Source of the DNA: Candidatus Magasanikbacteria bacterium RIFCSPHIGHO2_02_FULL_48_18
Lineage (GTDB): Bacteria; Patescibacteriota; Patescibacteriia; Magasanikbacterales; UBA922
DNA length: 36,416 nucleotides
Direction: 5' to 3'
Assembly: GCA_001784285.1 (NCBI GenBank)
Contig: MFQC01000008.1
Coordinates: 49,913 to 86,328, forward strand
In this document: positions 1-36,416 of the stretch, in pieces
How the letters are laid out: each line of letters opens with the position of its first letter
Position numbering within the stretch: position 1 is the first letter of the stretch
Position numbers and translations under genes: made by a program
The notes under the pieces: generated by a model
What the model was told of the DNA's origin: nothing
What the model saw: only the letters and a program-made list of their open reading frames with translations
Database searches by the model: none

Positions 1-60
1 TCGGTCTTCGGATACACGCGGCCCCATTATATGACATTGCGCCCTTAACTGTTAAAATAA
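1..60 (+). repeat. Dispersed repeat, left copy flanking the EamA gene
   Basis: The first bases carry a block with the words GGATACACG, TATATG and TTGCGCCC. The same words in the same order occur on the opposite strand after the EamA gene (about 495-545). The word ATACACGCGGCCCCATT (12-28) also recurs at 5996-6012 with 15 of 17 bases the same. I see no gene here; the window edge cuts the repeat. Confidence 0.5.
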
Positions 61-64
61 AAAT

Positions 65-490
65 ATGAATTGGATTTTTCTTGCAATCATGACGGCTATC
101 TTTTATGGAGCATACAATGTCTTCATCAAAGTTTCGTCAGGCCACATCAATCAAATAGTTGGAGCTGTAATTCTTCAAATCGTAGCCGCACTTGTGGGCG
201 GAATTATTCTTTTGATAATGAAGATGACGAACAGCCCATTAGAAATATCTCAAAAAGGAGTTTTGTTTGCAGTTCTTGCTGGTATTTTCGTAGGATTAGC
301 TGAAATTACTTCGTTCTTCGTCTTTTCAAAAGGTGTCTCCGCATCAGTCGGAATTCCAATTATTATAGGTGGTTCTGTATTAGTCGGGGCTGTTCTTGGC
401 CTGACTTTTCTCAAAGAGACGCTCAATCCAATCCATTATGTAGCAATTGCCATGGTTGTGGTGGGGGTGATCATACTTTCTACTAAGTAG
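65..490 (+). CDS. EamA/DMT-type small membrane transporter
   Basis: A 141-residue, very hydrophobic protein with about four to five membrane helices (roughly residues 1-20, 30-52, 65-88, 94-113 and 120-139). It resembles one half of an EamA-type drug/metabolite transporter: a polar FIKVS stretch follows helix 1 and the last helix is preceded by FLKETLNP, a typical EamA loop. Single-domain members of this superfamily are thought to work as dimers; the substrate cannot be read from the sequence. The ATG follows an A-rich stretch with no Shine-Dalgarno site. The gene lies between two related, oppositely oriented short sequences (about 5-43 and 495-545), which suggests it sits in a mobile cassette. 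Family call fairly sure, function unknown. Confidence 0.75.
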   Translation: MNWIFLAIMTAIFYGAYNVFIKVSSGHINQIVGAVILQIVAALVGGIILLIMKMTNSPLEISQKGVLFAVLAGIFVGLAEITSFFVFSKGVSASVGIPIIIGGSVLVGAVLGLTFLKETLNPIHYVAIAMVVVGVIILSTK

Positions 491-494
491 GGCG

Positions 495-545
495 GGCGCA
501 ACAGCATATAACAGCGTATAGCAGGTTCGTGTATCCTCTCTGACC
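495..545 (-). repeat. Dispersed repeat, inverted copy after the EamA gene
   Basis: Read on the minus strand this stretch has GGATACACG, then TTATATG, then TTGCGCCC, matching the block at the start of the window. It also contains GCGTATAGCAG (514-524), whose inverted copy lies at 1051-1061 beyond hicA. It therefore serves both as the right flank of the EamA gene and the left flank of the hicBA pair. Confidence 0.5.
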
Positions 546-549
546 CAAA

Positions 550-564
550 TTTGACTTATTTTTT
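550..564 (+). repeat. Left inverted repeat of the hicBA cassette
   Basis: TTTGACTTATTTTTT is the exact reverse complement of AAAAAATAAGTCAAA at 1033-1047. Together with the outer pair GCGTATAGCAG (514-524) and CTGCTATACGC (1051-1061) it frames the hicBA genes. Confidence 0.75.
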
Positions 565-602
565 CCTTGGAGGTACATTGAAAGTACAGTAATTTCTAAA
601 AT

Positions 603-824
603 ATGCGCAAAATAGACCTCAAATCAGTGGTGTGGAAAGAAGGTAGGTATTATATCTCTCAATGTTTAGATGTGGATGTTTCAAGCTTTGGCAAGACCAA
701 AAAAGAAGCCCTTGCGATGCTTGAAGATGCCTTGAATCTGTATTTTGAAGATGTACCGCCACCAAAGAAGACGGAACGAGTAAAGCGTCCGGTTATTGCT
801 TCGGTGCAGCTTCAGTATGCCTAA
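603..824 (+). CDS. hicB: HicB-family antitoxin
   Basis: A 73-residue protein with the HicB partial RNase H-like fold: the strand WKEGRYYISQCLDVDVSSFGKTKKEA is followed by the helix ALAMLEDALNLYFED. HicB binds and silences the HicA mRNA interferase and usually represses its own promoter. No C-terminal DNA-binding domain is obvious, so this is a short HicB. The start is ATG right after an AT-rich leader with no Shine-Dalgarno site. It precedes and overlaps hicA by 8 bases, so the pair is translated together; the antitoxin-first order is a known variant. The pair is enclosed by perfect inverted repeats (550-564 and 1033-1047). Confidence 0.88.
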   Translation: MRKIDLKSVVWKEGRYYISQCLDVDVSSFGKTKKEALAMLEDALNLYFEDVPPPKKTERVKRPVIASVQLQYA

Positions 825-1041
825 ACCCTATCCAGTTCGACTGGTGATTCAAGTCCTTGAACGCAAGGGCTTCTTTTTTGTGTCACAGTCTGGCAGTCAT
901 GCCAAATACAGAAAGAAGGGAAATCCTACTCTCACGGTCATTGTTCCGATTCATGGAAAAGATATTCGGTATGGCACCTTTCGGTCTATTTTGCGCCAAG
1001 CAAAATTGAAAGAAAGTGATTTTCAGAAAGAGAAAAAATAA
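817..1041 (+). CDS. hicA: HicA-family mRNA interferase toxin
   Basis: A 74-residue protein of the HicA double-stranded-RNA-binding-like fold. The catalytic histidine is in GSHAKY, after the usual LERKGFFFVSQ strand, and the later IVPIHGKDIRYGTFRSILRQA segment is the typical HicA end. HicA cleaves mRNA and slows growth unless HicB is present. The start used here is the ATG overlapping the end of hicB (MPKPYPV); an upstream TTG would add seven residues but lies deep in hicB. The stop codon is inside the right inverted repeat of the cassette, so the repeat and the gene end were fused. Family is clear. Confidence 0.9.
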   Translation: MPKPYPVRLVIQVLERKGFFFVSQSGSHAKYRKKGNPTLTVIVPIHGKDIRYGTFRSILRQAKLKESDFQKEKK

Positions 1042-1061
1042 GTCAAACTTCTGCTATACGC
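1033..1061 (-). repeat. Right inverted repeats of the hicBA cassette
   Basis: Contains AAAAAATAAGTCAAA (1033-1047), which includes the hicA stop, and CTGCTATACGC (1051-1061). Both are perfect inverted copies of sequences on the left of hicB. The gap between the two words is 3 bases here and 25 bases on the left. Confidence 0.75.
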
Positions 1062-1101
1062 GAACGTTCAGCAAAATTGTAATTTTTTTATCACGTAAAC
1101 T

Positions 1102-1161
1102 GCCCTGCGGCAGAGACCGCAGGGCGTCGCCCTAAAACTCAAAGAGTTTTAGTTGAGCGAC
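1102..1161 (+). other. Two adjacent hairpins between hicA and fic
   Basis: GCCCTGCGG (1102-1110) pairs with CCGCAGGGC (1117-1125). Next, CTAAAACTC (1132-1140) pairs with GAGTTTTAG (1144-1152) inside an outer GTCGC (1126-1130) / GCGAC (1157-1161). No run of T follows, so a classical terminator is not clear; the structure could be a dispersed repeat. The rest of 1042-1300 holds no gene I can support. Confidence 0.5.
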
Positions 1162-1237
1162 ATCCTGTGGCCTTCCTTGATTTTTTGTAAATAGCTACAA
1201 AAACCAAACGCCTTAGCCAAAAAACCAACCCCTGACA

Positions 1238-1265
1238 TTACTATACCAGTATAATGATATAGTAA
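1238..1265 (+). promoter_or_regulatory. Inverted repeat around a TATAAT box
   Basis: TTACTATA (1238-1245) and TATAGTAA (1258-1265) are perfect inverted copies around CCAGTATAATGA, which contains TATAAT at 1250-1255. This is the geometry of an operator over a -10 box, but no good -35 box lies upstream and the better fic promoter is further downstream. Confidence 0.4.
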
Positions 1266-1305
1266 GTGCCATTACTCAATCATTTTTGACAGGTAGAGAG
1301 CCCAT

Positions 1306-1334
1306 TTGACTTAATCCTCCTAATTGGATATAAT
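1306..1334 (+). promoter_or_regulatory. Promoter of the first fic gene
   Basis: TTGACT (1306-1311), a 17-base spacer and TATAAT (1329-1334) form a near-consensus sigma-70 promoter. The predicted transcript start is near 1341, about 25 bases before the ATG at 1366. Confidence 0.75.
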
Positions 1335-1358
1335 TGGATGTAGTTAATATATCCAATT
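1321..1358 (+). promoter_or_regulatory. Probable operator of the first fic gene
   Basis: AATTGGATATA (1322-1332) and TATATCCAATT (1348-1358) are perfect 11-base inverted repeats with a 15-base gap. They overlap the -10 box and the transcript start. TAATTGGAT also occurs twice in direct order (1321-1329, 1331-1339). A repressor bound here would block the promoter; the winged-helix tail of the Fic protein itself is a candidate. Confidence 0.6.
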
Positions 1359-1365
1359 TGAATAT

Positions 1366-2460
1366 ATGCCTAATATTAGCCAAAAAAATACAGAAAAACA
1401 TGAAATTTTTGACAATTTTGCTAAACGAATTGAACAAATTCCGTCAAATATTGTATCTAAAATTGCCAAAATTGATGAATTAAAAGGGCGGTGGATAACT
1501 GGGGCGCGTTTAAGCCCGCAGGTCTTAGGGCGCCTAAAACGCTCGGTTTTGATTACCTCTACCGGCGCGTCCACTCGTATTGAGGGCTCTCGCCTGTCCG
1601 ATGCAGACATTGAAAAAATGATACGCGGTATTAATATTCAAAAATTTACTGACCGCGACAAACAAGAGGCGCAAGGATATTATGAATTATTAGAAAATGT
1701 TTTTAATTCCTGGAAAAATTTAAAATTAAGTGAAAACACTATCAAACATTTTCATCAAGAACTGTTGAAATATGTTGATAAGGATGAAAAACATCGCGGC
1801 GATTACAAAAAAGGTGAAAACAAGGTGCACATGCTAGATGGTGCGGGGAAATCAATCGCTATTTTATTTGACACGGTGCCGGCATATCTAACCCCGGGGA
1901 AAATGCGCGATTTGGTGGAGTGGACACAAAAAACATTGAAAGAAAACAAATATCATCCATTACTCGTGATTGGTAATTTTCTGGTTGAATTTTTGAAGAT
2001 CCACCCTTTTACCGATGGCAACGGGCGATTATCCCGCGTGCTTACAAACCTGCTTTTACTCCAAGCAGAATATTTGTATATCCCCTATGTTTCTCACGAA
2101 AAATTGGTGGAAGACAATAAACCAGATTACTATATTGCTTTGCGTCGTAGCCAAAAAACCATGGGGACAAAAAATGAAAGTATCGTTGATTGGCTGGATT
2201 TTTTCTTGGGCATTGTTTTAAAACAATCAGAAATGGCGGTGGCATTATTGTCCAAAGAAAATATAGAAAAAATACTATCTGAAAAACAACTAACTGTTTG
2301 GCAATACATTGAAAAAGTAAAGGAGGCGGGCACTGGTGATATTACTGAAAATACTAAAATGGCCAGACCAACAGTAAAACAAACTCTGGGCGTTTTGCTT
2401 AAACTTAAAAAAATTGAACGAATTGGATTGGGAAGAAGCGCGCGATACAGAAAAATATAA
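1366..2460 (+). CDS. Fic-domain protein (class II) with C-terminal winged helix
   Basis: A 364-residue Fic/DOC protein. Fic enzymes usually transfer AMP from ATP to hydroxyl side chains of target proteins. The core motif HPFTDGNGR (about 213-221) is complete, including the catalytic histidine. An inhibitory helix motif STRIEG (69-74) lies N-terminal to the Fic core, which places it in class II, where the glutamate of the helix blocks ATP binding. Residues about 310-364 form a winged helix (ARPTVKQTLGVLLKLKKIERIGLGRSARYRK), so it may bind DNA, perhaps its own operator at 1321-1358. The ATG follows an AATAT leader without a Shine-Dalgarno site. A decayed copy of its 3' part lies at 6361-6620. 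Confidence 0.92.
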   Translation: MPNISQKNTEKHEIFDNFAKRIEQIPSNIVSKIAKIDELKGRWITGARLSPQVLGRLKRSVLITSTGASTRIEGSRLSDADIEKMIRGINIQKFTDRDKQEAQGYYELLENVFNSWKNLKLSENTIKHFHQELLKYVDKDEKHRGDYKKGENKVHMLDGAGKSIAILFDTVPAYLTPGKMRDLVEWTQKTLKENKYHPLLVIGNFLVEFLKIHPFTDGNGRLSRVLTNLLLLQAEYLYIPYVSHEKLVEDNKPDYYIALRRSQKTMGTKNESIVDWLDFFLGIVLKQSEMAVALLSKENIEKILSEKQLTVWQYIEKVKEAGTGDITENTKMARPTVKQTLGVLLKLKKIERIGLGRSARYRKI

Positions 2461-2719
2461 TTGAACGAATTCGCCCCCCCCCCTTTGAGTGAACGAAAAA
2501 ATAAAAAGTGTAAAAATAATTTACAATTTACATCCGATAACACCGAGTATCTGGTTACGCTCCGCTCCACCCACATTGCTTCGCAACATCAGATACTCGG
2601 GAACATTATACGCAATTCAAAAAATGAATTATAAAGCGCCGTAAAGCCGACAACAGCACATATATCTCCGCCGCCTGCTCGGTAGCTCCGCCCTCCGGGG
2701 ACATACGGAGTACCGAACG
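2461..2719. other. Intergenic stretch with two long hairpins
   Basis: No gene is visible here. A C-homopolymer tract follows the fic stop. CCGAGTATCTG (2543-2553) pairs with CAGATACTCGG (2590-2600), 11 bases perfect. TCGGTA plus CTCCG (2679-2690) pairs with CGGAG plus TACCGA (2706-2716). The second hairpin lies just past the stop of the small minus-strand reading frame at 2720-2827 and could end its transcript. Confidence 0.5.
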
Positions 2720-2827
2720 TCATATATGCGCAATCCATTCTGCCCCAATCGACTCAAACATCCTCTCGTAGTCGGAAATAAGATAAGTCGGTCCGCCGTC
2801 CTTCAAAGTACCACCAGCCTTCTTCAT
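2720..2827 (-). CDS. Possible 35-residue peptide, minus strand
   Basis: An ATG-to-TGA frame encodes a 35-residue, mixed hydrophilic peptide beginning MKKAGGTLKDGGPTYLISDY. I do not recognise it. Its codons look like neighbouring genes and it is followed on its own strand by a strong GC-rich hairpin (2679-2716). It could be a small gene or the stump of a larger one, because the sequence reads protein-like right up to the stop. It is divergent from the second fic gene, whose promoter begins 36 bases away. Confidence 0.3.
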   Translation of the reverse strand: MKKAGGTLKDGGPTYLISDYERMFESIGAEWIAHI

Positions 2828-2840
2828 TTTCCAAAATTTC

Positions 2841-2870
2841 TTGCGCGTAAGTTGCGCGATTCTTGCGCGA
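2841..2870 (+). repeat. Three 11-base direct repeats over the fic-2 promoter
   Basis: TTGCGCG occurs at 2841, 2852 and 2863, exactly 11 bases apart, each followed by a similar tail (TAAG, ATTC, ATTC). One turn of DNA per repeat would put the three words on the same face of the helix. The third copy is the -35 box of the promoter of the second fic gene. Confidence 0.7.
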
Positions 2871-2891
2871 TTCCCACATATCTGCTATACT
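2863..2891 (+). promoter_or_regulatory. Promoter of the second fic gene
   Basis: TTGCGC (2863-2868), a 17-base spacer and TATACT (2886-2891). The expected transcript start is near 2898, so the leader is only about 16 bases. The -35 box is the last of three TTGCGCG repeats. Confidence 0.65.
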
Positions 2892-2913
2892 GTCTATAGT
2901 CATCCGATTCTAT

Positions 2914-3972
2914 ATGTTTTCACCAAAATACAAACTCACCAACAAAATTTTGGCTGACCTCACTGCTGTTGCAGAAGCAAAAGGAATTATTGATCGTGCC
3001 AAAATTCTGCCAAAGCAAGAATTGCGTTTGCGCCGGCAGGCCACAATTCGCATGACACACCACTCTACGGAGATTGAAGGCAATCGGCTTAATATACAGC
3101 AAGTAGAAGCACTGTATGCTAAGAAAAAAATAGATGCGCCTGACAGAGATATTCACGAGGTGCAAAATTACTTAAACGCATTAAAGTATATTGAAAAATT
3201 GGTCGCAGAAAAAAAGCCCACAACTGAAAAGGTCATTTTGCAAATTCACAAGCTCGTCACGGCAAAAACAATGGATACAAAATTTTGCGGCACATATCGC
3301 CCGGGGCCGATCTACGTTGTCCGTCGACGACTTGGCATGCCACAAGAAACAATCTATACCGGGCCAGTTGCAAAACGTGTGTCCAAACTCATGGAAGTAT
3401 TTGTTGACTGGCTGAAAATAAGTGAAGAAAAAGAAGTAAATCCCGTTATCGTGGCCGCGATTGCTCATCTTGAAATCGCCGCAATTCACCCGTTCAACGA
3501 CGGCAACGGCCGTACTGCTCGCGCACTTGCAACACTGCTGTTATACCAGCGCGGATATGATTTTCGACGTTTATTTGCACTCGAGGATTATTACAATACT
3601 GGTAGGCAATCTTATTACAAGGCAATTAATCTTGGTAAAACATACGACGAAAGAAAAAATGATATTACATCTTGGCTTGAATATTTTACTAAAGGTTTCA
3701 GGAAAGAAATTGATACTGTAAAGTATACTATTCTCGTGCTTTCATCCCGCAAGGTTGACGGGAAGATAAAATCACAAATTTATCTCAGGCCCGAACAGCT
3801 CAAAATTATTGATTTTCTTGATCAAATGGGCAGAATTACTGCCAAAGATGTCGAGGATGTATTGTCTATACCAAAACGAACCGCACAGCTTCACGTTGAG
3901 AAGCTCAAAAAAATAAAGATGATAAAACAGGTTGGCAAAGGACGAGCAACCTATTACATTGCGAATAATTGA
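2914..3972 (+). CDS. Second Fic-domain protein (class II) with winged-helix tail
   Basis: A 352-residue Fic protein, a paralogue of the one just upstream but clearly divergent. The catalytic motif HPFNDGNGR (192-200) is complete and the N-terminal inhibitory motif STEIEG (51-56) again marks class II. A C-terminal winged helix (about 290-352, with RPEQLKIIDFLDQMGRITAKDVEDVL and a basic LKKIKMIKQVGKGR) suggests DNA binding. I chose ATG 2914 because the upstream TTG that opens the frame is the -35 box of the likely promoter. Ends in TGA. Predicted role: AMP transfer to a protein, possibly as a toxin or regulator; the target is unknown. Confidence 0.9.
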   Translation: MFSPKYKLTNKILADLTAVAEAKGIIDRAKILPKQELRLRRQATIRMTHHSTEIEGNRLNIQQVEALYAKKKIDAPDRDIHEVQNYLNALKYIEKLVAEKKPTTEKVILQIHKLVTAKTMDTKFCGTYRPGPIYVVRRRLGMPQETIYTGPVAKRVSKLMEVFVDWLKISEEKEVNPVIVAAIAHLEIAAIHPFNDGNGRTARALATLLLYQRGYDFRRLFALEDYYNTGRQSYYKAINLGKTYDERKNDITSWLEYFTKGFRKEIDTVKYTILVLSSRKVDGKIKSQIYLRPEQLKIIDFLDQMGRITAKDVEDVLSIPKRTAQLHVEKLKKIKMIKQVGKGRATYYIANN

Positions 3973-4098
3973 TACGAATGTGTTGGCGGGGGGGCGCACC
4001 TACCTGTGCCAGCAGGCAGGATTCACCCTTTTGATTTCTCTTCCTCCAGAGGCGGACAGGCTTGCGCCCAGGCCAAATGAAAAAACAATTTGATCATT

Positions 4099-4410
4099 AT
4101 GAAAAAAATCATTATCGGTATCATAGTCGCCATCACAGCCATACTTTTTTGGTCGCCTTGGATGGGCGAAGGTGGTGGAGAAGATGTTATCCAAAAAGTT
4201 CAACAAAAAGAAAGTGTTAAGGCTGAAATGGAAGAGCTCACAAGCAAATACGGATATCAGGCAACACTATCGTACAACACGCACTTTGAGGTTCCACTCC
4301 CTTCGGTCGCTACGCCCATGTTTGGCGCCGATGTAGCACTCCGTACTAAAATTATTCCAGTTCCAAACATCGCAAAGTGCGGAACGTTGAAATATATTTT
4401 TACTTTTTAA
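4099..4410 (+). CDS. Small membrane-anchored protein, unknown
   Basis: A 103-residue protein with one N-terminal membrane segment (residues 3-20, KIIIGIIVAITAILFW) followed by an acidic and helical part (GEDVIQKVQQKESVKAEMEELTSKYGYQ). The last 30 residues read oddly, and the DNA there contains CTTCGGTCGCTACG, a common low-complexity repeat word, so the native C-terminus may have been replaced by inserted repeat DNA. ATG 4099 is preferred to an in-frame TTG nine bases upstream. No family recognised. It ends 17 bases before the formyltransferase-like gene. Confidence 0.5.
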   Translation: MKKIIIGIIVAITAILFWSPWMGEGGGEDVIQKVQQKESVKAEMEELTSKYGYQATLSYNTHFEVPLPSVATPMFGADVALRTKIIPVPNIAKCGTLKYIFTF

Positions 4411-4427
4411 AAATCAGACGAGGTATT

Positions 4428-5258
4428 ATGAAAGAAAATTTGAATATCGGAATAATAACTGGCAAAAAACTAACAGATGCGTTGTTATGCGAAGCGTTAA
4501 CAAAAAAATTTCCAAATATTAAAATAGTTCAATACAAAATCCCATTCAACATGTGGATTCCGTGGATCTGGAAACGCATAATTAAAATGGGGTGCATTGT
4601 TCTTTGCGGCCACATATTTCTTTCCATATATCTACGTATACAAAGAAAAATTGAACTATTCCATAAAAAACCACTTTGGCTTAAATATACAAATGTAACC
4701 CCAGCTTGGAAAGAATTAAATAAAAAAAAGGAAATTTGTCTTTCCGAAAAAGCTTTGATTAAAAAAATACGCGGATTGGATGTTATTATTCTAGCGGACT
4801 CATTCCGTTTATCTCATAAATTTTTTCGAAAAACTAAAGTACCATGTCTTCAATTAGTATGGGGACTTGCGCCAAGCTATATGGGTGACTCTGCAGGATT
4901 TTGGGCATTTGCCTCGCATAACAAGCAACATGTTGGAATTAGTATAATTGAAAGGTTTGCCCAGTTTAATAAAATAAGAATTATAAAACAAAGAATTATT
5001 GAAACTGGTCACCAAGAAGATTTACGTTCTATTAAAATAAAACAAGTTATAAAAATGGCTGAAATACTGCCTGAAATAATAGAAAGATACTTTAATAAAG
5101 AAACTGTTCCTAGACAACAGACGACAGAAATAATATGCCGAATATTTCAAGCGCCAACGTTATCAACATATTTACATTTTTTAAAATTTCGCAAAATTAA
5201 TACGTTACCTCATTATTCGTATAACGATATCCCATGCACACTCATAACGGCAAAATAA
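4428..5258 (+). CDS. Formyltransferase-like protein lacking the catalytic triad
   Basis: A 276-residue protein. The segment VPCLQLVWGLAPSYMGDSAG, then FWAFASHNKQHVGISIIE, lines up with the formyl-transferase core that in active enzymes reads INxHxSLLPxYRGxxP ... GVTIH. Here the catalytic asparagine and histidine are replaced by glutamine and valine, and the usual GxDTG aspartate is not seen, so activity is doubtful. A basic, helical insert with a hydrophobic stretch (about residues 43-72) is unusual and could associate with the membrane. The ATG follows GAGG at good spacing. It overlaps the next gene by 25 bases, so the two are likely translated together. Family call is by motif pattern only. 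Confidence 0.55.
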   Translation: MKENLNIGIITGKKLTDALLCEALTKKFPNIKIVQYKIPFNMWIPWIWKRIIKMGCIVLCGHIFLSIYLRIQRKIELFHKKPLWLKYTNVTPAWKELNKKKEICLSEKALIKKIRGLDVIILADSFRLSHKFFRKTKVPCLQLVWGLAPSYMGDSAGFWAFASHNKQHVGISIIERFAQFNKIRIIKQRIIETGHQEDLRSIKIKQVIKMAEILPEIIERYFNKETVPRQQTTEIICRIFQAPTLSTYLHFLKFRKINTLPHYSYNDIPCTLITAK

Positions 5259-5932
5259 AACACTACCCTATACAAACCATCATTTTTATTATCACCGGCT
5301 TGTTTTTTGCACTATATGCACACGATAGTAATCTATATCCGCACTTAAGCACTATTGATACAGCTATTTTGTCTTTTTTAAGATTCTTCCTGCTAGCAAC
5401 ACCAGTATTTCTTGGATTTTTGATTGTTCAATTTAAACAAAGAAATTTTTTGAAATATCTACTACTGGTAGTATGGATTCTATTTTTGCCGTACACTATT
5501 TATTCAATCACTGAAATACGGCACATCGCAGAATTGTGTAGATTGCCAGAACTAAACACATACTATACAGAAATATGTGTTACAAAATTATGGATGCTAT
5601 TTCCAACCTTTATATATTCAGCCGCTGGTAGTTTGGGGTTTGTGTTTTCAGTCTCTCAAGTTACATCGCATTTATTTTTAGTTTCTTGGAAAAAACAAAC
5701 AACAATTATTTCAATGTGTTTTTTAAGTGGTTTTGCGAGCGTATTTGGTCTTTACACAAGAATTAATATTTGGGAAATTTTTTCAAATCCTATAATGTTT
5801 TTCCAATCCATCTCCACGACAACTTACCAGAAAGATTTTCTGTGGAACGTTTCGGTATTTTCATTATTTGTGATTGGTTATTTTTTTGTCACTAATCGTT
5901 TATTCAGACAAGCCAATAAATCCCGCACATGA
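5234..5932 (+). CDS. DUF1361-type membrane protein
   Basis: A 232-residue integral membrane protein with about six to seven helices. Two segments match the DUF1361 pattern: WILFLPYTIYSITEIRHI (family: FLPNAPYxITDxxHL) and FASVFGLYTRINIWEIFSNP (family: GxYLGRxxRxNSWDxxxxP). DUF1361 proteins have no known biochemical role. The reading frame ends inside a 42-base dispersed repeat (5915-5956) that encodes the last residues NKSRT and the stop; the other copy of that repeat begins at the stop of rmuC. The last residues may therefore be repeat-derived. Confidence 0.7.
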   Translation: MHTHNGKIKHYPIQTIIFIITGLFFALYAHDSNLYPHLSTIDTAILSFLRFFLLATPVFLGFLIVQFKQRNFLKYLLLVVWILFLPYTIYSITEIRHIAELCRLPELNTYYTEICVTKLWMLFPTFIYSAAGSLGFVFSVSQVTSHLFLVSWKKQTTIISMCFLSGFASVFGLYTRINIWEIFSNPIMFFQSISTTTYQKDFLWNVSVFSLFVIGYFFVTNRLFRQANKSRT

Positions 5933-5956
5933 AAGGCTATTCTGATCCCTCATCCC
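5915..5956 (+). repeat. 42-base dispersed repeat, copy 1
   Basis: Forty of 42 bases are the same as 23977-24018. It begins with AATAAATCCCGCAC and ends with GATCCCTCATCCC. Both copies start at the 3' end of a gene, supplying or including the stop codon, and are followed by a hairpin. Confidence 0.85.
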
Positions 5957-5969
5957 AGTAGCCCCACCC

Positions 5970-5992
5970 ATATCCCGACAAAGTCGGGATAT
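5970..5992. other. Perfect hairpin downstream of the DUF1361 gene
   Basis: ATATCCCGAC (5970-5979), loop AAA, GTCGGGATAT (5983-5992). No T-run follows. The same core, CCCGAC/GTCGGG, occurs at 36331-36349, so this is a dispersed palindromic word that may also act as a transcript end. Confidence 0.7.
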
Positions 5993-6039
5993 CGCATACA
6001 CACGGCCCCGTTGTGCATAATAGCTAATTTGTTAGGCTA

Positions 6040-6068
6040 TTGCATGGTTGATGTAACTGGGGTATAAT
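6040..6068 (+). promoter_or_regulatory. Promoter of the 59-residue gene
   Basis: TTGCAT (6040-6045), 17 bases, TATAAT (6063-6068). Transcript start expected near 6075, about 25 bases before the ATG at 6100. Confidence 0.75.
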
Positions 6069-6099
6069 ATCTTTAGATTTTATTTTTAATCCTAAAACT

Positions 6100-6279
6100 A
6101 TGTTACCAAGAGAATCTGGCCCATCCCCTGAAGAAATAGGTATAGAAACTAATGTGGAGGAAACTATGGATCTACCACCAGCCCCACCTAATTTGTTCGA
6201 TGATAAAGCAGTTGAAGAACATAATAAAAAGATGGAAGAATGGAAAGAAAGACAGAAAAACAACAAAACAACGGAATAG
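6100..6279 (+). CDS. Small acidic hydrophilic protein, unknown
   Basis: A 59-residue frame from ATG to TAG. The protein is rich in Glu, Pro and Lys: an acidic start (SGPSPEEIGIETNVEETMD), a proline patch (LPPAPPNLF) and a charged helix (DDKAVEEHNKKMEEWKERQKNN). No family recognised; the tail looks like a short coiled coil. The case that this is a real gene is its frame: a near-consensus promoter ends 32 bases upstream and a perfect rho-independent terminator follows about 50 bases after the stop. It forms a complete monocistronic unit inserted between the DUF1361 gene and a decayed fic copy. Confidence 0.6.
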   Translation: MLPRESGPSPEEIGIETNVEETMDLPPAPPNLFDDKAVEEHNKKMEEWKERQKNNKTTE

Positions 6280-6328
6280 AGAAACATTGTTGTTTGTGTA
6301 CCAATAACAAATTACCAGGAAATATAAT

Positions 6329-6358
6329 GGCCGCCTGTGAGGGCGGCCGTTGCTTTTT
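6329..6358 (+). terminator. Rho-independent terminator after the 59-residue gene
   Basis: GGCCGCC (6329-6335) pairs with GGCGGCC (6342-6348), followed by GTTGCTTTTT. Confidence 0.85.
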
Positions 6359-6360
6359 AA

Positions 6361-6620
6361 ATTGCCTTGCGACGTAGTCAAAAATCCATGGGAACCAAAA
6401 ACGAAAATATATCAGATTGGCTTAATTTCTTTTTTGATATTGTCTTGAAATAATCACAAATGGCAGTGGAGCTATTATCTAAAGAAAATATAGAAAAAAT
6501 TCTCTCGGAAAAATAAATTATTGTTTCGCAATATATTGAAAAAACAAAAAAACAAGCACTGGCGATATTACCAAAAAAAACTAAAATTGCCCGGCCAACG
6601 GTAAACAACTCTTGGGAAAC
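6361..6620 (+). pseudogene. Decayed 3' fragment of a third fic gene
   Basis: This stretch aligns base by base with positions about 2134-2400 of the first fic gene, starting at the ALRRSQKTMGTKNES region and running into the winged helix. It has in-frame TAA codons at 6451-6453 and 6514-6516 and small indels in the later part, so it cannot be translated through. The 5' part, including the HPFxDGNGR motif, is absent. It starts directly after the terminator of the 59-residue gene, which suggests that the inserted unit or a deletion removed the front of the gene. The divergence is moderate, so it is an old paralogue, not a fresh duplicate. Confidence 0.85.
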
Positions 6621-6726
6621 TAACACCTTAGTATTGATGAATATTGAGGCGGGGTGCATTAAAAAATATTCATCTGTACTCAAGATTCCCATTTCTCATC
6701 AGGATGAAAACTTCAAATATGGGCAT

Positions 6727-7782
6727 ATGAAAAAGAAACGTCCAATTTTTATTCTCGCATTGGTAATCCTAACAGCAGGATCATTATCTCTGTATTTCAT
6801 GCAATTTAAAAAAAATAAGGCAAATTCCATTCATGATATTTATGAATACTCTACAATGGAATTCAATAATTTAAGGTATGATATTGCAAAAATTAAACCT
6901 GAAAAAATTGATTCACTAACTTTTTATTACAAGAACCAAAATAACCAAAAATTTACAGACATCAATGATCTCAAAAAACAAAAAGAGAAATTAATTTTTG
7001 CTACAAACGGTGGTATTTTTTCAAAAACATACGAACCATTGGGGCTGTACATAGAAAACGGCACAACACTATCAAGTCTTAACGCAGATACAGGCGAAGG
7101 AAATTTTTATCTCCAACCAAATGGCGTTTTTTACATAGAAAAAAACCAAGCAAACATAATAGAAACAAAAAAATACCACGACGCACCAAACGTATCATTT
7201 GCTATTCAATCTGGCCCGCTATTGGTAATTAATGATGAGATTAATTCCTCTTTTAGCGAAGATTCACAAAATAGATATATCCGCAGTGGAGTAGGCAGAG
7301 ATAGAAATGGAAATGTAATTTTTGCAATATCAGACCAACCAGTGACATTTCATGAATTTGCTTCATTTTTTAAAGAAAAACTGAACTGCAACAATGCATT
7401 ATATGTAGATGGCGCAATATCTGAAATGTATGTTCCAGGATATAGAGAAAATACCAAAGAAAAATTTGGCGTAATGATTGGCATTGAAGACAATGGAGCC
7501 CCCCCCCGCTCAGCGGGGTGGTACCAGTTGCCACCGCCCGGTGGGGCGGAATCCGCCAACCCACAGACTTCATGGCTAAAGCCGTGGTATTATTTGGCGG
7601 ATAAAAATAATCCAATCAAAAAGTACAATATTATCAACGAACCAAAATACTATGAAACTAGGAATTATTATCAGTCAAACAAATCCAGAAATAAACTGGA
7701 ATGCCCTGCGTTTAGCAAATTTTGCTCTCAAGCAAAGCGACGAAGTTACAATTTTTCTCATTGGAGAAGGCGTAGAGTATGA
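6727..7782 (+). CDS. Phosphodiester glycosidase-type protein (NAGPA/DUF2233) with aberrant C-terminus
   Basis: A 351-residue exported protein of the NAGPA/DUF2233 family, whose members cleave sugar phosphodiesters or act on envelope glycans. After an N-terminal membrane anchor or signal (residues 6-23) come the family landmarks: ATNGGIF (about 92-98), LGLYIENG, GNFYLQPNG, IQSGPLLV (about 160), RSGVGRDRNGNVIFAIS and LYVDGAISEMYVPG (about 226-240). The family domain ends near GVMIGIED. From base 7493 (residue about 256) the frame runs through a dispersed repeat and then 131 bases into the next gene in another frame, ending in a basic tail. I infer that the repeat removed the original stop. ATG 6727 is chosen because it opens the signal segment. 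Confidence 0.75.
   Translation: MKKKRPIFILALVILTAGSLSLYFMQFKKNKANSIHDIYEYSTMEFNNLRYDIAKIKPEKIDSLTFYYKNQNNQKFTDINDLKKQKEKLIFATNGGIFSKTYEPLGLYIENGTTLSSLNADTGEGNFYLQPNGVFYIEKNQANIIETKKYHDAPNVSFAIQSGPLLVINDEINSSFSEDSQNRYIRSGVGRDRNGNVIFAISDQPVTFHEFASFFKEKLNCNNALYVDGAISEMYVPGYRENTKEKFGVMIGIEDNGAPPRSAGWYQLPPPGGAESANPQTSWLKPWYYLADKNNPIKKYNIINEPKYYETRNYYQSNKSRNKLECPAFSKFCSQAKRRSYNFSHWRRRRV
7493..7610 (+). repeat. Dispersed palindromic repeat, copy 1, fused into a coding end
   Basis: It starts ATGGAGCCCC and continues TACCAGTTGCCACC ... ATCCGC; the same order is found at 21312-21424. The stretch 7522-7556 matches 21336-21370 at 30 of 35 positions. It contains hairpin arms ATCCGCCAA (7551-7559) and TTGGCGGAT (7594-7602). 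It lies inside the 3' end of the DUF2233 gene and encodes its odd NGAPPRSAGWYQLPP tail. Confidence 0.75.
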
Positions 7783-7975
7783 AAAGAGTAATTCGGAAAA
7801 ATTCAACATCCAAGAACAAATAGCGGAATTTTTAAAATCGGAGAAAGCAAAAATTTTAGCATGCGGAACTTGTCTCAAATCAAGAAATCAAGAAGCGACT
7901 CATACCCGCCCGATGAGCACGATGAAAGATCTGTATGCGCTTGTTCAGGAAAGCGATAAAATTTTGACTTTCTAA
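7652..7975 (+). CDS. DsrE/DsrF-like protein
   Basis: A 107-residue protein with the DsrE fold: KLGIIISQTNPEINWNALRLANFAL, then DEVTIFLIGEGVEY, then EFLKSEKAKILACGTCLKSR. DsrE-type proteins handle sulfur on a conserved cysteine (persulfide transfer); here the pair in ACGTC is the candidate site. The gene is complete and starts with ATG; it overlaps the run-on end of the upstream glycosidase gene by 131 bases in another frame. The overlap is probably an accident of the repeat insertion upstream. The sulfur partner is not in the window. Confidence 0.75.
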   Translation: MKLGIIISQTNPEINWNALRLANFALKQSDEVTIFLIGEGVEYEKSNSEKFNIQEQIAEFLKSEKAKILACGTCLKSRNQEATHTRPMSTMKDLYALVQESDKILTF

Positions 7976-7986
7976 TTTCAAGCACT

Positions 7987-8121
7987 ATGGAAAAATTACT
8001 TCTACTTGCAATCTTAATTTTTGTTTTCAATTTTTCTGTTCCGACCCTATCGCTTGCTCAAGGCATGACGGGCTTTAATAACACCGCAACATCGTATATG
8101 CCGGGATGTAATCGGAAATAA
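7987..8121 (+). CDS. Secreted 44-residue peptide
   Basis: A short frame (ATG to TAA) encoding a peptide with a clear signal sequence: MEKL, then a hydrophobic stretch (LLLAILIFVFNFSV), then PTLSLAQ with a likely cut after SLA. The mature part would be only about 20 residues with one cysteine near the end (GMTGFNN ... YMPGCNRK). It starts 11 bases after the DsrE stop and ends 13 bases before the zinc-ribbon gene, all on the same strand, so it is probably co-transcribed. No family recognised. It may be the truncated front of a longer exported protein. Confidence 0.5.
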   Translation: MEKLLLLAILIFVFNFSVPTLSLAQGMTGFNNTATSYMPGCNRK

Positions 8122-8134
8122 ATTCTAGCCTAAG

Positions 8135-8470
8135 ATGAAAAAAACAAGCTTTTCTTTGAAGAAAGATAAATATAAGGCTGCTCGGGGCGGCCATTCAAGG
8201 TTGTTAAATGTCTGCTGTCGTAAGTGCGAGAGCGTCGTTGTAGTGTATCAAAAAGATGGCCCGGGTAATTTGCGACGATTATACTTAGATAGAATATTCG
8301 AGCCTGTAGAAATGGCAGGTCTGCAAGCCCTGAACATAAAAGATGTCCCTGTGTTAAAATGCAAAAAATGTTCCGCGGCGCTTGGCACGCCCTATATTTA
8401 TATTAAGGAGAAAAGAAAAGCTTTTAGATTGTACAAAGATTCAGTCACTAAGCGACTAAATTTAATTTGA
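8135..8470 (+). CDS. Small zinc-ribbon protein
   Basis: A 111-residue basic protein with two cysteine pairs, CCRKC (27-31) and CKKC (about 71-74), spaced as in zinc ribbons. Between them is a mixed strand region (VVVVYQKDGPGNLRRLYLDRIF). The ends are lysine-rich. Such proteins often bind nucleic acid, but nothing specific is shown here. It is the last gene of the short group DsrE - secreted peptide - zinc ribbon and is followed by a terminator-like hairpin (8499-8534). Confidence 0.6.
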   Translation: MKKTSFSLKKDKYKAARGGHSRLLNVCCRKCESVVVVYQKDGPGNLRRLYLDRIFEPVEMAGLQALNIKDVPVLKCKKCSAALGTPYIYIKEKRKAFRLYKDSVTKRLNLI

Positions 8471-8477
8471 CACCAAT

Positions 8478-8582
8478 ATGGAAAATAGGCCAAAAGTCGG
8501 GGTTGGCTGGAACAACCCGCCGCAACCCCTTTTTATTGCTACTGAGAATTTCTATAAAAGCGGGTACAATCCATTAACATAA
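8478..8582 (+). pseudogene. Possible Nudix gene fragment
   Basis: A 34-codon frame opens MENRPKVGVGW. Many Nudix hydrolases open with RPKVGVGV, but the frame then runs into unrelated sequence (PPQPLFIATENFYKSG) and stops. No Nudix box is present. It overlaps a terminator-like hairpin. I regard it as a gene stump at best. Confidence 0.25.
8499..8534 (+). terminator. Terminator after the zinc-ribbon gene
   Basis: GGGGTTG (8499-8505) pairs with CAACCCC (8523-8529), followed by TTTTT. Confidence 0.65.
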
Positions 8583-8586
8583 GCGC

Positions 8587-8616
8587 CCCGCAGTATTCTC
8601 TGCGGGACATTTTTTT
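8587..8616 (+). terminator. Rho-independent terminator
   Basis: CCCGCAG (8587-8593) pairs with CTGCGGG (8600-8606), followed by ACATTTTTTT. It isolates the following GC-rich gene from upstream transcription. Confidence 0.8.
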
Positions 8617-8706
8617 GATGAGGGAAAAACAAGGCCGACAAAGTCATGACCAAATGTTGGCTTTCAATCGAGAACAGGTATTTTTTTATTGTCAAGTGTT
8701 TTTTTA

Positions 8707-8734
8707 TTGACACGATCTTTGTGGATGGTATATA
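8707..8734 (+). promoter_or_regulatory. Promoter of the carbonic-anhydrase-like gene
   Basis: TTGACA (8707-8712), 16 bases, TATATA (8729-8734). It gives a leader of about 105 bases that contains the hairpin CCTGCGA (8799-8805) / TCGCAGG (8809-8815). Confidence 0.6.
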
Positions 8735-8846
8735 TATGGCGGTTTTTCCAGTCGTGTCGGGAACCAGTGAGTCCTGGTATTGCTGGAGAACTCGTTAACC
8801 TGCGATGGTCGCAGGCCCGGTTTTCGCTCCAAGAAAGAGGTGCGAG

Positions 8847-9425
8847 ATGAGCGGCCAATTTAGCAAAGAGGACGTCCTGCATGTCCGTGGTATGGTCGAG
8901 GCGGGGGTCTTTGAGGAGATCAACCCCTCGAGGCTGACGAGCTTCGCGAGTGGGACAGTTGCGTGTAAATGCGCTGACGGGAGATGGTCTATCCCCCTCC
9001 TCACCCTGCTTCAGAACCTTCAGCGTCCTCACAGGCAGGGAAACGGCGTCTTCGTGCACACCCTGAGTTTGCACGGCGGGCCTCTGAGGATCCGCCCCGG
9101 GTCAAGGGCGAACAAGGAGTTCAACCTCGCTTCAGCGTGGGAATACGAGCTGGAGCTTGCGGCCACGATCTCGCGGTCGCTTGCTGGCAACAAGTCAATC
9201 ACGTTGCTCGGCCATGGGCCGTGTGGCATGGCGGCGCGAGCAGGCATGACCTTCCTCGAAACTGTCGAGGAGCTGGTCGCCACCAAGCGATACATCCGCA
9301 TGGGACATCCGGACTGGTTCGAGAGCATCATCTGCATGATGCATCTCGCGGTGGATGGTGCCGAGCGGGTCTATTTTGTGAACCCGCGGCAGTTCGAGCG
9401 ATGGCTCATACAAAACGCCGCATAA
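8847..9425 (+). CDS. Beta-carbonic-anhydrase-like protein, GC-rich gene
   Basis: A 192-residue protein with a pattern like the zinc site of beta-carbonic anhydrases: FASGTVACKCADGRW (Cys42, Asp44, Arg46; family CxDxR) and later LLGHGPCGMA (His123, Cys126; family GHxxCG). Between them is FVHTLSLHGGPLRI. Real enzymes hydrate CO2 with a Cys-His-Cys zinc site; here those ligands are present but the surroundings are divergent, so it may be a family relative with another job. The ATG is preceded by AAGAGGTG, a strong Shine-Dalgarno site unlike nearby genes. The DNA is GC-rich (36 of 60 in a sample line at 8881-8940) within an AT-rich region, so it looks transferred. A strong hairpin follows the stop. 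Confidence 0.6.
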   Translation: MSGQFSKEDVLHVRGMVEAGVFEEINPSRLTSFASGTVACKCADGRWSIPLLTLLQNLQRPHRQGNGVFVHTLSLHGGPLRIRPGSRANKEFNLASAWEYELELAATISRSLAGNKSITLLGHGPCGMAARAGMTFLETVEELVATKRYIRMGHPDWFESIICMMHLAVDGAERVYFVNPRQFERWLIQNAA

Positions 9426-9452
9426 TAGGAGATTATGGGAGGCTACAGAGTT

Positions 9453-9490
9453 CACGGATCGGAGAGATAGGCATGCTCTCCGATCCCGTG
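9453..9490 (+). terminator. Strong hairpin after the carbonic-anhydrase-like gene
   Basis: CACGGATCGGAGAG (9453-9466) pairs with CTCTCCGATCCCGTG (9476-9490) with one bulged base and a 9-base loop. It lacks a T-run, like the hairpins after the two other GC-rich genes. Confidence 0.55.
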
Positions 9491-9642
9491 GGCTAAACAA
9501 TATACAATTTTTACATTTTTTGGTTCTAACTATTTTTGTACATACAGCTTGGTAGCCTGGGGCATGGAATCAAATCCTTTTCTTTGAAAAAAGAAAGACT
9601 ATGGTAGAATAAGGTAATATAAACGTACAGTAATATATTGAT

Positions 9643-10011
9643 ATGACTCATTTTTTGAAACAAAAAAATCGGCCCCTTATAGCCGGCGCCACTATGGGAC
9701 TTTTCTTGTCTCTCGCATTACTCGCTATCAATGTGTATATAAATGCTCCGAGCGAGAATAGTCTTATCAACCGTGGATATGCTGGTGGAGAAATCGGATA
9801 TGAACTCGGCTTATCAGACATAGTTCTATTTTTGCCTACCTTGTACGCAAAACACTTGTTTGAAACTTTATTCCAATTAGGCAAACCAATACGCGGGGTC
9901 GGCTTTTTTGTTTTTCATATTGCTTTCTACATACTCCTCGGAGTATTTATTGGATGGATTGTCTACAAAGTAAAAAAAGGGAAAAAAGTAAGTCATAGCA
10001 ACTTCATTTAA
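9643..10011 (+). CDS. Small membrane protein, unknown
   Basis: A 122-residue protein with a basic N-terminus, a first membrane helix (about 12-32, IAGATMGLFLSLALLAINVYI), a middle amphipathic part (IGYELGLSDIVLFLPTLYAKHLFETLF) and a last helix (about 87-110, GFFVFHIAFYILLGVFIGWIVY) ending in a lysine-rich cytoplasmic tail. No family recognised. The ATG follows TTGAT with no Shine-Dalgarno site; a TAGAAT box at 9605-9610 may be its -10. It stands alone, 25 bases before the nucleotidyltransferase gene. Confidence 0.6.
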   Translation: MTHFLKQKNRPLIAGATMGLFLSLALLAINVYINAPSENSLINRGYAGGEIGYELGLSDIVLFLPTLYAKHLFETLFQLGKPIRGVGFFVFHIAFYILLGVFIGWIVYKVKKGKKVSHSNFI

Positions 10012-10036
10012 CACGGTATATGACATTTTTTTCTCT

Positions 10037-10807
10037 ATGTCGACAGATCGGAATCAGATAATTAACAAATTGGAAGATGAATTGAAAAATAATTCATTTG
10101 TTTTTGCTTTTTGGTTAGAGGGGGCTGATGCGCATGGTACTGTAGACGAATATTCAGATATTGATGTCTGGCTCGATGTGCAGGACGGTCATGAAGGAAT
10201 GGTCATCGAACAAGTTCGATCGGTCTTGTCTCAAATCGCTCAACTGGACTTTGAACACGAAGTGGAGCACCCACATCCAAAGATACGGCAGATGTTTTTT
10301 CATCTCACAGGTACTTCGGGATTTCTGATCATTGATGTCTGTGTGCAGAGCCATAGCAGAGAGTTTTGGTATACCAAAGGATATGCCGATGAGAAAGTAA
10401 AGATACTCTTTGACAAGGAAAACGTTATCCAGTTTCGCGATTTGAACAAAACCGAATTCCAAAGCCTCCAAAACAAAAAAGTAGAAGAATTGAAGAAAAC
10501 ATTTGTCTTCTTTCAGGCGTGGGTGATGAAAGGCGTCAATCGAGGTCACTTTTTGGAGGCGTTGTCATCTTATCATTCCTTCATTTTAGAACCGCTCGTT
10601 GAGTTGCTTCGAATACAGCATCAGCCAACCAAACGTGAATTCGGGTTAAAGCACGTCGAGCGTGATATACCAAAAGACGTACTGCTGATTCTCGAAGATC
10701 TGTATAAAGTAAATTCAACGGAAGAAATTTCTACCAAGGCACAAAAAGCAAATGAATTATTTTTTGACGTGCTGAAAAAAATCAAAAAAGAAAACATCAT
10801 CACCTAA
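10037..10807 (+). CDS. Nucleotidyltransferase-domain protein
   Basis: A 256-residue protein with a polymerase-beta-type nucleotidyltransferase core near the N-terminus: FWLEGADAHGTVDEYSDIDVWLDV (about 26-49), where the two aspartates of SDIDV bind the metal. The layout (NTase core, then a helical domain from about 140 on with KGVNRGHFLEALSSYHSFI) resembles aminoglycoside-nucleotidyltransferase-like proteins. Its substrate cannot be told; an antibiotic-modifying role is possible but not shown. ATG start without a Shine-Dalgarno site. It ends 9 bases before the following lipoprotein gene, so co-transcription is likely. Confidence 0.7.
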   Translation: MSTDRNQIINKLEDELKNNSFVFAFWLEGADAHGTVDEYSDIDVWLDVQDGHEGMVIEQVRSVLSQIAQLDFEHEVEHPHPKIRQMFFHLTGTSGFLIIDVCVQSHSREFWYTKGYADEKVKILFDKENVIQFRDLNKTEFQSLQNKKVEELKKTFVFFQAWVMKGVNRGHFLEALSSYHSFILEPLVELLRIQHQPTKREFGLKHVERDIPKDVLLILEDLYKVNSTEEISTKAQKANELFFDVLKKIKKENIIT

Positions 10808-10816
10808 CTATTAACT

Positions 10817-12544
10817 ATGAAAAAAATAATTTTAACAGCTGGTTCGTTGGTATTAATTTTTTTTATGAGCGGCTGTGTTCAGCGGCAAACTCAGCCATCC
10901 AAAAAAGAACCGGCACCCGTCTCTACAGTTTCTGCTCCTTCACATTGTAGAGACAACCTCTACAACAAGGGCGAAGAAGGGCTTGACTGCGGTTGGAGTT
11001 GTCCGAATGCATGCCAATTCACGGAAAAATGCGGGGAAATAGACAAAGACGAAACATGGTCCGGCAACGTGTCTGTGAGCTGTTACACTACGGTGAATGA
11101 CGGCGCTCGGCTTACTATTGAACCGGGCACGATAGTAAAATTTCATCATGACAGAGATTACAAGACATCCGGCAGAGCCGGCTTATCGGTGAACGGAGGA
11201 GATATTGTTGCGCGCGGGAACAAAGACCACATGATCTGGTTTACGTCTGACGCCAAAGACCCGATCAACGGCGACTGGATGCACATCAATATCGACCACA
11301 GCAAGAATTCAATGCTTGACCATGTGATTGTGGAATTTGCAGAAATTGGAGTTTCGCAATTTGATTCTTCGGTGCCCATAACCAATTCCATTATTCGCTG
11401 GATCAACTCCGAGGGTCTATACGCAGAACGTTCAACCCCCATCATAGAAAATAATACATTGTATAATAATGGGTATCACGAAATAGCGCTTGAGCAATAT
11501 AATACAGACGCCGTTGTCTCTCGTAACTATTTTAAGGGCGGGCATCACGGAGTTCATTTCGAAAAAAGCACAGGAGTAGTGAAGAATAATTTTTTTGAGA
11601 ATTATCGCGCGCTGAAGACCAGTGACCCGGAGTTTACCATAAGCGCAGGAATGGAATCAGCAGTAACTATTGAAGATAACAAATTCCAAAATGTGGGAGA
11701 GATTATTTTTGCTATTGATGACAACGTGGAAAGCACGATGAAAAATAACCCAATTGTCAATGGCCAGCAGCCGCCGGTATTTGACTATGACGATATACGA
11801 AATTTTGAGTTGGGCTACATCCCGGGCGATGAAGACGACCAATTCCCCTATGTGTATGCCGATACAGATACAACCAGGAGAGTAACAAAAAAAATTGGGA
11901 AAGACCTGTACTTTGGGTGGTCGCTCGTGTATGCGGACGGCGCGTTGTATCGTTTTAGTTTGGGATATGGCGAAGTTGGCAAGGAACTGGATTTGATCAA
12001 ACTTGATCCGGAAACCGGGGCTGTCGAACGATTTGGGAATAATGACATTATCAGTCCAAGAGGATTGGCATGGGATGGAGAATTCTTTTATGTCAATGAT
12101 GGCAGCTTGAAAAAAATTTTTACATTTAAAATAACAGGGGGCTTTATTGAAATTCTTGACAGCTTTGATATTCCCGAAGCAGAGAAAGGAGGCACAGCTG
12201 GTTTAACTTCTGACGGAGAATTTCTTTATCTCGTTCATCGATACGGGGAAAAAATTTGGAAATTGGACAAGCAAGGACAGATCGTCGGAGAAATTCCCTT
12301 TCAGACCCCAGGCGGCGCGATTACCTATGCAGACGGCTATTTTTGGGTTTATGCAGGATGTAAAAAAGGATTGTGCAAGATAACGAAAGACGGTGAGCTG
12401 GTTGGAGAGATATATCCTGCGGCCAAAGACCCCTGGGCGCTCGCGTGGGATGGAACATACTTGTGGGCGCTGTACAGAACAAGCGAGACATGGAACGACC
12501 CAAAAATATATCAAATGGAAATACTCGACGATTCTCTCGAGTAA
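10817..12544 (+). CDS. Large lipoprotein: cysteine motif, beta-helix and beta-propeller
   Basis: A 575-residue lipoprotein. The signal ends in the lipobox MSGC with Cys20 as lipid anchor. Next is a short cysteine-rich motif (CRDNLYNKGEEGLDCGWSCPNAC, about 44-66) of the C-x-N-x-GE-x-DCGG type found in many surface proteins. Residues about 100-320 are a right-handed beta-helix with NosD-like units (IIENNTLYNNG, VVSRNYFKGG, VVKNNFFEN). Residues about 345-575 are repeated strands of beta-propeller type (GLAWDGEFFYVND, GLTSDGEFLYLV, ALAWDGTYLWAL). Such proteins commonly bind or process surface carbohydrates or proteins; no catalytic residues are evident. It stands on the outside of the cell. Confidence 0.75.
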   Translation: MKKIILTAGSLVLIFFMSGCVQRQTQPSKKEPAPVSTVSAPSHCRDNLYNKGEEGLDCGWSCPNACQFTEKCGEIDKDETWSGNVSVSCYTTVNDGARLTIEPGTIVKFHHDRDYKTSGRAGLSVNGGDIVARGNKDHMIWFTSDAKDPINGDWMHINIDHSKNSMLDHVIVEFAEIGVSQFDSSVPITNSIIRWINSEGLYAERSTPIIENNTLYNNGYHEIALEQYNTDAVVSRNYFKGGHHGVHFEKSTGVVKNNFFENYRALKTSDPEFTISAGMESAVTIEDNKFQNVGEIIFAIDDNVESTMKNNPIVNGQQPPVFDYDDIRNFELGYIPGDEDDQFPYVYADTDTTRRVTKKIGKDLYFGWSLVYADGALYRFSLGYGEVGKELDLIKLDPETGAVERFGNNDIISPRGLAWDGEFFYVNDGSLKKIFTFKITGGFIEILDSFDIPEAEKGGTAGLTSDGEFLYLVHRYGEKIWKLDKQGQIVGEIPFQTPGGAITYADGYFWVYAGCKKGLCKITKDGELVGEIYPAAKDPWALAWDGTYLWALYRTSETWNDPKIYQMEILDDSLE

Positions 12545-12652
12545 CATTTTCAAAAAAATCCGCATCTCTTCGATGACAAAAGTATCCCCGCCTTCTCTTT
12601 TCAGTCGTGAACTGATACAATAAGCGCCTGATGATATATTATATAACGCAAT

Positions 12653-13849
12653 ATGTTTGAAATGCTCACTCGGCCGCCAAAGCAGTCCCCCATCGGTTCC
12701 TACAGCCTGGATGTCATTTCTTTGCCGGAAGAATGCGATTGGGAAAAATATCTGCCTGTAGAAATACGCTATATCTTCCAAAAAGAGCCGGCATACAAAG
12801 AAAAAATGAGGACAATACTGCAAAATGGCAAAGCGATCGGCGTCCGAACCGTGTTGCGCACTCCGGAAAATATCTTGAAAGCGATTCATACCATTAGCGT
12901 CCACAGCCAGCATAATTACATTATCAATTGGCTACCAAAATTGTTGAAAGAAAAGCATCTGCCCATCTTTACCAAAGATGACCACAAAAGGGCAAAGCAC
13001 CATCATGAAGATTTGGACAAAGCAATGGATATCATCTTGAAAGACCGGCTGAAATTCAAAAGAATCGTTCTTATTGATGAAGAAAATATCGGAATCACTC
13101 TGCAAGAACAGCAGTTTGTGTCAGAGCTGTCCGAAATCATTTATCCGATCGCGGTCGATTATTCCGTCTTTCGCGTCATTATTGACAACGCCCAAGAAAG
13201 AACGCGAATCGCTCAAAGCATCATCAAGGCGCTCCTTATTATCGGTCCGGCCGCGCATTTTCTTGAAAAATTTGTCAGTGGTTTGGGAAAAATCTTTGCC
13301 GCCTCTGCGGACGATCTTTTGGGAGAATCGGCAGAACTTATGGCCCTCCGAGGCTCCGGTTTTTCGTGGCGGGAGCTTGCAAAACGTGGAAAAGTGCTCA
13401 TTCCCGTATTTGCTCTGGCAACGTGGGGAGCATTTTCCGTTGAAGGATTGATTCATGAAAACAAGCTTATTCTTGCCGGTATTGTGTTTGGTTTGTCGGC
13501 TGTCGCGCTTTCGCTCACCACGGCCATCCAATCCATTTTTATGTACAAAAAAAACGCAACCATACTCGCCAAAGAAGGCAAAATGCCGACGGCAACCAAA
13601 AAGGCGCTCTTCAAAATATCGTTTATACAAGATTTTACCAACCCAGCAAGGCTGGGACTTATTATTGGCGCTCTTATGGCCCCCCTTATGGGTATTATCG
13701 GCTCATTGCTCGGGGTCATGGATAATGGGTGGGTGTTGGCGACCATTGGGTCTACGGAGTCAATCGTCGCTGGCGTCACGGTCATTTCCGCCGGCCATAT
13801 TAATGAATGGCGTTTCCGGAAAAAAATAAAAAAAATGATGACACGATAG
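12653..13849 (+). CDS. Membrane protein with soluble N-terminal domain, unknown
   Basis: A 398-residue protein. Residues 1-175 are soluble and charged, with a histidine-rich patch (DDHKRAKHHHEDLDKAMDII). A hydrophobic stretch near 185-200 (SIIKALLIIGPAAHFL) and at least four helices from about 245 on (FALATWGAFSVEGLI, LILAGIVFGLSAVALSLTTAIQSIF, LGLIIGALMAPLMGIIGSLLGVM, VLATIGSTESIVAGVTVISAG) place the C-terminal half in the membrane. No family recognised. It is followed 12 bases later by a lipoprotein gene. The position before a VIT1-type transporter a few genes on is the only hint of a metal-related role, and it is weak. Confidence 0.55.
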   Translation: MFEMLTRPPKQSPIGSYSLDVISLPEECDWEKYLPVEIRYIFQKEPAYKEKMRTILQNGKAIGVRTVLRTPENILKAIHTISVHSQHNYIINWLPKLLKEKHLPIFTKDDHKRAKHHHEDLDKAMDIILKDRLKFKRIVLIDEENIGITLQEQQFVSELSEIIYPIAVDYSVFRVIIDNAQERTRIAQSIIKALLIIGPAAHFLEKFVSGLGKIFAASADDLLGESAELMALRGSGFSWRELAKRGKVLIPVFALATWGAFSVEGLIHENKLILAGIVFGLSAVALSLTTAIQSIFMYKKNATILAKEGKMPTATKKALFKISFIQDFTNPARLGLIIGALMAPLMGIIGSLLGVMDNGWVLATIGSTESIVAGVTVISAGHINEWRFRKKIKKMMTR

Positions 13850-13861
13850 GCATAGAAGAAA

Positions 13862-14839
13862 ATGACGTACGCACAGTGTATGATACCAAAACCAAAATTG
13901 GTTGGGCTAATGGCCCTCGTCCTCTTTACCGGATGCGTCTTCACGATACCAGGCGGTTCAAATACGACCACCCTTCCTGCCAATAATAAACCAAACATAT
14001 ATCAAGAAATACCAACACGCCTCACGAGTGAAGAGGTCAACGATTTTGACCCTGCAAAAGCAGTGGAAAAAGAAATACGAAGGCTTCGCAAAAAAGAATA
14101 TGCCTTTTTTCATGACCAAGCCAGCCCTGCGATACCAAGAACGCCTTTGTACTATCTCCAAAGCGCCGTGACATGTGAAAATGACACAAAAGAAGCATGC
14201 GCCATAACAGGAGCCCGCGTATATAAAAACAACAAGCCGGAAGAATACAGCATTGGCGCATGTGGCGAAGACGATTGGTGCGACGTGATTGATCCGTCAT
14301 TTCCAAAAGACGTAGCAGGCAGAATGACGCAACTGGCAGGGTTCTATGGCTTTGGCAAAGAAATCTATACCATTGGCAGTATCAGCGGGAATGATGAATA
14401 TACAATCTTTCAAAATGAAAAAGAAATTTTTTCTCATCCCATGTATTTTGGCGCTGAAAGCGTTATTGAAGAGGGGGCAATGGTATCAGGTTCTCCCGCG
14501 TTTACTTTTTATGATCTCAAAGGATGGGAAAATGAAAATCGTCCAATAGTTCGCCGTAATATTTGGCATAACGGAGAAACGCTGAATGAAAGATATGGCG
14601 TTGACGGAAGCTCCTATCTCTTTTCTTTCAAAGAAAAAATAGGATTTGTTGCGGAAAAGGATGAAAAAACATTTTTTTTCTTTAACGGACAAAAAATTTC
14701 TGAAGATTTTGATGAAATACGAACACACGGTTGTTGCACCATCTTTCCTTACCCCATCAGCCTGGATGACAGCGGCATACTATCTTTTCTTGCACGGCGC
14801 CAAAAATCATATTTTTGGGTAGAGATCAATCTCAATTGA
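13862..14839 (+). CDS. Lipoprotein with cysteine-rich ectodomain, unknown
   Basis: A 325-residue lipoprotein: the signal ends in LFTGC (Cys25; Cys19 if the second ATG, MIPKPK, is used). The mature part has paired cysteines (TCENDTKEACAI, GACGEDDWC, GCCTIF) and many short strands of the type EKIGFVAEKDEKTFFFFNG and SGILSFLARRQKSYFWVEI, which repeat like propeller blades. Not recognised as a named family. Spacing to the gene before is 12 bases; the following GreA-like gene begins 17 bases after its stop. Confidence 0.6.
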   Translation: MTYAQCMIPKPKLVGLMALVLFTGCVFTIPGGSNTTTLPANNKPNIYQEIPTRLTSEEVNDFDPAKAVEKEIRRLRKKEYAFFHDQASPAIPRTPLYYLQSAVTCENDTKEACAITGARVYKNNKPEEYSIGACGEDDWCDVIDPSFPKDVAGRMTQLAGFYGFGKEIYTIGSISGNDEYTIFQNEKEIFSHPMYFGAESVIEEGAMVSGSPAFTFYDLKGWENENRPIVRRNIWHNGETLNERYGVDGSSYLFSFKEKIGFVAEKDEKTFFFFNGQKISEDFDEIRTHGCCTIFPYPISLDDSGILSFLARRQKSYFWVEINLN

Positions 14840-14856
14840 ACAATAAAAAATTGCCA

Positions 14857-15423
14857 ATGACGGCAACACAAGAAAGAATACAACCATTTTTATACCCCGT
14901 CTTTGCAACGGGCGCTACACTTCTTATGCGTCTTCCATACCGAAAACCAGGAAAATATAGCCAGCATAATGGAGATTATTTCTTGACGCCGGAAAAAAAG
15001 ACGCAACTGGAAAAAAAATTAAAAACGCTCAAAACACTTCAGCGGCCGCAAGCCGCCTCCGAAGTGGCGCGTCTCGCTGAGCTTGGTGATTTTTCAGAAA
15101 ACGTGGAATATCAGCTTGCCAAAGGACGACTTCGACGAATCAACAACAATATTCTTCGGCTGGAACACCTATTGAACCAGGCGGTCATTATTGCCCCGCC
15201 CAAAGGAAATGCCATTCAAATAGGACACAAAGTGACCATTACCGAGAACGGCAAAACAAAAATCTATCATATTCTTGGTTCGGAAGAAACCAATCCTGAA
15301 AAAGGAATAATTTCTCACCGTTCGCCTATCGGCGTGGCTCTGCTTGGCCACAAAATAGGCGACATCGTGGAGGTCGGTTTGCCGGGCAAAACAATTTTGT
15401 ATACGATAGTGCAGATCGTATAA
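14857..15423 (+). CDS. GreA/GreB-type transcription elongation factor
   Basis: A 188-residue Gre-family factor. Gre proteins enter the secondary channel of RNA polymerase and help it cut back stalled RNA. The coiled coil (about 35-90) carries [20 protein letters not shown], in which the tip acidic residues of GD-SEN-EY are kept. The C-terminal FKBP-like domain follows ([29 protein letters not shown]). The N-terminal 34 residues ([21 protein letters not shown]) are an extra, partly hydrophobic extension relative to ordinary GreA (about 158 residues). ATG 14857 is used; an upstream in-frame GTG or TTG would overlap the lipoprotein gene. It is 8 bases before msrB. Confidence 0.82.
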
Positions 15424-15431
15424 TAATAACT

Positions 15432-15797
15432 ATGCATTCCCTCACTCCGGAAGAAGAAGCCATCATTGTCCATAAAGGCACTGAGCCGCCATTCACCGGC
15501 GAATACACCAACCATGAAGCCGAAGGCACCTATGCGTGCCGCCGCTGTCATGCGCTTTTGTATTGGTCCAAAGATAAATTTCAGTCGCATTGCGGCTGGC
15601 CAAGCTTTGATGATGAAATTCCAGGGGCGGTGACTCGGACCCTTGACGCGGATGGCCGACGCACAGAAATTACCTGCGCTAATTGCGGCGGGCACCTTGG
15701 CCATGTTTTTCTCGGCGAACATATGACGAAAAAAAATACGCGCCATTGCGTCAATTCTCTTTCGCTTCGTTTTATTCCAAAAGCTATGCTGTCGTGA
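15432..15797 (+). CDS. msrB: Peptide-methionine (R)-S-oxide reductase
   Basis: A 121-residue MsrB. It reduces methionine-R-sulfoxide in oxidised proteins. Both zinc-binding pairs are present (CRRC and CANC), as are the family blocks [10 protein letters not shown] and GHLGHVF and the catalytic cysteine in RHCVNS. It starts with [21 protein letters not shown], the usual MsrB entry. Length is near the family minimum, so it is a single-domain enzyme without MsrA. It directly follows the GreA-like gene and is probably in its operon. Confidence 0.95.
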
Positions 15798-15812
15798 CAG
15801 AACTCAAAAAAA

Positions 15813-15841
15813 TTGACAAACGTGTCTTTTTTTGCTATACT
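15813..15841 (+). promoter_or_regulatory. Consensus promoter downstream of msrB
   Basis: TTGACA (15813-15818), 17 bases, TATACT (15836-15841). The next start codon that fits is ATG 15966, giving a leader of about 118 bases. Confidence 0.75.
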
Positions 15842-15965
15842 ATATTTGTTCTTCCCTCTTCCGCGGCGTTTTCATACGTCGCTTGACATAGGCCAATTCG
15901 TTCTTTCTCTGTTTATACTCTTCATTCATTTTTCTTCTTTGAAGAGTCAACAATTTTTCACTTTT

Positions 15966-16088
15966 ATGTCTCTACATGAAAAATCGTGGCGTGCTTTCAA
16001 TACGCAAAAAACAGAAAGCTATATCAGCGTCTATCTCTATCTTACCGCAGGAATTGTCTTGATGATGAGCGTGATTTTTCTGATATAA
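15966..16088 (+). CDS. 40-residue single-helix membrane peptide
   Basis: A short frame encoding a polar N-terminus (MSLHEKSWRAFNTQKTES) and one C-terminal membrane helix (YISVYLYLTAGIVLMMSVIFLI). A perfect sigma-70 promoter lies upstream. The same frame can be read further upstream from a TTG at 15813, but that codon is the -35 box of the promoter, so the short form is preferred. It is followed 78 bases later by the VIT1-type transporter gene and could be an accessory subunit or an independent small membrane peptide. Not recognised. Confidence 0.5.
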   Translation: MSLHEKSWRAFNTQKTESYISVYLYLTAGIVLMMSVIFLI

Positions 16089-16166
16089 AGCGCAAAAAAA
16101 TACAGTATAGTGTTCAGTGTAGTGTTCATTGTTGAGAATGATGAGCTGTGAGATACTAGAGGCGCT

Positions 16167-16886
16167 ATGGAAATTCCACGAAATCCGGAGTTTATTCATC
16201 ACAGGCCCATGCCCAAAACCGGTCTCATTCGAGAAACCGTGTTTGGCGTTGAAGACGGGATGGTCTCGACGATGGGGGCTATTACGGGCATTGCCGCGGC
16301 GACACATGACCCTTTTACCATTTTTTTGTCCGGTTTCGTGATTATCTCGGTTGAGTCGGTATCAATGGCGGTTGGTTCGTATCTTTCCTCAAAATCCGAG
16401 CAAAGCATTAACCAGAGAAAACTAGAGGAAGAAAAAATTGAACTGAAACAATATCCAAAAGAAGAACGGCATGAACTGCTGGGAATGTATATAGACGATG
16501 GGTGGCCGGAAGAGCTGGCAAAAACCATGGCACAGACCGCATCGCAAAATAAAGAACTTTTTTTGAAAGAAATGGCCTACCGCGAACTGAAAGTCTTTCC
16601 GGAAGAGCCGGAATCTCCATTGAAAAATGCAGTTGCCATGGGAATTGCCTATATCATAGGCGGAGGCGTTCCTCTTCTTCCATATATCCTTTTTTCGCTT
16701 CCCGCTTCCATTTTTCTTTCCATTAGTGCGACACTCGCAGGTCTTTTTTTTGTCGGCGCTTACACCACCAGATATTCCAAGCGAATGTGGTGGAAAGCCG
16801 GCCTTGAAATGCTCTCTCTCGCAAGCCTGGCCGCGCTTATTGGATACGCGGCAGGGCAAGCGGTTGATTTATTTTTCTTACGATAG
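16167..16886 (+). CDS. VIT1/CCC1-family metal transporter
   Basis: A 239-residue membrane protein of the VIT1/CCC1 (DUF125) family, which moves Fe(II) or Mn(II). The signature region is intact: RETVFGVEDGMVSTMGAITG, then the second helix VIISVESVSMAVGSYLSSKSE. The cytosolic metal-binding part between helices 2 and 3 is rich in Glu (KLEEEKIELKQYPKEERHE). Three more helices follow (about 150-172, 178-200 and 215-235). Start ATG follows GAGGCGCT, a weak Shine-Dalgarno. It converges with the methyltransferase gene on the other strand; a hairpin lies between the two stops. Confidence 0.88.
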   Translation: MEIPRNPEFIHHRPMPKTGLIRETVFGVEDGMVSTMGAITGIAAATHDPFTIFLSGFVIISVESVSMAVGSYLSSKSEQSINQRKLEEEKIELKQYPKEERHELLGMYIDDGWPEELAKTMAQTASQNKELFLKEMAYRELKVFPEEPESPLKNAVAMGIAYIIGGGVPLLPYILFSLPASIFLSISATLAGLFFVGAYTTRYSKRMWWKAGLEMLSLASLAALIGYAAGQAVDLFFLR

Positions 16887-16889
16887 ACC

Positions 16890-16917
16890 AAGTAATCTGA
16901 AATACCCCAGATTACTT
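16890..16917. terminator. Hairpin between convergent genes
   Basis: AAGTAATCTG (16890-16899) pairs with CAGATTACTT (16908-16917). It lies between the stop of the VIT1-type gene and the end of the minus-strand methyltransferase. No clear T-run, so its efficiency is uncertain. Confidence 0.5.
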
Positions 16918-18027
16918 AGCAAATCGCCAAATCTCCCGCCCCACCTTTTGTCCGGGACGATAATAAAAAAGACTTTCTTTACCTGGGAAAAAGGGCTGTA
17001 CAGAAAAACCGCACCGTGCGATGTCTTTCACGCAATTCACGCGAACCCATTCATCTCCCAGACGAAATCGGGGCATAATAAACAAGACAACTCCGTGCCT
17101 TTTCAAAACCGGAAAAAATGTTTTGAATGCCGCAACATATAATTGCCTCAATTTCTCTGCCTGTTTTTCCAAAAAAGATCTCGGTTCATGTCCTCTCAAA
17201 GGCTTCCCTAAATAGGGTTCAGAAATAATCGCGTCAACGGTTCCTTGTTTGAGAAAACGCTCCGCGGTTCGCACATCGGATACAAACAATTGGAACGATT
17301 TCTTTTTTTTCTCGTTCTCAACAATCCATTCCATATTTTTTTGCGCGTCATCAATTGCTTTTTGGGAATTGTCGCTTCCTAAAAGGTGAGTAAATCCCAT
17401 TGCCGCGGCTTCCATAAGAATCGTTCCCGACCCGCAAAAAGGATCCCACATAGTTTGGTTTGGCTGTATCCCTGAAAGATGAATAAGGATGCGCGACAAC
17501 TTTGGCGGGAGCATCCCGCTTTTGGTATCGCTTTTGGGGCGTCCGTAATCACGTTCCACAAATGCTTCAATCGGTTGAATGGCAGCGGTTGCGAACACCG
17601 TGTGATTCACAACCGTCAAGTCGGTCTGAAACGCGACCAAATTATTGTGTAAAATTGTTGCCGTGTTATTGGCTTCTACAAATCGCACCGACCGACCGCG
17701 TTGTTTGAGTTCTTTTTTTATGGCCAGCCCATGCCGCTTGTCCAAATTCCCTGAAAGAGAAAAAATAATTTTTCCTTCTTTTTGGATCTGTTCCAAATAA
17801 TCAGCAATAGTGCCCGTATCATCGCGCTCACAGACGCGTTTACCGATTTTTACCACTCCGCCAAGCCGGCTCATGAGGGCCGCCGCATCAATATCTTCTG
17901 TTATATGAACAACAAAAAATGGTCCTTGTTCAACCACGACACGAACGTGCCAACCATATAATTCAAAAACAGCCTCAAGCTCTGCGCGGGACAATTCTTG
18001 TTCTCGACCAAGACGAAAGAGATACAT
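16912..18027 (-). CDS. Trm11/TrmG10-like tRNA methyltransferase
   Basis: A 371-residue methyltransferase. Residues 1-150 form a THUMP-like RNA-binding part; the catalytic Rossmann domain begins at about 175 with SRILIHLSGIQPNQTMWDPFCGSGTILMEAAAMG (SAM-binding DPFCGSGT) and continues with LLGSDNSQKAIDDAQKN and the active-site motif SEPYLG. In Trm11 and TrmG10, which methylate N2 of guanosine-10 of tRNA, that motif is DPPYG; the EPYLG variant is a departure. Start ATG 18027 has no Shine-Dalgarno site; a run of 9-base repeats begins 13 bases upstream, exactly as before efp. Target base is inferred from family. Confidence 0.8.
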   Translation of the reverse strand: MYLFRLGREQELSRAELEAVFELYGWHVRVVVEQGPFFVVHITEDIDAAALMSRLGGVVKIGKRVCERDDTGTIADYLEQIQKEGKIIFSLSGNLDKRHGLAIKKELKQRGRSVRFVEANNTATILHNNLVAFQTDLTVVNHTVFATAAIQPIEAFVERDYGRPKSDTKSGMLPPKLSRILIHLSGIQPNQTMWDPFCGSGTILMEAAAMGFTHLLGSDNSQKAIDDAQKNMEWIVENEKKKKSFQLFVSDVRTAERFLKQGTVDAIISEPYLGKPLRGHEPRSFLEKQAEKLRQLYVAAFKTFFPVLKRHGVVLFIMPRFRLGDEWVRVNCVKDIARCGFSVQPFFPGKESLFYYRPGQKVGREIWRFAK

Positions 18028-18040
18028 AATACTGGGTTTG

Positions 18041-18067
18041 CTAAGTTATCTGAGTTTACTTAGCGAA
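18041..18067 (-). repeat. Three 9-base tandem repeats before the methyltransferase gene
   Basis: On the plus strand CTAAGTTAT, CTGAGTTTA, CTTAGCGAA (18041-18067). The array begins 13 bases upstream of the start codon. A related four-unit array (30534-30569) begins 13 bases upstream of the efp start. Confidence 0.6.
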
Positions 18068-18098
18068 CGTAGACAACCGTCAATAGATAACCGCCAAT

Positions 18099-18127
18099 TT
18101 GACATCCAAAAACAGACGTGCTATAGT
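18099..18127 (+). promoter_or_regulatory. Consensus promoter with no gene directly after it
   Basis: TTGACA (18099-18104), 17 bases, TATAGT (18122-18127). The next plus-strand gene starts at 18513, so either it has a leader of about 380 bases or a separate small RNA is made. Confidence 0.7.
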
Positions 18128-18133
18128 ATCTCG

Positions 18134-18330
18134 TACAATTCACTAAATATCAAGAAGAGGTTAGGGATCTGGCCCGTTGACCCTCTACCAACCTACCCGA
18201 GCTTGTCGGGGAAGGTGGTAATTCCAGCCCATGATGGGAAAGATACGTTCTGACAGTATGTCGGAAAAACGTGGACTTCTTCCTTTTGGGCAAGGAGTTT
18301 TTTTTCGTCCTTTGGACGAAAAAAATCCTG
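18134..18330 (+). ncRNA. Possible structured RNA or long leader
   Basis: From the predicted transcript start the sequence folds readily: TACCAACCT plus CCCGA (18188-18202) pairs with TCGGG plus AGGTGGTA (about 18208-18222), CTGACA pairs with TGTCGG (about 18251-18265), and a 12-base perfect hairpin closes the region (18299-18325). There is no convincing reading frame. I compared it by eye with tmRNA, RNase P and SRP RNA and saw none of their key motifs. It may be an unknown RNA or the leader of the ATP-grasp gene. Confidence 0.35.
18299..18325. terminator. Perfect bidirectional hairpin
   Basis: TTTTTTTCGTCC (18299-18310), loop TTT, GGACGAAAAAAA (18314-18325). Each strand carries a T-run next to the GC core, so it can end transcription from either side. 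Confidence 0.6.
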
Positions 18331-18402
18331 ATCCCGACGAAGTCGAGAGAAGAATCCCTTTCTTTTGAGAGAAATATAAGGAAGAAAGGAAATGACCACC
18401 TC

Positions 18403-18477
18403 CTGTCATTCTGAGCGAAGCGAAGAATCTCTTTTAAACAATAGCCAAGGGATCCTTCGCTTCGCTCAGGATGACAG
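18403..18477. repeat. Inverted repeat of the CTGAGCGAAGCGAAG type
   Basis: The left arm (18403-18429) and the right arm (18451-18477) are reverse complements at 25 of 27 positions; the shared core is CTGAGCGAAGCGAAG. This word is a known dispersed repeat in many environmental bacterial genomes. The right arm ends 24 bases before the Shine-Dalgarno site of the ATP-grasp gene, so it forms the near end of that gene's leader. Confidence 0.85.
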
Positions 18478-18512
18478 AAGAAAAAAAGTAAAGCCCAACC
18501 AGGAGGTACATT

Positions 18513-19883
18513 ATGGGCATGCCAATGTTCTTTTTGTTTCTAGTCCTGGCTGCCATCGCCGTCTATCGACGAATGCGGCGGCCGAAGGGAGTTCTTTTTA
18601 TCGCCAACCTCGACGGCTTGTTCGACCCCCCGACCGGGGACGACGAGCCAAAGATCATCAAGCTCGGACCGCGTCTCTTGTGGCTGGCCATGCTTCTCGG
18701 CGTCAAGGACGTCATCGTCGTACTCTACGAGCCCCTCTCGGAAGAGTACGCACGCGACGTCCGGGCCGTGTTGTCCGGCCTCGGCCTCAACGTCCGCTTC
18801 GTCGTCCCGAGGCAATTCGGGCAGCCGCTCTGCCTGGCGCAGGCGGTGATCGACGACCGCGACCTACTGGTGGATCTCGGCGATCGATGCCGAGGTTGGG
18901 TGGTTGATGCCTACATCGAACATCCAAGTGTCGCGGATCTTGCTGAAAAGCTTGAGCTCCGCATGGCGCGGACCTCGCGCCGTTTGGTCCGCGGCGGTCT
19001 CGTCCAGTGGACGAATGACAAGGGCTGGTTTGCCCGAGTCTGCCGCTGGATCGCGATCCCGACCACCAACCCCGCGATCTGCCTCGGGGTCGAGGCAATC
19101 GAGCGGGCGGCGGCAAGACTCTTTGCCGCAGGTTGGCGCGAGATTATGATCCGCGGGGCGCGCGGCGCCGGCAACCTCCGGAATCGGTCATTCCGGAGCG
19201 TGAACGGTCTGCTCCGGTTCCTGCAGGACCAGCCGGCCGACGGCCCCTGGTACGTCCAGGATGTCCTCGTCGAGCCGTACTTCGGCGACATCCCGGAGAG
19301 CCAAAAGCCCGTCGCCGTGGGGCACGTCCACTGGTGGGGCCCGAGTCTGCTTGATGTGACGATCTTTGACCGGATCGTCACCCGCGGCAATGGGTCCGAG
19401 GGCTGTAGCGGCCCATCCGCTCTGCCCTGGTGGATCCAAATCCGCCTTGGCTTCATGCTGTGGCGGTTTGGCCTGGTGCTCTGGCTCCTCGGGTACCGAG
19501 GTCCATACGACATGGACTTCGGCATCCGAAGAAACGGCCGGATCGTGGCGTTCGAGTCGAACGTCCGATACCAGGCCACGAGTACGGGCATCGGGCCCTG
19601 GATCCGCCTCGCCGGTCGCCGTGGCGTCATGGCCACCTGCGACGGGGTTGATCTTGTCGGATCCTATTCCGAATTCCGCGCCTTTCTCCGGAGCCAAGGC
19701 ATCTGGATGTGGAGCGCGGTGGCTCGGGAAAGCGTCATCCCGACCATCGACCCCCGGGGCGGCACGTACACCGGGTACGTGATTCTTGCCCCGACCCGTG
19801 CCCGCCTGGGCGAAATCCAATCGCTGGTCAAACACTGGATCAGCACCCAAAAGGTCCTGCGAGACAGGACCGGAACCGGCTGA
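18513..19883 (+). CDS. Membrane-anchored ATP-grasp protein, GC-rich gene
   Basis: A 456-residue protein with one N-terminal membrane helix (about 4-18), a Rossmann-like pre-ATP-grasp part (PKGVLFIANLDGLF, DVIVVLYEPL, DLLVDLGDR) and an ATP-grasp core: the start NDKGW (168-172), the glycine-rich loop RGARGAGN (214-221), GYRGPYDMDFGI (327-338) and the metal-binding strand AFESNVRYQATS (346-357). ATP-grasp enzymes join a carboxylate to an amine or thiol; the substrate is unknown. The ATG is preceded by AGGAGGT. Sampled G+C is 42 of 60 (18781-18840), far above its neighbours. An insert rich in Trp (PWWIQIRLGFMLWRFGLVLWLLG) may dip into the membrane. Looks transferred. Confidence 0.75.
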   Translation: MGMPMFFLFLVLAAIAVYRRMRRPKGVLFIANLDGLFDPPTGDDEPKIIKLGPRLLWLAMLLGVKDVIVVLYEPLSEEYARDVRAVLSGLGLNVRFVVPRQFGQPLCLAQAVIDDRDLLVDLGDRCRGWVVDAYIEHPSVADLAEKLELRMARTSRRLVRGGLVQWTNDKGWFARVCRWIAIPTTNPAICLGVEAIERAAARLFAAGWREIMIRGARGAGNLRNRSFRSVNGLLRFLQDQPADGPWYVQDVLVEPYFGDIPESQKPVAVGHVHWWGPSLLDVTIFDRIVTRGNGSEGCSGPSALPWWIQIRLGFMLWRFGLVLWLLGYRGPYDMDFGIRRNGRIVAFESNVRYQATSTGIGPWIRLAGRRGVMATCDGVDLVGSYSEFRAFLRSQGIWMWSAVARESVIPTIDPRGGTYTGYVILAPTRARLGEIQSLVKHWISTQKVLRDRTGTG

Positions 19884-19893
19884 TCCAAAGGAG

Positions 19894-19929
19894 GGTCGCG
19901 CGCTGTGCTGGAAGAACAGCGCGCAGACC
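19894..19929 (+). terminator. Strong hairpin after the ATP-grasp gene
   Basis: GGTC plus GCGCGCTGT (19894-19906) pairs with ACAGCGCGC (19916-19924) and GACC (19926-19929) with one bulged A and a 9-base loop. No T-run. Starts 11 bases after the stop. Confidence 0.6.
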
Positions 19930-19934
19930 AATTG

Positions 19935-19964
19935 TAGACATATACAAACGTATGTGTGTAGAAT
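19935..19964 (+). promoter_or_regulatory. Promoter of the amidohydrolase-like gene
   Basis: TAGACA (19935-19940), 18 bases, TAGAAT (19959-19964). Expected transcript start near 19971, which excludes the upstream ATG at 19969 as the start. Confidence 0.5.
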
Positions 19965-20016
19965 TGGGATGAGAATACACCATTCTCATCACATTCAATT
20001 TGAAATAACGACACCT

Positions 20017-20964
20017 ATGTCCTCTCATTTTATTCCATATACCACAACGACTTATTCTCAAACCAAAAAACCACGCCCCGACTGTATTCTTCTTTCTCTT
20101 CATGGGGATGATGGAAAAAATTTTTTATCCCACTATCCTATTTTTGAAGATTTATACAAAGAAGATCTCCAATCATTTTTTGATTTTTTATCCATTGAAC
20201 GAGACACCGGAAGCAACGACGTTGCGCATGCAACAGCAGAAAAAACATCTCAAGAAAATCATTCGCTCCGGATTGATGTTTTGGAAGTGCGTATTCCACG
20301 GGGCATTCTCGATCTTGGAAGAACTACGGCCGAACGGGGTATTCGTTCGGTATTTGAAAAAGAAAAACATGAGGAGTTGGTCAGAGAACTCACCCAACTT
20401 CACACAAAAACATTTTCAAACGTGCAGACGGCCCTGCAACAGTTGAATAAAAATGGATGCTGGATTGACATCCATACCATGGCGCCGTTTAGTCCGGAAA
20501 CAGAAAAAAATCATATTGGCCCGGATCCACTCGTGCCGCATCCTCAAATACTTCATCCATACAATGAGGCATACACGAATGCACACAAAAATGGCGAACG
20601 GCGATCGATCAATATCGCGATAGAAATAATAGAAGAAAAAAATGCATGTCTGGCAGACAAAACGCTTCTCCACACTCTTCCTCTGTCTTTTACAACATAT
20701 AATCTTGCCTATCGTTTGAATCATCCTCACCCAATGGCCAACTGTATCACTGCCGCGTATTTTATGAAAACAATTGGCCGAGGATTTTTTATTGATATCC
20801 CAAAAGACTATATCGCGGCAGAATCCCCAGAAGATACTTCGCGGTCTCTTGCCCATTTTCATCTTGATATAGAAAAAATCGATACCGTGACAAACAGTCT
20901 CGGGGAAGGATTGCTGGAATATTGTAACATAAAGAAAAAAGAAGACACTTTTTTTTCATCCTGA
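20017..20964 (+). CDS. N-formylglutamate amidohydrolase-like protein
   Basis: A 315-residue protein resembling the FGase (N-formylglutamate amidohydrolase) family: ILLSLHGDDG at the start, DVLEVRIPRGILDLGRTTAERG in the middle (family: sR-x-x-DlNR), the helix HEELVRELTQLHTKTF and then GCWIDIHTMAPFSP (family: lDcHSM). Members of the family are metal-dependent amidases; some act on peptides or other N-acyl amino acids. The motifs are divergent, so substrate and even activity are open. Start ATG 20017 follows the predicted transcript start; an upstream ATG at 19969 lies on or before it. Ends about 50 bases before a terminator. Confidence 0.6.
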   Translation: MSSHFIPYTTTTYSQTKKPRPDCILLSLHGDDGKNFLSHYPIFEDLYKEDLQSFFDFLSIERDTGSNDVAHATAEKTSQENHSLRIDVLEVRIPRGILDLGRTTAERGIRSVFEKEKHEELVRELTQLHTKTFSNVQTALQQLNKNGCWIDIHTMAPFSPETEKNHIGPDPLVPHPQILHPYNEAYTNAHKNGERRSINIAIEIIEEKNACLADKTLLHTLPLSFTTYNLAYRLNHPHPMANCITAAYFMKTIGRGFFIDIPKDYIAAESPEDTSRSLAHFHLDIEKIDTVTNSLGEGLLEYCNIKKKEDTFFSS

Positions 20965-21015
20965 ACAATTACTGACCAACACCCCTGCCTAGTCTATCAA
21001 AAAATTCAAACTATG

Positions 21016-21043
21016 CACCAGACAGCCTTTGGTGTATTTTTTT
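21016..21043 (+). terminator. Rho-independent terminator
   Basis: CACCA (21016-21020) pairs with TGGTG (21030-21034), followed by TATTTTTTT. It ends the amidohydrolase-like transcript. Confidence 0.7.
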
Positions 21044-21289
21044 ATTGTAGAAAATATATTGTACGACATCATTTTTTATTTATACATAAATAAATCTTTA
21101 AAATATTGCTAAATTTGGAGTGTTTAACTCTTCCGCCAGTATTGATGTGTTTGTAAGTTACAGGAATGAAAAACATTCCCCAATAAAGAATGCCCAAAGC
21201 ATTCAAAAACGTCCCAGTTGCCAAATTGACGCAATTAGTATAGTTAATACCTCTGGCTAAAACTTACCTCCTGGAAAAATTCCCAAAAT
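21044..21289. other. AT-rich intergenic stretch with two small hairpins
   Basis: No gene is visible. 21044-21115 is very AT-rich. Two similar hairpins follow: GGAATG/CATTCC (21163-21179) and GAATGC/GCATTC (21188-21204). One DnaA-box-like word TTATACATA is present but no perfect box. It leads up to the first parS site. Confidence 0.5.
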
Positions 21290-21305
21290 TGTTTCACGTG
21301 AAACA
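21290..21305. promoter_or_regulatory. parS site 1
   Basis: TGTTTCACGTGAAACA, a perfect 16-base palindrome identical to the bacterial consensus parS, the binding site of the chromosome partition protein ParB. It lies in intergenic DNA. No parA or parB gene is in the window. Confidence 0.9.
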
Positions 21306-21311
21306 ATGGAC

Positions 21312-21424
21312 ATGGAGCCCCAAGCAAGCCCGTGATACCAGTTGCCACCACCCAATGAGGCGAAATCCGCAGACCAACCAACTCCGCGGCCAAAGACGCA
21401 GTGCCCATTTGACGAATAAAATGA
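21312..21424 (+). repeat. Dispersed palindromic repeat, copy 2
   Basis: Starts ATGGAGCCCC, contains TACCAGTTGCCACC and ends near ATAAAATGA. It is the partner of the copy at 7493-7610. It lies between the two parS sites. Confidence 0.75.
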
Positions 21425-21443
21425 CCTCTGTTTTAGAGGCCAT
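21421..21443 (-). terminator. Hairpin downstream of the Ham1-like gene
   Basis: On the minus strand ATGGCCTCT pairs with AGAGGTCAT around AAAAC, followed by TTTATT. A weak candidate for the end of the Ham1-like transcript. Confidence 0.4.
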
Positions 21444-21467
21444 CTCATACATTTTGTATACACTATT

Positions 21468-22100
21468 CTATACTTTTTTTGTTTCACGTGAAACATTTTC
21501 CAGCCAAAACCTTACAAGACGCAAAGATTCTTGCTGTAAAGGAATATCACGAGTTTGCTTCTCCTCTTCGGTCATCTCGGCATATATTTTGCCCGTGGCT
21601 GAGTCTTTAAAGAAAGCGGACAGCGGCCAGCCGGGTATATACGAAGAAAGCGGCGGATTTTGAAATAGAAAGGGCCGGTCAACACTGGCGGAAAAAGACT
21701 GCCCTCCCGGCATTGCCAAGCACAATCCATGATGAAAAACCCCCTTGTGTTCCCCCTGAAGCGAAAGAACTTTCTCTTTCCAATACGCATATACTTCCTG
21801 ATCGGTCATTGATTTGCCTGTTTCTGGATTCCGCCGCACAAAAACGCCGGGCTGTTGTTTTTTTGGCAAAAAATCAACAAAAAGCGCCTCATCTGAGGCA
21901 AACGCGGCATATCCGGTACGTTGCGCGTACCACTTAGCTTTATGGCGAGCGTTCTCCTCAGCCGTCGGATAGGGTTCGTCTGGCGCTTCAAGAGAAGAAA
22001 TGTCTGTTAAAGAAAGCAAAGAAAGATTGGGAATAATGCCAAAAATGGCCATATATCGGCCAAATTTTGCCGGATTTGTGGTGGCGATAAGAAGATGCAT
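21468..22100 (-). CDS. Ham1/RdgB-like NTP pyrophosphatase
   Basis: A 210-residue protein opening with HLLIATTNPAKFGRYMAIFG, the nucleotide-binding start of Ham1/RdgB enzymes (T/S-x-N-x-x-K). The next blocks also fit: PYPTAEENARHKAKWYAQRTGYAAFASDEALFVDFLP (family: eNAxxKAxxxxxxxgxxxxaDDSGLxVdaL), then PGVFVRR. These enzymes remove ITP, XTP and dITP from the nucleotide pool. The usual DDSG is SDEA here, so specificity may differ. The C-terminus NVSRETKKV is partly encoded by a parS site, so the last residues are shaped by DNA function. Start ATG 22100; an upstream in-frame start would add eight residues. GC-rich hairpins (22128-22161) lie upstream. Confidence 0.75.
   Translation of the reverse strand: MHLLIATTNPAKFGRYMAIFGIIPNLSLLSLTDISSLEAPDEPYPTAEENARHKAKWYAQRTGYAAFASDEALFVDFLPKKQQPGVFVRRNPETGKSMTDQEVYAYWKEKVLSLQGEHKGVFHHGLCLAMPGGQSFSASVDRPFLFQNPPLSSYIPGWPLSAFFKDSATGKIYAEMTEEEKQTRDIPLQQESLRLVRFWLENVSRETKKV
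21480..21495. promoter_or_regulatory. parS site 2, inside a coding end
   Basis: A second perfect TGTTTCACGTGAAACA, 190 bases from the first. It encodes the VSRET residues at the C-terminus of the Ham1-like protein on the minus strand. Confidence 0.9.
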
Positions 22101-22127
22101 TTTGACAGTTTTCTCCCAAGGCACCCC

Positions 22128-22161
22128 GCCCCCCTTTTGGGGGGGGCCAGCCTCGGGCTGG
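22128..22161. other. Two adjacent GC hairpins upstream of the Ham1-like gene
   Basis: GCCCCCC (22128-22134), loop TTTT, GGGGGG; then CCAGCC (22147-22152) pairs with GGCTGG (22156-22161). A similar CCAGCCCGGGGCTGG stands at 22570-22584. Function unknown. Short GTCAATTGT-type repeats follow at 22205-22245. Confidence 0.5.
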
Positions 22162-22245
22162 AACTATTGACCATTGACTTCGTCGTGAGACACGGCCAAA
22201 ATTGTCCATGTCAATAGTCAATTGTTAAAAGTCAATTGTCAGTTG

Positions 22246-22319
22246 TGGTGGACCTAGGCAGAATCGAACTGCCGTCTCCGCAATGCGAATGCGACGTCGT
22301 ACCACTAGACCATAGGCCC
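22246..22319 (-). tRNA. tRNA-Ala (anticodon CGC)
   Basis: On the minus strand the 5' GGGCCTA pairs with TAGGTCC; the pair 3:70 is G-U, the key identity mark of tRNA-Ala. The anticodon stem TCGCA/TGCGG encloses the loop TTCGCAT, giving CGC (reads GCG). The T arm is GGCAG TTCGATT CTGCC. The 3' CCA is encoded (22246-22248). Confidence 0.93.
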
Positions 22320-22431
22320 ATAGCGGGCAGGTGTGAATATATGCCCCACATTTTAAGCAAAAATATCATATCACAGTTGCCCCCAGGCGACAAGACACCC
22401 CCCATCTCATCCTTCCGCCTGCCAAAACCTG

Positions 22432-22503
22432 TGCCCTCGAAGGGAATTGAACCCCTATCTCATCCTTAGGACGGATTTGCTCTATCCGTTGAGCTACAAG
22501 GGC
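22432..22503 (-). tRNA. tRNA-Arg (anticodon CCU)
   Basis: On the minus strand the 5' GCCCTTG pairs with CGAGGGC; the D arm is GCTC...GAGC; the anticodon loop GTCCTAA gives CCU (reads AGG). The T arm is GGGG TTCAATT CCCT-type. CCA is not encoded, unlike the Ala and Cys genes here. Partial copies of its 5' half lie directly upstream. Confidence 0.92.
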
Positions 22504-22506
22504 AGA

Positions 22507-22565
22507 GGCCATGGCGGGCAGGTATCCATTGAACTACAGGGGCCATGGCGGGCAGGTATCCATTG
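22507..22565 (-). repeat. Tandem 34-base repeat containing tRNA-Arg 5'-half fragments
   Basis: The 25-base word starting GGCCATGGCGGGCAGG occurs at 22507-22531 and 22541-22565, with a period of 34. On the minus strand each unit holds CCTGTAGTTCAATGGATA, which matches the 5' end and D arm of the adjacent tRNA-Arg (CTTGTAGCTCAACGGATA) at 14 of 18 positions, followed by a GCCCGCCATGGC word. No unit has an anticodon arm, so they are not functional tRNAs. Confidence 0.75.
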
Positions 22566-22859
22566 CCAGCCCGGGGCTGGTCCCTGCCGGCAGGCAGGCG
22601 CCTTGGGCGGAAACTATAGGACCAAAATAAGCTATTTTTCTGTGTCGTACAATATTATTTCTCTATGTAAGACGCCCTAACCATCTTCATCATATCTATT
22701 TTGTTGCAAAAAATCAAATCTTTGAAGCAAAACAAATACCGGCTCATTTCGTCTACGCCAAGACGGGATGAATTCTAACTCCAAAGGCAACCAAAAATAG
22801 ACTCCCTCTCCAAAACCATGATACAATGACGTTGCTATTTTAAAAAGCGCATTCTTATT

Positions 22860-23981
22860 ATGCAGATAACTCTTCTTTTTTTTCTTATCATTCTTTTGAT
22901 TGCAGTCCTCATTGGTATTGTTTTTCTCTTTATACAGCTTAAAAATGCGCAAAAACCAAAAGAAAATGACCAAAACCTATTCATGCTTCTTCAAAATCAG
23001 ATGCAAGAACTCAATCGTGCATTTGATCAAAAGATGCTTGAAACACACAAAGTGATGGGGGATACGCAACAACATCTTCATAAAACGCTTCAAGAACAAT
23101 TTGGCCAAACAACAAAAATTATCCAAGGCGTAACGGGCCAAAGTACTAAAATGATCGCTGAAATTACGGAAAAATTGACCACGCTTGATAAAACAAATCA
23201 GCAGGTGATCGGCTTTTCCGAACAACTCAACAATTTGCAAAGAGTGTTAACCCACCAAAAACAGCGCGGCGCCCTTGGCGAAGCTGGATTGCAACTGGTT
23301 TTGGAAAACATGCTTCCCCCCGGGGCATTTACCCTCCAATACCAATTCCCGGATGGCGACATTGTGGACGCCCTTATTCAAACCAAAGACGGCTCTATTC
23401 CGGTTGACGCCAAATTTTCTTTGGATAATTATCAGCGTATTTTGGCTGAAGAAAATGCGGATGAGCGAGCAAAACTGGAAAAAGAATTCAAAAATGACCT
23501 TAAAAAACGCATTGACGAAACCGCGAAATATATCAAACCGAAAGACGGAACCATGGAGTTTGCCTTCATGTTTATTCCGGCTGAGGCTATTTACTACGAT
23601 CTTCTTGTCAATGAGGTCGGCGCGGTAAAGGTAAATACAAGAAATCTGATTGATTACGCATTCGTAGAAAAAAAAGTTATTATCGTTTCTCCAACCACTT
23701 TTGCCGCGTATCTTCAAACCGTGCTCCAAGGGCTTCGCGCGCTCAAAATAGAAGAAGGGGCAAAAGTGATCAAAAAAAACGTCGAAATGCTGGGGAAACA
23801 CATCACTGCGTACGAAGACTTTATGAAACGTATGGGAATGAGCCTTGGCACCACTGTCAATCATTACAACACCGCATATAAAGAATTGGGGAAAATAGAT
23901 AAAGACGTCGTTAAAATCACTGAAGGAGAGAAACACATAGAACCGCTCGAAATTGCAAAGCCGACATTGATTGGGGAATAA
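22860..23981 (+). CDS. rmuC: RmuC-family DNA recombination protein
   Basis: A 373-residue RmuC. The protein has an N-terminal membrane anchor (about 3-27), a long coiled coil (about 35-125, with many Gln and Lys) and the RmuC nuclease-like domain, which limits DNA inversions in E. coli. The domain landmarks are present: GALGEAGLQLVLENMLPPG, VDALIQTKDGSIPVDAKFSLDNYQRI, FAFMFIPAEAIYYDLLVNE and VIIVSPTTFAAYLQTVLQGLRALKIEE. The aspartate and lysine in PVDAKF fit a restriction-nuclease-like core. A TACAAT box at about 22824-22829 may be its -10. The stop lies in the second copy of the 42-base repeat. Confidence 0.93.
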   Translation: MQITLLFFLIILLIAVLIGIVFLFIQLKNAQKPKENDQNLFMLLQNQMQELNRAFDQKMLETHKVMGDTQQHLHKTLQEQFGQTTKIIQGVTGQSTKMIAEITEKLTTLDKTNQQVIGFSEQLNNLQRVLTHQKQRGALGEAGLQLVLENMLPPGAFTLQYQFPDGDIVDALIQTKDGSIPVDAKFSLDNYQRILAEENADERAKLEKEFKNDLKKRIDETAKYIKPKDGTMEFAFMFIPAEAIYYDLLVNEVGAVKVNTRNLIDYAFVEKKVIIVSPTTFAAYLQTVLQGLRALKIEEGAKVIKKNVEMLGKHITAYEDFMKRMGMSLGTTVNHYNTAYKELGKIDKDVVKITEGEKHIEPLEIAKPTLIGE

Positions 23982-24018
23982 ATCCCGCACCTGAAAGGCT
24001 ATTTTGATCCCTCATCCC
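23977..24018 (+). repeat. 42-base dispersed repeat, copy 2
   Basis: Same as 5915-5956 at 40 of 42 positions. It begins at the last codon and stop of rmuC. A hairpin CCGCAT/ATGCGG (24018-24039) follows. Confidence 0.85.
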
Positions 24019-24047
24019 CGCATTTCGTGAAAGATGCGGAATAAAAA

Positions 24048-24076
24048 TTGACAAAACGGACAAAATGCCGTATACT
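24048..24076 (+). promoter_or_regulatory. Promoter of rpsT
   Basis: TTGACA (24048-24053), 17 bases, TATACT (24071-24076). The leader to the ATG at 24134 is about 50 bases. Confidence 0.8.
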
Positions 24077-24133
24077 TGTATTTACTCTCACGCTTTTCTC
24101 AAGCGATTCATTCTCCATGTATCTCAAGCACTT

Positions 24134-24400
24134 ATGCCAAACAAACAAAGCGCAAAAAAGGCTTTACGCCAGGCACGAAAACGCACGCTCCAAAACGCAG
24201 TGGTAAAAGAGGCATACCGAAAAGCCACAAAAGTGGTAAAAAAAGGAATTGAAGCGGGTAAAGACGTTGTGGAAGAACTCCGTCTTGCACAAAAAAAATT
24301 GGACAAAGCCGCCAAAAAAGGCGTCATTAAAAAACGAACCGCGGCACGCAAAATTTCCAAGCTCGTCGCCGCAACACGCCGCGCGGTGGTAAAAAAATAA
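24134..24400 (+). CDS. rpsT: 30S ribosomal protein S20
   Basis: An 88-residue, lysine- and arginine-rich helical protein: PNKQSAKKALRQARKRTLQNAVVKEAYRKA at the start and KKGVIKKRTAARKISKLVAA at the end are the S20 signatures. S20 binds 16S rRNA early in 30S assembly. The start is ATG 24134; the longer upstream reading overlaps the promoter. A consensus promoter stands 58 bases upstream. A GGDEF gene follows after 22 bases and is likely co-transcribed. Confidence 0.96.
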   Translation: MPNKQSAKKALRQARKRTLQNAVVKEAYRKATKVVKKGIEAGKDVVEELRLAQKKLDKAAKKGVIKKRTAARKISKLVAATRRAVVKK

Positions 24401-24422
24401 TCTTTCCTTATGGTTTTAGCGT

Positions 24423-25463
24423 ATGTCCGAGCCAACACGTGGTGTCGCGCCTCTTGAAAGTGGCCCTATCCCGGAAATAACAGAAGGAGAACTTTGCGAA
24501 AAAGAACCCAATCGAGAATTTCGAAAAAAAATAATCCAGCGGTATAAAGAACTCATGGACGCCGCTCTTCCTTTTGCCGATCCGAAAAAAGTGAATGGCC
24601 TTGTGGCTTCCATGAGAGAATTGGCTACAGCGCAAATAGAATCCGAGAAGAAAAGAGCCCATACCGATCCGCTCACCGGCGCGCTATCGCGTGAAGGATG
24701 CGCGTACAAATTTGAAGAAGCGATTGATATTTTGGAAACGGTCGGCGTAGATGATGAATGTGTGGTCATTATTGAATTTGACATTGATAAATTTAAAGCG
24801 ATTAATGACGATCCTAACCGGGGCCATGACGTTGCCGACACTATCATGAAAGACTTGGTCAAAGAAATTCAAGAACGAATTCGGCACTCAGACGGTGTTG
24901 CCAGAAAAGGCGGTGATGAATTTTCTATTGTGCTGTCTAATGTCAAACAAAGTCGTGTGGCTGATTTGGTCTTGGAACTGCAAAACATTATAAACACCGT
25001 TGATGATCATACCCACACCGGAGAAACCATCGCGGTTACCGGCGGCTATCGAATGATTACCAAAGCAGACATCGCCCACATGCGGCAAGAAGGAAAAACA
25101 GAACAGATCTACGAAGAAATGAGCAACCAAGCGGACTTTGCCGCGGTATACCAAAAAATCAACGGACCGGGAACCATAGTTGCCTATGCTCCTGATCTCA
25201 AACCAGACCTATCCTCATGGGAAAATCGTATGGACTGGGCGACAAAAATAGTGGATAGGGAACTCAAAAGAAGAACCGGAGAGTTAAATGGCATTCTTCA
25301 GCGGCTATATCGATCACAACATAACGAGGAAGATCCGCTTCCTGAAGAACTTATCGATGCAGAGCTTTCTGCGGATGCACTCTCAAAGACAAGAGATGAG
25401 TTTATTGAAGCGGTCGTGGGGCTGTTAAATGTACAATATGGCACTGCGCCAAAAGCAAAATAA
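24423..25463 (+). CDS. GGDEF-domain protein (diguanylate cyclase-like)
   Basis: A 346-residue soluble protein. Residues 78-220 form a GGDEF domain: DPLTGALSR, then FDIDKFKAINDDPNRGHDVADTIMKDL, then the active-site GGDEF (163-167). The inhibitory-site motif RxxD (RHSD, 154-157) is five residues before it, as in product-inhibited cyclases. So the protein could make c-di-GMP from GTP. There is no membrane segment and no obvious sensor; the N-terminal 75 residues are helical, and the C-terminal 90 residues form an acidic helical extension. Co-transcription with rpsT is likely (22-base gap) and unusual. No c-di-GMP-degrading protein is visible in the window. Confidence 0.88.
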   Translation: MSEPTRGVAPLESGPIPEITEGELCEKEPNREFRKKIIQRYKELMDAALPFADPKKVNGLVASMRELATAQIESEKKRAHTDPLTGALSREGCAYKFEEAIDILETVGVDDECVVIIEFDIDKFKAINDDPNRGHDVADTIMKDLVKEIQERIRHSDGVARKGGDEFSIVLSNVKQSRVADLVLELQNIINTVDDHTHTGETIAVTGGYRMITKADIAHMRQEGKTEQIYEEMSNQADFAAVYQKINGPGTIVAYAPDLKPDLSSWENRMDWATKIVDRELKRRTGELNGILQRLYRSQHNEEDPLPEELIDAELSADALSKTRDEFIEAVVGLLNVQYGTAPKAK

Positions 25464-25465
25464 TA

Positions 25466-26461
25466 TTACACAGCGCACTGTTTCCCCACAAATATATCCA
25501 ACAGCAATGACTGGTCGCCCTGACCAGTTTTTGTTTGGATATCAATCATAAGCAACTCGTCATACACGGCTTTGAATTCTGCCAGGCTATACCGCTTTAC
25601 AAACGGAAGAGATTTTTTCACGACAAATGGATGAAGCTCTAATTTTTTTGCCATTGTCTCGCTCTGGAGCGAGTCTTCATGATCAAAAAGATCGCGCATT
25701 TCCAAAAGAATACGGAACTGCCGCACAACCATGGCAAACAGATATCCGGGATCATGCCGCTCGCGATACTGTTCTCGCATCATGGCAAACACGGACGCCC
25801 CGCGTTTTGCCACAAGCGCATCCACAAAATTGAAAATGTTATCATCCGATTTTTCATCCACAAATAATCGAACATCGGAGAGATGAACGGATTGATCTTT
25901 CGAGGAACTGGCATAGGCGGCCAATTGATCAATGAGACCCGCCAAATACCAGATATCATTCCCCACGTGCGCCGCCAAAAAGAGGGCCGCCTGTTTTTCT
26001 ATTGTTGTGCCGCGCTGTTCTCCTCTTTTCGCAATCCATTCCACAAGCTGATTTCCGGAAAGCAGATCAAATTTTTGGACAAACTCTTCTTGCAACAAGC
26101 GCTCTGCCAATGCCTTTGCGGCATTTGTTTTCCATGCGTCAAGAGTATCCCAAAACACCGCCACATTCGACGATGGTATTTTTTTTTCTTCAACAAGCGC
26201 GCGCAATGTTTCTTGGAGGTTGGCTTGTTTGGAAGAAAGCGAATGGCGCAAAATAATCATTCTTCGTTCTGCCAAAAACGGCATAGTGAGAAGAGACTCT
26301 GCCACTGCCGGAGCCGTCTGTGTTTCGCAATCGACAAACGACACATTCAGCCCTTGCGGATCGCGATCCAATCGAAACTTCTCAACCATTTTGTGTATAT
26401 ATTCACGACTGCGAAAGGTGTCTTTTCCGTAGATAAAAAAAATCATATATTGCGCTTTCAT
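25466..26461 (-). CDS. holA: DNA polymerase III delta subunit
   Basis: A 331-residue HolA. The delta subunit opens the beta sliding clamp as part of the clamp loader. Family features: MIFFIYGKDTFRSREYIHKM at the start, TMPFLAERRMIILRH (family: FfxxkRlvxv), FVQKFDLLSGNQLVEWIAKRG, NDIWYLAGLIDQLAAYA (family: gndlxxlxnEleKL), then DDNIFNFVDALVAKRGASVF and the C-terminal helical domain. The start may be ATG 26461 (MKAQY) or ATG 26446 (MIFF); I use the first, with the second nearly as likely. It is transcribed divergently from the DUF1003 gene. Confidence 0.88.
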   Translation of the reverse strand: MKAQYMIFFIYGKDTFRSREYIHKMVEKFRLDRDPQGLNVSFVDCETQTAPAVAESLLTMPFLAERRMIILRHSLSSKQANLQETLRALVEEKKIPSSNVAVFWDTLDAWKTNAAKALAERLLQEEFVQKFDLLSGNQLVEWIAKRGEQRGTTIEKQAALFLAAHVGNDIWYLAGLIDQLAAYASSSKDQSVHLSDVRLFVDEKSDDNIFNFVDALVAKRGASVFAMMREQYRERHDPGYLFAMVVRQFRILLEMRDLFDHEDSLQSETMAKKLELHPFVVKKSLPFVKRYSLAEFKAVYDELLMIDIQTKTGQGDQSLLLDIFVGKQCAV

Positions 26462-26514
26462 TGTATATGATCGTCCCAGCCAAGGCAACCCATGCCATGA
26501 AAACTTTTTTGTGC

Positions 26515-26520
26515 TATACT
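26515..26520 (+). promoter_or_regulatory. -10 box of the DUF1003 gene (near-leaderless)
   Basis: TATACT lies 10 bases before the ATG at 26531, so the mRNA would start at or within a few bases of the start codon. No good -35 box. Confidence 0.5.
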
Positions 26521-26530
26521 ATCGGTATCT

Positions 26531-26935
26531 ATGCAGGAAAAAAAGAAAACAACCGACATACAGCCCGCGATAAACGGCAAAAAAAATCTTAGCTTTGGAC
26601 AAAGGTCCGCAGATAGAATGACCAAATTTCTGGGAAACTGGACCTTCATTTTTATTTTTCTTTTTTTCTTGTTGTCTTGGATGAGTGTAAATACCCTTGC
26701 ATGGTGGCTTGCATGGGATCCGTTCCCTTTTATTCTCCTCAATTTATGTCTGTCTTCTCTTGCCGCATTCCAGGCGCCGATCATTATGATGAGCCAAAAC
26801 AGACAGGCGGAGCGGGATAGCCAAACGGCGAAGTATGATTATGCGGTTGATCGGAAAGCTGAAAGAGAAATCCAAGCGATTCAGCAAGAACTCGCGGAAA
26901 TTAAATCACTCCTCGAAACTAAGTTGGCTAAGTAA
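26531..26935 (+). CDS. DUF1003 membrane protein
   Basis: A 134-residue protein with two membrane helices (about 37-57 and 66-88) joined by a short loop. The family signature is clear: FGQRSADRMTKFLGNWTFIFIF, then WDPFPFILLNLCLSSLAAFQAPIIMMSQNRQAERD. The C-terminal tail is a charged coiled coil (AEREIQAIQQELAEIKSLLETK). DUF1003 proteins have no proven function. The mRNA is probably leaderless. Its last codons contain two units of the 9-base CTAAGT-type repeat (26919-26936). Confidence 0.88.
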   Translation: MQEKKKTTDIQPAINGKKNLSFGQRSADRMTKFLGNWTFIFIFLFFLLSWMSVNTLAWWLAWDPFPFILLNLCLSSLAAFQAPIIMMSQNRQAERDSQTAKYDYAVDRKAEREIQAIQQELAEIKSLLETKLAK

Positions 26936-26945
26936 ACACAGATAC

Positions 26946-29693
26946 TCACTTCAATTCTCCCCACCGCTTCCCGATACTCACATGTACTTCGACCGGCACG
27001 CGAAGCTTGACCACTTCTTCCATTGTTTTCTTCACCAGGGCGGACACAGCATGTTCCAGCCCTTTTTTGACTTCCAAAACCAGCTCATCATGCACCTGGA
27101 GAATAAGTTTGACGTCATTATTGGAATATTTTTTCTGAATTTCTTCGTCAAGCGCGATCATGGCGAGCTTTATCACATCCGCGGCCGTGCCCTGGACGGG
27201 CATATTGACCGCCATGCGTTCGCCCGCACTCCGCAACTGAAAATTTGATGATGCCAATTCCGGGATATACCGCCGTCGGCCGAAAAGCGTTTCCACATAT
27301 CCTTCTTTTTTTGCGAATTTCAACGTTTGATTCACATAGGCTTTCACGCCGGAAAACTGATGAAAATACTGATCAATAAATTCCTGTGCCTGCCACCGCG
27401 GAATGCCGGCGCGCCATGAAAGGCCATGCGCGCCCATGCCGTACAGCACGCCAAAATTGATTTCTTTCGCGCTATGACGCATTTCTTTGGTGACTTTGTC
27501 GAGCGGAACGCCATGAATAATGGCCGCGGTTGCTTTGTGCACGTCTTCCCCTTTTTGAAAAATATCGATAAGATGCTTGTCTTTGGCCAATGACGCCACA
27601 ATGCGCAATTCAATTTGGGAATAATCGGCGACGATAAGGACATTTCCGGATTCTGCCACAAAGGCATCACGAATTTTTTTACCGAGTTCCGTGCGAATGG
27701 GGATATTTTGCAAATTAGGATCGGAACTTGAGAGCCTGCCGGTTGTGGTGACGGCCTGATTGAACGACGTGTGAATGCGGCCGGTTTTTTTATCAATCAA
27801 CTGTGGAAGGACATCCACATACGTATTTTGGAGTTTTGTCACTTCTCGGTATTGCTCAATGAGAGGAATAATCGGGGACGCCTCGCGCAATTTTTCAAGC
27901 TCCGGCGCGGCCGTGGAATAGCCGGTTTTACCTTTTTTTATTCCGTCGGTCGGAAGTCCCATCGTGATAAAGAGCATATCGCGCAACTGCACCGACGACG
28001 CAATATTAAATTCCTGGCCCGCCTCTTTCCAAATGGCTTTGGTCAATTGTTGAACCTCGCTGTCAAAATCCGAGGATAATTGCTTTAGCATTGCGGTATC
28101 AATAGCAACGCCATATAATTCCATTCGCGCCAACACCGGAATAAGCGCCATTTCAATTTTTTCAAACAATCCAAGGTTGTCCATGTCCTCGAGCTTTTTG
28201 TCGTATTTCGCATACACCTGAAGAATCATTTCCGCCTCCTGCGCCGCTTCCGCGGGGTCTTCGCCAAAAAGCGCCGTCTGTTGCGATTTCTTTTTTTCGG
28301 AAACATCGTCCAATGAATCCGCGGCGTCCGACGAAAATTCCCGAAGCAAAATGCTGGTCACATCATGCGCCCTAGTGCTTGAATTGATGACATACGACGC
28401 AATCATCACGTCAAAGAGTCGCGCCTTCACCGCGATGCCTCGCGTGAGAAGAACCTTGAGCAATTTTTTTATATCATGGCCAATAAGATGCAATTCAGAC
28501 CGAGCAAACACCTCGGCACCCAGTCGCGTCAAAAGAGCGGCATCGCTTTTACTTGCGCGAAACGATGCCACATCCAGAAAAAAGGTCTTTTGGGGAATCA
28601 CAAAAATAAACCCGCGGATATCGCTCACAAGGGCGTCTCCCCCCACGGTCATCTCTTTGCATGCTGTATGCGGCGCCCGCGCGAGATCAGAAAAAAAATC
28701 ATCCACGGTATCCGGAGTAACGACATGAATCGTTTTTCCACCTTCGACTTTTTTCTTTTTTGCGGGCTTCTCTTCCGGCTGGGGCGCGGCGCCGGGAATT
28801 CTTTTGGTGAGGGAAAAAAATTCAAAACGGTGAAACGCGCGCTTAATTTTTTCATAATCAAAATGCTCGGCCTGGGACGCCGCAAGATCAAATGCAATGT
28901 CGGGAATATGGTCGTGGATAGTCGCGAGTTCTCGGCTCAGCCGGGCGTCTTTTTCTCCTGCCTCCAATTTTTGGACGACGGACGGACGAAACCGTTCTCT
29001 TGTTTTGGAGATTTTCTTTTGCAAATCTTCATAAATGTCGTCAATGCCCCCGATCGATTCAATCAATTCCTTTGCGGTTTTTTCTCCAATGCCCGGAACA
29101 CCCGGGATATTGTCGGACGTATCGCCTTTGAGCGATTTATAATCCACGATTCTTTCCGGGCCAAACCCAAACCGTTCCACGACTTTTTGTTCATTATATA
29201 ATTCAAAGTCACTGAGACCCTTTTTCAAGAGATACACTTCGGTGATATCATCATCTACCAGCTGTAAAAAATCCTGATCGCCTGTGACAATAATACTTTT
29301 GATATTTTCTTTTTTCTTTTTTACTTTTTTGGCAATGGTTCCAATCACATCATCGGCCTCAAACCCTTCTTTCGTATAAATAGGGATATCAAATGCCTCA
29401 ACAATTTGGTATATAAGAGGAATTTGATCATACAAATCTTGGTCCGCTTTCACTCGTTTCGCTTTATATTTTTCATATAAACTGTCACGAAATGTTTTTC
29501 CTCCCACATCAAACGTGACCGCGATATAGGCGGGAGCGAGATCATGAATCACCTTCAAAAGCATAGACGCAAAGCCATATACCGCGTTCACCGCTGTGCC
29601 GTCCTTGGTGGTCATGGGGGGAAGGGCGTGGTACGCGCGGTGCACAATGGCGTTCCCGTCGATAATGATACAATTTTTTTCTTGTGTGGCCAT
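26946..29693 (-). CDS. polA: DNA polymerase I
   Basis: A 915-residue Pol I that fills gaps and removes RNA primers. The 5'-nuclease domain is complete (residues 1-300, with EGFEADDVIGT and GDTSDNIPGVPGIGEKTA). The polymerase domain has motif A VADYSQIELR (about 685-695), motif B KEINFGVLYG (about 743) and motif C VHDELVLEV (about 868). The middle 3'-5' exonuclease domain is degraded: where active enzymes have DTE, here the segment reads ACKEMT, although GHDIKKLL and FDVMIASYVIN remain, so proofreading is probably lost. Start ATG 29693 (MATQEKNCIIIDGNAIVHRAYHALP); a TTG or ATG nine bases upstream is possible. Converges with the DUF1003 gene 10 bases away. Confidence 0.96.
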   Translation of the reverse strand: MATQEKNCIIIDGNAIVHRAYHALPPMTTKDGTAVNAVYGFASMLLKVIHDLAPAYIAVTFDVGGKTFRDSLYEKYKAKRVKADQDLYDQIPLIYQIVEAFDIPIYTKEGFEADDVIGTIAKKVKKKKENIKSIIVTGDQDFLQLVDDDITEVYLLKKGLSDFELYNEQKVVERFGFGPERIVDYKSLKGDTSDNIPGVPGIGEKTAKELIESIGGIDDIYEDLQKKISKTRERFRPSVVQKLEAGEKDARLSRELATIHDHIPDIAFDLAASQAEHFDYEKIKRAFHRFEFFSLTKRIPGAAPQPEEKPAKKKKVEGGKTIHVVTPDTVDDFFSDLARAPHTACKEMTVGGDALVSDIRGFIFVIPQKTFFLDVASFRASKSDAALLTRLGAEVFARSELHLIGHDIKKLLKVLLTRGIAVKARLFDVMIASYVINSSTRAHDVTSILLREFSSDAADSLDDVSEKKKSQQTALFGEDPAEAAQEAEMILQVYAKYDKKLEDMDNLGLFEKIEMALIPVLARMELYGVAIDTAMLKQLSSDFDSEVQQLTKAIWKEAGQEFNIASSVQLRDMLFITMGLPTDGIKKGKTGYSTAAPELEKLREASPIIPLIEQYREVTKLQNTYVDVLPQLIDKKTGRIHTSFNQAVTTTGRLSSSDPNLQNIPIRTELGKKIRDAFVAESGNVLIVADYSQIELRIVASLAKDKHLIDIFQKGEDVHKATAAIIHGVPLDKVTKEMRHSAKEINFGVLYGMGAHGLSWRAGIPRWQAQEFIDQYFHQFSGVKAYVNQTLKFAKKEGYVETLFGRRRYIPELASSNFQLRSAGERMAVNMPVQGTAADVIKLAMIALDEEIQKKYSNNDVKLILQVHDELVLEVKKGLEHAVSALVKKTMEEVVKLRVPVEVHVSIGKRWGELK

Positions 29694-29780
29694 ATGTGCC
29701 ATTCTAACATTATTTGTAAAGAAAAAAAACGGAAAAGACTTGAAACCGCTCTCGCTTCATGCTACCCTAGAGGCGGATGC

Positions 29781-29855
29781 GGTACGGTAGCCAAGTGGTA
29801 AGGCGGGGGTCTGCAAAACCCCTATGCGTGGGTTCAATTCCCACCCGTACCTCCA
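29781..29855 (+). tRNA. tRNA-Cys (anticodon GCA)
   Basis: GGTACGG pairs with CCGTACC; the anticodon loop CTGCAAA gives GCA; the discriminator base is T, as expected for tRNA-Cys; CCA is encoded (29853-29855). The T arm is GTGGG TTCAATT CCCAC. Confidence 0.95.
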
Positions 29856-29861
29856 AGTAAA

Positions 29862-29906
29862 GGGTCTGCAATCCCGCCATGGCGGGACAATTCCCACCCG
29901 TACCTC
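29862..29906 (+). repeat. Partial tRNA-Cys copy with palindromic middle
   Basis: GGGTCTGCAA (29862-29871) and CAATTCCCACCCGTACCTC (29888-29906) are exact copies of parts of the adjacent tRNA-Cys. The part between them is replaced by a word built on the perfect palindrome CCCGCCATGGCGGG (29873-29886). It cannot fold as a tRNA. Confidence 0.8.
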
Positions 29907-29912
29907 ACAAAA

Positions 29913-29937
29913 ACAAAAATCCCCTGGAAAGGGGATT
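29913..29937 (-). terminator. Terminator of the efp operon
   Basis: On the minus strand AATCCCC pairs with GGGGATT around a short TTTCCA loop and is followed by TTTTGTTTTTG. It lies 17 bases past the efp stop and also faces the tRNA-Cys transcript on the other strand. Confidence 0.75.
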
Positions 29938-29953
29938 GTATGTAAAAAATTCT

Positions 29954-30520
29954 CTATTCCGTCGCTCTTCCGCCGTAGTCGCCGGTTTCTGTATTGATAA
30001 TAATATCTTCACCTTCTTTAATAAAAATCGGCGCCTGCGCCTTGAGTCCATTATCGAGAACTACTTCTTTTGTGACATTGCCGCTTGCTGTGTCGCCTTT
30101 GACGGCAGGAGGCGCCTCAACCACGCGATATGTAATTTTTTTCGGCAAGTCAATGGCCACAACCGCCCCATCATGGATAAGGGCTATCACGCTCAAACCT
30201 TCTTTCAGATACTGTGTATCTTCTTCAAGAAGATCGGACGATACGTCAATGGTTTCGTAGGTATCCTGATTCATAAACGAATACATATCGCCGGTTCGAT
30301 ACAAGTATTGCATATTTTGGCGCTGTACCTGAACCGTGTCAACGCTTTCACTGCTTTTATATGTTATTTCAATCGTTTTGCCGGTTGAAATGCTTTTCAT
30401 TTTTGTCTTGGTGAAAGCAGAGCCTTTTCCAGGATTCACAAACTGAAACTGAGTGACCACGTACAAGTCATTCTGATGCCTGATAACAGCGCCTTTTCTG
30501 ATGTCGGTTGTGTCGCCCAT
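29954..30520 (-). CDS. efp: Translation elongation factor P
   Basis: A 188-residue EF-P with all three beta-barrel domains. It binds between the P and E sites of the ribosome and rescues stalls at proline runs. The tip loop NPGKGSAF carries Lys32, the residue that EpmA modifies in other bacteria; the family text VQRQNMQYLYRTGDMYSFMNQDTYE and the end YGGRATE are well conserved in pattern. The gene follows epmA on the same strand with a 54-base gap containing four 9-base repeats (30534-30569). ATG start without a Shine-Dalgarno site. Confidence 0.96.
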   Translation of the reverse strand: MGDTTDIRKGAVIRHQNDLYVVTQFQFVNPGKGSAFTKTKMKSISTGKTIEITYKSSESVDTVQVQRQNMQYLYRTGDMYSFMNQDTYETIDVSSDLLEEDTQYLKEGLSVIALIHDGAVVAIDLPKKITYRVVEAPPAVKGDTASGNVTKEVVLDNGLKAQAPIFIKEGEDIIINTETGDYGGRATE

Positions 30521-30533
30521 ACGAGGTTGTTGT

Positions 30534-30569
30534 CTAAGTTGACTAAGTCGTCTGAGTTAACTGAGCAAG
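30534..30569 (-). repeat. Four 9-base tandem repeats before efp
   Basis: Plus strand: CTAAGTTGA, CTAAGTCGT, CTGAGTTAA, CTGAGCAAG. The array begins 13 bases upstream of the efp start codon, the same distance as the array at 18041-18067 before the tRNA methyltransferase gene. Confidence 0.65.
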
Positions 30570-30574
30570 CCAAC

Positions 30575-31621
30575 TCAATATATCCCAGATACCGGCAATA
30601 CTAGCACGTCATCAATGTTTTTGCAAGAGAGAATCACCTGAATAAGCCGGTCAATGCCAAGCGCGATGCCCGCCGATTCGGGCATGTTCCCAACCGCGTC
30701 AATAAATTCTGTGTCAATCGGATAGACCATTTTTCCCAATTTTTTTCTTGTTTGTTGTTCATCTTCCAGCCGTTTTTGCTGTTCCCCGGCGTCGGTCAAT
30801 TCGGAAAACGCGTTCGCAAGCTCAATACCGTTGACATACCATTCAAATCGCTCCGCGTAACCGAGGTCTTTTTCTGAAAGACGCGCAAGCGCCGCCATAG
30901 GGGCGGGGTAATGATGAATAATAACACTGCCATAGTCTTTAATTTTTGGCTCAATGTCATTTAAAAAAATACGATAGAACACATCTTCATACGGTTCGTC
31001 GGACAACGGATGATAACCGCGCGTTTTGCACAAATTAAGCATGGCATCTCGGTTGAGATAGCGGCCTAAATCAACACCAATCGTTTCGCGCCACAGATCA
31101 CGCATATGAATTTTTTTTGTATGAACAACGGGCAACGCATTGAACACCGTTTGGAGATGGGTATACAATGACGTCACATCATCCATAATCGCCCAAAAAT
31201 CGGCATGCGCGCGATACCATTCCGCAATGGTAAATTCCGGGTTGTGCAATCCGCCAAACGATTCATAATCCCGAAAACACTTGGTAATGCTAAAAATGTT
31301 TTCAAATCCCGCCGCCAACATTTTTTTTAATGTATATTCGGGCGACGTGTGAAGATACGCGTCGTATGATTTTCCTTTTTCGTCATGAATAACAAGCTTT
31401 ATGGGAGAAAGGTGTGGCTCTTGGCCGGGTAAGGCAACAAGATTGGGCGTTTCCACATCCAAAAAATTTTTCTCCCAAAAAAATTCTCGGATAAGACGGA
31501 TAATCTTTGCCCGCTGTATGAGAACTTCTTTTTTCTTTTTAATGGAATTGACGTGGTCCATAAGGTCTTTGGTGAGTGAGAGAATGGTATTTTGTATTTC
31601 TTCGTTTATAACAAATTGCAT
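30575..31621 (-). CDS. epmA: EF-P lysine ligase (EpmA/GenX type)
   Basis: A 348-residue class II lysyl-tRNA-synthetase paralogue without the tRNA anticodon-binding domain. EpmA attaches (R)-beta-lysine to the tip lysine of EF-P. Motif 2 is FRDYESFGGLHNPEFTIAEWY, motif 3 GIALGIDRL; HTSPEYTLKKML and NGIELANAFSELTD also fit. It is followed by efp in the same operon, which supports the assignment. EpmB, the aminomutase that makes beta-lysine, is not in the window; the enzyme could use alpha-lysine or import. The first 35 residues extend beyond the usual EpmA. Its ATG overlaps the TGA of the upstream toxin gene by one base (TGATG). Confidence 0.92.
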   Translation of the reverse strand: MQFVINEEIQNTILSLTKDLMDHVNSIKKKKEVLIQRAKIIRLIREFFWEKNFLDVETPNLVALPGQEPHLSPIKLVIHDEKGKSYDAYLHTSPEYTLKKMLAAGFENIFSITKCFRDYESFGGLHNPEFTIAEWYRAHADFWAIMDDVTSLYTHLQTVFNALPVVHTKKIHMRDLWRETIGVDLGRYLNRDAMLNLCKTRGYHPLSDEPYEDVFYRIFLNDIEPKIKDYGSVIIHHYPAPMAALARLSEKDLGYAERFEWYVNGIELANAFSELTDAGEQQKRLEDEQQTRKKLGKMVYPIDTEFIDAVGNMPESAGIALGIDRLIQVILSCKNIDDVLVLPVSGIY

Positions 31622-31902
31622 CAGTACTTCTGATAGAGGTCGTGATGTCCAATGTCAAAAATATCTACAACTCCAGGAGAAGAAAAATCAAAAAGGACCC
31701 TGTATCCATCTTTGAGCCGAAAAGCGAAACAGGTTTGAAGTTTGCCTTTCAGTTTGTGCGTCCTCAACAACGGATGAAATGGGTCTTTTATAAAAAGAAT
31801 AATTTTCTCGTTAAAATCGTCCTGTATGGACAAAGATAATTTTTTATATGCACGTTTAAAACGTGAAGAAATATGTACCTCCATAGCATGTTCATCACGC
31901 AT
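31621..31902 (-). CDS. RelE/ParE-superfamily toxin
   Basis: A 93-residue basic protein of the RelE/ParE/YafQ fold: VHISSRFKRAYKKLSLSIQDDFNEKIILFIKDPFHPLLRTHKLKG, then FAFRLKDGYRVLFDF and the end DIFDIGHHDLYQKY. Such toxins cut mRNA on the ribosome or poison gyrase; the H and Y at the end match RelE-type nucleases. The ATG overlaps the antitoxin stop by one base (TAATG); a second ATG six codons on is possible. Its stop overlaps the start of epmA, so toxin, ligase and EF-P may be translated from one mRNA. Confidence 0.85.
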   Translation of the reverse strand: MRDEHAMEVHISSRFKRAYKKLSLSIQDDFNEKIILFIKDPFHPLLRTHKLKGKLQTCFAFRLKDGYRVLFDFSSPGVVDIFDIGHHDLYQKY

Positions 31903-32162
31903 TACGCACGGAGTTCCGCAATCAAACTTTTTGCATCTTTATGGGCAGTATAATCACCCAAAGCGTAATCAAGTCTCGCTTGATTGATAATTTCATCAAT
32001 CGTTTCTGCATTATTCATTCTTTTTATGTCTTTTGTAGAAATTTCACACACAATTTTTTTTTCTTTTGGGTATCGAAGAATACAACGTAAAGCAGACAGC
32101 GGAATTTTTATCATTGCCTCTTTGGTTTTTTTTACTTTTTTTGTTTTTATCTTTATAGGCAT
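31902..32162 (-). CDS. Antitoxin partner of the RelE-type toxin
   Basis: An 86-residue basic-start, acidic-end protein. Its C-terminal part, INQARLDYALGDYTAHKDAKSLIAELR, is the usual toxin-binding tail of these antitoxins (ArlDyalGdyt-x-h-x-s-x-eeLiaeL). The N-terminal 45 residues (KIKTKKVKKTKEAMIKIPLSALRCI) could bind DNA. It is the first gene of the four-gene minus-strand group antitoxin - toxin - epmA - efp. ATG 32162 is preceded by AAGAAAGAGAT, a modest Shine-Dalgarno. Confidence 0.75.
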   Translation of the reverse strand: MPIKIKTKKVKKTKEAMIKIPLSALRCILRYPKEKKIVCEISTKDIKRMNNAETIDEIINQARLDYALGDYTAHKDAKSLIAELRA

Positions 32163-32300
32163 AATATCTCTTTCTTATATTTTTTACTTTATCACAAAAG
32201 GGTGTATCGGGCAAGAATATGTAAGCCGAAAACAAGCCGGTTGTCAAGCTTTTTAGCGGTCATTCGCAGAAGAAGATGTTGCTGTCACAATATATTTTGT

Positions 32301-33095
32301 TCAGATAGATTGCGATACTGTGACGATAGGCCGCGTTACACGAGTATGTGACGCGCTCCCTTCTTTTATATATTCGTTCACATATGCAAGAAATCCATGT
32401 AGCACCCCATCGGCAAACGGCGAATCCGAATGAAACGCATCGAGCATGGAGTCGAGTTTTGACTGGTCTTCGGCGTACTCCGGATAATGCGAAATCCGTT
32501 CTTTCATGCGTTTCATATTAAGCTCCGGATGATACATCACGCCCCAGGCTTGTCTGCCCGCGACTTCATACGCCTGCACCGCCACTTTTTCTGATCGTGC
32601 GAAAGGCACCAGATGATCAGGAAAATCCACGGCTGTATCCCGATGCGCGAGCTGTGCCAAATATGTTTTTGGCAAACGGCAAAAAAGAGGATGCGTGGCC
32701 GCGCGATCCAAGAGTGAAATTTTATACGTTCCCGCTTCGGCGGTTGTCGGGTCGGTAATCACGCGCGCGCCCTCGTGCACGGCCAACAATTGAAAACCAA
32801 AACACACGCCCAAAAGCGGAATGTTTTTTGTAAAACAATCATCAACCAACTGCATCACATCGTCGCGCCACGAACCTTCGCCGTCATTTTTGGTCATATA
32901 AAATTGCGCGCTCCCACCAAGAATGACACCGTTAACATTTTCCGGCACCGATTTTGGCATGGTACCTTTGATTGGGTTCACAAAAACCAAATCAACGGGC
33001 GTGTTTTGAAACACCTCGCGAAAGCACGCTTCGTCATGCGCTTCGGATTGGTCGGTACGAAACTGGACGATCAAAATTGTAGGGAAAAATTTCAT
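32301..33095 (-). CDS. Class I glutamine amidotransferase-like protein
   Basis: A 264-residue stand-alone class I amidotransferase, related to the glutaminase part of GMP synthase. The catalytic triad is present: Cys98 in LLGVCFGFQLLA, His189 and Glu191 in MYHPE. The oxyanion region NGVILGGSAQFYM and the QLAHRDTAVDFPD segment also fit. Enzymes of this group take ammonia from glutamine or act on gamma-glutamyl bonds. No synthetase partner is adjacent. It precedes the PGM1-like ATP-grasp gene on the map but is read before it only if transcription continues from that gene. Confidence 0.85.
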   Translation of the reverse strand: MKFFPTILIVQFRTDQSEAHDEACFREVFQNTPVDLVFVNPIKGTMPKSVPENVNGVILGGSAQFYMTKNDGEGSWRDDVMQLVDDCFTKNIPLLGVCFGFQLLAVHEGARVITDPTTAEAGTYKISLLDRAATHPLFCRLPKTYLAQLAHRDTAVDFPDHLVPFARSEKVAVQAYEVAGRQAWGVMYHPELNMKRMKERISHYPEYAEDQSKLDSMLDAFHSDSPFADGVLHGFLAYVNEYIKEGSASHTRVTRPIVTVSQSI

Positions 33096-33177
33096 AGGAA
33101 AAAAGGGGGGGATAATTTGTCATTTTTTTCATTCCAATCCTAAACACAATTTTTTGATTCTGTTCACCATTGGAGTG

Positions 33178-33203
33178 CGGACGGGTCCTCCAGGTCCCGT
33201 CCG
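33178..33203 (-). terminator. Strong hairpin after the PGM1-like gene
   Basis: CGGACGGG (33178-33185) pairs with CCCGTCCG (33196-33203) with a 10-base loop. It starts 17 bases past the stop at 33221. No T-run, as after the other two GC-rich genes. Confidence 0.55.
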
Positions 33204-33220
33204 TGTTCTCCCTCTTTTTG

Positions 33221-34633
33221 TTATGCCGCCGCGCGCGTCTGCTCGGCCGCGACCGACGCGTGCGCGAACGCGTCGATCTTGGCGTACACCGACCGGAGCT
33301 GGTCCAGGTCGGCGTACACGAGGCCGGCGCCCATGGAGCCATGGCCGGGCTCCAGGGTACAGATGACGCCTTCGCGGGCGCCGTCGTCCCACAGCAGACA
33401 CTCACCCTTGAGCCAGGCGAGGAAGGTCTCGATCGAGAGATCGTGACCGACCTTGACCTGGTCGTGGGTGAGGACGAAACGCGCCTTGGGGTCGCCTGCC
33501 AGCCAAGGCTGGTTGCCCTCAACCTCGGTGCTGAGGCCGAGGCGCGCGGTCATGGCGAGCCCGGGCACCGCCGCCGTCATCCGAGGATTGACCTCGGTGA
33601 ACAGCAGGTGTCCGTTCTCCTCGACCGCCCCGTCGAGCGAGAAGAACGTGTTCCGAAGGCCGACGGATGCGAGAAACGCGCCGACCGACTTCGCCGCCTC
33701 GACCATGGCCAGGTGGATCCCTGGCGAGACCACCTCGAGCCAGTCCGGGTGCCGGAGGATGCCCACACAGGAGCCGTCAGACGCCACGAACTGGTCGTGG
33801 ATCTGCAGGATCTCCACGTGGCCGGCGTGGTCGATGTGGCAGAGGGCCGCCGGGTGGGACGCGAACTGGTGGTACCGTTCCACCAGGACACCCGGGCGGG
33901 TCCACTCGTCGAGCGTCGGGATGTCCTCGCGCGTGAGGAGGACCTCGGCCAGCCAGTCCTCGACGGACCGCCACCCGTGCTCCTCCATCTCCTCGCGCGT
34001 CGTGCCGACGTTGCCGAGGCCGCCATCACCCTGCGCCTGGCGCAGGAACACACGGCCCTCCGAATCGAGGCGACGTTGGGCCTCCTGGAGCAGGCCATGG
34101 ACCGTGTAGACCGAGATGCCGTCCGGAACCTTGAGGCCGAGGGCCTCGAACCGGTCGCACATCCAAATCTTGTTGCTGACCAGCGCGACGACCCCGGCCC
34201 GGACGACCGGCTCGGGCACACCGAGAACCGGAATGCCGAGGCGATGCCCCAGGTCGATGGTTGCCTGATGGCTGATGTACGAGGTGAGCAGCGCACCGGT
34301 CTCGGCGTGGAACGCCTGGAGACTCTCGCAGAGCTCCGGGTCGTTCTGAACGTGCTCGGGGAGCGTTGCCCAGCCGTTGCACGGGATGTTCGGCGTGAAC
34401 ACCCGTGCCGACTCGCCGTACACCGCCTCGAGGTGCCCGAGAAACTCGGGGGAGGCCGCCTCGGCCATGACGGACGCGCCGCCAAGGCCGACGAAATGCG
34501 GCGCCCTCTTCCCGATCTGCTCGCACTTCCGGAGCAAAGCCCCGGTGGCGAGCACCTTAAACACCTGTCGAACGTCGTGCAGGTGGAGCGTGGCAAGCCA
34601 CATCTCCACGATTTTTTTTGCGGCCCTTTTCAC
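33221..34633 (-). CDS. PGM1-like ATP-grasp ligase, GC-rich gene
   Basis: A 470-residue protein with a pre-ATP-grasp domain (about 20-150), an ATP-grasp core and a C-terminal domain (about 400-460, GVICTLEPGHGSMGAGLVYA) like that of PGM1-type peptide ligases. Core landmarks: LVSNKIWMCDRF (151-162), the loop GDGGLGN (202-208), FSLDGAV (331-337) and EVNPR (347-351) for metal and ATP. Such enzymes form amide bonds between amino acids or peptides; the substrate is unknown. Start: GTG 34633 eight bases after GAGGAGG; an ATG ten codons on is less well placed. The DNA is about 68% G+C in a sample line (33901-33960), and the structured leader and hairpin end mark it as an island. Confidence 0.75.
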   Translation of the reverse strand: MKRAAKKIVEMWLATLHLHDVRQVFKVLATGALLRKCEQIGKRAPHFVGLGGASVMAEAASPEFLGHLEAVYGESARVFTPNIPCNGWATLPEHVQNDPELCESLQAFHAETGALLTSYISHQATIDLGHRLGIPVLGVPEPVVRAGVVALVSNKIWMCDRFEALGLKVPDGISVYTVHGLLQEAQRRLDSEGRVFLRQAQGDGGLGNVGTTREEMEEHGWRSVEDWLAEVLLTREDIPTLDEWTRPGVLVERYHQFASHPAALCHIDHAGHVEILQIHDQFVASDGSCVGILRHPDWLEVVSPGIHLAMVEAAKSVGAFLASVGLRNTFFSLDGAVEENGHLLFTEVNPRMTAAVPGLAMTARLGLSTEVEGNQPWLAGDPKARFVLTHDQVKVGHDLSIETFLAWLKGECLLWDDGAREGVICTLEPGHGSMGAGLVYADLDQLRSVYAKIDAFAHASVAAEQTRAAA

Positions 34634-34639
34634 TTTTTT

Positions 34640-34733
34640 GCCCTCCTCAGGCAATTTTTTGCCAGCTCCTCGCCGGCGAAAAGCGCGCAGGCCGCGTGGC
34701 CCGCGCTCAACCGGCGGGAACTGGACTTTCCAG
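34640..34733 (-). promoter_or_regulatory. Structured leader of the PGM1-like gene
   Basis: On the minus strand, three hairpins occur before the Shine-Dalgarno site: CTGGA/TCCAG (34721-34733), GCGCGGGCC/GGCCTGCGC (34685-34706) and GGCAA/TTGCC (34650-34663). The last one ends at the Shine-Dalgarno site and could affect ribosome access. Confidence 0.45.
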
Positions 34734-34789
34734 ATTCCTGCCAATTTTGACGCATCATAACTGGCGCGTCGGAATTGACAGGAATTTGG
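34730..34789. repeat. Long inverted repeat upstream of the PGM1-like gene
   Basis: Two 24-base arms (34730-34753 and 34766-34789) are reverse complements at 20 positions, with a 12-base centre that contains TATGAT (minus strand), a possible -10 box. It marks the edge between GC-rich and AT-rich DNA. Confidence 0.7.
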
Positions 34790-34830
34790 TATTTTAAAGA
34801 GGGAGATTATTTGTAAGGAACAAAATGTAT

Positions 34831-35049
34831 GTACGAACATACGAACAGTACGAAATTACGAAAATGATAGTGTGACATCTATTTTTCGTCCTGTTCGAAA
34901 ATTCTTACAAAAATTTTTGCTAAATAATCATGTTTTTTCTGTTTTGTCAAGAAACAATTCACTTCGTATGTTCCTGCCTACCGGCAGGCAGGCGTACTGT
35001 TCGTAATTTCGTATATAACCTAATTTCGTACATTTCGTACTTTCGTACA
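34831..35049. repeat. Field of TTCGTA/TACGAA repeats in both orientations
   Basis: Four TACGAA words stand at 34832-34863 and six TTCGTA words at 34965-35048, mostly 8-15 bases apart, around an AT-rich centre. A CCGGCAGGCAGG palindrome interrupts the right group. The layout resembles binding sites for a protein that acts from both sides; no gene is present between 34790 and 35102. Confidence 0.65.
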
Positions 35050-35053
35050 TAAA

Positions 35054-35076
35054 TAAAAATCCCGCCTTTCGGCGGG
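35054..35076 (-). terminator. Rho-independent terminator after the 28-residue peptide
   Basis: On the minus strand CCCGCC pairs with GGCGGG around GAAA and is followed by ATTTTTATTT. Confidence 0.8.
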
Positions 35077-35102
35077 TATTCTACGTTTTTGTCAAGCTAT
35101 AC

Positions 35103-35189
35103 TTATGCTTTCGTCAACGCAAAACCACCGCCAAATTGGGCGAGAATAATAACGAGGACGAGAATCAAATTTTTTGCGTAATTTTTCAT
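35103..35189 (-). CDS. 28-residue hydrophobic peptide
   Basis: A short frame encoding MKNYAKN, a hydrophobic stretch (LILVLVIILAQFGGGFAL) and TKA. It would be a single-pass membrane peptide. A promoter (35202-35230), a Shine-Dalgarno-like CAGG and a perfect terminator frame it, so it is a complete transcription unit. Small hydrophobic peptides of this size include type I toxins and membrane stress peptides; no antisense RNA is evident. It could also be a membrane-protein partner of unknown kind. Not recognised. Confidence 0.5.
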   Translation of the reverse strand: MKNYAKNLILVLVIILAQFGGGFALTKA

Positions 35190-35201
35190 ACTTACCTGAG
35201 T

Positions 35202-35230
35202 AGCCTATCAAGAATTGTCAAATTGGTCAA
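35202..35230 (-). promoter_or_regulatory. Promoter of the 28-residue peptide
   Basis: On the minus strand TTGACC (35230-35225), 17 bases, TAGGCT (35207-35202). The ATG at 35189 is 13 bases past the -10 box. Confidence 0.5.
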
Positions 35231-35247
35231 GGATGGTGTGGATAACG

Positions 35248-35907
35248 CTATTTAAGTATTTGGGTCTTCAACTTCTTTGCCTCTTCCATAAAAAATGCCT
35301 GCCAAATTGTACATTCCAAAGGAATAATCATTCGGGGATAATCTTTTACCTCGGTCGCCTGTAAAAACTGACTCCCCAATTGCAAGGAATCCACATGCCA
35401 ATCAAACTTGCCTTTTGCCTTCATGATCAAATCATCAATATGCCATTGTGTTTTTTCTAAAATAAGAAACAGATCAATAAAATCCCGAGCACGCGGTTTT
35501 TGATATATGGTAAACAATTTATTCACGGCAATATCAAGTAAACTATCAATAGATAACCCCTCTTGTTTTATTCCCTTCTCAATCCGTGGGAATGGAAAAT
35601 AGGTAAATTCAGTTTTTATCACTTCGTCCGAATAATGAAGAAAAAATAATTGACGGTTAAAACTTTGCTGAAAATCAACGGAAGCAAACCCTGCCTCGAA
35701 TTGAATTTTCTTGAAAAAAGACAGTACGGATTGTGCATCCACTTCTTGATCAGAAAAAAAATCAAGGTCTTCGGAATACCGATGATGCAAGTACCACTCG
35801 GCAAGGGCCGTGCCGCCCGTAAGATAAAAAAAATCAACAACCAGCGGTTGTTTTGTAAAAAGAGAAAAAAGGATTTGTTGTCGAGGCGTTAGGATAGTGT
35901 GTTCCAT
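35248..35907 (-). CDS. AbiEii/AbiGii-type nucleotidyltransferase toxin
   Basis: A 219-residue protein of the AbiEii family (type IV toxin-antitoxin and abortive-infection systems). The nucleotidyltransferase motif is complete: FFYLTGGTALAEWYLHHRYSEDLDFFSD (about 26-53), with GG and the two aspartates of DLD binding metal and NTP. The later KLFTIYQKPRARDFIDLFLIL matches the family pattern Kl-x-Al-x-R-x-kpRDfyDly. Such toxins add nucleotides to tRNA ends or other targets and act against phage. It overlaps the small upstream gene by 19 bases, so the pair is one operon. Confidence 0.88.
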   Translation of the reverse strand: MEHTILTPRQQILFSLFTKQPLVVDFFYLTGGTALAEWYLHHRYSEDLDFFSDQEVDAQSVLSFFKKIQFEAGFASVDFQQSFNRQLFFLHYSDEVIKTEFTYFPFPRIEKGIKQEGLSIDSLLDIAVNKLFTIYQKPRARDFIDLFLILEKTQWHIDDLIMKAKGKFDWHVDSLQLGSQFLQATEVKDYPRMIIPLECTIWQAFFMEEAKKLKTQILK

Positions 35908-36092
35908 AACAAAAAGCGAAGGTACTGCTTCTTTTTTGGATCCAAAGCCAGCAAATCCCAGTTCTTTTTTAAATCAACTTTTGATAATTTTTCTCCATTT
36001 AAACCAAAATTAACCATTTGTTCCAGTTTCCAAATGGTGTATTTTTTTGGATCTTTTTTTAGCTCGCCCACGTCGGTTGACCAGTTGTACAT
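35889..36092 (-). CDS. Small partner of the AbiEii-type toxin
   Basis: A 67-residue basic protein (MYNWSTDVGELKKDPKKYTIWKLE ...) encoded immediately before the AbiEii-type toxin and overlapping it by 19 bases. It fills the antitoxin position but is far shorter than AbiEi (about 200 residues) and has no winged helix I can see; the centre LEQMVNFGLNGEKLSKVDLKKNWDLL is helical. It may act like the short partners of other nucleotidyltransferase toxins. A perfect promoter lies directly upstream and the mRNA would start only a few bases before the ATG. Confidence 0.65.
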   Translation of the reverse strand: MYNWSTDVGELKKDPKKYTIWKLEQMVNFGLNGEKLSKVDLKKNWDLLALDPKKKQYLRFLLWNTLS

Positions 36093-36100
36093 ATAGTGAA

Positions 36101-36129
36101 ATTATAGCAGAAATAAGGAAAAAAGTCAA
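36101..36129 (-). promoter_or_regulatory. Promoter of the AbiEii-type operon
   Basis: On the minus strand TTGACT (36129-36124), 17 bases, TATAAT (36106-36101). The ATG at 36092 lies nine bases past the -10 box, so the mRNA is nearly leaderless. Confidence 0.8.
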
Positions 36130-36199
36130 TTGAAATTTATTCTTTCTTTAAAATATCATGCGTCCCAACACGGCGAAAAAATACCACCCTAAAACATAT

Positions 36200-36325
36200 T
36201 TATGAGTGTAGATCGTCCAAAAGCACCTCAACATCATCAAATTTTTTGATCTTTCCTTCTGAAATTTCCTTATCTACTTCACGTTCAACCTCTTGCCACT
36301 CCTTTGTCCAAAAATACTCCTCTCT
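36200..36325 (-). pseudogene. C-terminal remnant of an AbrB-type antitoxin
   Basis: A 41-codon open stretch ends in TAA and reads REEYFWTKEWQEVEREVDKE, then ISEGKIKKFDDVEVLLDDLHS. This is the toxin-binding tail typical of SpoVT/AbrB-family antitoxins (FWTxEWQxxEREADEDIxxGrvkxFdsxexli-dL). The frame is closed upstream by a TAG at 36326-36328 and then by the CCCGAC/GTCGGG palindrome, so the DNA-binding N-terminus is gone. No toxin partner is seen downstream on this strand. Confidence 0.65.
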
Positions 36326-36330
36326 CTACC

Positions 36331-36416
36331 ATCCCGACTAAGTCGGGATTGATACAGAAAGGAATTTTCCGAACGCTAACCCCTCATGTCAGCGTTCGGA
36401 ATCCCCCTTAGATCAG
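36331..36416. other. Palindrome-rich window end
   Basis: ATCCCGAC (36331-36338) pairs with GTCGGGAT (36342-36349); TTCCGAACGCT (36367-36377) pairs with AGCGTTCGGAA (36391-36401). No gene is visible here. Confidence 0.6.

Follow-up and report, generated by a model that had tools for sequence, protein, structure and literature searches.

A hicBA gene pair framed by the arms of an attC-like site in an integron-like cassette array of a Patescibacteria genome

Why should a toxin-antitoxin pair be enclosed by two nested, perfect inverted repeats? The question arises from a 36,416-nucleotide stretch of DNA from Candidatus Magasanikbacteria bacterium RIFCSPHIGHO2_02_FULL_48_18 (here the window), which starts at position 49,913 of contig C8; positions below are those of the window unless a contig or locus is named. 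A preliminary description had proposed that positions 514 to 1061 are a small mobile element with a hicBA cargo and no transposase of its own. The repeats on which it relied are both exact: the outer arm word GCGTATAGCAG at 514 to 524 has its exact complement at 1051 to 1061, and the inner arm word TTTGACTTATTTTTT at 550 to 564 has its exact complement at 1033 to 1047, extending to 19 nucleotides at 547 to 565 and 1032 to 1050 (95% match). Perfect nested arms also occur within the hicBA genes, at 605 to 618 with 983 to 996 and at 698 to 716 with 862 to 880. In the genome (1,100,898 bases, 99% complete), GCGTATAGCAG and TTTGACTTATTTTTT are each present exactly twice, one copy per arm, and are therefore not scattered words; had they been found alone across the genome, the proposed pairing would have failed. 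When one or two mismatches were allowed, TTTGACTTATTTTTT gave 34 more matches, a total of 36 that is close to the 26 of a reversed-pattern control.

The explanation that we consider probable is that hicBA lies in the loop (the variable terminal structure) of an attC-like site closing an EamA cassette, within an integron-like array whose integrase is the tyrosine recombinase P0001; from this arrangement we infer mobility, expression, and addiction. The anatomy of the hicBA attC-like site and the site family to which it belongs are well supported. The features are as follows, each with its basis in parentheses.

1 to 26, plus strand: end of a ~187-bp gene-less cassette, ending in ..CGCGGCCCCA^TT (sequence).
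27 to 1066, plus strand: integron-type cassette with an EamA gene and an attC-like site holding hicBA in its loop, with junctions A26^T27 and G1066^T1067 (R box complementarity TTATATG/CATATAA; chain test).
65 to 490, plus strand: EamA-family membrane protein of 141 aa, an ordinary cassette gene (Pfam PF00892, E 1e-10).
505 to 512, plus strand: R'' box CATATAAC of the attC-like site (sequence; family alignment).
514 to 524, plus strand: outer arm L'' (helix 1) (repeats, alignment, covariation).
525 to 549, plus strand: asymmetric left internal loop GTTCG...CTGACCCAAA, conserved in the family, with 3 nucleotides on the opposite side in the family model (alignment).
550 to 565, plus strand: inner arm (helix 2), coinciding with the hicBA -35 region, TTGACT at 551 to 556 and -10-like TACATT at 574 to 579 (sequence; homologs).
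603 to 824, plus strand: hicB, antitoxin-like, 73 aa (adjoins hicA in the homologous loci checked).
605 to 618, plus strand: internal coding arm, partner 983 to 996 (recurs in framed homologs).
698 to 716, plus strand: internal coding arm, partner 862 to 880 (recurs in framed homologs).
820 to 1041, plus strand: hicA toxin, 73 aa (PF07927, E 2e-17).
1032 to 1047, plus strand: right side of the inner arm, overlapping the last hicA codons and the stop (sequence; homologs).
1051 to 1061, plus strand: outer arm L', right side of helix 1 (repeats, covariation).
1062 to 1073, plus strand: spacer GAAC and R' box GTTCAGC, junction G^TT (sequence; family alignment).
2531 to 2613, plus strand: attC-like site of the ordinary kind, following the first Fic gene (1366 to 2460) (site model R1, 63 bits).
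4268 to 4394, plus strand: attC-like site of the ordinary kind, following the second Fic gene (site model R1, 82 bits).

The ends of the EamA cassette are complementary (TTATATG at 27 to 33 versus CATATAAC at 505 to 512), and hicBA as a whole (603 to 1041) falls inside the attC loop. The unit is thus larger than the element of 514 to 1061 first proposed, running from 27 to 1066 and including the EamA-family gene. As in known HicBA systems, the locus has overlapping genes, a HicA toxin domain (PF07927, 63 bits against a cut-off of 27), and a small HicB-like partner; it differs in that hicB is the first gene and that the HicB-like protein, of only 73 aa, matched no HicB model, its only match being to PF24113 (DUF7387), just below the cut-off. 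That the inner repeat takes in the hicA stop, as had been noticed at the outset, follows from its position: the left arm coincides with the hicBA -35 region and the right arm with the last part of hicA. The same double use—TTGACT as the -35 box of hicBA and GAAAAAATAA opposite it as the hicA end—accounts for the conservation of the inner arm, and the conserved TTTG/CAAA base of helix 2 is consequently common to the site and the hicBA promoter. TTGACT stands 17 nucleotides before the -10 box, and homologs have the same layout, with -10 boxes TAAAAT, TATGAT, or TATAAT. On the right, there is no match between the R' box GTTCAGC and the next R'' found, which indicates that the downstream boundary has been disturbed. 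The two Fic proteins in the neighboring cassettes (1366 to 2460 and 2863 to 3972) have SoFic-like matches and are a defense-like cargo.

The array extends from about 44.1 kb to at least 54.3 kb of contig C8. Cassettes upstream of the window (C8 44.1 to 49.9 kb) encode GNAT, HAD-like, and metallo-beta-lactamase fold proteins and unknown genes, and the hairpins between them have the form TAACA-arm-GGTTC..CCCAAATTTG-inner arm..inner arm-CAAACTTC-arm-GAACGTT; hicBA sits in one such hairpin. The ~187-bp gene-less cassette, which ends in A^TT and not G^TT, is present in six copies (C8 44,130, 44,853, 45,519, 46,598, 49,029, and 49,802), and these copies probably account for the N gaps in the assembly within the array. 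No Rfam match was found anywhere in the array. An attC-like site at C8 46,076 to 46,602 (L026:6076-6602) has a ~490-nucleotide loop that is apparently non-coding and has long complementary arms at its ends; this loop had no Rfam match and a folding z score of -8.3. At C8 ~49.1 to 49.7 kb (L003:3137-3670), a 119-aa orphan open reading frame lies inside two nested inverted repeats of another kind, GTAATAGCGAAAAG and TTTCTGGTAATTTGTTATTGC.

The identity of the framing repeats is given by sites that have no cargo. An alignment of 16 cargo-free sites from the genome and its relatives contained two nested helices, the same as the repeats framing hicBA, with 96.8% of cells paired versus 65.8% in shuffles (0 of 500 shuffles as high as observed) and at most 51% when slid. 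At 19 of 22 helix pairs both sides change across the sites, so that folding as paired arms, as in attC, is present as two covarying helices. Helix 1 consists of 11 contiguous pairs, with an extra base in 1 of 16 sites, and no extrahelical base was conserved in the L'' arm across the 16 aligned sites. What stands of the original proposal is a mobile type of unit with a toxin-antitoxin cargo, a paired geometry, and no recombinase inside the repeats; the unit is not an inverted-repeat element of transposon or MITE-like type, because its arms make up both helices of an attC-like site. A MITE or terminal-inverted-repeat transposon was also rejected on the grounds that the outer arms differ between copies and that no target-site duplication was seen by eye at the window copy. 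No empty sister site carrying these arms was found.

Two other origins of the frame were weighed against this reading. In a nested form of the original proposal, the pair and the inner repeat might together make up a small inverted-repeat element, autonomous or dependent on a transposase, for which attC loops are the insertion target. The inner arm pair does accompany hicBA outside attC loops, in L203 (in an ordinary cassette body) and in L105 (20-bp arms, no outer arms), but the left inner arm serves as the hicBA promoter, and several unframed homologs (L096, L115, and L122) have it with no right arm; the TTTG/CAAA at the base of the helix belongs to the attC-like family itself; and there is neither a target-site duplication by eye at the window copy nor a recognizable transposase gene in the neighboring cassettes. 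We regard such an element as unlikely. Still less credible is that two ordinary attC sites once flanked a normal hicBA cassette and that one lost its right half and the other its left half, the remaining halves matching by accident. Deletions between attC sites are to be expected in an array, and the R' after the hicBA site mismatches the next R''; nevertheless, arms differ between array sites, yet 11 of 11 outer and 15 of 15 inner bases match here, and other genomes have this arrangement with arms that differ from these. Moreover, arm pairs with long loops numbered 16 in relatives' arrays versus 2 in reversed-sequence controls; the 16 include a few repeat encounters of a single place through overlapping loci and one pair whose arms come from separate sites.

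A first, crude site scanner could not distinguish arrays from control (31 versus 27) and was replaced by one giving 25 versus 4 and then by model R1, built from the 16 sites. R1 matched in 37 of 46 genomes of the host's family, where matches were clustered; in the host genome they were confined to C8 44.7 to 54.3 kb, all on the plus strand. If cassettes are excised as circles, the R'' of a site should be complementary to the R' after the preceding site. Over 38 site pairs, the mean complementarity was 4.05 of 6 positions versus 3.31 for random pairs, with 14 perfect matches and 0 of 5,000 permutations as high; such chaining is an expected consequence of excisable circular cassettes. When the site scanner was run on 15 loci with a canonical IntI and 15 XerA-type loci, it returned one poor match and none, respectively, which indicates that this form of site is specific to these genomes.

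The framed arrangement is not unique to the window. Among 30 HicA loci examined from a search of the class, 5—L093 (the window's own), L094, L103, L107, and L118—had an intact attC-like frame, and some of the others keep one half of the site. The paired geometry that the preliminary description had suggested seeking in related DNA therefore recurs in four other genomes of the class, with HicA identities to the window copy of 93 to 52%. Since L093 and L094 are near relatives, the framed copies represent about four independent cases. They adjoin other attC-like sites, and their outer arms vary, except that those of the window and L094 are identical. The upstream cassette gene is EamA in the window, a 101-residue frame in L094, and NUDIX-like (by eye) in L118, while in L103 no gene lies between the previous site and the hicBA site. 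The right-arm pattern matched only three times in 380 genomes of the phylum, so framed hicBA is rare and mostly within the class. No HicA of the window type was found in a search of viral contigs. Cargo other than hicBA was seen in the long-loop sites L248:536-1225 (a 141-aa orphan protein), L250:2301-2878, and L252:3698-4278, the last two with possible small genes on the minus strand.

The candidate integrase, P0001, is a tyrosine recombinase of 280 aa encoded 6.4 kb upstream (C8 43,211 to 44,050, minus strand) and transcribed away from the array, as in integrons. In this genome, and similarly in about ten relatives, an attI-like junction, GTTSGNATAACRGNAG^TTARSTGAAAT, was recognized by sequence ~80 to 150 bp from the start of the integrase. 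The protein scored 259.7 against the integron integrase model TIGR02249 (cut-off 265), the highest of its model scores. Its best PDB match was VchIntIA (2a3v), in two pieces between which IntI residues 186 to 238 were unmatched. The catalytic residues R138, K163/K166, H227, R230, H253, and Y262 are invariant in 15 orthologs, and the IntI-specific additional domain (the I2 helix) is absent: the corresponding interval is 8 residues in all 21 proteins of the family versus 37 to 40 in 21 canonical IntIs. In a phylogenetic tree, IntIs with the I2 segment formed one clade (100/100), and two I2-less groups from the host's family neighbored it (87/88 and, weakly, 78/57). By these comparisons, no other kind of recombinase is more closely related to integron integrases than that of P0001, which nevertheless lacks the IntI-specific I2 segment. 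Named relatives of the family's integrases include proteins of Magasanikbacteria, Moranbacteria, and Peregrinibacteria. The missing I2 fits the lack of a conserved extrahelical base in the helix 1 stems, and the unequal internal loop (long on the left, ~3 nucleotides on the right) could substitute for that base in strand choice. Because two defining features, the I2 segment and the extrahelical bases of attC, were looked for and not found, we call the array integron-like and not an integron.

P0001 also resembles XerA and XerC/D in exceeding the cut-off of the XerA-type model NF040815, in its length, and in having no I2 segment; it differs from them in its place at the attI-like end of a cassette array and in scoring highest against the integron model. 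It is conceivable that a canonical IntI (with I2) built the array elsewhere and that P0001 is a housekeeping XerA-like neighbor. Sites were found in 9 of 16 genomes without a strong P0001 ortholog, as in integrase-less arrays, but also in 28 of 30 genomes with one, and orthologs in relatives lie divergently at the attI-like end, as P0001 does here. The 99%-complete genome has only two tyrosine recombinases, neither reaching the IntI cut-off, and a canonical IntI above the cut-off was detected in just 1 of 381 genomes of the class (L265; G249:C17:2627-3577). Together with the lack of a conserved extrahelical base, these observations make an outside IntI improbable. The second recombinase of the genome (358 aa; C8:21,974-22,924, L025) is probably a housekeeping Xer.

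Can a site of ~560 bp, its loop holding two genes and a promoter, still fold? Replacing the terminal structure had minor effects on recombination in one studied site (PMC2727003), which makes cargo there plausible. Described attC sites measure 57 to 141 bp, and folding can suffer when the terminal structure is large (PMC5371416); for a large site to work, its cargo would therefore have to be foldable. With shuffles that held protein and codon content fixed, the hicBA coding stretch in the window folded at -69.9 kcal/mol versus -44.6 +/- 5.0 in the shuffles (z -5.1), and the other intact framed copies gave z of -4.2, -4.7, -8.4, and -3.1; the median for 24 unframed homologs was -1.0 (framed versus unframed, P = 6e-5). 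For the whole unit, codon-preserving z was -6.9 on the bottom strand and -6.0 on the top strand, and an independent folding tool with dinucleotide shuffles gave -7.1. The whole loop of the window site had z -7.6, and eight other cargo loops (four hicBA, one non-coding, three with other or uncertain genes) ranged from -4.4 to -9.3, compared with a mean of -0.8 for cassette bodies. Random stretches of the genome sometimes fold strongly (5 of 18 below z -4), and the argument is accordingly carried by the cassette-body and codon-shuffle controls.

This excess might instead reflect RNA structure in hicBA regulation, or codon composition, and not single-stranded DNA folding for recombination. Both strands fold unusually well, as do five unframed homologs (L098, L208, L211, L115, and L116); a few unframed copies are near z -3, and the internal arms fall within conserved motifs (TKKEAL and KGFFFV). 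On the other hand, the excess follows the attC frame and extends to loops with other cargo, the non-coding one included. Both internal arms recur in framed copies, where the synonymous variants ATA, ATC, and ATT in hicB are matched by TCT, TCG, and TCA in hicA. Single-hairpin symmetry (a count of symmetric pairs) separated framed from unframed copies weakly (P = 0.03), and the P value of a comparison of internal arms was set aside, as the second arm had scored zero where the motif match failed. An RNA or codon explanation is in our view doubtful, though less so than the alternatives above.

Under the attC-loop reading, one strand of the site would fold, with the outer arms, inner arms, and R boxes pairing. 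P0001 would recombine the site at G^TT with the attI-like site or another attC, and EamA and hicBA would move together as one circle or insertion. With the inner arm as its -35 box, hicBA would be expressed autonomously, so that loss of the cassette should be penalized, a putative addiction through which hicBA may stabilize the array. The coding sequence would have been shaped to fold, keeping the ~560-nucleotide site usable.

The array resembles integrons in its divergent integrase, attI-like junction, G^TT, complementary R''/R' cassette ends, variable stems, and one-gene cassettes. It differs in an integrase without the I2 segment, in stems without a conserved extrahelical base but with a large asymmetric internal loop in the site instead, and in that some sites carry genes in the loop. 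It is apparently an undescribed, simpler kind of integron, hosted by very small bacteria. In sedentary chromosomal integrons, the toxin-antitoxin module is a cassette gene upstream of attC; hicBA is inside attC and shares its cassette with another gene. A toxin-antitoxin module in a cassette array is itself a point of likeness, and in such integrons (e.g., those of Vibrio) these cassettes are thought to stabilize arrays (PMC5371416). We found no report of genes within attC loops, or of the integron type of these Patescibacteria, in the open-access literature searched, where absence is weak evidence.

It is possible, though we advance it only tentatively, that Patescibacteria have a living integron type, beside and possibly outside the known IntIs, that uses folded single-stranded attC-like sites with neither the I2 helix nor extrahelical bases, and in which genes, mostly a toxin-antitoxin pair, are fitted into attC loops with codons selected so that the coding DNA folds within the site. 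The most parsimonious account of how integron integrases arose is that an ancestral tyrosine recombinase gained I2, and no ancestor sequence inferred by phylogeny is available (PMC7790495). An I2-less recombinase of today with an attI-like site and an attC-like array, in clades adjoining IntI, makes the question of I2 origin directly testable. Codons constrained by the folding of a recombination site would mean that coding and structure overlap in a new manner, and hicBA in an attC loop would give a simple way of tying an addiction module to any cassette.
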